Shown: positions 1 through 64,000 of the stretch, piece by piece
Layout: every line of letters starts with the position of its first letter
Position numbering within the stretch: position 1 is the first letter of the stretch
Made by a program: the position numbers and the translations under genes
The notes under the pieces: model-generated
What the model was told of the DNA's origin: nothing
The model's database searches: none
What the model saw: only the letters and a program-made list of their open reading frames with translations
Assembly: GCA_036172665.1 (NCBI GenBank)
Contig: CM069871.1
Span: 57,348,713-57,412,712, forward strand
Source of the DNA: Prosopocoilus inquinatus
Taxonomy: Eukaryota; Arthropoda; Insecta; Coleoptera; Lucanidae
Direction: 5' to 3'
DNA length: 64,000 nucleotides

Positions 1-100
1 TTAGGAGCAAATCCGCTTCAATTTGTCTATCCTACTGCAATGTCAGGTCAAAAAGCGATCGGAGGATGTCGTTTTATCTGTAAAAATTAAAATGAAACGC
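1..100. repeat. Truncated dispersed repeat (ACAGCGACATC family)
   Basis: The first ~100 bases match 46094-46185 closely: the same run from TTAGTAGCAAATCCGCTTC through a CTACTGCAAT core to AAAAGCGATCG and a block close to AAGATGTCG. A weaker match lies at 41945-42040. It is one end of a dispersed element, cut by the window edge. No coding capacity is visible. Confidence 0.75.
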
Positions 101-1669
101 TCTTGTATATCAAAAGCGAAGGAACCACGAAAAAAATTGCTAAAAAACTTATGTTATGTTTTGCATTTTCTTAACAGAAGAAAACAAGATTTAGTTTATA
201 AACTTTTTCATTGAAAATTATTTTTCTCTGAACAGAATTTTAATTTCGCTGCTCCAAAATGTTTACGAATTTGAAGCCAACTCTTCCCGCTTGCCGGATA
301 GTGAAATAAAGTGCAGTTACGAAATTATTCATAAATATATGCAAATCACCTGAAGTAAATTATTCAATACAAATTATATAAAATAAGGATAACAGCTTGC
401 TCTCTCAACACCTGCTTCGACAAGTAAATAAAAGCACTATAACGCAAAAACAGTTCAAATCTGCGTGTTAAGCATTCATAAAATACATTTCTTGAAATTA
501 AATTTAAATTGTATTTTAAATAACTTGCAAGTATTTAATTCCGCGAATGAAATATTCATGGATTAGAATTTCAATGAAGTCCGGAATCATAAATAGTTCG
601 GCATATTTTTACGTTTATTTTTTAATCAGTTTGACGACAACCAGAGGCTAAGATCAGTATTAACGCTTTCGTAAACTGTTCGGTTTGCTTATCGTTTGCA
701 GCAATGAGAACCATACCAGGTGTAATCAAATTGGTTTCACATATTAATACTGCAAGTTCCTCGTCATGTAAGAGAATTAATACCGCAATTATCAAAAGGT
801 CTAACTCAAAAATAAAAAAAATGACCTACTAAAGGAGCGTTGGTACTTTTGTTTGAGAACTTCTGGTCGATCGTGCGTAAAGACATCATAAAATAAAACT
901 CCAGCAAAAGTCAAGGTCAAGTGCTTGATCGCATTTTTAAAGGGTGTGATGTTTTATGTAAACACAATATCAAATTCATAGTGTCCCGATGGTTGCCCAC
1001 TTGTGGAATTTGATTAAAGAAGACCATTTTAAATCTACTCTCACTGATTACAGAATTAGATTTGTTTTATTAGATAATCGACAATAATTAGATCTTAGTA
1101 TGAATCACATAAACATAAACTTTATTCTTTATTGAATAACTAAAGAGTCTTCAATAACAACAAGTCTAAATAAATAAATAAATACGTAAAATGAACAAGC
1201 ATTCGACAATAATTTAAGTAAAAGATAGGTTCTTTGTCAGATACTCCTCGATGTCATTTATTTGTACAGTGTAAGCAAAACAAAATAATCAAACCATAAA
1301 TGAAGGGACGATGAATACCGACGTGCGTTGTTTATGATAATTTTTAGAATGTTACCTTAAATGTTTTTATTTTCTAACTTTTACTTATTGTTACTCTTTT
1401 GTCAACAGAAAATTAACTTAATTAATTCAGTAAGTAACGCCACAAACGTGATGGATGTTTATTTTCTTTTGTTATGGAATTGCTGAGCGAAGATTTTATT
1501 GACCCAGTGCCCTTCATTTCGATGACGCTATAGTGCTTTATGTTTTGTTTATAATGTAATGTTTTGCTTAGAAAAATCCACACACGATCGGTCAGATGTT
1601 CTCAGACAAAAAGACTCCGGGCTCTTATGGGACTTTAATTTCTTTCATTTTTCATTCATTTTTCATTTC

Positions 1670-1742
1670 ATTCATTTTCTTGAAGTCATGAAGAACTTAC
1701 AGTTTTAATATGTGAAACTTATTTGATGACACCCTGTATATA
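1670..1742. repeat. Duplicated segment, empty-site copy
   Basis: The segment from ATTCATTTTCTTGAAGTC to GATGACACCCTGTATA recurs at 2088-2270. This copy reads GAACTTACAGTTTTAAT without interruption, whereas the second copy carries a MITE exactly at the TTA. It is the unoccupied paralogue of the 2118-2225 insertion site. Confidence 0.8.
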
Positions 1743-2117
1743 AATATGAAAATTTTAGAAAGAATTGTAATAATACATGGCAGACTTACAAATGGAAAGA
1801 CAACCTTAGTGATAATAAAAACAGAAGTTTGAGAAAAAAAAAAGAGAAATTATGTAGTTGAATGAAAAAGAAAAATAAATTACATAAAGTAAACTACGTT
1901 ATATATTTTAAGTTAATGCTCGTCTAGTTAACAGATGCAGCTTCAACTGTCTCTTGAATTGTTTAGAAGATAACTGTTTTAGCCACAATCGAGGCTATTC
2001 AAACAATGAGCGACGTTGTAAGTAAAAGATCTTTTGAACAAACTTGTCTTATGTTTAGGAGCATCAATGACGTCCTTACGTCTTAGAATTCATTTTCTTG
2101 AAGTCCTGAAATACTTA

Positions 2118-2225
2118 TGCCCGTTTACACTTAAATGGTTAAGTGACACTTTTTCCATAAGAGAAAGTGTCACTTAACCACTTAAGTAGGACTTAAATTT
2201 TAAGTGAAAGTGGTGCAAACGGGCA
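2118..2225. mobile_element. Harbinger-like palindromic MITE, copy 1
   Basis: This 108-bp near-perfect palindrome begins TGCCCGTTTACACTTAA and ends AAACGGGCA. It is flanked by TTA on the left and TCA on the right, where the paralogous empty site at ~1697 has a single TTA. The 3-bp TTA duplication, with one side mutated, and the TIR form suit a PIF/Harbinger-mobilised MITE. It has no coding capacity. A diverged second copy lies 400 bp downstream. Confidence 0.8.
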
Positions 2226-2622
2226 TCACAGTTTTAATATGTGAAACTTATTTGATGACACGCTGTATACAGGCTGTTTCAGACCACCCATCCCATCTTT
2301 TTTTCTCAAAAATTACAAGAAAAAAATTAATAACAAAGGCTATATGACGCATTTAATAGCTATAAAATTATTTTTCAATTGTCAACTGAAAGTAGGTATA
2401 CCTTTTCTTAAAAAAGAAACAACTTTTACTTGAACAAATTTTTAATATCTTAAATCACCGAAACTCTCGAGCACTTCGAATGAGCTATCCCAGCTCTCTT
2501 AATCGTATCATCCGTATCGGGGAAACGAAAATTCATTCACAGAGAAGTGTGCAGAAAATAAATACTTGCAACATTTGGCATGGTAGGAGAACACTTCCCC
2601 GCTGAGTGCCATCCCTGTCTTA

Positions 2623-2749
2623 TGTCCATTTGCATCACTTTCACTTAAAAGTCCTATTAAAATTGTTAAGTGACAGTATTTCAATAATAGAAAGTGTCAC
2701 TTAACCCCATAAGTAGGATTTAAATTTTAAGTGAAAGTGAAAACGGACA
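2623..2749. mobile_element. Harbinger-like palindromic MITE, copy 2
   Basis: This 127-bp palindrome begins TGTCCATTTGCATCAC and ends AACGGACA, with intact TTA duplications on both sides (2620-2622 and 2750-2752). Its interior shares GTTAAGTGACA and AAAGTGTCACTTAAC with copy 1. Outer ends differ between the two copies more than the hairpin interior does. Confidence 0.8.
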
Positions 2750-3877
2750 TTAAATAGTTTTCGAAAAAAAAAATTAAATTGTGCTAAAAACTTGACAATC
2801 TGTAAGCTTAAACATACCTTGTTTTAGCAGGTCTGAAACTTTACAATGTTTGATGAGGATTAGAGATAAACATCTTCATTCTTCTTCTCAAAATGTTTGG
2901 TGCCATAAATACCACATTGTTTTTATATTCGACTTTTCATGATGTCTAAGCTTTATAAAAATTATGTTAATTTACAAAATTTAAAAGGAAGCAATAAAAT
3001 TTAAAAAGATCCAAAACAAACAAATTTAATTAAAAAGAGCAATAGCTATGGAACACTGAAGATATTGAAACATTAAAGACAAAAATAATTTAACTTTAAA
3101 AACAATCTCTTTCTCAATTTTGAATGAACAATGGCAATATCTAATTCAGATGGATTTAAGCCATCCGTCATATATTACTAGAGAACGGAAACTCGTACAT
3201 TAGACTGGTGGAAGGGAGCCGCAAGAGTTGACGATCACGCGTTTTGCCGTCCTGCCTTGATTTGAATGCTCAGTTTTCAATTCATCGTAGTGGGAAGCGT
3301 AATTAATATTTGGCAAGATATAAGGACGACTATTTAGAACATTCTTGTTTTATTTTAACCTCATGTGATAAAATGCAGAAGTTGGGGATACTTTGAAAGT
3401 GCTTTCCACGGCCCGCCCTTAAATTTATTTGAACATGATGTAACGTTTGCCCCGGTTCCAATTACATATTCTTCACCGCCACCTTTTTATACTATAAGGA
3501 AGAAGATTTTCCAGTAGAACAATAAAATAGAGGCATTTTTATGGTAATTGGAATTACGCTGCCACCACCAATGGTTGTAAAGGTCACCGAGCTCTTGTAC
3601 AAATCAGTTAGAAAATAAATTAAAATGCAGAAGTATACCCCAAAATAAATAAAAGAACGACGGTAAGGTCAAAAATTGAGTACCAATGCTAATTAGTGAA
3701 AACGTCAAAATGGTTAAAATGTTGGTCACCAAAGTGACTTAAGTTGACCAGTTCCAAGTGGACCGGCAATGCTTTCTTGCGAGGAAGATATTCCCATATT
3801 TGTTATATAGTTTAGGTTTTGAGCATTTCTAATTTTAGATAGTGTATTTTATAACTAATTATGTAATTAACTTTCAG

Positions 3878-4143
3878 ACGAAAGTGCTAAGGACTTCCAG
3901 CGGAAAGTGGACAGCGCTTGCGTTTTCCATAACGCCAGTTCCCGTTTCGCCGACGGTTTTAGATTCGGTCTGGGAGCAGAAGTTGGCATAAGCACGGCCA
4001 GAATACACGCCAGAGGACCGGTGGGCGTTGAAGGGCTGCTCACGACGAAGTGGGTATTAAGGTCTTCCTCGGGGCACGCCGCCGCTGACTTCGCAGAAGG
4101 AGGCAGCTGCTCTTGGCTACACGAATCGCTCCCTATTAACTAA
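3878..4143 (+). CDS. P5CS: Delta-1-pyrroline-5-carboxylate synthase, terminal exon
   Basis: P5CS (ALDH18A1 family) is the bifunctional mitochondrial glutamate 5-kinase / gamma-glutamyl phosphate reductase that starts proline and ornithine synthesis from glutamate. The exon follows a TTTCAG acceptor at 3872-3877 and carries two bases of a split codon. It reads [28 protein letters not shown] and [19 protein letters not shown], the highly conserved C-terminal stretch of the reductase domain. It then diverges to a short tail ending LHESLPIN before TAA at 4141-4143, matching the usual C-terminus, so the gene ends here complete. Earlier exons lie outside the window or are hidden in the preceding intron. 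The next gene on the same strand starts about 670 bp downstream. Confidence 0.95.
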
Positions 4144-4814
4144 TTTATTAGAAAAAAATTGTATTTAATGTTAGTTACTTTTTTTTATACTGACTGTCTT
4201 GCGTTTCACTCATAATTTATAAAATCACATGAAATAATGACGCTTTGTAGATATGTATAAATGTATATATTTAATTACTTAAGCCATATTGTGTCTGTTG
4301 TAAAATTTATTTTTTTTTTTTTTTTTAGAAAAAGAAACTGTTTTTATAAATTCTTAGTTTATAAATGAAATTTTTATTGGGGGATGATATTTTGCTAAAT
4401 TTTAAACAATTGAAATAAAGAAGGTATGAAAAGGAAATATAACCAGAATGAAGGAACGTAGTGAACTTTGATAAAAGTTGGCGCTGACGGACCCATAAAA
4501 CTACCCGCCAATGATCGACTTTTCAAATGTATGGAATCATAAACCTATGAAATCGTTTTTTAGTTACTCGAACCGCGGTTTAAATAGACTATTTAGTTTG
4601 AGACTGCGCAGTTTTAAAAGCCATTGAATGAGCTATACTTTGGCCCATACCGTATAATAATATTTAAAACATCTCAAACTATTTTGTTACAGTGACCTGT
4701 TCAAAACATAAGTTTTCTAAATATGTCATAATTAAATCTGGCATTAGTTTGTCTGTCACTTTACAGTATGCTTTAATCAATCTCAGAAATTTTAGTGCAC
4801 TTCTAAATACCGTT
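4144..4814. other. Intergenic region with 5' leader of the next gene
   Basis: This AT-rich spacer includes a T-run and no recognisable exon. A TATAATAATATTTAAAA stretch at about 4652 and an acceptor-like TTTTGTTACAG at 4682-4692 precede the next gene. Its promoter or a 5'UTR splice may therefore lie here, but neither can be shown from sequence alone. Confidence 0.4.
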
Positions 4815-7800
4815 ATGGAATTCGTCATAAAATGCTTATTTCTGGGCGGACAGTACGCCACACAAGCAGCCGGCGAGGTAATCGTGACCATCATAAAAGG
4901 CGGCATGACCTTGCACAAAAATCTCACCCAAAGATACGAAAGTATGGTTCGCATCATCGAAACCCATGAAAACATGTTAGAACATCTAAATGCCTTCAAT
5001 CAAAACACAGACTACGATAGGGTAGATCATCTGCGCTTAGCAAGCGAAACCGGAAATTGCGAAATTACGCGAGCAAATTCGGATATCCTCAACAACTTAC
5101 AATCATACTCGATCTTACAAAAGCCATCGCTTTCGAAATGTATGGACATCGTAAAAAATCATCATCAAAATTTATCATCCTCTTTGAGCAACGACGGATT
5201 CCATGACCATGAAGAAATTTATACCGACCGTTACAAACATTTATACAGGAACTTCAAGGGCACTTCAACAGGAAAAGAAGAAAATTCATCTGGCGCAACG
5301 AAAACAAAGAACTCGCGTGAAAACATAACTTCTCCCGAAGGTTTGCATAAGCCAAAGCAACTCGAACAAACAGATTCAAGGAAGACTTTCTCACAACAGA
5401 ATTTTCTCACCAGTTCAATTCAGTTTTTAAGCTACCAAATGTTGTCCCTTAAATCGACAAAGAAAGAACCAGTTAATGAACCATATAATCTTGAAGCTTC
5501 TGCGCATGTTGAAAAATTGTTAAAGGAAGAAATAGGTAATCGCGTTATTCGTGAACTAAACTGAGGCGTACTAATAATTTATAATTCCTTTCTCAGATCA
5601 TCCAGAAAACCCCTTGCCTGATGGAGATCAATTTTTCGACTGCGAAACCGACGAAAGTTTCTTTGAATCGTCTGCTTCAATTTCACCCGAGTTGAAAAAA
5701 CAAAGCGTTTTGAACGACGACGAGCCGATAGGAATGGACGAAAAATTTTCAAAACGCACTCGAAATGCTCCTTGCGTTCCAGAAGGTTTGCCAAAGCTTA
5801 ATCGTATTGAAGACAAATCAAAACTTACAACTCTTACTAACGAAGAAGAATCTGTTTTGGGGATCAAAACGAATAAGGCAGATGTTTCTCAAAGAGCGCA
5901 AGAGCTAGCGCCACTTGGAGTGCCGATTAGCCCGACGATACAATTCGATGATCCAACACAATTTGAAGATGCCCTTCAAACGTCGAGTGTGAATCAATCA
6001 TCATCTTCACCAAACACAAATATTTTAGACCAATCTGCAAACGACGAGGCAAAAAATTTAAATGAACAACCACCGCCGTTACAATATTTGCCGAAGCCAA
6101 AGTTTCTGCAAATTTTCAATGATGCTCCGCCAGTGTTGAAAGTCACGCAAGCAAATCTGAAAGAAAATACTGCGCTTGATGGTCTTCCTTCATCTTTAGA
6201 AAAGAATGGGAAAGAACTGCCAAGGTCTCTCAAATTAAATGACTCACTCGAAGACAACGAAGTTGATGGAGCATCTGCGGATTCCAATGCACATGACTTC
6301 TTTATAATCACCGAGGAAAGCAAAGAAGATTTCGACAAACTGAAGAAAATGCAACAACTAACAACCAATCCGGTCGTAACTTCAGTGACAGCGGAAAGTG
6401 GTGAGGCAAAAATGGAAGACGACGATTTTGTGCAAGCAATACCAAGTGAGGGACAAAGAAAAAACAATGAAGATAGCTTATCGAAACCACATTCACATAG
6501 CGCGGACTCTTTATTAAAGGTATCTGCGGATCAAAATGTATTTGAGGAGAGCTCCACCACGAAAATTACGAATCCAAAGGAATTCAGTAATACCCGGTCA
6601 CACGAAGATGAATTTTCACAGGTGTTAAAGGTTGCAAAAGCAGAAATAAATGTGGAAGAAAATTCAGCGCTTGATGATCTTACCCTATCTTCAGAAAATA
6701 ATGAAAAAGAATCGCCAAGGTCTTTCGAGTTAAGTGACTCATTCAAAGACAACGAAAATGATGAAGGACCTGCGGATTCGAATAAGTCCGAAGAAGACTC
6801 CAACAAACTAAAAGAAATGCAGCTTCTAACACGCAATTCTATACTATTGACTCCAGAGGCGTCGGAAACTGGGGAAGTAAGTATCGAAGACGATAACCTT
6901 ATGCAAGCAAAATCAAAGGAAGAAGAAAGACAAAGCAATGAAGGTCGCACTGTAGGTAGTTTATCGAAATCATATTCACTTCGCGACGACTCTTTTTCAA
7001 ATGCATCTGAAGAAAACCTGGCCACGATAATTACGAATCCAAAGGACTTCGAAAGTGCCCAATTAAAAAAAGATAAACTTTCACCTGTGATAAAAGTCGC
7101 AAAAGCAGAAATAAATGCAAAAGACAATGCAGAACTTGATGGTCTTCCTCCACCTTCAGGAAAAAATGAGAAAGAGCCGCCGAAGTCTCTGGAATCAAAT
7201 GGCTTGGTCGAAGACAACGAGAATGATGAAGCACGGGCAGATACCTTTTGTACAACAACCGATGAAAGCAGGAGAGGCAAAGAAGACTTCAAGAAATTGA
7301 AAGAAATGCAAGAATTAACAAGCAATTATGTACTAACAGAGGCAATAAAAACTGGGGAAGTAAATATGGAAGACGATAAGATCATGCAAGCAAATGAAGA
7401 AGAAGGAAAAAGCAATGAAGATCGTATTGTAGATAGTTTATCGAAATCACATTCCCTTCGCAACGACTCTTTTTCGATTGTGTCTGAAGAAAGCTTGGTC
7501 ACGAAAATTCTGAATCCAACGGAATTCAGAAATACCCAATCAAACAAAGATGAATTTTCACCGGTGTTAAAAGTTGCAAAAGCAGAAACAAATGCAGAAG
7601 ACAACGCAGAACTTGATGGTCTTCCTCCATCTTCAGAAAAAAATGAAAAAGAACCGCCGAGGTCTCTTAAATCAAATGGCTCGCTCGGAGACAACGAAAA
7701 TGATGAAGCACTGCTTGCAGATACCTTCTTTGAAACAACAACCGAGGAAAACATAATAGGCAAAAAAGACTTCAACAAATTGGAAGAAATGCAGCTACTA

Positions 7801-10590
7801 ACAAGCAATTGTGTACTAACTCCAGAGGCAACAAAAACTGGGGAAGTAAATATGGAAGACGATAAGATGCAAGCAGAATCAAATGATGAAGAAAAAGGAA
7901 AAAGCAATGAAGATCGTATTGTAGGCAATTTATCGAAACCACATTCACTTCGCGGCGAATCTTTTTCAAATATATCTGAAGAAAACTTGACTGCGAAAAT
8001 TACGGATCCAAAGGAATTGAGAAACACCAATTCAAACAATGATGAAATTTCAGCAACGTTAAAAGTTGCAAAAGCAACAATAAATGCAGACGACAATGCA
8101 GTACTTGATTGTCTTCGCCCAACTTTAGAAAAAAATGAAAAAGAACTGGCAATGTCTCTTGAATCAAACGGCTCGCACAAAGAGAGCGAAAATGATGAAG
8201 CACTTGCAAATACCCTCTTTATAAAAATCAAGGAGTGTAGCAGAGGCAAAAAAGACTTCAACAAATTGGAAGAAATGAAACAAGTAACGAGCAATCCTGT
8301 ACTAACTCCAGAGGCAACAAAAACTGGGGAAGTAAATATGGAAGACGATAAGATCATGCAAGCAAATGAAGAAGAAGGAAAAAGCAATAAAGATCGTACT
8401 GTAGATAGTTTATCGAAACCACATTCCCTTCGCGACGACTCTTTTTCAAATGTCCGTGAAGAAAACTCCACCACGAAAATTAGCAACCCAAATAAATTCG
8501 AAAATATACAATCAAACAAAGATGAATTCTCGCCAGTGGTGAAGCAGGATGCAAAAGACAACGCAGCATTTGTTGATCTTCCTCCAACTTTAGAAAAGAG
8601 TGGAGAAGAACCGCGGAGATCTCTCGGATTAAATGATTCACTCGAAGACCACGAAAATGAAAAAGAACTCGCAGATTCCAACGTACAAAATGCCCTTATA
8701 ACCACCGAGGAAGACAACAGGTTTAAAGAAGATTTCGACAAATTGGAAGAAACGCAACAACCAACAAACAATTCCTTAACTGACAAAGTAAGTACGGGAG
8801 ACGATAATATTATCCAAGCTATGTCAAGTAAGAAACAAAGACGACAAAACAATGTGGATGGTTCATCGAAACCGCATTTGCTTTGCGACAGCTCTTTTTC
8901 AAAGCTATCTGAAGAAACACTCGCCACGAAAATTAGGAACACGAGGAAATTCGAAAATATTCTTGATTCTTCCGATGATATTTACGTATTGCCAGACATA
9001 TCAAGCACTCGTTTTCCAAACAAGGATGTGTACAAAGAAGAAACGTCTGGAAGAGCCATGTTATTAATGGAAGAAGAAGAAGGAGCTCAAAGTATAGAAA
9101 ACGTCAAAAGCCCAGCTACTTTTCCAAATGTTGCCCAAGATCTGATGCCATTCCTGGGGGATAAGAAAACTGAAATCCCTAAATTTGTGCAAATAACTTA
9201 CCTAACAAAACCACATTTCTTTAGATGTGAAATTCTGAGTACCAACAAAAAAGAAAATGAGTCAAAATCAAGCAGCTCGAGCGAAGCAAAAAATCAAACG
9301 CGAGAGCTACACGACACTTCCTGGGTAATCCAGAAAGGTGGTCAACTCTCGAAGCTTCAAAGAGATGCTTTCAAATCATTGACAATCAAAGAATTTCATT
9401 TACATAAGAGCTTCGCGAATGAGTTTTTATATACCACCCGTTTTGACGAAATATTGAATGACAGATTAAATCAGATTGCACCAAAACAAGCATTAAAAGA
9501 TACGCACGGAAACACAGAGATTGACAACTTAACTGACCCTCCGAGGTATAATGAATTCTTAACAAACTACACGAACTTTTTGCTTCGTTCTAAATCCAAC
9601 AACTTTCTGAAAGATTACTTCGTAGAATACGCCCAAAATAACTACTTGCAATCATCGATTCTGTACTACACTACTTTCGCAAGAACGATGAAAGAAAATT
9701 TGGCGAATGAGAGAAGACGCACAATGAACAACAGAGGTAACGAAAATCAACTTTTTAAAAAAGAAATGCACGATATTAGTAAACGGGGCGACCCAAACAT
9801 ACCTGCAGAAAGTGGCACCAAATCTTCAACTCCAAATAACTTCAGTAAAGAACAAGCGCCGGTTACATTTTCTTTGATTCTACACGAAAACAACAAACAT
9901 GAGAAGCCCCTAAGTATGAAGACGAAAAATTTTGAATTGTGCAAAAATATTACGCCAGAAAATTGCACAGAAATGGTCCATGCTGATGAATCCAAATTGA
10001 GAACTTTGAAATTGCCACCAACAAAACACGAATTGTACCATCAAAAATTCAGCAACAATCAACAGCAACTGGTTAAAGAAAATCGAGGGCAACACCATAA
10101 GAAATCAATAAGGAGAACCATCAATCATATAAGGCACACACAAACTATGCATACGCGAGAGGAAATAGTTCCTAATTTGAAAAGTGGACTTCAAAAAGTC
10201 TACTGCTTTGGAATTAAAAAGTTAAGTAAAGTCAATAGGCCGAAGGAAATTAAAAAGCAACTCGCTCCGTATCTAAAAAACGAGACGAAACTAATGATTG
10301 CCAACCAGAAAGCGTTTTACAAGTTAGAACAAAAAGTGACGCAGTACCTAATCCAGCTAAACATGAGGGTCCTAAACAAAAACAAATATGTAAACGAGAT
10401 TTCGTTAGAAAAAACATTTAAACGTGGCTTTGCTAAGTCTCCTCCAGCAGCAGAGAATGATGATGATGATGAGTCCGAAAAGTGTGAGGAAGAGAACGGT
10501 GACGATAAGTTAGCTGGTAGAAGCATACTGTACATATTTTTTATGGCGTTCCTAAATTTTGCAACTGAACAAGAACTTCCGTTTCCATGA
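4815..10590 (+). CDS. Unrecognised 1904-aa acidic tandem-repeat protein, two exons
   Basis: I do not recognise this protein. Exon 1 (4815-5535) starts at ATG with G at -3 and +4. A 61-bp intron (5536-5596, GTAATC...TTTCTCAG with a CTAAT branch-like site) joins it in frame to the 4994-bp exon 2; the split codon becomes GAT. Together they give 1905 codons with no stop. The N-terminus (MEFVIKCLFLGGQYATQAAG) contains hydrophobic stretches. Residues ~420-1367 are six imperfect tandem repeats rich in Glu, Asp, Lys, Ser and Asn, predicted disordered. The C-terminal ~450 residues are non-repetitive and basic. A DDDDESEKCEEENGDD tract near 1860 precedes a short hydrophobic end. AATAAA follows the stop by about 55 bp. 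Translation could start further upstream if a 5' exon uses the acceptor at 4692. The long open frame despite transposon-rich surroundings argues for a real host gene. Confidence 0.8.
5536..5596 (+). other. 61-bp spliceosomal intron
   Basis: GT at 5536-5537 and TTTCTCAG ending at 5596, with CTAATAATT about 20 bases before the acceptor. Removing it fuses the upstream frame (stop at 5562-5564) to the downstream frame without a gap and with codon phase preserved (G|AT). Unspliced reading would stop within nine codons. Confidence 0.8.
6133..8975 (+). repeat. Six tandem coding repeats of about 480 bp
   Basis: Units begin near 6133, 6622, 7087, 7564, 8056 and 8536, each 440-490 bp (~150-160 residues). 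Each opens with a VLKVAKAEINA-like block. It continues through LDGLPPSSEKNEKEPPRSL, a DNENDEA block, KEDFNKLEEMQ, TGEVNMEDDKIMQA and SLSKPHSLRDDSFS, and closes with a TKITNPKEF-like block. Units 3-5 are most alike; units 1 and 6 are most diverged. That gradient suits expansion by unequal exchange in the middle of the array. Confidence 0.85.
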
Positions 10591-11271
10591 ATATTCAATG
10601 TGGGTACACTAAAATGAAATATTTAAATTGAAATATGTGTTTGTAATAAATTCAAGTTTGTAATTAGGCAAACTTTTTTTTTATTTGTAAAGTGTGTCGC
10701 TCGTTTTGGTTCTCATAAGAACAGTCAGTCCAGAACCGACCTACACCCGCCAGGGGCATGCGCACAATAAAAAAATGTTTATTTTTGTAGGGTCTTTTGT
10801 AAAGAGAAATCCGTCCGGAAACCAAAACAAGCTTACTGCAATTACCTGCATGGTTCAGAACGGATTATTTTAGTGCTAAGTTCTTTCTGGAAAGAAGTTA
10901 TTTTTAAGAAAATAGCTTCTAAACTTTTAACCCGACACTATTAAAAATGGAAAGAGCACTGAACCTTCTCTATCGATTTGTGAGCAGGCCAATTCTTACT
11001 GATTAATTTAAACTCATTGAAAACGTGCTCTACTTAATGAAAAATAGAAAAATTTTAAATGAACGATTTTAAGCTGCTACCAGGTGCTTTTCAGATAAAA
11101 CATCAAACAAAATTTGAAAAGAAAAAATCAAAATATAGCATGTTTCATGGCCAATAATAATGAAAAAAATAAAATAAATGAAGACTGAAATTTTTTTCAA
11201 GTTCTGAAGCTGTGTACATAAATAAAACCCTGTCTTAAGTTATAATATGTATATTGAGATATAAAATGTAT
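10591..11271 (+). other. 3' flank of the repeat-protein gene
   Basis: A canonical AATAAA lies at about 10645, followed by a T-rich run, and probably marks the cleavage region of the upstream gene. The remainder, up to the 5' LTR, is AT-rich and contains no recognisable gene. Confidence 0.5.
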
Positions 11272-11537
11272 TGTGAGAAACCTGTGTGGCCAGCATAGTT
11301 GCGATAAGATTCGCCGGGGAAGTACCAGCGTGTGGGAAGAGGCAGACGCTGAGGCAGCAGAAAGCGTCAGCTAGTGCGGATGACAATTCAAGCCTTGGGC
11401 AGTCGAATCAAGTCTCAGCAACTGGCAACACTTTGTATTTCGTCTTAAAAATATCCAATTGTTTTTTCCAAATCTACTAAAAGTTATTTGTACTAATAAA
11501 GCAATTATTTATGTATTACATTTGTGGTTTTCTAACA
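11272..11537 (+). repeat. 5' LTR
   Basis: 266 bp with TG...CA termini. AATAAA at about 11495 (ACTAATAAAGCAATT) is the likely polyadenylation signal. It is identical to 16449-16714 except one base. Confidence 0.92.
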
Positions 11538-11552
11538 TCAGAAGTGCGATTG
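11538..11552 (+). promoter_or_regulatory. Putative primer binding site (tRNA-Leu-like)
   Basis: TCAGAAGTGCGATTG directly follows the LTR. From general knowledge of tRNA-Leu 3' ends, TCAGAAGTGGGATT is the complement of the acceptor/T-arm without the CCA positions. The match has one mismatch but lacks the usual TGG start, so the call is tentative. Confidence 0.45.
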
Positions 11553-11584
11553 TGCCTCGTGCTTTGTGAGCCGTATTTATTGCG

Positions 11585-12110
11585 ATGTATCGACAGCGGA
11601 ATAAGGGAATTACGCCGTTAAAATCTGACTGGCGAGAAAAATTGGTAAAGGTAACTTGGGAACGATATCGAGCCGCAATGAATCTGCATGATCACGCCAT
11701 GGTTGAATTGGATGGCCGAACGTGTGAACGATGTCAGCGTTTTCGCTCGACAAACCGGAGCGAATCCTTGAGGGTGGTAGTAACTCCAGGGTGGTGATAG
11801 GAATTGGTCGCAAGAAAGGAGAGAAAACCTTTAGGCTGCAGCTGGAGGTGCTTTTGCTGATAGCGTTTCGCAATTTGGCACTGCGATGGTAATCGGGGAA
11901 TTGAGAGGTTGGTCGAAAAGGACATTTGGCGTAAGTAACGTTTCTATGGCCATGAATATTATTTCTGAGTTCAACTCTGTAATACATAATGCGAATCAGT
12001 GGTTAAACTCTGTTAATGAGTTCGCCCTGATACATGGGTGGAATGATAAAACAATTTTTCATTTAGCATTGAAAAATTGAAGGGTACCGCTAAGGTATGG
12101 TTTAGTGTGT
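11585..12110 (+). pseudogene. Degenerate gag fragment of the LTR element
   Basis: The piece 11886-12080 encodes NANQWLNSVNEFALIHGW followed by a KTIFHLALKN block, an in-frame stop, and KGTAKVWF. The spacing of Trp, Leu/Ala and Gly-Ala-Lys-x-Trp resembles the retrotransposon Gag domain. The upstream ORF (11585-11797) probably belongs to the same Gag but is broken by several stops. No zinc knuckle is visible. It is likely non-functional, so particles would have to come from an autonomous relative. Confidence 0.5.
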
Positions 12111-12396
12111 AATGTGTTTGTTAACATAGTGTTGGAGGATTTTTTTTTATATCATTTGGGTCAAAATAGTAATAACATTAAACAAGGCATACCTCGTCCT
12201 GATAAGTATTCGTTCGACGGTTAGTTCCTTCTAGTCCTCTCTTTCTCCTTCACCTCGTCTCGTTCATCGCGCATACGGTGCGTTGTGAGAAACGGGTACA
12301 CATACAACAAATAATGCGACTTACATCGGATGTCCCAAAATACAACAAATACTACTCACCGGGGCCTTTGGGGGGCCCCGTTGAATCCAGCGGCGA

Positions 12397-12720
12397 ATCT
12401 AGAAGCTGTAGCTCCCTCATAATGATATTGGTCACTGGAGAAGCCATCCTCGCATGTTGACTTCTGATCTTCGCATGCATTAACCCCACATTCACCTGTG
12501 GATATAAAATCCACCCCTCCCGATGGATATTAGCATACCTTGCCTCCCGAGCATACGTTCTCAGGATCAGTTGATGCACCGACTGCGTGAGTGTCAAGCA
12601 CCACTCCGTACCAGTCCAATAACATCATCATGTCAGACCTTTCTGGATAGCTCAATGCCATCACCTGGTCAGGGATGCAATCAACCGAATTCCCACTCAC
12701 AATGAATGCAGAATACAGCT
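12397..12720. repeat. Internal duplication of the LTR element, unit 1
   Basis: The run TCTAGAAGCTGTAGCTC, then CTTCGCATGCAT, GGATATTAGCATACCTTGCC and GTTCTCAGGATCA, recurs in the same order at 14086-14400. The two units are diverged, so the duplication is much older than the LTR pair suggests for the insertion. Confidence 0.7.
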
Positions 12721-13589
12721 AATTGCTTTGCCGGTACCGTGCTCTTCATCGGCGCTGCTTGCACGCCGCAGCAAGAGCCCCGATACCGTATGCTGGTGCA
12801 CGGTAGCATTCTCTGGCAACACCCCGGATCGCGTCCCGGACTATATTCTGCTACCAGAATACCTCCGCATAACTCATGACTCATGACCCTCAAACCGTAT
12901 TGCCAATCGTGAGAATGTACCGCCCTAACACTTCTGCCAAAACATACCATCTCAGGTCATATTCTGCAGACACCCTATGAACTAGATCATGCCCGGAAAC
13001 ACACCGCGGCCACCCCGTATATCACCAGACCCAACCATGGCCCCGTTTACCGACGCGTTTCTCACATCGCATTCACTCGAAGACTGCCGTCTCCATCCTC
13101 TTAATATTTCACTTTCCCTCGGCCAGCTTTATCGTCAAAACATAAACAAACATCCCCTGATATACAGATATTTATTAAATGCTTTACGTTACAAGTTAAC
13201 TCATTTCATTGAAATAATTTTGGCTACAACAATAGGAAGAATGAAATGCTAGGCTTCAGAGAAATTGTCATCCCAAACGCGATATACAGAGATTATTGCA
13301 GAAACTCATATCCTGTAAACCACAATCGAATGAATCTCTTTATGAATATGTACTTCACACGCCTTTTATTTAATTTAATATTGACGATATGTAGACGGGA
13401 ATTTATGGCCTCTGCGGCACGCATTATGGGTCCATACGTCCTTGCCACTCATTTACGATTTATTCATACCAACAGAAATTTAACAAAACAAACAACCAGG
13501 GCAACTTCATCTGTTAAACATAATGATGTCGCACGCCTGATATGTTATTGTTTCTCAGAATCTCATTTCAGAAAGTGCGGCTAACACGT

Positions 13590-13772
13590 TAGAACTTGAA
13601 AGTAAACCAATTTCGGTTCCTGTTATTATAACTAATCTGGGTGACGCAATTATTGAACCTAAATCATTTGTACGTGCTCATATTGAGATTGATGATGTCA
13701 GCAAATTAAAAGATTTTTCAGTGGTCACGAAATGTCATGAATGTAGAACTATTTATAGGACAAAATTTTACT
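13590..13772 (+). pseudogene. Short open remnant in the LTR element interior
   Basis: A frame reads ANTLELESKPISVPVII, then TNLGDAIIEPKSFVRAHIEI, to a stop near 13772. Its composition looks protein-like rather than random, and it could be a residual Pol-proximal or captured segment. I cannot place it in a family, and no catalytic motif is visible. Confidence 0.3.
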
Positions 13773-14085
13773 GAAATGATTGTAATTCGATATTTTAAAT
13801 CAAGTAATATTTACAGTTTTTCCAAAAATACAGGCCATTCACAATTGTAGGCGCGTTTTTTTTTTGTTATTAAACATTTAGCAATAACATCAATAATAAC
13901 GTGTTTGTGTATAAATCAGAGATATTGTACGTCAAACAACTCACCAGTATCGTTAGTCCTCTCTCACATCTGTCTGTCTCCCTTCAATATGCAGAGGGGT
14001 GGTAAGCATCCCGTTAAAGCAGCCGTTCGTGTGGTTTACATGTAACAACCATGCAGTGTTTACGTCCGATGTTCAACAATAACAA

Positions 14086-14400
14086 AATCTAGAAGCTGTA
14101 GCTCTCTGTTGGGGAAGAAACTCACGGCGAAGGTATCCACCAATGTTCATCTTCGTACTTCGCATGCATAAGGATAAGCCCCAGGTGGATATTAGCATAC
14201 CTTGCCTCCTGAGCATATGCTCTCAGGATCATTGGTGGAACCGCCTCCTTCAAGTGCCTCCAGCACTTCGACCGAGCACGGCTATGCACCAAGTCATGAC
14301 CTTTATTGGGAAGCACAATGCAATCCACTTGGTCAGGTATACAGCTAGCTGTGTTTCCGACATTAACTACCCTTAATCCAAGCAACTGGCGGATACAGAA
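14086..14400. repeat. Internal duplication of the LTR element, unit 2
   Basis: This is the diverged second copy of the 12397-12720 segment in the same orientation. Short reading frames on the minus strand of the two copies are alike (AREARYANI against AQEARYANI). Stop-free length is short, so these are not annotated as genes. Confidence 0.65.
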
Positions 14401-14423
14401 CAATGCCGTATGCAGGTGGAGGC

Positions 14424-14630
14424 GATAATCTACTCTACCGACAATTTCGGCGTATAAAGATCTATCCCTCAGAACACTGCTTAGGATACTCTACTCTACC
14501 AATCATTTGGCGAATACAGATCTATCCCTCAGTATCACAACCTCGGAACATTACCCAGGATAATCTACTCTACCAATCATTAGGCGAATACAGATCTATC
14601 CCTCGTGTAACATAATCTCAGAATATTACT
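14424..14630. repeat. Three tandem units of 61-75 bp
   Basis: Units begin at 14424, 14485 and 14559 with GATAATCTACTCTACC or GATACTCTACTCTACC. Each contains GGCGAATACAGATCTATCCC or a close variant. The array sits inside the LTR element and has no evident coding role. Confidence 0.8.
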
Positions 14631-15939
14631 CATCCTCACAACCTATGTTCTGAATCAACTCCTTAATCACATCTCACTGCATTTCATTAACAGACGAACA
14701 ATTCGATTTACCAGCACCTTCCGTGAGATGCTTTCACCCCCAAATATAGCCCGAGACTGCCTGCCCTATCGGACCTTTTTTTCTTCGGTCTCATATTACT
14801 CAAGTGTTGCTGGTTCGGTTATCGCAGACAAAATAAACACGGCCCGCCCGAGATATATAAATTTATTAACTAAATGGAATTTATACATTAATTAAGCTCT
14901 ACAAAATTATACAACTACAACACAATATGTAAACTTGTAATTATTGGTTTCCCGTATGAGGCGTTTCATAGCAAAATACGTTAAAAACTGTGTGACAAAA
15001 ATAAATTCAGTAAACGGCGTGAATCCTTGCATCCCGTCCCAAAAAAAAAAACGCCAATATTGTTCTGTATGTTTCATTTTCATCAGAATAATCACTTTTG
15101 TTAAACCCAAAACCAGCAATTCTTACGTTTTATCATAACTGATGCTTTCCCGAAGTTTATCTAATTACATCCCGTAAAAGACACTGGTACTAAATACACT
15201 GATAAAAATCTGGAGTTAATTTACTTTTTGGACACCAGGAAACACTTTTTCGGTGTTCCTTCGCGTCCATCCGTTTGCGGAGTTACGAAAAGCGGAGTTG
15301 TACTATTATACTATTTAAACGTATGTAATAGAGCAGAGTTAAGCTTATCCTTGTTTGAATAAACACTCATTTTTGGATACAATTTAGCCGGAAAAAGAGA
15401 ACAATAACGCCAAATTCGATGAAGATTAACAACTTTTCAGATAAAACTTTATCCATATTTTACACTGAATGGGCAGTTTACAATTAATCCCAAAAATTTA
15501 TATGTGTGTAGGTTTGTTATCAGTTCCTTGAAAAATGCGTTTTTAACGTTTGGGGTGCCTCACCGCATAAGCGATCAGGTTTATTAAAAAAAAAAAAAAA
15601 CTTATTTTGTAGGTACCTATGGAACGTCTCATCATTTGAACGATGTAACACTTTCACGGTGAAATGGAAAAGTTGGAAGGTATAATTAGGTAATTAAAAA
15701 ACTGCCTAACAACAATGGGAGATAAATATGAAGGTATGGAACGGAACCAGCCAAAAACTATTGCCGTGTTAGAGAGGACCGGTTAGGGTCAGTAAAGTGT
15801 TGGAAAATGACAGATATGGGGTGACCGACATATCTAACGCCACTCGTTTAAGGGTACCCTATAAGGTTATTGAAGGGTTGAAAAATGTCAAGCCCTGGAT
15901 ACGATATTATGATGAGTAACGAAAGGTGTGATAAGGGAC

Positions 15940-16115
15940 AGAACATTGCAGGTGAAAATCCTGGTACTTTGTTCTGGTACAGAACACTGCAGGTGAAAAT
16001 CCTGGTACTTTGTTCTGGTACAGAACACTGCAGGTGAAATTCCTGGTACTTTGTTCTGGGACAGAGCTCTGGGCAGAGGGACTAACTGCAGGTGAAAACC
16101 CTGGTACTTTTAGTC
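15940..16115. repeat. 41-bp tandem repeat array
   Basis: GCAGGTGAAAATCCTGGTAC occurs at 15948, 15989 and 16030, a 41-bp period, with a fourth unit near 16087 after a 16-bp interruption. Each is preceded by GGTACAGAACACT or a variant. It lies about 340 bp upstream of the 3' LTR. Confidence 0.85.
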
Positions 16116-16448
16116 CTACCTGGAAATAAAATGGAGCTCCAATATTATTACCAATTTGATTTTCATAACTTGATTATTTTGAGAGATACTATATTTTTGT
16201 ATTTTTTTTTGTGTTGCGCATATTTGACTGTGTATGCATACACGTGTTCACTGTACATTTTCAGGAAGACTACAAGAATCCTCAAGTTGTCTGCACTAGT
16301 TACTTATCTGATTACTATTTTTGGCTGTTTTAATATTTTGTTATATTTTGATCATTTGCGACTCTAATGTCCCATTGCCTGTTGCCCAGGTAGCTGGTAC
16401 CCTGATGTACTCTATTACGTGGGGACACGTAAACGTCAGGAGAGGCCG

Positions 16449-16714
16449 TGTGAGAAACCTGTGTGGCCAGCATAGTTGCGATAAGATTCGCCGGGGAAGT
16501 ACCAGCGTGTGGGAAGAGGCAGACGCTGAGGCAGCAGAAAGCGTCAGCTAGTGCGGATGACAATTCAAGCCTTGGGCAGTCGAATCAAGACTCAGCAACT
16601 GGCAACACTTTGTATTTCGTCTTAAAAATATCCAATTGTTTTTTCCAAATCTACTAAAAGTTATTTGTACTAATAAAGCAATTATTTATGTATTACATTT
16701 GTGGTTTTCTAACA
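16449..16714 (+). repeat. 3' LTR
   Basis: 266 bp, one base different from the 5' LTR. A purine-rich AGGAGAGG just upstream (16439-16446) may be the polypurine tract. The GTAT target duplication follows immediately. Confidence 0.92.
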
Positions 16715-16718
16715 GTAT

Positions 16719-17845
16719 ATTGAATTGAGGAAACAACGGTAGAGGACCTTTTCCAAGTAGTTTCTTTTATTCGAACTTCGGTCGTGACTGGGGGTTTTTA
16801 GTTCTTAGTGCAATTAAAAAAAAATACGAATCACTAATCAACTTCCTGTTTAAATAATGGCAAGAATATTCAAGTGAACATTAGTGGAAATAACCGTTTG
16901 ATTATTATGAAGTACTGATGGAAGAAACCATTCGTTTTGCTGAGGTCATTCACCATTCAACAGAGTCATTCATTAATGGTTGTTCATGAATGATTGTTCA
17001 CTTCTTCGGTGAACTCATTCCCAATTCGACTCACCATTCATCGTTCACGAGAGTTGGCTCTTTTGGATGAATGATCATTCACCATTAGGATAGCAACAGC
17101 AACATTTGGTTATGAATGACCATTCGATCGAGAGACCCAGTTCTAGTGAACGCAGTGAACGACGATATTTTCGTACAGAAATTAGAGAAAAGAATTACAG
17201 TTGAAAGCAAAAAGAATAGACAAACTACAGTTTTATGTAATTATTCTTTCTCAAAATGCCATAGATTAAAGACGAATTCACAGATTTTACCAAACTTTTA
17301 AACTTAATTTTGAAAACTTTAAATTTTTTAAGTGTCATCTGTGAAGTCTTCTTGAAATCATTACCATTTTCACAAAGAATGATTACAGGAAACTGTAGTT
17401 TGTCTGCTTTCTTTGCCTCTGACTGTAGTTGTTAAAAAGTTTGCAAAATAAACAGAAATAATAATTTTGAAATTCAAAAGTATGTATATATAACTTTATT
17501 ATAAGACTTAAACTAAAACTTAACATTGAAATAAATAAATAATTTAATTTTTCTACTTTGCGTTCACAACAAGCTCATTGTGACACCAAAAACAGTTTCA
17601 CAATGAGGTCCAAACAATCGAAACAAAAATTCACTTCAAATTTCGCGCCGACATATTGCAGTTCGACGAAACATACATACATGGCGCCGACGGAACACAA
17701 CACAAGAATTTCTTTTTGTTGAAATGAGAGATTAAAATTTAAAAAATGTGCATCGGCTTCAGCAACTTTTAATACAATATTTTATTTATGTATTACTGCA
17801 TCTATTAGAAAAAAGGTTGCGGGCATCGCAGAAAGAGAGCACGCA
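16719..17845. repeat. Gene-free region with ATTCATTCACC-type simple repeats
   Basis: Around 16945-17120 the sequence alternates between GTTCATGAATGATTGTTCAC-like and CATTCACCATT-like words, forming many short inverted pairs. Further on, ACTACAGTTTTATG near 17225 pairs with AAACTGTAGTTTGTC near 17392. I see no gene. Confidence 0.45.
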
Positions 17846-17848
17846 TGA

Positions 17849-18087
17849 ACGTACAGGGCGATCGAAATTGATTGTCCTGATCCTACACTACTTTCCGCGA
17901 GTTTCACATCAATATTTATGTTTACCAGACGAAGATTGGCACGGAAAGCAGGGGAGTGCAGGGAACATTCGCAAAACTTACATCCAATTCGAACTTAAGT
18001 AATAAAAACATCCCATATACGTAAATATTGATACGAAGTTCACGGAAAGTAGTATAGGATCAGGACAATCAATTTCGATCGCCCGGT
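17849..18087. mobile_element. MITE with ~85-bp inverted repeats
   Basis: The left arm starts CAGGGCGATCGAAATTGATT and continues TGTCCTGATCCTA...CTACTTTCCG. The right arm is its reverse complement, ending AATCAATTTCGATCGCCCG. TA flanks both sides within GTA...GTA, which suits a Tc1/mariner-type insertion. It is about 240 bp long and non-coding. Confidence 0.75.
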
Positions 18088-18329
18088 ACGCGCCTGGGGA
18101 AGAAAAAAGGCGACAAAGGTCATCGTCGCAGAAACTAGGGTTGCCATATTGATAGAAGTAAAATAACGGACAAACTGTATTTATTTTTTATTCACTTTGC
18201 AGCGATGTTGATAGTTGCTCGCTCATTGATACTTCCTCCATCAGTAGTTACAACAGAATTTTGAGATAAATTTTTCTCTTTAGACCATCTATATTTTTTT
18301 AAGAATACAATGAAGGGGTCTGTTCTGTA

Positions 18330-19600
18330 ACTTTCAATCAATTAATATACGTATAGGCAAGGTGCGTTACATTCCGTTGTACGTCATTAGTTAATAATGA
18401 CGTCAGACACTTGCTGTGTTGTAAATATACTTATTTACTTAAAATACAATGTACTATATTTATATATATACCGGGTGGAAAGTTTCAAACCCGAACATAG
18501 CAAAGTTCCATTGAGAACTACGTTTCTGTAGATTACTGCTCGCCATTTAAAAATACAAAAATGGTAATGATATTAAATGAAAGATAAAATTAAGGCCAAT
18601 GTTATCGTGTTAAAATTATTCCTATTGTGTTAATACTTTTGAAGCAGAAATTAAATTTTTAAATTTCAAATGAAAAATCTAATCGCCTTAGTATGTCAGA
18701 TTTGAAGTTTGCAATTCAATAACCAAAATTTTGTACAATATGCTTCTTATTAAAAATAAAATTCCGTTCATCTGTGTAGATGACGATGAAAAACTGTTAG
18801 GATTTATTTCTTTGCTCCTGCATTGCTTCACAAAATACTTTCCTACTATTTTTGTTAATTTCAATACAATGTTGATGGCAACTGGATTTATGAAATTGAT
18901 GTTTTTTTTTTAAATATTCTTTACAGTTGTGTGCTATATATTTTTGAACAGTGTGAAACTGATTTAATTCTTAGTACAATTGAATTTAGTATCGACATGT
19001 GTCGGCATTGATTGCCCATGGCATCATTTCAAGTTTATTGATAGTATCAGAAACAACAGTATTTTTGTATGCAATGATGTAGAATACAATTATCATTCTA
19101 ATAAAGAAAGAATCATTGTAACTTAAACGACAAGAGTACCTACCTATTATTTGCTCTGTACAATAATTCATAATGCTTTTTGACTGACGTATAAATTATT
19201 TTCCATTAATTGAAACAACTCAAAGTTTGAAACCTGACATAGGCGACTAAATTTTTCTTTTAAAATTTGAGAATTTTATTTATATTCCGAAAGTATTAAT
19301 ATTTAGGAATAATTTTAACACCATACTATTGTCCATAATTTTCTCTTTTCTTTAACACCATTGCCATTTTTGGATCTTCAAATGGCGAGCAACAATTCAC
19401 AGAAACATAGTTTTCAATACAAGTTTGCTATGTTCGGGTTTGAAACTTTCCACCCGGTATATATATATATATATAAATTCCTTTCCATTTTAAGTATTTA
19501 CCAACACAACTTGCGTCTGACATCATCGTTAACGAATGACGTGCAACGGAATACAGAGCGCCCCGCCTATATCAATTATTGCTTATGTAACTAGTGACCT
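18330..19600. mobile_element. Large foldback element with ~380-bp arms
   Basis: Left-arm blocks ATTCCGTTGTACGTCATTA, CCGGGTGGAAAGTTTCAAAC, ACTGCTCGCCATTT and ATTATTCCTA recur as reverse complements, in mirrored order, between 19200 and 19567. The arms read inward to about 18725 and 19200, enclosing ~480 bp of AT-rich sequence. A TA microsatellite sits inside each arm. No reading frame of note is present. Outer limits are approximate because pairing fades gradually. Confidence 0.75.
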
Positions 19601-19624
19601 TGCAAAATCGGTAACAACTCACTT

Positions 19625-20000
19625 GCTTTGTCTAGCACAGTTGTGATGTTTTTTTTTTGTTTTACGCACTGTATTTCATCGTTCACTTCTGCCTTTGTTT
19701 TGTTTCTATCGTTTTGTTTACTTTTTTACAGTTTGCCTTTATTTTCTACGAACTTGTCGATCTTATTTCGTTTTTTTTGCACCTCATGCCTTGTATCTTT
19801 TTGCTGTTTCTTTCATTTCTTTCTTTATTTTCTTGTTTTTGATTTCTTGCAAGTTTTATATTGATTATGTTTTTATTTATTTACCTTATTATGCGTATAT
19901 CTATGCGTCTTTCGACTTGATTGAAATCATATTAAATTCTTTTCAATTATTGAAGACCATATCAACTGATATCAACACATAAGTTACAGATTGGCCGTGA
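19625..20000. repeat. Pyrimidine-biased low-complexity stretch
   Basis: T/C-rich sequence with words such as CTGTTTCTTTCATTTCTTTC and CCTTGTATCTTTTTGCTG. A strand-inverted relative lies at 25050-25700 (GAAATGAAAGAAACAGCAAG, AAATACAAGGCATGAAAAG). Overlapping open frames here are Phe/Leu-only products of the composition, not genes. Confidence 0.55.
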
Positions 20001-22671
20001 GTCTTAGCAGTTTGTCAGTTGGTTTCAATTAACACCAATTAAAGTAGCGCCACTTCGATACTAACAAGAGGAAATTTGTTTCCTATTACTATTACCTAAC
20101 TTAATAATCGCTTTTCAAACATATTAGGAAAACTACAGACATTTATTAAAAACGAACCGGACACACGGGCGCTTCCTGAATAACGTACAGTCCGTTGAAA
20201 AAACGGACGTATGACAACCCTACAGGAGCGGATTTAGGCATGGTCTTTATGGACTGCCCCGTTGAATCTAAGGGCCTCCTAGAACGTTTTATTTATAAGA
20301 ACAAAAGCCGCTTTACGCTATTTGATTTTGAATTTTCACCGTTTTGAGTTTCTACTTGAGTTGTGCGGTTTCATTTTACATGTCTTTTACAGACTAGAAC
20401 CGTACCTAATCTCATTTTATGATTAGTGATAATAACAATTTTAGTATTGCACTTAGTTTTCATTCTTAATCTGAGAATTTGTTGTTTCGCTTTCTTGTTT
20501 GTTATTACAAGTAATACCTAATACATTTTATTTTTTTACTTGTTTGATATTCATTACGAAACCTTTGTTCATTATTCAACTGTGTATAAATGTTTACACA
20601 GGGTATTTCCGGAAATGTGGCTAAAAAGAAACCTCGGTTTTTGTACGATTGAACACAAATCAAAATTTAATGTGTATATTTCTGTATAATACAGCAGTCT
20701 CGACGACACTGGCGAATAAGAAAATTTCTGAATTGAAATTGAAAACATAATATTTCTTAGAAAAACGTGTCGTTATGGTTTTGGTTTTAATTATTAAATT
20801 TGCAACAAGAAACTAATGTCTAACTAAGGGAAAAATGTCACATTGTCAAAATATTGAAAAACTAATACAAATTCAAAATCAGTAGCGCGTAGTAATTTTT
20901 AGTAATTTAGGAAGCTATTTTTTGTTTCAAAATGAACACAAAAAAAGAAAGAAGAATTGCAACCGCATCTTTTAGATTTCTTTCGTATTGGATCCATTTT
21001 CATTTTCAACCACGCTTTCAAAAACAGCTTGTAGGTATATTCCAGTGCATCAAATAAAATAAAAAGGTTCTTCGATGTCTTTTGGCTATTTACAATTTGT
21101 CATATTAAAAAAAAGTTTCAACAAATTAACGAATGAGTCGTCACAAACCCAAACTTTTAATTTATATTTACAATAGTAGCCCAGGGACGCCAAAGTTAAC
21201 GGTCCGCCCCTGATTCGTCGCGCGTATACCTGTTATGTATAAAGTGTGTTGCACATTATCAGTGACTATTTACTTGACCAAGGTGCACATTTGTTAGGTA
21301 ACTTTAAGTACAATCTGATTCTTTATTTGAAGTTTTTTTCTCTATTGAAATAAAACTCCAACTCACAAATGGTAATTTTAGTCGAATTTTTCACCAGCTC
21401 GTAGACAATTTTGGGTTCAGGATGTTGGCAACATTGCTTTTGAGCTAGTTAGGTACTTTTTTATTCACTTGGTTACTATTCCTACTTTTTTAAAGTATAC
21501 TTGCAATCCTAGTTCTGAGATTATTGATAGCGTTGAAATCATCAATAGTTCCCAAGAAAAGAAGCAATATTAATTAGATCAGTTTTTTTTTTTTTTTTTT
21601 AATTTGGTGCCCACTGTGAATGCTTTTGTTTGTACGCATTTTAAATGATCCGCGCGTTAGTCGTAGCCCAATGGACACATTAAAAAAAAACTGCTTATAA
21701 CCATTAGAAAGTTCAGTAATAACTTGGATACGAATGGTTTTCACAGAGATGGGAATTGAAATTGATAAAAAAGTCTATTTTATAAGGAGGATTATTAATT
21801 TAATCACAGAAATTACATTTAGAGACACCAGCGGCGGCTTGTCGAGGTGGGGTAGTCGGGCAGTGTCCACCGTGTCCTATTGAAGTTGAAATGAAATCTA
21901 TGACAGAACTGTTCTGATATTTAAATCTGCATGATGCGGTTCCATGTCGGGACTGCCCCGCGAAATAAATGTACTTCAAAAATGCACCCATCTTTCCCTT
22001 TTGCAGTTGCTGCCCACCCGCAATAAATCATCACGAGTCGCCACTGAGGAACACCTTATAGTATGATGACAGAAAAATGTGTGGTTGTGAAGTGTCAATC
22101 ATGAAATCAAAACAACTTAATAAATTCATGCAAAAAAAAAAAACTTTATTATGTAAAAATCTGATTTACCACAAAATACAACAATCTTTACATTACAAAA
22201 TAAATGGAAAAATATAACTACATAGACTATATTATAAATAAAACTCCCTGATGTATTAAAACTTACAAGCGAATATAATCAGAGTGTTTAAATTAAAGCA
22301 GAAATATGTAAAATTAGAATAAAATTCCTGTTCTAAAATAATCTTTAAGTTTAATGGGGCGTAAGTAAAAACTTTTTCTTAAGCATTTGCTGGCTTATAT
22401 TTAAGAAATAATGCTAACGCAATAAAAACTACGGATTACGTATCTTGCATTAATTACACCTGAAATTTTCAAATTGTCCCGGGACCTAACCTCGAAGCAC
22501 TTCTGGTAATACTTAAAATAAAACGTCCCAACTATTGTAATAGAATAATCAGTGGCGTAACAGAATTAATTTTATCAGAAAGCTAATGTTCGGAAATGTA
22601 TTCTACAAGAATAGAACAAATGCTTCACAGATATGAAATAATTTAAAGTTTGTTGTAACTATGACTGCCCC
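20001..22671. other. Gene-free region
   Basis: No exon or element with clear ends was found. TAGGGTTGCCAT at 18138 faces ATGACAACCCTA at ~20211 in inverted orientation. These could be the ends of an older hAT-like insertion spanning the foldback, but target duplications are not convincing. Confidence 0.35.
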
Positions 22672-22840
22672 CATAAGTATTTCAAATAGTAACGGCATTC
22701 TGAAATTGTTTTGGAGCAAAGTATGTTGGCAAACAAGAAATCCCTACACTTGCACCAAACAAAATTTACAATTTAGCAGAATTATTTCTTGCCAACATAC
22801 TCTACTCCAAAAGATTTAAAATCCGTAACAAACAAGACCT
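22672..22840. mobile_element. Palindromic MITE-like hairpin
   Basis: TTTTGGAGCAAAGTATGTTG with GCAAACAAGAAAT pairs with ATTTCTTGCCAACATACTCT with ACTCCAAAAG. Weaker pairing extends outward to AGTAACGGCATT / AATCCGTAACA. It is about 165 bp with a short loop. No clear target duplication. Confidence 0.65.
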
Positions 22841-24340
22841 AGAACGCCTATGTTAATTTGGTTACTTTTATGTGGTGTCGTCGCGATGTGATGTAGCAAT
22901 ACTTGCCAGTGTTTTGAGAAAAAACAGAATAATAATTAAAATGAAACCGTCAAGGATTAATCTAGTAAATGATTAATCTAGTAAATAACTGATTAAATAA
23001 GGTCTAGTATCTAAAGGGAAAAAAATAGATAAACTGCATTTAGTTAGTTCATTAATTGTATTAATAAAGCCAATTTTCTATTTGTCTTACCAATTTTTTA
23101 ACATTCAATTTGAATAAGGAGGTCAAGCTGTGAACCATCAAGCGGTATATAGCAATAATTGAATTTTCTGTCGGCTTTCAAAACTGCACATTCTGTTTCA
23201 TTGCACCTACTTGATTAGCCGCTTCTTGGAAAACGAATGAACGAACAAGACCATCCCAAAAATCAAGTAGAAATTTATATTAAAAGAAAAGAATCAAAAA
23301 AGAATTTCAAAATTTGGGATTGTCGTAATACTTTATTTTATTTCTTAAGCGAACATTTTTTTTAATTTTTTTACAGTAAAAGAAGCCGGATACAAAAACA
23401 AATTTACGTAAACATACGATAAAAATAAGATCAACAACTTTTATCCTGTGCAACTTCCAACTCAAATATTACAGAAGAAAAAAATGTTACGTATGAAAAA
23501 CAATTTTAAAAACAACTTTCAGATATATTACATCACCTTTCCTTATGTACTATCTTCTAAGGCCACAAAATTTCACTTACTTAATCAGCAACTCCTGTAC
23601 TTTAATAACAAATTGTAATAATACTTAAACCAACCTAATATAAAACACAATTTAGGACCAAATTCAACTATGCAATTTATTATTTAATTTGAATTGGATC
23701 ATGAGAATCATCGATTTTATTTACACATCTGTGTTTACAATCTACAGCAAAATGTATCTACAATCAAGCCTATACATAGATATATGTAAGAATGTATACA
23801 AACCAAAAATAAATATTATTAACGCTAAAATTTAAACACTCTGTATAGAAATAATACAAAAATATACGTCATGTGTGGATAACTCGATAATAAAATAAAA
23901 TATAATCAATAACAGAATAAAAAATATAGGTTTAAAAATTATAAACACTGTGAGATAGATAAATAAATCTGTAGACTCGAGGAATATGAGTATGAAATTA
24001 TCAACGCTAAAGTGAATTTTGCATTGCCAGGCACTAGTTTTTTTTGTTTTTTTTTAATTAATAACAAATGGTAACTAAATTGATTATTTACTTCTACGGA
24101 ATAGATTTAATCAGCGTGGAAATGTTCCGCTTTTTTCAGATGTAAGATTAGTAAATTTACGTCAGCTATTTGTCAGTTTACGAAAACTTTTCATTGATGT
24201 ATTCCGTGCTTTGTTGCTACAGCGTATGGTGGCAGCGGTGGGATCCATCATAAAATAGTTAGAGCGTTTTTCATTCACAGAGCAAGTACATCCATCCCTT
24301 GTTATTGTATTAAGTTAAGACAGTATGGGAATACTCTGAG
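22841..24340. other. Gene-free AT-rich region
   Basis: AT-rich, with many short A and T runs. No coding segment, tandem array or paired element ends were recognised. Confidence 0.4.
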
Positions 24341-24460
24341 TAGTGTGCGACCGAATATTCGGTTTCGGTTTCGGCCGGTTTCAGCCATAATTTCGTGGTT
24401 CGGTCAAAGTTTCGGTTTCGGGCAAAAAACAGCCGAACCTTCGGCTACAACCGAAACTAC
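24341..24460. repeat. GGTTTCGG / CCGAAAC-rich repeat fragment
   Basis: CGAATATTCGGTTTCGGTTT, a GGTTCGGTCAAAGTTTCGG block, then AGCCGAACCTTCGGCTACAA and CCGAAACT show internal direct and inverted repetition of a (C)CGAAAC(C) motif. It looks like a terminal or subterminal part of an unidentified transposon. Confidence 0.45.
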
Positions 24461-24865
24461 ATTTTTTTCTTTTTTCTGCTTTAAATGCATATTAATCTCA
24501 AACTTGATTAATTTTTGGTTATCAAATAAAATGATACTCAGTTTTAACAGTGTAAATGTAAATTTTGATAGCGAATTAAAGCCGTATAAACTCATAATTG
24601 ACCGCATATTTGAAATGTGACCGATCCCAATTCAAAAGCCGATTCAAAATTCCCCAGTTTGAAAAGGCAGACCGTAATATTAACGCAATCTTTACCACAA
24701 AATTTCAAATTATAAATTGAATTTGCTTTGCAGGACGTGAAATCTCTAAAATACCAAAGTTTTTGATTCTGCAATTTTTTTAACAAAAAAATCTAACACA
24801 TTTTTCTTGTATGTATTTATGTATCACTTGGTAACTTAAAGCTAATTTTCTTTCGTAATTTTAGC

Positions 24866-25115
24866 CAGGGTTGCCAGTTTTCTTCAAACGCATTACAAAA
24901 AGCACTCAAATTACGCCAAACTCCGAAGAATAAAAAAAATTAACTGATAAATAACATACAACATTATAAAACACATAACATTATAAAATAATAAAAAATA
25001 AAATCATTTTAAAATTTTCGTAAGAAGTGTGGCAAACGACAAATGAATCATTAATTAGTCGTACAAATGTAATTGACAGTTTGACAGTTATCAAGGTAAA
25101 CTGTTCTTTTTTGTT
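24866..25115. mobile_element. Decayed transposon fragment, relative of 32352-32945
   Basis: AGGGTTGCCAGTTTTCTTC, AATTACGCCAAACTCC, AAATTTTCG, GTCGTACAAATGTAAT and TTTGACAGTTATCAAGGT occur in the same order as in 32352-32945. The GGGTTGCCA end is hAT-like. Non-coding. Confidence 0.5.
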
Positions 25116-25119
25116 TAAA

Positions 25120-26010
25120 ATAATAGGAGCAGAAATCTAACGAACAAATCTGATGAACAAATAAAAAAAAATTACAAGCAAAAAAATATGAAAAACAAAA
25201 GAGAAATGAAAGAAACAGCAAGAAAATACAAGGCATGAAAAGCGAAAAAAAGGTCGACAAAAGAAGATCGACATCATGCTGAACGAAAAGGCAACAGGTT
25301 TCCGAACGAATCAAAAAATTCGCAGAAAATAAAAGCAAACTATAGAAAAGACAATAATCCAATGAAAAAGAAACGAACGATCAAATACAGTTCATGAAAC
25401 AAAAGATTACAACTGTGATGAACACAAAACAAATACAAACCGATGAACTATGAAAAAACGTCAATAAAATGTAAAAAATCAATTCAATAAAAAGATAAGT
25501 AGAAGAGAACTCCACGATACGAAAGCCAAAGAACAGAAAAAAAACAAAGAAAAATTGATGACTTAGTTGAACAAAAAACAAATGACTCTAAACGAAAAAA
25601 AAACAGGAGAAAAAAAACACAACTGTAAGAAAGCGTCAGTCGACAAAATATGAAAAATCAATTTGATTAAAGTAAACAAAGAGAAATAAAAGAACATAAA
25701 AGAAATTTTAAAAAAAAACAGATATACTAAGATGGACTAAAAAATGAAAATCAATTAAAAAAAACAACAGGAAAAAAGACAAAAGAACAATGGATAGACC
25801 AAGAAATAAATTAAAAGAGGGTCGAAAAGTTCTGCAAGTAAAGAAAATGGTAAAAAACAAAAGGAAAAACAATAAAATTAACGAACGGTCAACTCCTTTT
25901 CAATATCATATTAAGAAGGACGACATTCAAAGCCTACTTGATATTCTAAAAGAAAAATTGAACTTAGAGGTTAAAACTCAAAAACGGAAAAGTAAAAATA
26001 AAAACTAAAA
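25120..26010. repeat. Purine-biased low-complexity region
   Basis: Long A/G-rich tract with repeated GAAAC/AAAAC words; strand-inverted relative of 19625-20000. The ORF at 25790-26008 (Lys-rich) is largely a product of this composition, although KKDDIQSLLDILKEKLNLEV would form an amphipathic helix. Not called as a gene. Confidence 0.45.
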
Positions 26011-27584
26011 GGATATTTAAATTCTACGTCAAAAAGTGCGTTAAGAAAGTGCAAGCAGAAATAAAATATCTACTACGACAAAAAAAGTTATTACACGAAA
26101 AAGAAATTGGATTTTTTTTGCTGTAACTTCTGAACCCTTTGGAATTTTCTCAACTTCAAAACAGTTCGTAACTCGTGAAATGCTTAAGAATAATTCATCT
26201 GATTCAACCGAATTCGTATCTCTTATAACAAGCGAGATTCCCATGCTGGAAATGTTATCTAGGACACACTGTATTTACATTAATGTAGAGGCGTAGACAG
26301 TCATTACTGATCGCTACACTACACTTTTTCTTTGCAACGATTCTGCAGTGGTGTATTTTTGTTACAAGGATTACATTAGAATATAGAATCTTGTTTGTGA
26401 GTTATGTGTAAATAACATTTTACAGGTTAATTTTGTTGCTTATGGTAATCAAGTAAATGATAATTTACGGGAATATACCTGTAATATTTTACGGGCTGGT
26501 ATAAAAGACCTGTAAAATTTTACTGGCTTGTAGAGAAGCAGATTGTTTACATCACCAAGACGTGTAGCTAGAAATAACGCAGAAACAAAAAACGTTTTCA
26601 TAAAAAAAATAAAGTAAATTAATTAAAATCACCATGTGAAGGTCAAAATAAAAGTTTGTACACGACATTTGCAATTAATGTTTACTAGGCTCACTGGATT
26701 ACTCACAAACTTCCAGCTCGCCCGTAAAAATTAATTTACAAAACTGGACACGTAAATAACTATTAAACGCCAAATATGTCAAAAATGTAGCCCAAATAGG
26801 GGAATTTCGCCCAATCTTGCAACTCTGATTTTAAAGGTCTTTCAATATTGGGACCATTGTTACCAACCCTAGCACAATCAAGTAGAATGTTTGAGGTATA
26901 GATTTAATTAATTTTTTCAGAGGTAATTTCCCAGTTTATGAAAGTTTGGAGTTAGCAATCCTAATTGAAAACGTTAATTTATGTTGTCCTGCAGCGGTCA
27001 ATGTTAAGAAAAAGAATGATGCGAAGGGAAGTAATTTCCTTTAAATTCTTAAGGTCCGATTTTAATCGGCCCATTAAACGAACTGATCGTTAAAATAACG
27101 ATCTCATTAAACCGAATTTACGACTGTAACGAATCGAGTTTCTGACGCCGAGTACTTGGCGAATCAAGTACTCGGATTAGCAAGGTCTGGATTGAACCTG
27201 AACTAACAGTTCTTCTAATGTCGCACTGATGGCTGATTCTTCAATAATTTTTAAGTTCAATTTATTTTCCACAAGCAAATCTCCCAGGAATACTAAAAAT
27301 TTCTTAATCAATTATTCGTAAGTTAAAGTAGCTAATTAAGACAGTCTGTTATATTTAAAACTTCTTTTATAATTAAAATATTCTTCTGTGCATCCGCCTA
27401 CCACTCTTCTTCATTTGTCACAAAAAAATGTATGAGGTAAATTCAATAAATGAAAACAAAAGTTAAAGTTTGCAAGCATAATAGGGCACATGCTTCAATA
27501 ATGTTTTTTACTTAGCTCAGGAATCATCTCTTACGCAATCATTGTATAAGCATTTTATGGAAAAAAAATATAAAAGGGGTGTGT
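26011..27584. other. Gene-free region with short repeats
   Basis: Around 26420-26530 CCTGTAAAATTTTAC-like words recur (TTTTACAGG, CCTGTAATATTTTACGGG). Around 27155 CCGAGTACTTG and CAAGTACTCGG form an 11-bp hairpin. No gene is seen. Confidence 0.4.
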
Positions 27585-27715
27585 GGGCTGGCATTTCAGT
27601 CATGGATTAACTTTAAACTTTGTTCTGTTGCCACGTCTTTTATTATTAAAACAATTGTTCTATAGGAATAACTGAAAGCCTAAAGTTAATCAAGAACTGA
27701 AATACCGACCATAAT
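27585..27715. repeat. Palindromic repeat
   Basis: GGCATTTCAGTCATGGATTA and ACTTTAAAC near 27590 pair with the reverse complement of CTAAAGTTAATCAAGAACTG and AAATACC near 27690. Probably a small MITE. Confidence 0.5.
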
Positions 27716-27874
27716 TATGTACCCCCGAAATTAAATCGTAGTACATACATTAAAAAAAAATAAAAGTTGATAAAAATTAACACAGGTATGATTATATTAT
27801 ATTACAACTTGTTCACTGGTTTATTTGAAAATGAATAATTCTCCGCTGTTGTAAAAAAAATGACGGAAATTGAA

Positions 27875-28210
27875 ATCCACACTCTTAAAGTTTGAAACTA
27901 AATCAAAGTTAACTTAAGGTCCTAACATTTAAAATCAGTTTTTCTCATAATTTATTGGTGCTACTTTAGAAAGCCAATTTAAGTAGATTTAACGCTTTAA
28001 TACTTTAAAATTAAAAATTAAAGAATCGTCCAGAATCGCAATTTCGCTTTAATGCCTTAAATTTTAATGTTTAAAGTATTAATGAGTTATAATTACTCAA
28101 ATTTGGTTTCTGAATAGCACTATTTAACTTCTTCCCTTAAAGTTTTCTTTAACTTAAATTTTTAAACTGTTAAATTGAAATACTTTTGAAAAGCACTATA
28201 AGTTTGCACA
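27875..28210. repeat. AT-rich foldback centred near 28045
   Basis: GTGCTACTTTAGAAAGCCAA and TTTAATACTTTAAAATT on the left pair with TTTAAAGTATTAATG and TTGGTTTCTGAATAGCAC on the right. Arms are about 150 bp. It lies about 260 bp beyond the stop of the AFG1-like gene. Confidence 0.55.
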
Positions 28211-28473
28211 ATAACATAGATATTTTACTGAGCTTCAAAAATTTTTTCATTGATAATTAAGCGTAGGCATAAAATTATTTGGTGTTGCTTGAAATGCATA
28301 AATCACTTTAGCAACAATTTTCTCAAAAATTACAAGGACAATTGCTCTTACACTTAAAAAGTTTACCCTAATACTAGTTATTGCAGTGCATCTTGATTCA
28401 TTTTCATACTCTTTCAATGGCACTTGTGCATAAATGAGGTATTACTGATAACTCGTTACATGTAATCTACCTA

Positions 28474-29829
28474 TCATCTCTCACCGGCATCCCAGTATTC
28501 CTTAGTTTGCATTTCCGACAGTCTGGATAAAGTGCGATCGAAAGCGAAAATTTCTTCGTCCCCACTAAACACATTGGCGTACGTATTTGCGTCTCCGCTT
28601 TCTATGTCGAGATCATCCATGAGTACTCGCTGGTCATCGTCTAATTCCTCCTCCAATTTCTTCTTCTGGAATAGCTGCCGCAGTGGAACATCTGCAGAAA
28701 TAACAACACGTGTACGATTATCATACAACGTGTCGATTAAAGTAATAAATCTACGGGTCTGGGAGATTAGTTTCAAGCTCAGCTGCGGCACCTCTCGAAT
28801 GATAATCGTGTGGAAAAATTGGGTCAAATGAAGGTAATCGCTGGCTCCCAGCGGTCGATCGCAGAGCTCTTCGAACGTCGAATCCAAGACTTCGCCGCAG
28901 GTCTTGTTGAAGGTAACGTTCCTGCCTAAAATCGTGAAAGTCCTCGGACGAACTCTGTCGTTTTCTTTGGCACACAGCATCTTGAATATGTTGTCGACAG
29001 GTTCTTCCATCTCGTGCTTGGATTTGACGAAGTAATGCGTCTGTCCCGCTTGTCCCTTCAATCGATAATCAACGCCGGAGTCCAAATTAAAAATTTCGCA
29101 ATGCGATTTCAGGACTGGTATGAATGGTAGGAAGTTAGCGCGCTGCAAGCCGTTTTTGTATAGGTCATCGGGTGATCTGTTGCTGGTGGCAATGACCACC
29201 ACGCCATTGTCGAATAACTGCGTGAATAATCTCTTGAGGATCATCGCATCGGCTATGTCGGTTACTTGGAATTCATCAAAGCAAATCAGCCAACTTTTGT
29301 CTGTTATCGCACGGGCTACTAGTGGAATGGGGTCGAACGGCTTTGATTTGGGGTCTCTTAAATCGCTACTTACTTCTAACTTGCTTTGGTGAATTTTTTC
29401 GTGCACGCCGAGCATAAACGCGTGGAAATGTACTCTTGACTTACGTTCTATATTACAACAGTTATAAAACATGTCCATTAACATTGTTTTGCCACCGCCG
29501 ACGGCCCCGTGTATGTAAAGGCCTTTCGGGGCTATCACCGTGGAGGGGAAGAATCTATCGAAGAAAGTTTCTTTGGGGGGTTCGTACACGTTAATGTCCT
29601 CATAGACCCTCTGCAAACATTCAGTGACTTTCAGTTGCTGTTCATCCCTCAGCAAATCGCCTCGTTTCAGTTTCTGTCGCAAGACATCCGTCGGCCCCGG
29701 TCCAATGTCATCACTGTATTTAGGATTGCTTAGAAAGCTTAGTTTTCTCAAGGTAACTATTTGGCCCTGGCTTAATAGAAAGTACAGTTTGGACGTGTTT
29801 TGGGCGTTTTTTAAGATGTTTGTTGCCAT
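28474..29829 (-). CDS. AFG1L: AFG1-like mitochondrial AAA ATPase
   Basis: The AFG1/LACE1 (ZapE-type) family comprises mitochondrial AAA proteins implicated in turnover of nuclear-encoded cytochrome oxidase subunits. The 451-aa single-exon frame has Walker [10 protein letters not shown] at 108-116, Walker B LICFDEF at 181-187, a sensor-like [11 protein letters not shown] at 214-224, and the family's KGLYIHG and FHAFMLGVH motifs. The first ~38 residues carry Lys/Arg and Ser/Thr but no acidic residue, as expected of a mitochondrial presequence. Length is close to the animal proteins (~450-480 aa). ATG is at 29827-29829 and the stop at 28474-28476. All motifs are intact, which argues against a dead retrocopy, although lack of introns leaves that origin possible. 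It is isolated from other host genes. Confidence 0.95.
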
Positions 29830-30837
29830 TTTTTCCTGCTACTTAATTATTAAACCTGAAATCAATTTGCTTCCAGTCGTTTCTAATATAGGAAATAATA
29901 AATTATTTATGTTACCTTATAAGGTTATCCTTAAACTTGAAAATCGATTCTTCTTCGTACCTGATAATAATAATAAACACTGCTACCGTGCGCTTTGAAA
30001 TTTAAACAAACAAAACAGATTAGGAACCACGACGGCGTCGTAGAAAAACATGTTTTTTACTGGTGCAAAATTCGCATAATTTTTACGTAATCTATGCAAA
30101 TTACGTCGTCCACATCACTGTATTGTCACCTGCTCAGCAATTCGCGTGTTCAATTATGTCAACATCACAAGGTAAACGAAAGCGTCCAATTTTCGTCCGT
30201 TCCAATTTAAACTGAATACGTACGTGACTCGGCCGACGTAGGTACGTCATCCACCACCACAGATAAATCGCCTGCCTAAGGTTATCTCTTTCTTTGTAAT
30301 AATAAAATAAAGAGACGAGAGGTGCATGCCCATGCAGTTTTAAATAAGAAGTTTGGCCAAAGAGTTTGAGCAGCTGAAAATAATTTAAATAACTTGATTT
30401 TAAGCTCTTGTAGAAAATTATTGACATTTGTAGGCAAAATAGGCAACTGATCTGTCATACTGTTTTCATTTGTTTACGGAAGCCACATTAATTGTTTTTC
30501 TGAATACAGGGTTATCACATCAACGCAAAAATTCCCAACCCCTTAAACTTTTATTTTTGAATTTAGGACGAAATGTTTGATTGATACACACAGACTAATA
30601 ATTAAAAAACTCTGCTGATGTTGACAGAAAAACAAATCAAAATCTAATATATCTCAGATATAAACTTCAATTCAAACAAGATCGCTAGATTTTTCATGAA
30701 AAATACATGGGAAGTCGCTATAATAGCCAGGGCCCCCGCGAGGCCAAAAGCCGCCCGCGTGCCAATCCATATTTTGGCGACCTCTGACAGATGAGTTTGG
30801 ACAAACAAAAACCGGTCAATTATCAAAATTATTAAAA
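29830..30837. other. Upstream flank of the AFG1-like gene
   Basis: The promoter of the AFG1-like gene must lie in this side of the gene. I see no TATA box at a convincing distance. A GC-richer block at 30725-30785 (GCCCCCGCGAGGCCAAAAG) stands out against the AT-rich background and may be an old repeat fragment. Confidence 0.35.
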
Positions 30838-31135
30838 ATTAAAAGAAAAGAAATGGAAAAACAGAAAAATTTTTAAACGTTTTCCTTCACATTTTTTAAA
30901 CATTCTTCACTTTTTCTAAACATTCCCCTTCACTTTTTTTGAACATTATTAAAAATTAAAAGAAAAGAAATGGAAAAAACAGAAAAATTTTTAAATATTT
31001 TCCTTCACATTTTTTTAATATTCTCCTTCACTTTTTCTAAACATTCTCCTTCACTTTTTTTAAACGTTCTCCTTCACTTTTTTTAAGCATCCTCCTTCAC
31101 TTTTATTTAAACATTTTCCTTCATTTTTTCAAGTT
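30838..31135. repeat. ~22-bp tandem repeat plus 115-bp duplication
   Basis: A T-rich unit close to TTTTTTTAAACATTCTCCTTC followed by AC is repeated about ten times. The block AAAAGAAAAGAAATGGAAAA with its following repeats occurs twice (from ~30840 and ~30958), so a larger segment was duplicated as well. Confidence 0.8.
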
Positions 31136-31844
31136 CCTAGCTGCCGCAAGCTCCTAAAAACGAAGGAAAGCGCTTTCTTCTCATCTGACCGGGAAGACCG
31201 CTGTTTAGACGCCCCCCCCCCCAGAATGCATACTAATATTAGAAAAAAAAACAAAATCACAAAAGCAAAAGGAACATAAATTTATAAAAACTTAAAAAGT
31301 GAAATGTAATTTGTTTTTTTGTTAACCAAACCGTAACAACTTACATAATTTATTTTTTTTGGGTTGACGGCTTCATCAAAACTTGTGGCTAGTTTTTCGA
31401 ATAATTTATACCAGACAAGAAACTGTTTCCCATTATTTTATTTTTTTCTTGGGCGAAGAAAATTACAAAATATGTCCAGTGACCAAGAAGCTAATTGCCG
31501 CCCCTTGAACATGGCGCCCGCGTGCACTGCACGCTTTGCACACATGGTTACGGTGGCCTTGACAATAGCTAATTTTTTTATATCTATATTTTTACGAAAT
31601 AACTTAAATGAGAAAATTTTTGGAACTTTTTCTCGTCAATTTTATGTGGTTTTATGATACTTTCGAAAAAACAAATGACAATCGGGCTTTCGAAATATTC
31701 AATTGTTTTCAACTTTTTTAAGTGAAACATTAGGTTTCTTTTATCATCATCAGCATCGCATTCAGGATATCAAATTAATTATGTCTCCAAAATAGTACCT
31801 CTCAAAACAGATTATTTCACAAATATTTAGCTGTAATAAATAAA
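31136..31844. other. Gene-free region
   Basis: Contains a C12 run at 31212 and a GC-richer block at 31495-31565. No exon is recognisable. Confidence 0.35.
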
Positions 31845-32330
31845 TAGTTTAAAGAGCGACATCCTACGATGGCTTTTTGACCTAACATTGGAGTAGACGC
31901 GGCCAGTCCAAAGTGCCTAAAAATGTGTTCCAGTAAAGCAAGCCGTGGAGCGTGTCAACTTGCGCCCTCTAACACTCATTAATTAGGCGTTACCATGGTT
32001 ACGGTACCGGCGATTATTTTGACAGCATAAATTTTAAGACGAATTAACATTACTCATAACCAATTATTTCAAGATGACAGTAATTTTGACACTGGTTTTG
32101 AATTTGAGGGAGCCATTTGAAAATCGCTTTTCATTTTTTTCGAAAACATTTTTTAATGGTCTTTGGACTGGCCGTAAATGACATTTCAATTCAGCTGGTC
32201 GTAGCAGTAGAATTGACAAGCTAGTTTTGTACATAATAAGTCATCCCATGCAAGGCGGCCATGCTTGTCGTCAAAGCAGGATGAAAGTTTTAAAAAATTT
32301 ATTTTATAAAAAATAAGTTAGCTATGTAAC
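31845..32330. mobile_element. Dispersed repeat with a nested MITE
   Basis: The outer parts (AGCGACATCCTACGATGGCT...AACATTGGAGTAGA and AATTGACAAGCTAG...CATGCAAGGCGGCCATGC) match 52690-52810 contiguously. Here the copy is interrupted by 31900-32172, whose ends CGGCCAGTCCAAAG and CTTTGGACTGGCCG are inverted repeats. The nested piece is non-coding and about 270 bp. Confidence 0.7.
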
Positions 32331-32351
32331 GGCTTCCCACGAACACCCTAT

Positions 32352-32945
32352 ATACAGACGTTGCCAAATTTGTCTTGAAAAAGAAAAGCCAAAAGTATTA
32401 ATATTACTACTCAATTACGCCAATCTCCAAAGTGTATAAAGTGGTATATTATTGAACGAGTAACGAAAGTGACATTTTCTTAAGCGATAGAAGTTTGGTA
32501 ATGTTCATGAGCTTAAGAAAATAATTTCGAAACTATACTTTTTCTACGACACGACTTCCAAATTCTGGTGGAGTATTACGAAGATCTAAATCACTTTCTG
32601 AATTAGAAATCGTAACAAAGGTCCGATGAACAGCACACACTAACATTTAATAATGACGCAATACAGCGATAGCAGACAACTAGACGGGGTAGGATTTATT
32701 ATCGTCTCTGGATAGGAAAGTTAACGTTATGAGAGTTTTTCTCACTAGTTACGGAAATCAAACTTTCCCTTGAAGTATTCGGTGACAATAGAATGTCTTT
32801 TCATAAAAGGTCGTAGAAAAAAATATTAATTAATTAATAAATTAAGAAAAATTCAGTAATAATGAAACATCTTTAAATTTTCGTATTTGAAGTGTGTAAA
32901 TTAGTCATACAAATGTAATGCATTTGACAGTTTCCAAGGTGTTGT
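32352..32945. mobile_element. Decayed transposon fragment, relative of 24866-25115
   Basis: GTTGCCAAATTTGTCTTG and AATTACGCCAATCTCCAAAG, then AAATTTTCG, TTAGTCATACAAATGTAAT and TTTGACAGTTTCCAAGGT, follow the order of the other copy. About 380 bp of unrelated sequence (32440-32840) separates the two halves and may be a further insertion. Confidence 0.45.
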
Positions 32946-33087
32946 GCCAAAAAGTCGGCATCAAATCTGAAAAATCTTTATTTCTGATTTTTCGAAAAAA
33001 ACTTTTTACGGCAATAACTTCTGCTTATCTGAAAACCTATTTAGCCCCTATCAAATATACCGAGTGAATTTTACTTAGATAGAAAAT

Positions 33088-33630
33088 GGAGTCAACTTTT
33101 TGTTTAAATGGTTCTGTAAATCGCCATAATTTACGATATTGGTCCGTCGAAAATCCTAACTTATTGCATGAAGCACATACTCAATACCCAAAAAAGTTGA
33201 ATATGTGGGCTGGAGTTGTAAGGAATAAGCTTATTGGTCCATTTTTTTATTAATGGTACACCGACCAGGACGAAGTATTTCCAACTTTTAAACAATTAAA
33301 TTATTTCTGCTCTTCAAAAAAATTGACTGCTTCCTCAAAATCTTTGGTTTCAGCAAGATGGAGCGCCTCCGCACTATAATAGACGAGTTAGGGATTTCTT
33401 GAATGTAACATTTCCCAACCGATGGATTGGTCGTAGAGGGTTTATTGAATGGTCTTTCCCCAGATCTTAGTCCTATGGATTTTTTTTCTATGGAGATATT
33501 TAAAATCAGCTGTTTATGTGAGACGTCCAAATAATTTGCAAGAATTGAAGTTTTCGCAAATGTGTCTCAGGGATTTGTTCATAGATTGCATATTGTCAAG
33601 AAGTAATGGCCAGCATTTTGAACACTTAAA
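33088..33630 (+). pseudogene. Old mariner-family (DD41D-type) transposase remnant
   Basis: Broken frames read NPNLLHEAHTQYPKKLNMW, AGVVRNKLIGPFFINGT, NRWIGRRGFIEW and SPMDFF. These align with NPHWMQEAHTQHPQKLNVW, TGIVGDRILSPFFIEG, GRWIGRRGPMEW and TPLDFF in the transposase at 34560-35504. Several stops and frameshifts interrupt it, and only the central and C-terminal thirds remain. It is clearly older than the neighbouring copy and lies in the opposite orientation. No terminal repeats could be paired. Confidence 0.8.
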
Positions 33631-33834
33631 ATAGTTAAATGAGTTCTTTTGCTCTTTAATAATACATAAAAACCATGGAAAATACAAAAAAATAAACAAA
33701 AAAATAAATTAATGTAGTTTAGAGCCAATGATTAAAAAGTTTATCTTTTCGGCCAGAGACTAGAGATAAAGGTAAGAAACTTGATATTAGTGGATGCAGA
33801 AGGCAGAGGAGTATCAAAATACGTACAATTATAC

Positions 33835-33960
33835 AGAGTGTTCTATTTAAAATAAAAAAGTTGGTGCCGTTTCCGGTTAAACCGGAAGTTTAATAGAAAC
33901 GAAAAACAGCCCCTCGTATGCGCCATTTGCTTTTATCTGTATGTACAAAACTTCATTAAA
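33835..33960. repeat. Transposon end, relative of 42120-42175
   Basis: TACAGAGTGTTCTATTTAAA with ATAAAAAAGTTG and TTTCCGGTT is the reverse complement of TTTCGGTTTCAACTTTGTTA with TTTTAAATGGAACACCCTA at 42130. It is a terminal fragment of a TA-flanked element family. Confidence 0.55.
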
Positions 33961-34033
33961 ATCATCAATTCCTCTTCCGAGATATTTCGATGGTTCATGG
34001 ATCCATACTTTATTCCAAGCCTGTATACATATA

Positions 34034-35959
34034 CAGCGTGGAAACTAAGTAGCGGATAAAATCCATAACTCCGTTAATATTTGTAATAAAGCAAAAATCG
34101 GGGTACAGCGATTCAAATTACAGCGCATAAGAAGAAGTATATTTTGAGATATTTTCATGAATTTTTTTTAAGTTATGACGTCATCAAGATTTTTTTTAAA
34201 TGACAACCTATATTTTTTATTTTTTATTTCGGTGGGATTCTTTAACCTACTTTTAACAGTATAAAATTTTGGATCGATTACATAACAAAAAATTCAAGAA
34301 AAACGGCCATAAAAGTTTAATTGTAAAGTTGAAGAATAAACAGAACATCTAGTTAGCTAGGTTTAAAACGAAACAAAATTAAGGTGTAAATAAACAAAAT
34401 TTGATTTTGACAGTCATTGAAATCACAATAAATGTTCAAACTGACGACCATGCACCAACTGATAATACCCAAGACGCTCATAAAATTCATTTATTACATT
34501 TTGAATAGTTTGAGGTGTTATTAACCCACACTCCTGTCGAATTCTTTCTTTAAGATCGTCTAAGTTGTTAGGTCTATTTTTATACACCTTAAGTACCCCC
34601 ATAGAAAAAAGTCTAATGGCGTTAGATCAGAGGATCTAGCTGGCCATTCCATTGGACCTCTTCTTCCTATCCATCTACCTGGGAACATCTCGTCCAAATA
34701 ACGTCGCACATCAACTGCGTAGTGTGGCGGAGCACCGTCGTGTTGCATCCAAATGTTATTGTTTGGTACGTCACAGTCATTTTCATTAGGAAATAATATC
34801 GCCAATGCAGGTACTAATTCGAATTGTAAGAAGTGTAGATATTTCTCACCAGTTAAATTACCTTCGATAAAGAATGGACTTAAAATTCTGTCACCGACAA
34901 TTCCTGTCCATACGTTGAGCTTCTGGGGATGTTGAGTATGGGCTTCTTGCATCCAGTGGGGATTTTCCCTAGACCAATATTGACAATTATGTCTGTTAAC
35001 AGTTCCATGTAAAGTAAAACTTGCCTCATCAGAAAAAATTATACGCTGCGAGAACATTGGATCACGATTGCAAATTTCCAACATTTCTTCACAAAATTCT
35101 TGTCTATGATCATAGTCAGTTTCTGCTAACTCATGGACTAATTTTACTTTATACGGATGAAACTTTTGCATTTTTAAAAGTTTCAGTACCGAGGTATGGC
35201 TCAGGTTGTGCTCTAAAGCAATGTCTCGACTAGTCGAATGCGGATTATTTTCTATTTCTAGTAAAATATCAAGCTGCACATCGTCAATTAATTTTGTCTT
35301 AGGGTGCCCAGTTTTTGGAAGGTCTTTCACAATACCGTAATTTCGAAATTTATTTTCTATTCTGCTGACTGTGGATTGACTTATTTGCTGATCAGGATAT
35401 TTGTCTATAAAAAGTCGACACACCTCTTGATGAGTTCTAATTCGATCGCCATACCCAATCATCATTAGAACTTCAATTCTTTGTTTTTCAGTCAGCAACA
35501 CCATTTTGGTAAAAGGTTTTTTAATAATTAGTGTAACTCCTACTATTCACAGGGAATAAAAATACTCACTTTATTGTGATAGGTATTTACAAGTTCTTGT
35601 CAATCAAACAAATTTTGTTTGTTTTACACCTAGCTAACTAGAAATTCTGTTAATTTCTTCAACTTTACAATTAAACTTTTATGGCCGTTTTTCTTGAATT
35701 TTTTGTTATGTAATCGATCAAAAATTTTATATTGTTGAAAGCAGGTTAAACAATCCCACCGAAATAAAAAATAAAAAATATAGGTCATTTAAAAAAAATC
35801 TTGATGACGTCATAACTTAAAAAAAAATCATGAAAATATCTCAAAATATACTTCTTCTTATGCGCTGTAATTTGAATCGCTGTACCCCTTTTAGATTTTT
35901 GCTTTATTACAAATATTAACGGAGTTATGGATTTTATCCGCTACTTAGTTTCCACACTG
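34034..35959 (-). mobile_element. Near-intact mariner-like element with ~350-bp TIRs
   Basis: Inverted repeats begin CAGCGTGGAAACTAAGTAGC on the left and CAGTGTGGAAACTAAGTAGC on the right, flanked by TA (34032-34033 and 35960-35961). They remain alignable for about 350 bp to the CTAGTTAGCTAGG block (left arm to ~34383, right arm from ~35605). The element is 1926 bp and carries one transposase gene on the minus strand. Such long, well-preserved arms are unusual for mariner, whose repeats are usually near 30 bp. Confidence 0.9.
34423..35504 (-). pseudogene. DD41D mariner transposase, one frameshift near the C-terminus
   Basis: The intact 314-aa part (35504-34560) starts MVLLTEKQRIEVLMMIGYGD. 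It has an N-terminal helix-turn-helix region with ISQSTVSRIENKF, then the catalytic blocks IIFSDEASFTLHG, WMQHDGAPPHYA and DLTPLDFFLWGYL. Forty-one residues separate the second and third aspartates, placing it with DD41D rather than the DD34D of classical mariner. Near 34588-34592 a single base is missing relative to the expected frame. Beyond it the shifted frame continues KVYKNRPNNLDDLKERI to HGRQFEHLL and a stop at 34423. The catalytic core is complete, so one mutation separates this copy from an open gene of about 360 codons. Cut-and-paste DNA transposition is the known family role. Confidence 0.88.
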
Positions 35960-35961
35960 TA

Positions 35962-38303
35962 TATACAAATTAAAATGAACACAAAAAAATTAGTTTTATT
36001 CTGCAATTCTATGCTCAACCACTGGCTCGACGCTAAGCTTCGAAAAGAATTTACGACAGTTGCCTTTTTTTTAATTACTGATTTTACTACAATTTTCTAT
36101 ACTTATCAGATCTTCTCTCAAAGCCTACTTTACCGTATTTAATAAGCAACGTAATTACTTTGAAATTCTGATCATTATTATTTATTTCAAGCATGTTCGA
36201 TTTGATTATCTTATCAGTATTACTCTTGTATCACTCTAAATCTTTTAATTTTTGTAACGTATCAATTGTTGGGTTAATTACTGCATCATCTTATACCTTC
36301 TAATGCGCGATAAAAATATCTTTCGGAAAGAACTATACGAGGCACAGTGTACACATATAAAAGCCATTCAAATGCAGTAAATGCCTTCTTACAAATTTGT
36401 ATTGACAAGCTAATCAATTAATTTTACACGCCTGACCCACAGTGCAACGGTCGACGCATAGGATACCCGATAGGTACAATCGCGAGCAATAAATTTTGGT
36501 CGTCACTAATTATAATTGGCGAAGTTGTCGATTTCCCTAGAAAAATTGATTGATGATTGATGACTTTATTTTGAATACTAGAAATAGTCTTTTAAATCTT
36601 TAAAAAGCACATTAAATCTTTAATTTGTTGAATTAAAACTGACGTTTTGACTGACAGTGACGACCAAAATTTAATGCTCGCGAGTGTATATACAAGTTGA
36701 CGTTCCTTTTTACAAAACCGACTTGTTTGAAAATAATCAAATCGGCAATTGCGGACGTGATTATTTTCAAACGAGTAGCCTTAGTGAAAAGGTGTGTCAA
36801 CATTTTACAAGTTTCGTATCTGCCTTGATATTAATCCGTGCCGGCACAATCAAGGTGATATACAGCGTGTCCACCGACCGAGTGTCGCGTTCTTCTCTTA
36901 CCGTCTAAAGTATACAAGATAGAAAAGAAATTCAAACGAGCTGAGGTGTAACTCAGTCAGCTCTATTTCCTAAAATTATTTTTGGCTATACAGGTTGTTC
37001 AGTAACCGAGAGCCATACCAAAATTATATTTTTTTAAATGAAACACCCAGTATATTTTTACATATTTCGAAAGAACGCATAACGACTAGGTAATAACCTA
37101 AAATTTTTAGTTTTATTTAAGAGTTTTTAAGATATTAATGATAGTGTATAAAAATTGCTCTACATTGAGCTCTTATAGTTTGATTATTTATTTATATTTC
37201 ATTGCGAATTGTTATAGGTAGCCAATACAATATCTGATCTACAGAAATTTGACAACAGATTCAATCTATTAGTTATTATGTGTACAGGTGTTGAGTTTTG
37301 AAAAAGTTAATTTTTTCAAAATTTTCAAATGGAACAGCCAGTATATCTAAACTCTTGTGAAACACTGCCTTAATGAGCTTTCATAAAACGTCCAATGTTT
37401 TTGTCCAAACTGAACAAATCGTGAAGCAGCAATTACTAAGTTTTTTAAATTACAATATTGACGTTTTTTAACCTTTTCGACCGGTCCTTCTGTTTTATTG
37501 TGTTGATAAATTAACAAATATTAGTAAATTTAATTAATAATAGAAAATAATAAAACAATGTACAAATTAAGAATAATAAACATTAAATTAGGAAATAAGA
37601 GAAAATAATGAACAAATTAAGAATGACAAGGAACCATTGGATCTAGAAAATTGGTATTAAATATTCAAACTGTTTTTCAACTTCTTGTAAATACTTCTTA
37701 CTTGTAATATTGACGCCAAAAGACAGTTTTGGTTGCTTTCTCCTATTAGGTGAGTACACGTCACGTAACTTTTCATTATTAAAATCCATTTTGTTAACGC
37801 AAATTTGTGAAAGTAGTGTGTCACTAATCTAAATGATTGTTCGGTCAATTAAAAATTCATGGCAACTGTTTTCCTATTTTCTAGCAAACGGCAACGTAAT
37901 TTAATTTTTTTTATTATTATTTTAATGAAGTTTAAATATTTTCAAAGCAAAGGAAAATAGAACAATTATCCCATTTTCGGAACACAGAGTTGTAGGCTTT
38001 TGCAGGTAGAAAAATGATAGCACAAGTTAAGTTTAATTTTCGCTGTACTTCCGTGGCTTTAATTTATTTATTTTGTTTGACATGTTGGGTAAAAATGTTC
38101 AATCGGTATATTTTTAACAAGAGTCAGGATTTCACGAACGTAGCTAGGGTTACGCATACAATGCACGCTATTAATTGTCCTCATACTGTCTAACCATGTA
38201 TTCATTATCAATGTTAGGACATTTGTATGGATATTCACGGTCATTTCGTCTCTTGAATATAACGCTCTCGCTCGCCGCCAGTTCATAAGCGCCGGGCTAT
38301 TAA
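35962..38303. other. Gene-free region
   Basis: No exon found. Fragments near 37005 (AAATGAAACACCCAGTATAT) and 37330 (AAATGGAACAGCCAGTATAT) resemble the AAATGGAACACCCTA ends of the 33835/42130 repeat family, so decayed elements make up part of it. Confidence 0.4.
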
Positions 38304-38623
38304 ATGTAGGCTTACCATACGTCCCAGTTTAACCGGGATTGTCCCGTTTTCAAGCATTGGTCCCGGTGTCCCGGCCGGTTTGGAATTTTGTCCCAGTTAA
38401 CGATTGTATAAACTTAAAATGACACGCTCGGTACGTCGCACCCACGACAGCCACGCGTCATTTAATTCTGATTTGAAACGGAAAGTTGTTTAATTTAAAA
38501 TGTCAATGGTACAAAAAATAATTAAAATATTTTAATTTTCTGTTTCAGCGGATTTTGGATACTTTGGGTACCTTATCTATCTGCTTCTTTTTAATAATAA
38601 AACACTTTTTGGTAGTGGCCTTA

Positions 38624-40164
38624 CCCAGCTAGCGTAGTGACGTGTAAAGGGCGTTATAAAACCGTCATCTTTGTTACTAAAATGTCGTCATCCTAATATC
38701 CAAAAGACATCTGAGCGACGTCACTTTATAAGTGCCCCCACGTTACAGCCAAATTTATGTAGACGTATTTCTTGTTACTGCGCCTTCTTTATGCAAATGT
38801 GACAATGTAATCAAAGTGTAAATAAATCGTAAGACAATGAAATTTTTCACAAAAGTTCAACGTCAAGTGAATAAGAATGTGAAGTAACTTTATCACAAAA
38901 GTTATTTCTTTATAGTAACTGATCTAAGTCATTGAGAATTATTTTGAGTTGATCTCGTCGTGACCTCGTTGTTCTTGTCAAATTTTTCGGTAAGTCCAAA
39001 GTTTTTATACATGCTGCATTAGTTACCAAGTGCTAAAATTGCGCCATCTTATATTTAAATTCACAACTACATACATGTTATTATTCGGGTCTGGGACAAT
39101 TCGCCGGAAAACTCGCCGTCGGTAAATTCGCCGTCAGCGATTAAAGTTTTAAGTCCAGGTACATATCCAAATAATAATATACCGATAATTATATGTAAAT
39201 AAAATAAAGAAGTTAACATAATTAATGGAAAATAAAATAATTTGTTATTAATTAAATGTTATACAGAGATAAAGAAACAGATAAAAAAAATTTGGTCTTC
39301 CAGGAAGTATTTCTTATTCTTCAGGGTGTTCGTAAAATCCCTCCAATTCTTCTTTTTTATATTTTCAGATTCTGTTCAAAATCATATTGATTTTCATATC
39401 AATCAAAATCACTACACATCAAAAGTTGACTGCTTTGAAAATATTGATTCATGAAAGCTCGTCGTTTAAAATTATAAATTGAAAAAGGGGTTCCATTAAA
39501 AAAAATAGAATTATGATTATGTGTACGTACAGCACCAATTTGTTCGTAATTTTGTGTCTTACGGCGGTTGCACTGTAATTAGGAATTTATTTTAACTTGA
39601 AATAGAAAAACAATAGTAAAGTCCATTTTAATTTACTTGAAACGTACTGAAATTATAGTTATTTTCTTCAATTCGTAGGTATAACTTGGATATTATCTAA
39701 AATGGTCAGAAAGTGTTTTAAAGCTTATCAAGCTAAATAAAGCAGTAACATGGGACGGCGAATTGGGCGGACGGTAAACTGGATCGACGACGAATTGGTT
39801 CTGCGACGAATTGGCGACGGTGAATCGGCGACGGCGAGTTGGCAACGGCGAATCGTCCCATCCCCTTATTATTTCCCTTAATTTAACAATTCCAATATTA
39901 ATTTGGATTTCATTGGCTTCAAAATTATTTAAAGTCTTTATTTACACTTTTTGTTTAATTCCAAAATGTTTCTAAACTAATAATTTTCAAAAATAAACGT
40001 AGTAACATTTTATCACTTTCTATTGACGTGTTAATGACGTCACTTTTGCGACGTTATTATATTAATACGTGTCGTATGACTCGTGATATTGACGTCACTT
40101 GCGGGACAAATGACATAAAATAACCTAAAAATGACGTAATTCCGACGTCACTCTGCCAGCTGGG
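38624..40164. mobile_element. TA-flanked non-autonomous element, middle layer
   Basis: CCCAGCTAGCGTAGTGACGT at the left is mirrored by GACGTCACTCTGCCAGCTGG with a final G at the right, each bordered by TA (38622-38623, 40165-40166). GACGTCAC-type words recur in both subterminal regions. No transposase frame is visible. It is 1541 bp including the inner insertion, about 750 bp without it. Confidence 0.75.
39086..39865. mobile_element. hAT-like element, innermost layer, TTATTATT duplication
   Basis: Perfect 8-bp direct repeats TTATTATT (39078-39085, 39866-39873) flank 780 bp. Inverted ends are TGGGACAATTCGCCGG and CGGCGAATCGTCCCA. A short tandem array of GGCGACGGCGAATTGG-like units occupies 39755-39850 next to the right end. 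No transposase is present. Confidence 0.8.
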
Positions 40165-40556
40165 TAATGTGTTTCTTTTTTCCCTATCCTGTTTCCCACT
40201 CTTGTCCCGGTTTAGAATTTTATGATTATGGTAAGCCTAATTAAATATCATGAGTACACGGTAACAAACACAAATTACGTGATCGTGATACCGACCTTCT
40301 AATGTGGCGCTTATGAGAATGACATTAAGGTCCACATTTTCATCCGATATTTGCTCATTGGCCTTCGTATTGCGTAACCGTGACAACGCCCGAAACATCT
40401 TAAAGATGAGTTCACATGAATTGTGAATACGCAAAATATTTACTGCGGATTGTATTCGATTGGTTGACTTTTTTGAAAGAACCAATCAGAAACCGATCCC
40501 CACTTAATATTTTGCCTATCCGGACGCATCTGAACCTAGCTTAGCCTGTATATTAC

Positions 40557-40773
40557 ACCCGTATTCATAAACCAAACTTACGCTATGCGTTCGTTTACAA
40601 TTCGCTATATTTCATAAACAGTATGTATTTCCCACATTGTAGGAAAGTACTTCACAAAATATTCATAAACCCTCACTGATTATGCGCCAAAAATGTGGGC
40701 AATATGCTCAGTTTATGAAATATAGCGAATTTTAAGCGGACGCATAGCGTAAGTTTAGTTTATGAATACCGGC
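40557..40773. mobile_element. Foldback MITE with ~90-bp arms
   Basis: CCGTATTCATAAACCAAACT and TACGCTATGCGTTCG continue to TTCGCTATATTTCATAAAC. These are mirrored on the right by GTTTATGAAATATAGCGAA and continue to TTTAGTTTATGAATACCGG. It is 217 bp and non-coding; no clear target duplication. Confidence 0.8.
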
Positions 40774-41413
40774 CTGACTTACTTTTGTAGTCCTAATTCA
40801 ATACTTGGAAATTGTAAAGCGATAATAACAATTATCTGTACAAACTGTAAATTACTCTTCCTACTGCTTACTAATTTATTATACAGACTTTATTTTCGTG
40901 TTAACTTAAAATTCATTATGTATGAAGTCCGTTTAAGTTTTTTTAGTGTACTGAACTATTCAAATTTATTCAAAAGTATTGCTTATTAACGGGAATTTAT
41001 TCTGTATAAGTACATCAATTTATTAAAAAAAAAAACTATTTGTGCTGAATGCAATTTGCCTTATGACGAATTGGAAATTTGTATTAAGGAAATTGTAATG
41101 AATAGTAAGCAGCCGCAGTAGATTAGTTGAACACGAATTGTTTTTAGTATTTTACTGTAACGTTTACCAAGGGGATTTCTTTCACTTTGAAAGTATTTAG
41201 CTGTACTACGTGATCTCATTCACGAGTACAACCGCTACCCTTCAACTGGAAACGTGTTCTATTACCGTGAGTTCATTAACCGGCTAAATCTTCAAGTTTC
41301 TATTTTTGTAAAAAACTGTGTGGAACTACCATTTTCATCCATCCGAATATTCTCTATAGTTTCTTTACTAAAAAAATATGTTATTTATTAATCTTACAAA
41401 CGTATCCTCTATT
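40774..41413. other. Gene-free region
   Basis: No exon or paired element ends recognised. Confidence 0.35.
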
Positions 41414-42707
41414 AACAGCAGGTTTGGAAAGTTTAAAAAAAACTGCTTAAAACAAAGTGTTTAAAACATGTTTAAAACTCCGAATTAAAAACATACATAC
41501 ATTTTTTTGTAAATTTAAGCTAAAAAAGAACACTTTTGGTATAAGTGCTTTATTTTTGTTTTAAACATATTTTTTTCGCTGTTTTAAATTATTTTTTTTT
41601 AGTTTTAAGCTTTTTTGCAACGTAATACTGTATGTGTGTGTTTCACTCACAGATTAATTTTAATCTTTAGTTTATTCCCATATCAATTGTTTTAATAATA
41701 GTAAACAATGCGTGGCTGAGCTAATGACGTGATGACCACACTGTAGCTCTGATTGGAACTAAATTTGAATTGCATTAGATTGATTATAATAAGTTCATTA
41801 ATTATTACTGATCACTAGAATAATACTTATATTGTAAAATTTTAAAATACCTTTTCAATATTTAACCTTTTATTATTACATTAAGTTTTGAAACATACTG
41901 GATGGTCCGCTTCCCTGTTCATACAATGGGCTATGGGATGAGTTATTATGTAGCAAACTGGCTTCAATTTGTCAATCCTATTGCAATGTTAGGTCAAACA
42001 ACGATCGTAGGATATCGCTGTTTAAATTATTTATAACGTTATAGTTTCATTTGTCTTCAATGAATTTCTACCGTGTGTCCTAAGGCCATTTATTCGATAA
42101 TTTTCAGACATATACCTACCGGACTTTCGGTTTCAACTTTGTTATTTTAAATGGAACACCCTACATAATTTTACATATTTGGAATTTTTGTTTTCTAATC
42201 GTGAAAGCCACGAGTCATGTATTTTAGTTCTAATGCGATCAAGTAATTTGAAAAAATTACTTCTATGGATTGTATTTGATTTTAGTTTTTATTGGGAATG
42301 TCTTTCTCAATATGTTGATACCAAATACTTCATACTTTCTTTGAAAATCGTTTAAAACACCGCGACCGTAGATACTAAATAAATCAAGCTATGCCTTAAA
42401 TGATTTAAATTATTATCAAAGTACATACATTATTTTTTTTTTAATTAGAGATCGAATTTGAATAAATTCTTTGTATCTTTTCACACAAATATCAAATAGT
42501 AATAATAATAATAATATGTACCTTTTTATGTGAGCTATAAAGGCAATTTAAACTTTTACAAGTGTTTTAAACAACTGTCTTTTTTTGTTTAAAACATGTT
42601 TAATTTACGCTCAATTTTAAACATGTTTTAAACAAAGACAAAACTGTTTAAAACAAAAAAAGTTTTGTTCTTTAAAAAAAAAAAAACAGTTATTTTTCCA
42701 ACCCCGA
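41414..42707. mobile_element. Candidate degenerate inverted-repeat element
   Basis: CAGCAGGTTTGGAAAGTTTA with AACTGCTTAAAAC and AAACATGTTTAAAA at the left faces AAACATGTTTTAAAC and CAGTTATTTTTCCAACCCCG at the right. It spans about 1.3 kb and includes a dispersed-repeat copy at 41945-42040. Ends are imperfect and no coding segment remains, so limits are approximate. Confidence 0.45.
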
Positions 42708-42760
42708 TTAGCAGTACTATTGCATATTACTCATTAATAAAAATAGTAATCATGGAGGTA

Positions 42761-42850
42761 ACCATATGTCCTGAATTTGGCGGGACAACCCCGGTTTTTA
42801 AAAATTTGCAGTTTTAAAAGTCCCGCTTTTTGAAAGTACGTACCTTGTGT
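42761..42850. repeat. hAT-like end, relative of 38305
   Basis: GGTAACCATATGTCCTGAAT followed by GGCGGGACAACCCCGG parallels CTTACCATACGTCCCAG followed by ACCGGGATTGTCCCG at 38309. It is a single remaining end. Confidence 0.5.
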
Positions 42851-43384
42851 AGATTAGACGTTCTCGAACAAATCATAAACCAATTATTAACTAGGATTTT
42901 TTTTTTGGTCACTGTGAGTGACTGTTAGTAAGATCTGTTTTATATTGTTCTATTTAATTTTGTGTATATTATGGAGGGACAGCGCCCTCTTTGAAAACCT
43001 TTTTTTTTTAAACAATGGTAGAAGCCAAAGTTATTGATGAGTACGCAATGATGAAATAATAGGGAGGGCTTTTTTGGCTTTTTTTTTGTTTAAATTTAAA
43101 ATTTAGTAACTTTACCTTTCCCCCATTGTTAGGGATTTTTATCGAATATTTTATGTTACTGCACCTTAGTGTCACTCTGAGTAAACAACATGTCCTCCTT
43201 TTCGTAACACGTTTATTCGACCTATTACACGTTTAATCGAATTTTACCAAGATTTGAAAATGGTCTTTTGATCGAAACATGTCATCATAACGACTTCGAC
43301 TTTTATTAATAAACTACTTTAAGTTGACAGCGTTTTTAGTGACTTAATGCACCTCAAGATTTCAATTTAAATAATATTCGATTA

Positions 43385-44330
43385 AAATAGTTTCTCGTTT
43401 GGCCAAGAGATGGCGATCATAATTTTTCTGTCGCGCTTTGGATTTTGTTTTCAATTTAATTTTGAAAAAAAAAAGGATTTACTGAGAGTATCCAAACGAA
43501 ATTGCGTTTTTGAAGTTCGATTAGGGCAACTTTCATTATTTTTAGAATATAAAGACAAGTGAACAAAAAGCTGGCGCTCTAAATAATTCACTACGACGGG
43601 TTCAATTTTAAACTTCAATTACCTTAAAATACTGCAAAAGCTGAAATAGAAGTTATTACTGAGACTCAGAGTGTCAACGTTAATGTCATTTGAAATTACA
43701 AAACAAAATAGGTTTAATTTTTGCTCAAGAGATGGCGCTCCGCACGATCTCTTCATCTATCCCTTCACAACTTGATTTTAGATTTTCAGTTTGATTTTAA
43801 AATTAAAGTCGCTGCAAAGTTAAAAGACAACATATTACTGAGAATGTCAGCAGAAAAAAGAAATACCATTACGAAGTTGTTTTCCCGTTTGGTCAAGAGA
43901 TGGCGGCGATTTTGTCATGCTTTGATTTTCATTTTGAAGGTGAATTTTGAAGTTTTAATCATTGAGTCAGAGTTAGAAGGCGTGGATTTTACGAAGAAGG
44001 CTGGCGTTAAGATAAAATGCATTTGTGGGAAATTTCACTAAAATAATTTTCACTTTCAGACAATAGATGGACGCAATGGAATTAATACATGATACTTATT
44101 TAATATAAAAAAGTCAAGTACCGACAAATTTTCGACGATCATTGATCAAAATTTATTGCTCGCGACTGTACCCGTATATTTCACATATTTTTCTTGTTAT
44201 AAAAAAAATATAAACACGAAACCTTATTTTAGAAATTCGATTAAATGAGTTCTCATTGGGATAACAGATGGCACTTTAAACTATTCAGTATGACGCGTTC
44301 CAATATGACAAGTCGGATAATATTTTAATT
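43385..44330. repeat. Degenerate ~165-bp tandem array with AGATGGCG motifs
   Basis: The motif AGATGGCG or a variant occurs at 43408, 43569 (AGCTGGCGCT), 43730 (AGATGGCGCT), 43898, 44065 (AGATGGACGC) and 44266 (AGATGGCACT). Spacings are 161, 161, 168, 167 and 201 bp. Several units share a TTTGGYCAAGAGATGGCG-like start and TTTTGATTTT-like blocks, so this is an old monomer array. The ORF at 43721-44041 simply runs through it. Confidence 0.65.
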
Positions 44331-44671
44331 AATCAGGACTGACAATAACATTCATAGATTATTCATATAATATGGATTTTTTTTATTAAAAAATTAATTT
44401 TAGCTTTTATTTTAACCTGGTAGATAGTAGTAATAATTAAGTGTAAAATAAGGGAGGTAGGGAGGTCAATAGAAACTTTCTTTCCTTTAAGGGGTCGTCG
44501 CTTAAAGAAAAGTTAGGAATCTCTGATTTATATGTAAAGTTATTTTGTTGGTTCGTTTATGACCTTGCAGTGGTAGCCACCAGCACTTCTTTGCTAAAAT
44601 TTGGCTTAATACATCCTGAAATCTTCAACAAAAAAAAGTATAAATAGTATTGAAATATCTATTAAATAATT

Positions 44672-44800
44672 TAGGCTGCAAGGAATACCACAAAGATCAA
44701 TTCTAGGACCCGTTCTTTTTCGTTTTCACATGAATGCTATTGGTATTACTTTTTGACAGTTACATAATATGCTAATGATACTTCCAAGATACAATATCAA
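44672..44800 (+). pseudogene. Non-LTR retrotransposon reverse transcriptase fragment
   Basis: A frame reads RLQGIPQRSILGPVLFRF, matching the GVPQGSVLGPLLF block of non-LTR reverse transcriptases. After an in-frame stop, another frame reads YANDTSKIQ, corresponding to the catalytic YADDT block at the expected distance. Catalytic Asp is changed to Asn at the first position, and stop and frameshift are present. It is a dead remnant, too short to assign to a clade. Confidence 0.75.
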
Positions 44801-45734
44801 AAATATGAAGTAAATATTACATTATGGTAATATAATATAATCGTAATATTACATTAAAAACAGTACAAAAGAAAGGATTAATAAAGTATCTTGCAATTTT
44901 CTTCTTATTGCTTTTTAAAATGCAACATAATCGATGACCTATCATAATTTTTTTCCATCGAATTTTAATTTATCAAAATCGTAGACATAGTATACTTTTA
45001 TACATCAGAATTGTTTTGCATAGAATCTAATTAAATTATACATAGGCTTGACTGTTAGTCGCAGTTTAACCAGTTTGTTCTCTAAACAATTATAACACCA
45101 AAAACAATTTTGCCAGTAATATAATTAACATCGTCGCATTAATGAAATTAATGAATAAATATTTACCAATAGGATTACAGGTAATTCGTCTATGAATCAT
45201 GTTTAGCTTGGAATATCTGCTAAAAAAAAGTTTAATACAGAAATTTTATTTATTTCTTACGAGTTCCATTTATCGCAACAACAAAGATATTTTATTTGCG
45301 GCCAATATTATTTCTAAATAAAAATGTCCTTGACATGTACGTACGCATGCTGAAGATAAAGTAATCTTTAGTAGCGATTAAAAATTGTTATTGAAGTTAT
45401 ATTTGCAGCTAGAAAAATTGATTAGCAACTTAAAACTAATGCGATGTATACATGAAATTGTCGAGAATCGCAAGTGCACATCAATAATCATTACACCTAA
45501 ATTTTATTATTAACTTAACCTTTAAATTATGCATTTGAAATTGATATGAGACATTTTTATAAATACCGAGGATTTGCTATACCTACGTCCGAAAGTTTCA
45601 GGATAAATAATAAAAATCTTTATTATTATTATTATTGTTATTGCCCGTAATTTAGAGTTAGAAGAACTATTTTGAAATATCTTGGCAGATATTAAAACCA
45701 AATATTTGATCAGGAGTAATTAATTTCAGTGCTA
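44801..45734. other. Gene-free region
   Basis: AT-rich with an ATT microsatellite near 45620. No exon seen; parts may be retrotransposon remnant continuing from 44800. Confidence 0.35.
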
Positions 45735-46356
45735 AAGCCTCGGTTTCCTAGAATAACGGCACCGTAATATAGCGGCCCTAATATGTAATATTAATAATAA
45801 TATGTATTTTGGTGACCTCTAATTTCCTAAATATGTTAGTAACAAAAGATTTTGTTGTAAATCGTTTTTGATTGCAGTGAAAACCTCGAGCAGCCTCTGT
45901 ACAGCTGTTTCAGCCCTGCTTGGGACTTCGTTAGCAGAGACGTAGCTCGACATTCCAACTGCAAACAAAAACGACTTGTCCAATTTATTCGCAATTGCGA
46001 TGTAAGAGTGATGAATAGGTTAAACAGCGACATCTTACGATCGGCTTTTGACATTATGCTTTGACAGCAAGCATGGCCGCCTTGCATGGAGGACTTATTA
46101 GTAGCAAATCCGCTTCAATTTGTCTATCCTACTGCAATATCAGGTCAAAAAGCGATCGTAAGATGTCGCTGTTTTATCTATTTGTAACGTCAAATCGAAA
46201 TGCACCATTATGAAATATATGAAATAAATACATATAGTCTCCTTTTCTTACTTACTTTACGTCAATGTATGTCATTTTTCAACGCTACCTGACGTCATTT
46301 ATCGTCACATTATGGCCGCCATATTACGGTACCGTTATCCTAGGAAACCGAGGCTT
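45735..46356. mobile_element. Inverted-repeat element containing a dispersed repeat
   Basis: AAGCCTCGGTTTCCTAGAAT with AACGGCACCGTAATA is mirrored by TATTACGGTACCGTTATCCT with AGGAAACCGAGGCTT. Between the arms (45836-46190) lies a dispersed-repeat copy, itself with inverted halves (AAACAGCGACATCTTACGAT and ATCGTAAGATGTCGCTGTTT). The Harbinger element begins at its right margin. Non-coding. Confidence 0.7.
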
Positions 46357-46637
46357 ATGGCTGGTTTACATGAGCAAGTAAATTGTCGCAATTGACTATC
46401 TGAGAGTACTATCCAGCAGTATTTGCTTGTATAAACGGTCGCCGAGAGTACTCTCACGGCAAGTTTTATAATTTGCGCCAGCAAGTCAGAACTTGCTCGT
46501 CTAAACGTATTGCTAAAGCGCTCTAGCAATTAGCTATTTATTTCAAATCAGTCTGGAAGTTATGACGGAAAGTTTTCAATTAGCGTGCAAGTTGACTTTT
46601 AATTTTTTATAATCATAGATAATGAACAGTTACAAAA

Positions 46638-48480
46638 ATGGATGTTGATTAAAATTCTAATAATAAACGATCCTGGTCAAAAGCTGAAACGTTTGCTTTG
46701 ATCGAAATGTACGAACAATTCCCCGAATTGTGGAATATCAAATCCAAAATTTATAGGGACAGAGTCAAGAAAGACAAAGCCCTTAAAATAATTGCAGAAA
46801 AATTTCAAACTACAAATGGAGAAATTCAGAGAAAGCTACATAATTTAAGAACACAAGAAAATCAGGAATTTAAAAAAATTCAAAAACGAAAAACCGGCAC
46901 AGGGACGGACGAAATATACAAAAGCACATGGGACTATTTTGAAGCGCTCAAGTTTCTTGTTAGTGATATTACTACAACAGAAACCGAGGATAATTTGGTA
47001 AGTAAAAAACTTATTTAAAATTTAAATGTTGTTTAATATTTTCAATAATTGGTATACAAAATTTAAATATGCTTGTATTGCCATGGAACTTCCCCTTCTG
47101 GTGAAACAAAATAATCGCGAAATTCCTCTCTGATTTCTTTAGCAGTAGCAGAGTAATTGTGCGCGTTGTGATCTTGCAAAGCTAGCATATTTACTTTAGG
47201 GAGCTCTTCATTACGCCAACTTCCAGCTACAACTCCTCTGTCATCCTCTGCGTCAAATGTTCCTGGTGGTGCATAAATGCGTGTTGAAGACTCCCTGGAC
47301 ATTAGAAAATTATGGAGCATGCATATGGTTTTCACGATAAGAGTAACTTTTGCTGGTAATAGATTTATAGGTTTTCTTAGAATTCTAAATCGGTTGGCCA
47401 TAATGCCAAATACGTTTTCGACTATACGTCTTGCCCTTGAAAGCCGATAGTTAAATACACGATGAACACCTGGCTGGTTTCTGAACGGATAAGGTTTCAT
47501 TAAATAAGGCTTCAAAGCAAAAGCATCATTCGCCACGACTACATATGGCACTTTCTTGGTACGCCCAGGTAATGGTTCTGAGTTCGGCAAACGCAATGAG
47601 TTTTCCTCCAGAGCTGATGACAGGGCACAATCATTAAATACCCCTCCATCGGATACCCTTCCGTTGCTTCCAATATTAGCATAAATAATTTTATATTGTG
47701 CATCAACAAGTGCCATTAGAACTATACTATATGTACCTTTGTAGTTATAGTAATGACTCCCACTGTCTGGTGGTGCTTGCATGGTTATGTGCTTGCCATC
47801 TAACGCTCCCACACAGTGTGGGAAGTTCCATCGCTCTTCAAATTGCTTTGCGTGTAGTAGCCATTCTTCTTCTGTAGTGGGTACCTAGAAATCATGTTTT
47901 AAAATTTTAGGTTGGACCAGATAATAGTGAAGGCAATAATGATCTAAGTGCTAAATCACCAAACTCAGAAAAAAAAGCAAAGAAGAGAAAGTCTAATTAT
48001 AATGATAATGAGGATAGAGTTTTAAAAAAAGCAATGGATGAATTGAATAAACCACATCATGAGTTTCAAATATTTGGAGACTATATAGCAGCAGAGCTTA
48101 GGTCTATGAAATCCGAACCAAATAGACGCCGTTTGAAAAGAAAAATTCAACAGGCTTTATTAGAAATATTCGAGCTTGACGATAATGATCGGTGCGACTC
48201 ACGCCAATCGTTGCAATCACAAACATCATCCAGTCAGTCAACATATTTTGAAGAAGCATCCCACCATCAACAATTTACAGATTTGCAAGTCCTTCACAAC
48301 AAGAACCAACCATCTACGTCTGTATACTTGCTTTCTCCACAAACAGGTAATTTTCTGAAAGTAAAATTATAAGGAGATTTACCTTAAAATATTTTTTTTG
48401 TAGAACTGCAGCCAGAGCCTTGCAGCATTCAACAACTATCGCTGCAATCGTACATACAGGGATTCGAAACAGATACATAA
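46638..48480 (+). CDS. MADF/BESS accessory protein of the Harbinger element
   Basis: Modelled exons are 46638-46997, 47911-48346 and 48404-48480, with introns GTAAGT...TTTTAG (913 bp) and GTAATT...TTGTAG (57 bp); phases agree. Exon 1 encodes a MADF domain (WSKAETFALIEMYEQFPELW, then a KALKIIAEKF helix). Exon 2 has a nuclear-signal-like EKKAKKRKSN and a BESS-like FGDYIAAELRSMK / RRRLKRKIQQALLEI block. Exon 3 ends GFETDT. Accessory Myb/MADF proteins of this superfamily bind element DNA and help transposase enter the nucleus. The ATG at 46638 is followed by an in-frame TAA at codon 5; the next in-frame ATG (46707) would remove the first MADF helix. This copy may thus be impaired unless an unseen upstream exon is used. 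Without the second splice it would end at 48372. Confidence 0.8.
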
Positions 48481-48936
48481 GAGAATGATACGAGTCACCT
48501 GCACATAAAAAAACAAAATTTTTTTTACACAAGTGGGGTCGAGAAGAAACAATTTTTTATTTATCTTTATCTAGAATTATGTGTTTTAGTTTATATGACA
48601 TAAAATAAACTTACCTGAAGCCAAAAACCTTAGTGTTAAAGCTAACCTTTCCTGTGGTTTAATAGACTCGCGCATATTGGTATCCACTTTCATTATTCTA
48701 TCATGAATTAAACTTAATAGTAAATTAAAATCTTCCTCTGACATGCGCAAAAAATTTTTGAACTGTTTAGGATCTTCATTTCTAAGTTCTTGTAGTAACT
48801 GTGCATGAGCACCAAGAGTTGCTCTTCGGGCAATCCAATTTCTTACCCATATGCGCTTCTTCTTGATAATCCTTCTTTTTCTAGTTATTATTAATGCCAC
48901 AGCAACAGCTGCTGCAAGTCTTTTTGTGCGTGACAT
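47063..48936 (-). CDS. HARBI1-like PIF/Harbinger transposase, three exons
   Basis: Exons 48936-48615, 48498-48383 and 47884-47063 splice in phase to 420 codons including the stop (419 aa). The start is MSRTKRLAAAVAVALI. The joins restore family sequence: ...FLASG|DSYHSLMYLFRIP and KKYFK|VPTTEEEWLLHA. The DDE nuclease follows: CVGALDGKHITM (first Asp), VVANDAFALKPYL (second Asp) and RRIVENVFGIMANRFRIL (Glu). Length and order match full HARBI1-type transposases, with no stop or frameshift. It cuts the element at its TIRs and inserts at TWA targets. Exon 3 lies inside the antisense accessory gene's first intron, and exon 2 overlaps that gene's last exon. Confidence 0.9.
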
Positions 48937-49182
48937 ATCTACACCTGCACGCAAACCTAGTGTGGCAAGCAAAAATCACGGTGCAGATCTTGTTGAAACA
49001 CTTCAACATCTTGTTGAAAACTTTACCGTGTAAACATCAGTATAATTACTTGCTGGACAGTACTCTCCAGATAGGATTTTCCGACATTATTTACTCATAT
49101 TTTTGCTCTTCGTGTAAACGATTGCGCAAGTTACTATCGGAAGTACTGTCGCAAGTTGCTTTCACGTGTAAACCAGCCATTA

Positions 49183-50036
49183 AGGGGGTGCGCAACTTTC
49201 TTTAAAGTTTCTCCTGCGGGGCGACGGTAAGGGGTGAGGAACACTGGAGGGCGTGGTCTTGACCGACCAAAATGTGACGAGAAGCTAGATAGAAATATTC
49301 CATAAATAGAATTTTGTGATGTCACGCTAGGAGTGGGGTTGCGCCAATGCGTAGACCGAGAAATATTTTCAATTCCAAGATAAATACTTAATGTATGGCA
49401 AACTACTTTGGAATTAGACGTATGGACGTATAATAACACATACATAACCCATACCTGTATTAATTTAAACAATAAATAACAAGTAATTTAAATATAATGT
49501 TGACAATCTTATACCACAGAATACACAAAAGGCAAACTCTCAAATGGCGGTAAAGATTGCGCATCCAGATGGGCAGATGAATCGGCTATGTCTACGGTTA
49601 GATTTGATTGGCCCGGCATTTTTTGTATGCAATAGTTTGAGATTATCAAATTTTGATTGCCTTCTACTTAGTCTAAAAACTCTTATCTTTCGATTCGATT
49701 TTTACTAAAAGCCGTAGGTATCAAGTTGTCGCACATATAGCGCGGCGAAGAATATTTCTTTTGCTGTATTGTTATGAGAGTACGCACACTGTTGCGACCC
49801 GGGGCGAACCGCGGCGCCGCTATACCCAGCTAACGAATTCTTGTTTGTATTTAGTTGATTTAAAATTTCTGAACGTTGTAGTTTTAGATCGACTAATCAC
49901 GAATAGAGCAAATTTGTGTCAGTCGTAGATGACAGTTCATATTACAGCTACTCAGCAAAAGTTTTAGTATCGTTAAATTTACGTCAAGAAAAGTGTTTTG
50001 GCGGCGACAGTAAATGAATTAGATAACCATATGTAA
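49183..50036. other. Gene-free region
   Basis: No exon recognised. The first ~150 bp are GC-richer (CTCCTGCGGGGCGACGG) than the surroundings, and may belong to an older repeat into which the Harbinger element inserted. Confidence 0.35.
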
Positions 50037-50901
50037 AGGTGCGTTTAGACTTGAGCACGCACGCACTGATCCTCCGCGAACGCTCAAGTGTAAACGGCTA
50101 TGCGCGCACGCTCACGTTGTGTTTTCCTGTGCGCGAACAGCTGCGAGCTCGAATAGCCGTAAATATGATCCCCTTTGGTGCATTTAGATGAGCACACACG
50201 CACTGATCCACCGCGAATGTTCAAGTGTATACATCTATGCGCGCACGCACATCATACGCGAATAGCTGGCAGCGCGATCCGCTTGGTGTCGGTCTCGGGT
50301 ACGTGCTCAAAGGAATTAATGAATGCGTAGTTTGAACGAGAAAAAAGTCGCATATTGAAAGCCACGCGACACAGCTCTCGTAGAAAAGGTTTCTGAATTT
50401 TCAGTTAGCCATGGAATAGACTAATGAAACAGCTTTGTTGCTTTGCAAGATTATAAAAAACTGCCTATTTTATGGAATGTGAAGCACGCAAAATATTATT
50501 TTTAAAAAATGACCTACCAGGAGCTAGTGAACAAATTAAATATTGAAAATTTAGGCAGTGCGGAAGCACAAAAAAAGATAAAATGTTTCTTGGAGCGGTT
50601 TTAGTTATTGTAGTAAAATTTTTGAATTACTTATGACAACTCTCTGACACTAAATAATAAGTAGAGTAATTTATTTTGTCTCTTATAAAAAGTAGGCGCT
50701 TACCAGGAAAGTCGACGTCTCGTTCGAAATTCTTTTTTTAATTAAAATATGAATCACAATTACACAGCCGCTGCTGTTTTGTCGTCCATTGTGTGCGCGA
50801 ACAACTGGATCAGCCCATGCGCCAGAAAATAAATGCTCGTGAGCGCGAACGAATGCCGTGCGCGTATACTCAGCTCGTTGTGCTCAAGTCTAAACGCACC
50901 T
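50037..50901. mobile_element. Decayed Harbinger-like element
   Basis: A 22-bp inverted repeat starting AGGTGCGTTTAGACTTGAGC is perfect at both ends. Subterminal direct repeats (ACTGATCCTCCGCGAA..., ACTGATCCACCGCGAA..., each followed by TATGCGCGCACG) recur at 50072 and 50199. A decayed MADF frame lies inside. Target duplication is not clear (TAA left, TAT right). TIR style, subterminal repeats and MADF remnant place it near PIF/Harbinger. Confidence 0.65.
50428..50604 (+). pseudogene. MADF-domain fragment in the decayed element
   Basis: The frame reads VALQDYKKLPILWNVKHAKY, hits a TAA at 50503-50505, then continues KMTYQELVNKL and AQKKIKCFLERF to a stop. LWNVKH-x-Y followed by a basic helix is typical of MADF domains. 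The first part and any BESS motif are missing. It is a relative of, not a copy of, the accessory gene at 46638. Confidence 0.6.
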
Positions 50902-52679
50902 TATTTTCGGGCGCATACATGTTCCCATGGCCAACCATATTAACAATTTCAATGAAAAACTGCCGAATATCCGTAATTTTTTTAAATAAACATATCGAAT
51001 GATACATCGCTGGAAAGGTAATTTTTTTGCAATCATGGCCTACTAGGGTTTCCATTAAAAAACCGAACTTTATGTCATAACTCGAAAATAGGAATTTATA
51101 TGGAAAATTTAGTTCGACTAATTAATTAAGAACATAATTCAGTACAACTTTTGCCTTTACAACTTTTCTCTAAAATCAAGAATAACCGAGCTATTTGCAT
51201 TTAACGAAATTATAGAAAATCAGTTTTTTCGAAATATCTAGCCAACCATGAACTTTAAATAAGAAACAAAAACCATATTAAACTGACTACCTAAAACTAC
51301 AAATCTTTCCTCATTTAACCGTCTCTCTAACTCTGCTAGTTTCCAAGATCCTCGTGCTAAACATTGAAAAAACTCACCCTTTGTATTAAAATAATTAAAT
51401 TAATGACGCGCCTCTTATTCTGGTAATGTTTATTTTATATTGAATTACTTAATTGATTATTAGAAATAAAAGTGCTTAAAATTCTTAGCAGAACATAGCA
51501 TGAAGCTAGGAGTTAACAAAAAGAACAATTATATTAATAAGTGCGAATTGTAAAATTTCATTTCGGGTTTGAAATGTATTCTAAAACTGTCAAGTTTAGT
51601 CAACTGGTTAAAACCGGTTAAAACTTACCATGGGGCGGAGCTAGCACGGTTGTTAATTCATTTCAAATACTGCGCCATCTGTTCGAAAAGAATGGAATTT
51701 AAAATTTTATTTATTAAATAACTGGTTTTCTAACAATTTTTTTACTTTTCTGACTTTACTAAATTAAACTATAACATAAATTACATGACTGTAAAGAAAG
51801 GTTTTTTCATATTTTTCAAAGTAACTTTGAATATTTACAGTTTCAAATATAGTGTTCAATACAAATATTATTTATACAAAAATATAAAGTAAATTGTCGA
51901 TTCTAAGTCTTTAGCGCCATAAATAAAGGGTTTAGTAATGCGTATGTCAAATTTCAAAAGAATAGGTGCATTTTTCACGGAAATATTTAATTTCTACGCA
52001 CTATTGAATTAGCAATACTCTGGTATATGTCGCGCTCCCCCTTAAGCGAAACAATTTCGTAGACATATCTAAATGATTTTTTATCTTGTACTAGTATATT
52101 CTAGATTGGGTAAAGCAAGCGAAGATCAATGACGGCGATCTTCAAAAAGAAACTTTTCTGATGTGCATATAATACTTCTTGAAGGGTGGGATGAAGAAAT
52201 CGAGTTTGCTCTTGTAGACTTTACGAGAAAGTAGCTACTGTTAGCTGCTTTTCTTTTATCCAGTTTTCAGATGACTTCACCCAACACCGTGTTCAATAAC
52301 CAGCCTGAGTCACCGCGTAGGAATATCAGACCTCAGACCTATTATCCAGTTTCTGTGGACTGCCTGTTAAGCCATGAAAATCTAAGTGCTCCGCTTGCTA
52401 ATAAGGGCGGAAAAATAACTTAAAATGGTGAATTTCTATACTGGACCTCATTTCACATTAATCAATTTTGAAATAGAGGTTTCTCCTAGTAATGAATCAG
52501 GCCTACATGAAGTGGGTATTACCTCACCTCTCTATTCGTTCCTTTTCACAACAGCTGAATAAAATGTCAAAATTTTACCTCTCCTTTTACTATCTTCGTG
52601 AGCTAGTTTTTCCTGCCTTTCTTGAAATTATGTCACCTTACTTAAATAAATTGTAAATAGAAATCAACCATTACTTTTA
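50902..52679. other. Gene-free region
   Basis: Long AT-rich stretch without recognisable exons, paired element ends or tandem repeats. Confidence 0.35.
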
Positions 52680-52950
52680 TAAATAGCTAAAACGGTGACA
52701 TCCTACGATCGCTTTTTGGCCTCACATTGCATTAGGTTAGACAAATTGAAGCCAGCTTGCTACATAATAAGTCATCTCATGCAAGGCGGTAATGCTTGCG
52801 AATATCCTCGGTCGAATCATTTTGGTTTGCAGTGGAACTCTCGAGGTACGTTTCTGCTGATAAAGCCCCAATAGGGATAAAACAGGTGTACAGAGGCTGC
52901 TCTAGGGATTCACTGCAATCAAAAACGATTTGCAACAATTTTTTCTATTA
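52680..52950. repeat. Dispersed repeat, most contiguous copy
   Basis: Begins TAGCTAAAACGGTGACATCC and includes CATGCAAGGCGGTAATGC and CTGCAATCAAAAACGATTTG. Parts match 31845-32330, 45836-46190, 41945-42040 and 1-100, in varying orientation. It shows the order of segments uninterrupted. Non-coding. Confidence 0.7.
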
Positions 52951-53587
52951 CTTTTATAGTTGAAGGTAGCTCAAACATTGATAGGCCAAATTTTTAAGCT
53001 GCTGACAGGGGTAGGAAGGTAGGCAAAACTGCTACACTGCTGTAGCGAGGTTTGTCGTAAAATTTTACGAAATATTTAATGCTCGGAAACGATGCCAACT
53101 ATGCTATAATTATAGCATTTATGCTGTAACAAAACGCAGAATGCTATATAATTTGTGTTACTTTCTACTTTTGATTTTTCTCTGTGTATAAGAAGCTGCT
53201 AACTAATAGTTCTTTAGTATTGAACACTTTCTTGTGTGGGAAAGTTTTGTTTAATTTCGTTGTGAAATGGAACGCAGAACACATACTACCGAAAGAGATA
53301 ATCATTCCATTTTATACTGTCATAGAACCAACGATACCTGTTATTATTACTGCAACCGTAACCAATATTTATTTATTGGGCTTGCCGCCGGCCGTACCAT
53401 AAAAGCAGGTCAGCCGGCTAAATGTTGTTAAGGTTCATAATTGCAAAGCACGGATATTCGTACGGCCAGTGGTATTTCATTTCGTCTTAAAACTTTTCGA
53501 CACCGCTGTACCTACTCGACGCCCTTATGCAAAACAATAAAATTGATGCCCCTCTTAAAAAAATCGGAATAAATGCACGTGAATTTA
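52951..53587. other. Gene-free region
   Basis: Contains a run of ATGCTATAATTATAGCATTTATGC-like short palindromes near 53105. No gene is supported; the open frame at 53184-53402 has no recognisable motif. Confidence 0.35.
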
Positions 53588-53589
53588 TA

Positions 53590-53921
53590 CAGAGTGTCTA
53601 AAAATGGTTAACCTCTATCTTTCATAAGCTGACTTTATTAATGCCTGTTGTATGGAGACTATGAAATCTTTCCAGATTTTGTTTAAGTTTGAAAATGTTC
53701 TTTATTTTTCCAATATTTGTGTTGAAAAATTTACTTTAACAAATTTTTGCTTAATTTTGGAACAATTTAAAAGTATGCTAACGAAATTTTTGGAAAAATA
53801 TTATAAATACTTCATACTGTCGCTTAGGAAAATTTTGTTTGTTTGTGATTTTAGAGTCGAATAGGGTTGATAATATGGAACGTATACTTAAATAAAGAGC
53901 CCATTTTTTTGAGGCACCCTG
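53590..53921. mobile_element. TA-flanked MITE (Tc1/mariner type)
   Basis: CAGAGTGTCTAAAAATGG at the left is mirrored by CCATTTTTTTGAGGCACCCT with a final G, each bordered by TA. It is 332 bp and lies just beyond the 3' end of the desaturase-like gene. Non-coding. Confidence 0.7.
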
Positions 53922-54181
53922 TATACAGTTTCTTTTATTAGATTTAACCAAAATTATTGTACCTTTTCAAAAATTAAAACTCGTGGCGGCGTACTTAATT
54001 TTCTTTACTAGGGACTGGCATGACGGGACCTCATGAACACATGTCATATTAGCGTGAAGAAAAAAACAAAAAGTTAATAAAGAAATAAATTTAATCATCT
54101 CATATAGCCATGTGGAAAATATATTACAAATAAAATTCACAAATTTATGTAAGTTTTTCTATTTATTAATCAATTATATAA

Positions 54182-57100
54182 TCAATTGCTAGCGTGTGCG
54201 TTTACGATTTCAAAATTTTGAATTTCCGAAAGACATTCCGATATGGGTTTGTGGTTCAACGCGGACATTTGAATGGCTTTGCCTATTGTCGGGCCATCCA
54301 TTGTTTTTAAATGCGTCGCCATTCCTAATAATTTGCATATGTTAATGAAAACCGACGCCAGATCATTGCCGTAACCTCCATATTCGCTGGTTCTGTAATC
54401 CCAAGGAGCCATGTAATGGTAAGGAAGCCACTCTTGCTTTTCTATCAATTCTAACAAATTTTGCGTCTTAAGATCGCTAAAATAAAAAAAGATGTTATAC
54501 GTTAGGCACTTAATACCGTGCAACCAAATACATTTTCAATAAAGATAAGCTATGGAAGAAAAAAGGTTTGTTTGAGATTAGTACGTGGGATGCTGAAAAA
54601 TTTTCTGGAATCTAGTAGGTCTAGAATTGTTAGCGTATCTCAACTGTCATATTTGAAAAATTTAACGTTTTTCGCCTATAATTCTATTGACAGTTCCTAT
54701 CCAAGTGAACTAGTTTTGTTTGTACAGCACTTGAGAAAAAGTAATTTCGTGTAAATATGGAAATCTCGCGTGAAAATTTTCGTGCCGTGATTTTTTACGA
54801 TTTCAAATGTGGTCTAACGCCGAAACAATGCCTCGATCGGCTTCATTTGGCTTTTGGAGATGAAGTACCATCAAAGAGCAGTGTTTATAATTGGTTTGCC
54901 GAATTCCAGCGTGGACGTACCTCTCTCAGTGACGAATTTCGTGAAGGTCGTCCATCAACATCTGTTGTTGCCTCTAACGTAGATGCTGTGCGTGAAATGC
55001 TTGAGCGAGATCGACATGTGACAGACCGTGAGATTCAAGCATCCTTACGCATTGACATGAAAGCAATACACCAGATTTTGCATGATCATTTGAACGTACG
55101 AAAGTTTTGCAGTCGTTGGATTCCACACAATTTAACAGAAGCGCAAAAGCAGGGTCGTGTCAAATGGTGCGAAGAAATGATCAAGAAATTCAATGGAGGT
55201 CGTTCAAATTTAGTTTATAACATTGTTACCGGTGACGAAACGTGAATCTATTCGTACGAGCCAGAAAGTAAACGACAATCTACCGTTTGGGAATTTCAAA
55301 ATGAACCAAAACCAACAAAAGTTGTCCATTCACTCAGTGCTGCGAAGCAAATGATTGCTTGTTTCTTTGGTTTAACTGGACATGTAGCAACCGTGGCTTT
55401 AGAGGATCGAAAAACCGTGAATGCTGATTGGTATACTACAATTTGTTTGCCGGAAGTCATCGATCAAATAAGAAGAAACAATCGAAATCGACGAATTATT
55501 CTCCATCATGACAACGCCAGCTCTCACTCAGCCCGTCAAACACATGATTTTTTGTCCAACAAAAATGTTGAATTAATGACTCATTGTCCATATTCACCTG
55601 ATTTATCACCTAATGATTTCTTTTTGTTCCCAAATATCAAAAATAAAATGCGTGATGAGCGATTTTCTAACGGCTGAAGCAGCGGTTGAAACATTCCGGA
55701 CACTGGTTTCTGAGGTACCATCTTTAGAGTGGAAAACGTGCTTTAGAAATTGGTTCGAGTGTATGCAAAAGTGTATTGATATCAAAGGCGAATACTTCGA
55801 AAAACAATGATACCGTTTACCAAATTTCATATGCGTTTCTTCATATTGTTTCCAAAAACTTTTCCAGCAGCCCACGTACATTAATTTATTTATGAATTAA
55901 CAACTACGTTAACTGTTAACTTTATTTGGACATAAGGTATGGGATATATGAAAAAATTTAATGATAATAGTTGATGTAATTTTAACACTTACTTTTGTCC
56001 AGATCTAAGACTCCAGATTTTAATAGAACTGCTGACGAACCACGACAAATTTAATGCCAAAGCCATCCGCAGTATTCCAACAACAAATCCCGAAAAGTAA
56101 AGCGATTCTCCCCAATATTCGGCAGGTGCATTTATAGGAAGTAACACCGTAACTATGAGAAAGAGGGCCCAATAGTATCTAAAAACAATAATGTATTAAA
56201 TATTTTACCAATATAAATATAAGATGTGCTCACTTTTTCTGAAACATGACCACCGGGTCATTTTCAATATCGGACATGTCTACTTCTGCCCTGACTTGAT
56301 GTAAACCGTTCGTGATTTTGTTCATTTTACTCATTACATGAACATGAAAGAATCCTTTGTTTATGTTGAAAGGATCTATATTGGTTCCGAAATGTTTGTG
56401 GTGCAGCCTGTGTTCTAGGACCCAATTGTAAATTGTCCCCTAAAACTCAAAATATCACAGAAAAAACATCAACAGGAATACTTAAATAAAATTAGCGTAC
56501 TTATTTAAAATTTTGTCTTCTTACAGTTAAAAACATTAAGGCATTTAAGTGACCAAATTCTTTGATACCGAATTACATGTGAACTATATGTAGGTATACC
56601 AATTGCCTACAGACAAATGTATCGTTTACTCGAATTTAATGGGATGACTTTAGTATTGCGATCAACGATTACAGCACATCCCATCAGGATCTTACTCACG
56701 GCGCTGAATTGTGTTGGGTGGGAGATAGTAATGCGTTCTTGAATTACTTGTGCAAGACCGTATAGCAATTTGCATAAGAGCAAGGAGTTATTTTGGAGTA
56801 AACACGGTGAAGACGACGATGACAATATCGAAGTTGAGTGTGAATTTTGGATTATTTAACGCGAAGACGCTTGCTTTATCTCAAAATTTTTCAAGACGGA
56901 CAATGGAGTTATTAGCTTCTATAACAATTTGGAAGAAACCTATGCATTTGCTAATCCCATATGACTCTATAATTTCAATGAAGGCTTTTTATTTAACGTA
57001 AAAATTAAAATTTTAATCACATCATCATTTAAGCTGTCAGTTGTTTTTCTCTCATGCAAAGCGCTATGTTAGATAAGGCGTAAGACGACCGTATATTGGA

Positions 57101-57287
57101 AGGTGAAGTATGTAAGCCCCCCAAAAACCAAGGAAAAGTTTTCAATAATTGTTTACCTCTCCAACAAGAGTCTGGCATAGCATGAGAAAAATTCTTAATT
57201 TCAAATCTGCTGTGTATGATCTGTGGGTCCACAATCTGTGTGCTCCCGCCGTTGTCCCTATGTAGCTAAGACCAACTATCAATAAAC
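54182..57287 (-). CDS. Divergent acyl-CoA desaturase-like gene, four 3' exons
   Basis: Exons 57287-57157, 56439-56234, 56178-55993 and 54476-54182 have GT/AG borders and join in phase. They encode the C-terminal two thirds of an ER-membrane acyl-CoA desaturase-type protein. His box 1 (AHRLWTHRSY) and box 2 (EHRLHHKHF) are present, followed by NIDPFNINKGFFHVHVM and two hydrophobic segments. Box 3, normally HNYHH before PWDYRT, reads LPYHYMAPWDYRTSEYG, so two of three His are lost. The preceding NSxxH region reads VSSSIKIW, losing Asn and His. From published SCD1 structures these residues hold the di-metal centre, so I infer little or no desaturase activity. Yet frame and splice sites are preserved, suggesting selection. 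N-terminal exons were not found to 64000. A mariner sits in the intron between the last two exons. Confidence 0.85.
54584..55876 (+). mobile_element. DD34D mariner inside a desaturase intron
   Basis: Ends CGTGGGATGCTGAAAAATTT and the inverse CGTGGGCTGCTGGAAAAGTT (right, reverse complement) are about 28 bp and flanked by TA (54582-54583, 55877-55878). The 1293-bp length is typical of mariner. It lies antisense to its host gene within the 54477-55992 intron, which would otherwise be about 220 bp. Confidence 0.92.
54757..55810 (+). pseudogene. Mariner transposase with one nonsense and one frameshift
   Basis: The frame begins MEISRENFRAVIFYDFKCGL, with the paired-like HTH (KSSVYNWFAEFQRGR, GRPSTSV) and the catalytic segments VTGDET, HHDNASSHSARQ and YSPDLSPNDFFLF. 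Thirty-four residues separate the last two aspartates (DD34D). At 55243-55245 TGA replaces the Trp codon expected after GDET. Near 55667 one extra base shifts the frame, and the true C-terminus (EAAVETFRTLVSEVPSLEW to YFEKQ) continues in another frame to 55810. With only two lesions it is a recently inactivated copy. It is unlikely to supply transposase. Confidence 0.93.
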
Positions 57288-57388
57288 CTGTAAAAGAAAT
57301 TACGTTTCAATATTTCAATCTGATAAAAATTTTAACATCTGACAAAAATTTAAATTTCAAATGTGTTCAATTTCATTTGATATATGTA

Positions 57389-59861
57389 CACTCATGGACT
57401 TTAAAGACGCCCAGGTCTTTACAACCCCTGTCCACTACTTTACTGCTCGACTATATTAATCCGACCGACCTAAAATTATTTACGACGAATACTCTTGCAG
57501 CCTTTCCAATAATTATCTACACGTGTTTGTATGTATTCATGCTTCAATGTAATACTGCTTTACACGCCGTGTCCGCAAATCGGGTTTACTATAGGAAAAA
57601 CGTTTTATTTTTCATTTTTCTGCTTGCCCTAAAACGTAATAAATATTACGAAAATAATAAATTCCCATTAATAACTGAAAAAGTTAGGATATTTATCTTT
57701 TTACTTTAACAAAATGTCAATCATGTCAGCTAGGAATTGGCGGTATTATGAATTTGATACCTTACCACGTTTTCATTCACAATATCTTTGTTTTATGAAA
57801 ATGTTTTGCAGGTTCTTAAAATTTTAAAATGGAAGTTAAAAAATGAAAACCTGTTTTTAAGAGAGTTTATTTTAAATTATTTTATTCTACGTAACTATTA
57901 CCCCTTTTACATTTACAGTAATTGAAGAGTAACTTCTAACTGGTCTAAGTGCCAATTTTGTGTTAAATTGTTTTTTTTTGTTAAAACTCCTCAAAATTTT
58001 GTTTTTAGTTTTTAGTTTTCTGCAATATTAAGGTGTAATTTGCTTGTGCCTTTATATATGATTTGATTTCGTTACTTTTACTATTAAACAGGTTTCAGAC
58101 TCTATTTCGCTTAAATCAAATTAGCACTTAGACCATTTAGAAATTACATTCTTCGAATGATATTACTTGACTTAAACAGTTTACATGAATTTACGCAATT
58201 TTTGTACATTGTCATATTATGTGAAAGTGTAAATATGATTTTATTTCATTGTTATTAATGGAAGTTTAATATTTCTATAGCGGTTTTGGAATTTTTTAGA
58301 CTTTTTATAAAGAATGTTTTTTTTTTCGAAAAGTGAAAAATTAAAGGGTCTTCCTATAGTGAACTAGATCCGTGGACACATTGTATATTGGATTCTATAT
58401 TATACAAATTTCGCAAAAGTGTAGTAATTTTTTAAGTTTTCTGATTAGATATATCAACCTTTAGAATTTTAATTTTACTGTAATTTTATACAAGTATAAA
58501 ATTGTGAATAGCTTTAACAGCGACTCTCTACGATCAGAATTTTATAAAATTGTGATTAAATATATTATAACTAAACTAAATGATAAAATTTCTTATCTCG
58601 TTATATATACTAAGATAATCTGTCTTAACACAATTAATTACAGCCTGGGCCAAAAGTATTAGGCACCCTTACGATTTTAATTCTTCTCCGAAAGTGTTTA
58701 CACAAAAGTTTCTAATTTTGTTGTAGTGAGAACTATATAGGATAATTTAAACAATGCCCAATACTTTATAGGGATTGTAAAACATCGGGTAGGTAACAAT
58801 TCACAATTCTGGTTCAGAGAACAGCTAATCAGTCTCCTATCGGCGTGCAGTGGTTTTACCGGCCAAAAATAAAAAGTCAACCCTAAGGGTGTTTTTTCGC
58901 TTGGTGCGTTACTTTATCACCACACTGTATAAAATCCAATATACACCATATCCATGGATCGAGTTCACTATAGGAAAAACGTTTTAATTTTTCACTTTTC
59001 GAAAAAAATCATGCTTTATTAATAAAAACTGGTTGTCCTAAAAATTCCAAAGCCGCCATAATATTAATCTGCATTAACAACAGTAAAATAAAATCATTTA
59101 CACTGTCACAAAATATAGCAATACTCAAAAATTCCGTTAGTAAATACACGAAAACTGTTTCAGTAAAGTAATATCAATTTAATTATAGACTGTACCTAAC
59201 TTTTTAATGGTGTAAATGTAAATAGAATCAATTCCAAAAACCAAAAACAAAATTTGGAGCAGTTTTAACCAAAAAAAAAACCATTTAACACAAAATTGGC
59301 ACTTAGACCAGTTAGAAGTTACTCTTCAATTACTGTAAATGTAAAAGGGGTAATAGTTATGTAGAATAAAATAATTTAAAATAAACTCTCTTAAAAACAG
59401 GTTTTCATATTTTAACTTCAATTTTAAAATTTTAAGAACCTGCAAACATTTTCATAAAACAAAGATATTGTGAATGAAAACGTGGTAAGGTATCAAATTC
59501 ATAATACCGCCAATTCCTAGCTGACATGATTGACATTTTGTTAAAGTAAAAAGATAAATATCCTAACTTTTTCAGTTATTAATGGGAATTTATTATTTTC
59601 GTAATATTTATTACGTTTTAGGGCAAGCAGAAAAATGAAAAATAAAACGTTTTTCCTATAGTAAACCCGATTTGCGGACACGGCGTGTAAAACAGTATTA
59701 CATTGAAGCACGAATACATACAAACACGTGTAGATAATTATTGGAAAGGCTGCAAGAGTACCCGTCGTAAATAATTTTAGGTCGGTCGGATTAAGATAGT
59801 CGACCGGTAAAGTAGAGGGCAGGGGTTGTAAAGACCTGCGCGTCTTTAAAGTCCATGAGTG
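57389..59861. mobile_element. 2.5-kb foldback element with ~1-kb arms
   Basis: Left arm from CACTCATGGACTTTAAAGAC is mirrored to the right end GTCTTTAAAGTCCATGAGTG, each bordered by TA (57387-57388, 59862-59863). Pairing continues inward to about 58410 and 58928, where ATTGGATTCTATA faces TATAAAATCCAAT. The arms are closely similar over the first ~600 bp, so a 110-aa frame appears in mirror image at both ends; it is a shadow of the repeat. The space between the arms holds a small TA-flanked element. No transposase found. Confidence 0.85.
58641..58927. mobile_element. Small TA-flanked element in the foldback loop
   Basis: The left end CAGCCTGGGCCAAAAGTATT and the reverse-complemented right end CAGTGTGGTGATAAAGTAAC are imperfect inverted repeats with TA on both sides. 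It is 287 bp and lies between the two arms of the larger foldback. Non-coding. Confidence 0.5.
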
Positions 59862-60075
59862 TACATCCAAACTAAGAAGATAAACAAATAACAAAATAGT
59901 TTTTAGTATTTAGGACGTCTTTTAAATTCTATTCAAAATAATAAATCGATAAAATAAATGAAAAAGACTTTCTTAATACGTAAAAGTTTTATTATATTAA
60001 AATTAATATAAAAACCACTTCGGAGATGTAAAATAATTAGGACAAAAAAATTGATTAACAATTTTCTTATTAGAA

Positions 60076-60218
60076 TCAAAACTGACCCTGTGATTTTTTT
60101 TTTGTGAAAGTAATGTATGAAGTTAATTTCAGGGAATTGAGCAGTCCAAATTTGAAGTCCGTCTGTGCGTGAGGATGCAATTTTTCTTGCTTTTCCTTAT
60201 CAGACTGCCACAGGATAA
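60076..60218 (-). CDS. Possible unassigned terminal exon
   Basis: After a CCGTTTTAG acceptor, a frame of 46 codons reads ILWQSDKEKQEKLHPHAQTD, then FKFGLLNSLKLTSYITFTKK, to TGA. Composition and GC (higher than flanks) look coding. No family is recognised and no partner exon was found, so it may be chance. It lies upstream of the desaturase-like exons on the same strand but cannot be joined to them because it ends in a stop. Confidence 0.25.
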
Positions 60219-60603
60219 CTAAAACGGACCAACACCGCTAGTCAAAAAAATAAACACAATGCATTTGTACGAAAGCAAAACATATCTTTTCAATAAAATA
60301 TTTTGAAACTCATTAAGTTGTTCCTTAATTAAAAATAAGTTAAGAAAAAGGCAAAAGAATTGGTGGTACTCGGACTCCGGGACTCGGAGTCCTCGATTCA
60401 TCATTCTTTTCTTCCATCAAATACGAATATAATTTAATTTTTTGAAATTAATTCAATTAATTAATTCGATGTAAATCGCTTAGAGGAAAATATAGATCAA
60501 GGACAGAACATGTTTTTTTGCTAGTATTTTATTGAAATTAAATATAGACACCATATTTTTTTTACATCTTTGAAGTTTTTCCGATCATCCCGGAAGAATA
60601 TCA

Positions 60604-60645
60604 GGATATATAAGCTGCCTGCCGGGGAGTCAGTCACACCACAGA
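60604..60645 (+). promoter_or_regulatory. Candidate TATA + initiator core promoter
   Basis: GATATATAAG at 60606-60615 is followed about 25 bp later by GAGTCAGTCAC, an arthropod TCAGT-type initiator. The next ~60 bp end in GGGTCAG|GTATTTTG, a possible splice donor. This resembles the start of an insect gene with a tiny first exon, but no downstream exon is identified within the window. Confidence 0.4.
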
Positions 60646-60928
60646 AGTCAGTGAATAAGTAACTGTCAATCAAAAATTTAGGGTCAGGTATTTTGTTGCA
60701 ACAACTACAAAATTCAGGTCCAAACTATTCGAAACACGATTCAAACTTTTAAGCGAAAGAAAGCATCTATTATTACAAGCAAATTTTCTGTGGTTCCCCG
60801 GACATCACATACCGGTTTGTATGTTGTATGAAACGCTACGATTCGATCATTGAAAAAAAATTTATTCTGAGACACAAATTGCAAAAAAACCTAAATAAAT
60901 ATTTCTTGAAATATTCAGTTTTAATGTA

Positions 60929-62785
60929 CAGGCTGGATTAATTTCGGTGTCTCTTATGGGCATCTCCGTAACTATAGAGATAGATTTTTGGAGATTAAGT
61001 CAATAGTGTAAACAAAAATTGGCTATCTTCTTTCGTTTTCAAGTTATGGGCAAAAATTGCCATTTTCGACTTTTCGTTTTTCGGCCATATCTCGTTTATT
61101 TCTAGAGATATTAAAAAACTGCTTGAACATTATTACGACACTTTTTGGAATACAATTCAGTGGTGTAGTTGCTTTTTTAATATTTACTTAAAGTTTCAAG
61201 TTATAACATAAAGATATATTTTTTTTAAATAGAAATCATAGTAGGCAATGCTCTCATTAAATAGAGATTTTTTTTGTGTTTTCAAAAATATATACTTTGT
61301 TGGATTTATTTTTTTATAACTAAATAAACTAGGAAAAACTGTCATTTTTGTTATTATCCTTGCGTTAATATCCTATGTCTCAATAGGCTGAATTCAATAC
61401 GGTGCGAATTTTTTGTTTTGCATTATTCGCATTAATTTGCAAAATACCGTTTTATCGTTTTGAGCGACCGTTCTGATAAGAGCTCCTGTCTGACTTTCTA
61501 TTGGAAATGAGTTTATCATTCATCACGTTTCACTGAACATTTTAACAAGAATGTTTCAAACTATGTATTATTAAAACGTGTTAAGACCGAAAATTTATAG
61601 AAATTTTTTTTTAATCTTTGAATGGTCAACATTGCACGAACATCATCAACGTGTCACTATCGGTTGATAGCCTTCGTTAGGAAGAAACGTTGAACGTTGG
61701 TGTAATTTTCAGTGTCCGTTTAAAGGTTCAAAACAATTTTTATACAATTTCCATCGGACAAGAAACTATTTTAATAAAAAAATTTATAATTGAAGTCGAC
61801 TCTTATCCGATGAAATATGTGAGAGAAAATAGTTTTTAAATTTTTAAACTAACTAAACTTAAAAGGGACACTATGAAATCGCAAGAACACTACGTTTCGC
61901 TATCGCTTTATAGTTTCGTCAGGAGCGAAAAAAATGTAAATAAACAAGTTCAAAAGAACCGAAAAAGTAACATGATTTTAAACTAAAATACGAGTTGTCC
62001 GGATAAACATAACGGTAATAATAACTAAATTAGAACTGTATTAAGATTTCTTTTTTTTTTGTTTCTCTTGAGTTATATTTTATTAAAAACACTGAAAACA
62101 AAAACAAACACAAATAGTAAAATATAAACAAATTCGGACATGTATCAAACTAGATTTTCCTGCATTCATATTTAATAAAAACGAAAAAGCTTTTGCCAGA
62201 TCGGTCGCGATGGGTGCTACATTTCTCAAACGGAATTTTGTAAAATAAAGTGAATATGAATTTTTTTACGCGGGCAAAACTGTCTAAAGGTTTCAAAGTT
62301 TGTCAATATTTAATCAAAACAAAAGAAATGTCGGCACTGCATTGAAGACAGCCTACTGAGACTAGGATATTAACAAAGACAATAACAAAAATGACAGTTT
62401 CTCCTATTAGTTATAAAAAATAAACCCAACAAAGTATATAGTTTTGAAAACAGAAAAAAAAAAATAATAACTTTATGTTATATATCGAAAATTTAAGGAA
62501 ATATTAAAAAGTCAACTACACCATTGAATTGTATTCCAAAAAGTGTCCTAATAATGTTCAAGCAGTTTTTTAATATCTCTAGAAATAAACGAGATATGAC
62601 CGAAAAACGAAAAGTCGAAAATGGCAATTTTTGCCCATAACTTGAAAACGAAAGAAGATAGCCAATTTTTGTTTACACTATTGACTTAATCTCCAAAAAA
62701 GAGATCGAGACTTGGCCACTGGTTTTCTTCTATCTCTTATAGTTACGGAGATGCCCATAAGAGACATCGAAATTAATCCACCCTG
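60929..62785. mobile_element. 1.9-kb foldback element with ~530-bp arms
   Basis: CAGGCTGGATTAATTTCGGT at the left is mirrored by CGAAATTAATCCACCCTG at the right, with TA at 60927-60928 and 62786-62787. Pairing runs through GGGCATCTCCGTAACTATA, CAAAAATTGGCTATCTTCTT and GTGTAGTTGCTTTTTTAATA to about 61460 and 62250. The ~790-bp core has no recognisable transposase. Tc1/mariner-type ends. Confidence 0.85.
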
Positions 62786-63068
62786 TACGTACGTAAAATA
62801 GTTTTCAAAAAATAAAAGACGCATGTATATTTTTTGTTACAATTTCAAGAATTTCCAAGTTCACTTCTCCACAAGTCCAGTGCAACGTGCCCACTGACAA
62901 TGTTTTCTTCATCAAGAGATACTGTTTATTCTTGCAATTTATGAATTATTTAATCTAAGGATTTGGGTTTATGGTGAGGGGTTATTTGGTCATCCAATTG
63001 CAAAAGTACAGAATATATTTTCTACCAATTACAAGCTTTGGACAAACGAAAATAATCACCATTTAAGC

Positions 63069-63222
63069 TGATTTTCCTGCTTGGAAAATTCGTCATTTGG
63101 GGATTGCTGCTATTGGTTTTCATTAATCACGTGATCAATGATAACCAATACCTTTCGTCAAGTGACGACGACAGCCAATGACAGCAATCCCCAAATTCTC
63201 TATAGCAGGAAAAGCAGCTTTA
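63069..63222. mobile_element. Palindromic MITE
   Basis: GCTGATTTTCCTGCTTGGAA with ATTTGGGGATTGCTGCTATT pairs with CAATGACAGCAATCCCCAAA and TAGCAGGAAAAGCAGC. About 155 bp, non-coding. Confidence 0.65.
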
Positions 63223-63659
63223 CTAACTCTTTATCAAATAGTAAACAACAACCATAATCGTTATTCGCACAAATACATAACAATTTGCTTTAAAATAATC
63301 AATAATAGCACTCTTGCCATAATTGCTTCTTAACAATGGGCAAGTTTCAATTCAATTATTACAAGAATTAGTCTTTTTTCATTCTTCAACAGTAGTTATT
63401 TTAATTAAGAAGTTTTTTTTTTAATTAAATAAAATATCATACTTTAGGGATTTTCTACCGAGCTAACCATTCCTAACCACAATAAACCTCAATAAACTTT
63501 CAAATTTTTACCGGCTAACTACGCCAAACAATGACGTCAGAGTTGACCATAATCTTAATCCAAGTCCTGAGATAGTTAAAGAATGGTTAATATTGTTATA
63601 TCTCTCAGATTGAAGTGTTTTCGTAAATAAACGCATATACTGCTACAGTGGAGTGTGTG
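63223..63659. other. Gene-free region
   Basis: AT-rich sequence with no recognised exon. CTAACCATTCCTAACC and ACCATAATCTTAATCC near 63465-63560 are similar in style but not clearly paired. Confidence 0.3.
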
Positions 63660-64000
63660 GATACAAATAGGGGAAGAACGGGAAAAGTGGCCAGGGCGGG
63701 AAAAGTAGCCATTACCGATTTCACGCATTCAATAGTGCTGCAACCTGCTGAGAAACGGGCAAACTAGTTCATACGACGCCATTAAATTGTCTGTGAGTTT
63801 GGTGGCGATACCTCGGCCCGTTTACATTTAGGAGAAGTTTTTGTCTTTTTCAGCCCTCTGATGTAAGGTAAGTCAGTTATATCATCCCTGTTATCTTGCT
63901 TTTATGTACAGTAGTGATTATTTGCAATGTTACAGCTTAAACGGCTTGTTTTTACCTACAAATCTATATGTTCGTTGTTTAGTTTTGTTGGTTGGACAAA
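63660..64000. mobile_element. Probable transposon end, cut by window edge
   Basis: GGGGAAGAACGGGAAAAGTG with GCCAGGGCGGGAAAAGTAGC shows a tandem GGGAAAAGTGGCC-like motif typical of repeat ends in insect genomes. The element, if real, continues past 64000, so its class and far end cannot be checked here. Confidence 0.35.

What the first reader, a model, noticed from the sequence alone, without database searches (positions are those of the whole stretch)
46638..48936. Harbinger element whose two genes interlock like a zipper on opposite strands
Seen: in-phase splice models for both strands fit together. Transposase exon 3 (47063-47884, -) lies wholly inside accessory intron 1 (46998-47910). Accessory exon 2 (47911-48346, +) lies wholly inside transposase intron 2 (47885-48382). 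Accessory exon 3 (48404-48480, +) lies wholly inside transposase exon 2 (48383-48498, -), so 77 bp may code on both strands. Known: PIF/Harbinger elements carry a transposase and a Myb/MADF gene, usually side by side. Inference: antisense transcripts could limit each other, coupling the dose of the two proteins.
Basis: partly seen in the sequence, partly recalled or inferred. Interest (0 to 1): 0.8.

Follow-up and report, generated by a model that had tools for sequence, protein, structure and literature searches.

The report
Jumping gene with interleaved opposite-strand genes
This is a 2.8-kb insect jumping gene of the Harbinger kind whose two protein genes run towards each other on opposite DNA strands with their coding pieces slotted into each other's introns; related elements in the same genome are built the same way, although in this copy one of the two genes is broken.

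Summary
The interlock is real. The element is a PIF/Harbinger transposon (46358-49179) with a TTA target duplication and inverted ends. The transposase (minus strand, 3 exons, 419 aa, open) and the MADF accessory gene (plus strand, 3 exons) have the reported borders, and their splice dinucleotides are unchanged in six genomic copies. The layout is not unique: all 41 accessory hits with a scored transposase hit within 3 kb are convergent. In 13 of 22 inspected loci (chosen, not sampled; five by open frame only) an accessory exon lies inside a transposase intron, whereas an apparently intronless transposase leaves the genes tail to tail. The 77-bp two-strand exon is a narrower feature: ends of Molorchus and Anthonomus proteins back-translate to the antisense of the same transposase motif, but in different frames. 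I read this as an inherited, tightly packed architecture whose double-coding tail is probably tolerated, not selected. Antisense dose coupling is untested. I found no description of the layout in the papers searched, but that library is incomplete.

The parts
46358..49179 (.). whole PIF/Harbinger element (2,822 bp), flanked by TTA at 46355-46357 and 49180-49182
   Evidence: sequence; five long sister copies, three of them with both ends and equal 3-bp flanks
46358..46385 (+). left terminal inverted repeat
   Evidence: inverted repeat I2 46357-46385 / 49152-49180, 83% complementary
49152..49179 (-). right terminal inverted repeat
   Evidence: inverted repeat I2
46638..46997 (+). accessory (MADF) exon 1; in this copy an in-frame TAA at 46650-46652 follows the ATG
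   Evidence: PF10545 E 1.3e-17; stop seen, absent from 4 of 4 sister copies with data
47911..48346 (+). accessory exon 2, wholly inside transposase intron 2
   Evidence: GT-AG and phase; aligns with Molorchus P0001; metagenomic P0128 found by the profile search; similarity search of the own genome
48404..48480 (+). accessory exon 3 (77 bp with stop), antisense inside transposase exon 2
   Evidence: P0001 C-terminus matches; back-translation test
48615..48936 (-). transposase exon 1
   Evidence: open frame and GTAAGT donor; tblastn of relatives
48383..48498 (-). transposase exon 2
47063..47884 (-). transposase exon 3 with the DDE_Tnp_4 domain, wholly inside accessory intron 1
   Evidence: PF13359 E 3.3e-31; D29, D120, E156 invariant in 12 of 12 aligned sequences
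46402..46455 (.). two copies of GAGAGTACTNTC in the left subterminal region; candidate protein-binding sites
   Evidence: AGTACT at 46405 and 46447; none in 46638-48936 (no shuffle control)
49054..49147 (.). the AGTACT core twice in the right subterminal region (49059, within the complement of GAGAGTACT; 49142, core only)
   Evidence: and sequence

Best explanation
It is a recently amplified PIF/Harbinger DNA transposon of an insect genome in which transposase and MADF accessory gene run towards each other and interdigitate: each gene's introns hold exons of the other, so two multi-exon genes fill 2,056 of the 2,299 bp between their start codons. Shown: the anatomy, its constancy in six copies and its recurrence in other loci of the genome. 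Inferred: the layout is inherited and kept because it packs two genes that are needed together into a short mobile unit, with splicing separating the two messages so that mature mRNAs are complementary over little more than accessory exon 3 and its untranslated tail. Also inferred, by analogy with zebrafish Harbinger: the MADF protein binds repeated subterminal sites and brings in the transposase, which cuts at the ends. In the lineage of this element the accessory gene has a third exon that reads antisense through transposase exon 2; its peptide is probably tolerated and not selected. This copy, with its accessory stop, would depend on accessory protein from sister copies.
For: Six copies keep the splice dinucleotides. 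Of 73 accessory exon-1 hits in the genome, 41 have a scored transposase hit within 3 kb and all 41 are convergent. In 13 of 22 inspected loci an accessory exon lies between transposase exons: eight by similarity (F1, F4, F5, F6, F8, L083, L084, L085; E-values for the few loci searched, weak for F4 and F5) and five by open frame only (F7, F9, L072, L075, L076). F4: 6 of 6 copies open, with splice dinucleotides, over the parts checked. The transposase intron sits at the homologous phase-0 position in F1, F4, F5 and F7. P0002, P0019 and P0128 are each listed with two contigs, the longest 2,572 bp, and the read-through tail of P0002 is antisense to the end of P0019 (reading), so an unnamed metagenome sample probably holds the same layout. 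Subterminal motifs.
Against: No RNA evidence was available. The accessory gene of this copy is interrupted. By a simple matrix the acceptor of transposase exon 3 is weak (-1.4). Exon 3 rests on one matching gene model and one model in another frame, both database annotations of unknown transcript support. The inspected F7, F8 and F9 copies carry stops, and of four F5 copies one has a broken accessory frame and two a stop in the transposase exon. Compactness as the reason for the layout is inference; other families have looser gaps (up to 257 bp). L074 shows interlocking is not obligatory. No tree was built, so one old origin is not shown.
Confidence: 0.75

Rival explanations
1. The interlock is regulatory: convergent primary transcripts pair or collide, so each gene limits the other (dose coupling), or the duplex RNA feeds small-RNA silencing and keeps the transposon self-limiting.
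For: The coding spans overlap antisense over about 1.4 kb before splicing (46638-48480 against 47063-48936). The layout recurs in several families.
Against: No expression data. Interlocking removes most complementarity from the mature messages. The recurrence is explained equally well by descent. This copy's accessory gene is broken.
Confidence: 0.15
2. Accessory exon 3 is not a real coding exon: the accessory message ends in exon 2 or in the retained intron (stop at 48372), and the two-strand reading is a gene-model artefact.
For: The antisense frames are open anyway. In F4, F5, F7, F8 and F9 the exon-2 frame runs to a stop inside the transposase intron and no matching exon 3 was recognised in F4, F5 and F8, though this does not exclude splicing before that stop, as happens in the model here. 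The Anthonomus model reads the same stretch in another frame.
Against: Two beetle gene models run into the antisense of the same transposase motif, scoring 40.5 and 37.9 against a maximum of 30.8 in 80 shuffled tails. The acceptor at 48403 follows a long T run and does not vary in six copies.
Confidence: 0.25
3. The 77 bp are selected in both frames, a true double-coding exon.
For: Twelve of the last 13 residues are identical between this element and Molorchus while the protein as a whole is 47% identical. No variant in 48383-48498 among six copies.
Against: Such identity can be a shadow of the conserved transposase motif on the other strand. The Anthonomus model keeps the exon but not the frame. 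Six copies at 98-100%, not all independent insertions, cannot show constraint over 116 bp.
Confidence: 0.08
4. The splice models are wrong and this is an ordinary pair of side-by-side genes broken by mutation.
For: The accessory stop at 46650.
Against: Homologous introns and exons in other families and a spliced relative over 99% of the accessory query.
Confidence: 0.03

Closest known systems
PIF/Harbinger insect elements and their domesticated pairs (APLG/APM, LPLG2/LPM2; DPLG7/DPM7), PMC9710019
   Same: DDE transposase plus MADF protein, short terminal repeats, 3-bp target duplication; [quoted passage not shown]
   Different: The parts read describe neighbouring genes, one pair annotated as a single transcript; they do not mention exons of one gene inside introns of the other, and 'opposite', 'overlap' and 'antisense' do not occur in its main text
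Zebrafish Harbinger3_DR (as cited in PMC9710019; original not read)
   Same: Two proteins needed; the Myb-like protein interacts with the transposase, brings it to the nucleus and binds a 9-bp subterminal motif
   Different: Its gene layout was not seen by me; here binding to the subterminal repeats is untested
Ping/Pong and plant PIF elements (recalled; PMC2836001 seen in a search listing only)
   Same: Two genes, ORF1 and transposase
   Different: Recalled as side by side; not tested here
Interleaved or nested host genes on opposite strands (recalled)
   Same: Exons of one gene within introns of another
   Different: Those are host loci; here the pair is one mobile unit, and the layout recurs in other families

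Membership tests
PIF/Harbinger superfamily | DDE_Tnp_4-type transposase with catalytic D, D, E (which residues are catalytic is recalled) | tested here: met
   PF13359 E 3.3e-31; D29, D120, E156 invariant in 12 of 12
PIF/Harbinger superfamily | second gene with Myb/SANT/MADF domain | tested here: met
   PF10545 E 1.3e-17; start of the frame broken in this copy
PIF/Harbinger superfamily | 3-bp target-site duplication | tested here: met
   TTA/TTA here and in L040, TAT/TAT in L041, TAA/TAA in L042; L043 and L044 lack the left end
PIF/Harbinger superfamily | short terminal inverted repeats | tested here: met
   29 nt including one base of the target site, 83% complementary
PIF/Harbinger superfamily | both proteins needed for movement | not testable with these tools
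   needs a transposition assay
Reciprocally interleaved convergent gene pair | exons of each gene lie in introns of the other, opposite strands | tested here: met
   sequence models constant in six copies; accessory exon inside a transposase intron in 13 of 22 chosen loci; no transcripts
Double-coding exon | selection on both reading frames | tested here: inconclusive
   DNA of diverged copies with exon 3 not available

The most novel reading that the evidence does not exclude
Interleaving is an ancient, actively kept design of one Harbinger lineage: two genes zipped so tightly that neither can be lost, captured or reshuffled by deletion or recombination without breaking the other, and whose convergent primary transcripts form a built-in brake on transposition. 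In the lineage of this element the zip has tightened until the accessory terminal exon and part of a transposase exon are the same DNA.
Probability: 0.15. Interest if true: 0.8.

Novelty: new variant of a known kind. Interest (0 to 1): 0.5.

Why it matters
PIF/Harbinger elements are unusual DNA transposons because they need two proteins, and both have repeatedly become host genes together. Interleaved exons would explain why the two genes travel as a unit, would make the accessory gene easy to miss or mis-annotate, and give natural copies in which antisense overlap and splicing between two genes can be studied.

Tried and rejected
Viral contigs were scanned with the transposase exon and with a 12-sequence alignment: no relative. 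Prokaryote contigs gave one insect-like contig in a bacterial bin, L067, whose transposase aligns from residue 5 to 233 without an intron and then goes on in another frame; no accessory gene was recognised there, so it does not bear on interlocking. Paper searches for opposite, complementary or antisense two-gene layouts listed nothing that from title and abstract describes it; several listings were capped and most subscription papers are not held.

Considered and dropped: chance fit of splice sites (relatives refute it); testing selection on exon 3 from the six copies (too similar; L043 and L044 share a right flank, so they are not independent); calling the accessory C-terminal block a BESS motif (recalled resemblance; no such Pfam match at E up to 1 for exon 2 here, P0001, P0124 or P0128). 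The antisense-compatibility test took the F1 tail and 35 accessory proteins; F1, P0001 and P0124 exceeded the shuffled maximum of 30.8 clearly, P0146 (31.2) marginally and in another register. It reports the best of many registers, with 80 shuffles of two tails as control. Of the 22 loci, the ten F loci came from accessory or transposase hits, L072-L078 from transposase hits, and L083-L087 from accessory exon-2 hits, so the last five favour interlocking; 13 of 22 is not a frequency. Splice borders of F8 and F9 could not be settled. F2, F10 and L087 could not be judged; F3, L073, L078 and L086 only in part; L074 and L077 are not interlocked (in L077 the transposase N-terminal part was not located; their accessory C-terminal block is by eye, from an open frame).

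Full report
What was checked. The sequence of 45001-51000 and its frames were read on both strands. Inverted repeats of 29 nt, 83% complementary, close a unit at 46358-49179, flanked by TTA on both sides. Joined exons 48936-48615, 48498-48383 and 47884-47063 on the minus strand give an open transposase of 419 residues; both introns are GT...AG. The last exon holds DDE_Tnp_4 (E 3.3e-31), and accessory exon 1 holds MADF_DNA_bdg (E 1.3e-17). Accessory exons 46653-46997, 47911-48346 and 48404-48480 join in phase to a stop. So the geometry is right, but this copy's accessory protein is probably not made as drawn.

Sister copies. The window lies in a 650-Mb genome. A DNA search returned 20 matches: the window copy, five long copies at 98-99%, and fragments. 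In the six-copy alignment no splice dinucleotide varies, 48383-48498 has no variant, and the accessory stop is private to the window copy: 4 of 4 others with sequence there read a sense codon, the sixth copy being truncated. L043 and L044 lack the left end and share a right flank, so the six copies are not six independent insertions. L041 and L042 share deletions in transposase exon 3 but sit in different sites with different 3-bp duplications (TAT, TAA), so a copy with a damaged transposase has moved, presumably helped in trans.

Relatives in databases. The accessory protein has few close relatives: 3 among 576 candidates, one of them a Molorchus minor protein aligned over 99% of the query and ending in the exon-3 peptide. 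A profile search gave 35 among 7,991 scored candidates. The transposase had 3,262 matches among 7,988 scored candidates, 120 listed. Three metagenomic proteins, P0002, P0019 and P0128, are each listed with two contigs, the longest of 2,572 bp. The read-through tail of P0002 is antisense to the end of P0019 (reading). That the three lie on one contig is inferred from the equal lengths; if so, that element has the same order of pieces.

The layout is general. The genome search with accessory exon 1 gave 73 hits, and that with transposase exon 3 scored 141 of 734 candidates. Of the 73 accessory hits, 41 have a scored transposase hit within 3 kb and all 41 are convergent, none divergent or in the same direction; two elements contribute two split hits each. 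An earlier count with a Pfam-based list (150 of 968 candidates scored) gave 19 of 19 pairs. I then inspected 22 loci chosen from these searches and from the accessory exon-2 search: ten, seven, five. In 13 an accessory exon lies between transposase exons. Eight rest on similarity, with E-values for the small sets of loci searched (F1; F4 1e-3; F5 6e-4; F6 1.8e-7; F8 2.6e-9; L083 3e-30; L084 1e-28; L085 2e-9), and five on an open frame in the transposase intron (F7, F9, L072, L075, L076). Four are partial (F3, L073, L078, L086), three cannot be judged (F2, F10, L087), and two are not interlocked (L074, L077). In L074 the transposase aligns in one piece and an open frame resembling an accessory C-terminal block lies to its left: plain tail-to-tail neighbours. 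Family limits were set by eye; I count about ten families among the 13. In F1, F4, F5 and F7 the transposase intron is at the homologous place, phase 0, just before (V/F/I)P(T/N), with gaps between opposite exons of 26-77 bp on one side and 36-257 bp on the other (the F5 value, 247, comes from a copy whose accessory frame stops where two sister copies read on). F4 is the cleanest other case: six of six copies keep both frames open and the splice dinucleotides over the parts checked. Of four F5 copies all keep the dinucleotides, but L035 has a broken accessory frame and L036 and L037 one stop each in the transposase exon; the F7, F8 and F9 copies carry stops.

The 77-bp two-strand exon. Two of the three plus frames are open right through the 77 bp and the third reaches its stop at the very end, so openness carries little weight. 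A back-translation test asked whether the tails of accessory proteins can be antisense to the profile of transposase exon 2. This element scored 37.7, Molorchus 40.5 and Anthonomus 37.9, against at most 30.8 in 80 shuffled tails; the other 33 of 35 relatives scored 31.2 or less. Molorchus and this element share frame and register; Anthonomus reads the same stretch in another frame. F8 has the same two transposase introns, but in the frame used here its antisense carries a stop just before the corresponding peptide and no exon 3 was recognised. In F4, F5, F7, F8 and F9 the exon-2 frame runs to a stop inside the transposase intron; since the frame here does so too beyond its donor, this is only weak evidence that they lack exon 3. 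The overlap exon is therefore probably genuine in this lineage, but its peptide is not conserved in frame, and its similarity between this element and Molorchus can be a shadow of the transposase motif. Selection on both frames is unproven.

How it probably works. By the work on zebrafish and rice elements summarised in PMC9710019 (background section read), both proteins are needed, and the zebrafish Myb-like protein brings the transposase to the nucleus and binds a subterminal motif. This element has the palindrome AGTACT twice at each end, three of the four within GAGAGTACT or its complement, and AACTTGC five times in the ends; neither occurs in 46638-48936 (no shuffle control). They are candidates for such sites. 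A plus-strand AATAAA at 48604 lies in transposase intron 1 and a minus-strand ATTAAA at 47037 in accessory intron 1, which fits messages that overlap little once spliced; such hexamers are common and prove little. I therefore prefer inherited packing, with splicing keeping the messages apart, over antisense dose control, which nothing here tests.

Novelty. Nine answered paper searches listed no paper whose title or abstract describes interleaved Harbinger genes; several listings were capped. PMC9710019 was read in part (background section; passages) and PMC9179366 in passages. Subscription papers and Repbase notes are outside this library, so a prior description is quite possible. I rate it a new variant of a known kind.

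Noticed in passing
45738-46354: A 617-bp unit with about 49-bp inverted ends (90% identical) lies directly against the left target duplication of the Harbinger element; partial copies at 79-91% identity occur elsewhere in the window (for example 52677-52952, 1-79, 41936-42039). Probably a non-autonomous DNA transposon; the genome-wide search did not complete.
   Followed up: partly
L041 and L042 (C10:30539909-30542723 and C10:30559176-30561990): Two sister copies about 17 kb apart in opposite orientation share a 16-bp and a 1-bp deletion in transposase exon 3 yet have different 3-bp target duplications, pointing to movement helped in trans.
   Followed up: partly
L043 and L044 (C5:52162053 and C5:52036694): Two copies lacking the left end share the same right flank, so one may be a duplicate of the other.
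   Followed up: no
L046 and L047 (C5:48588717 and C5:40184018): Two copies of a deletion derivative joining element positions 314-403 to 976-1190 (93-94% identical).
   Followed up: no
46358-46637 and 48937-49179: Subterminal repeats AGTACT (4 copies) and AACTTGC (5 copies), none in the coding part; candidate binding sites.
   Followed up: partly
L067 (JAHZIU010000197.1): A contig filed under a Betaproteobacteria bin encodes an insect-like Harbinger transposase, probably contamination.
   Followed up: partly
F6 (L055+L066) and L078: In these loci an accessory exon inside, or next to, the transposase intron carries the second half of the MADF domain, so the accessory intron is elsewhere although the nesting is alike.
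   Followed up: partly
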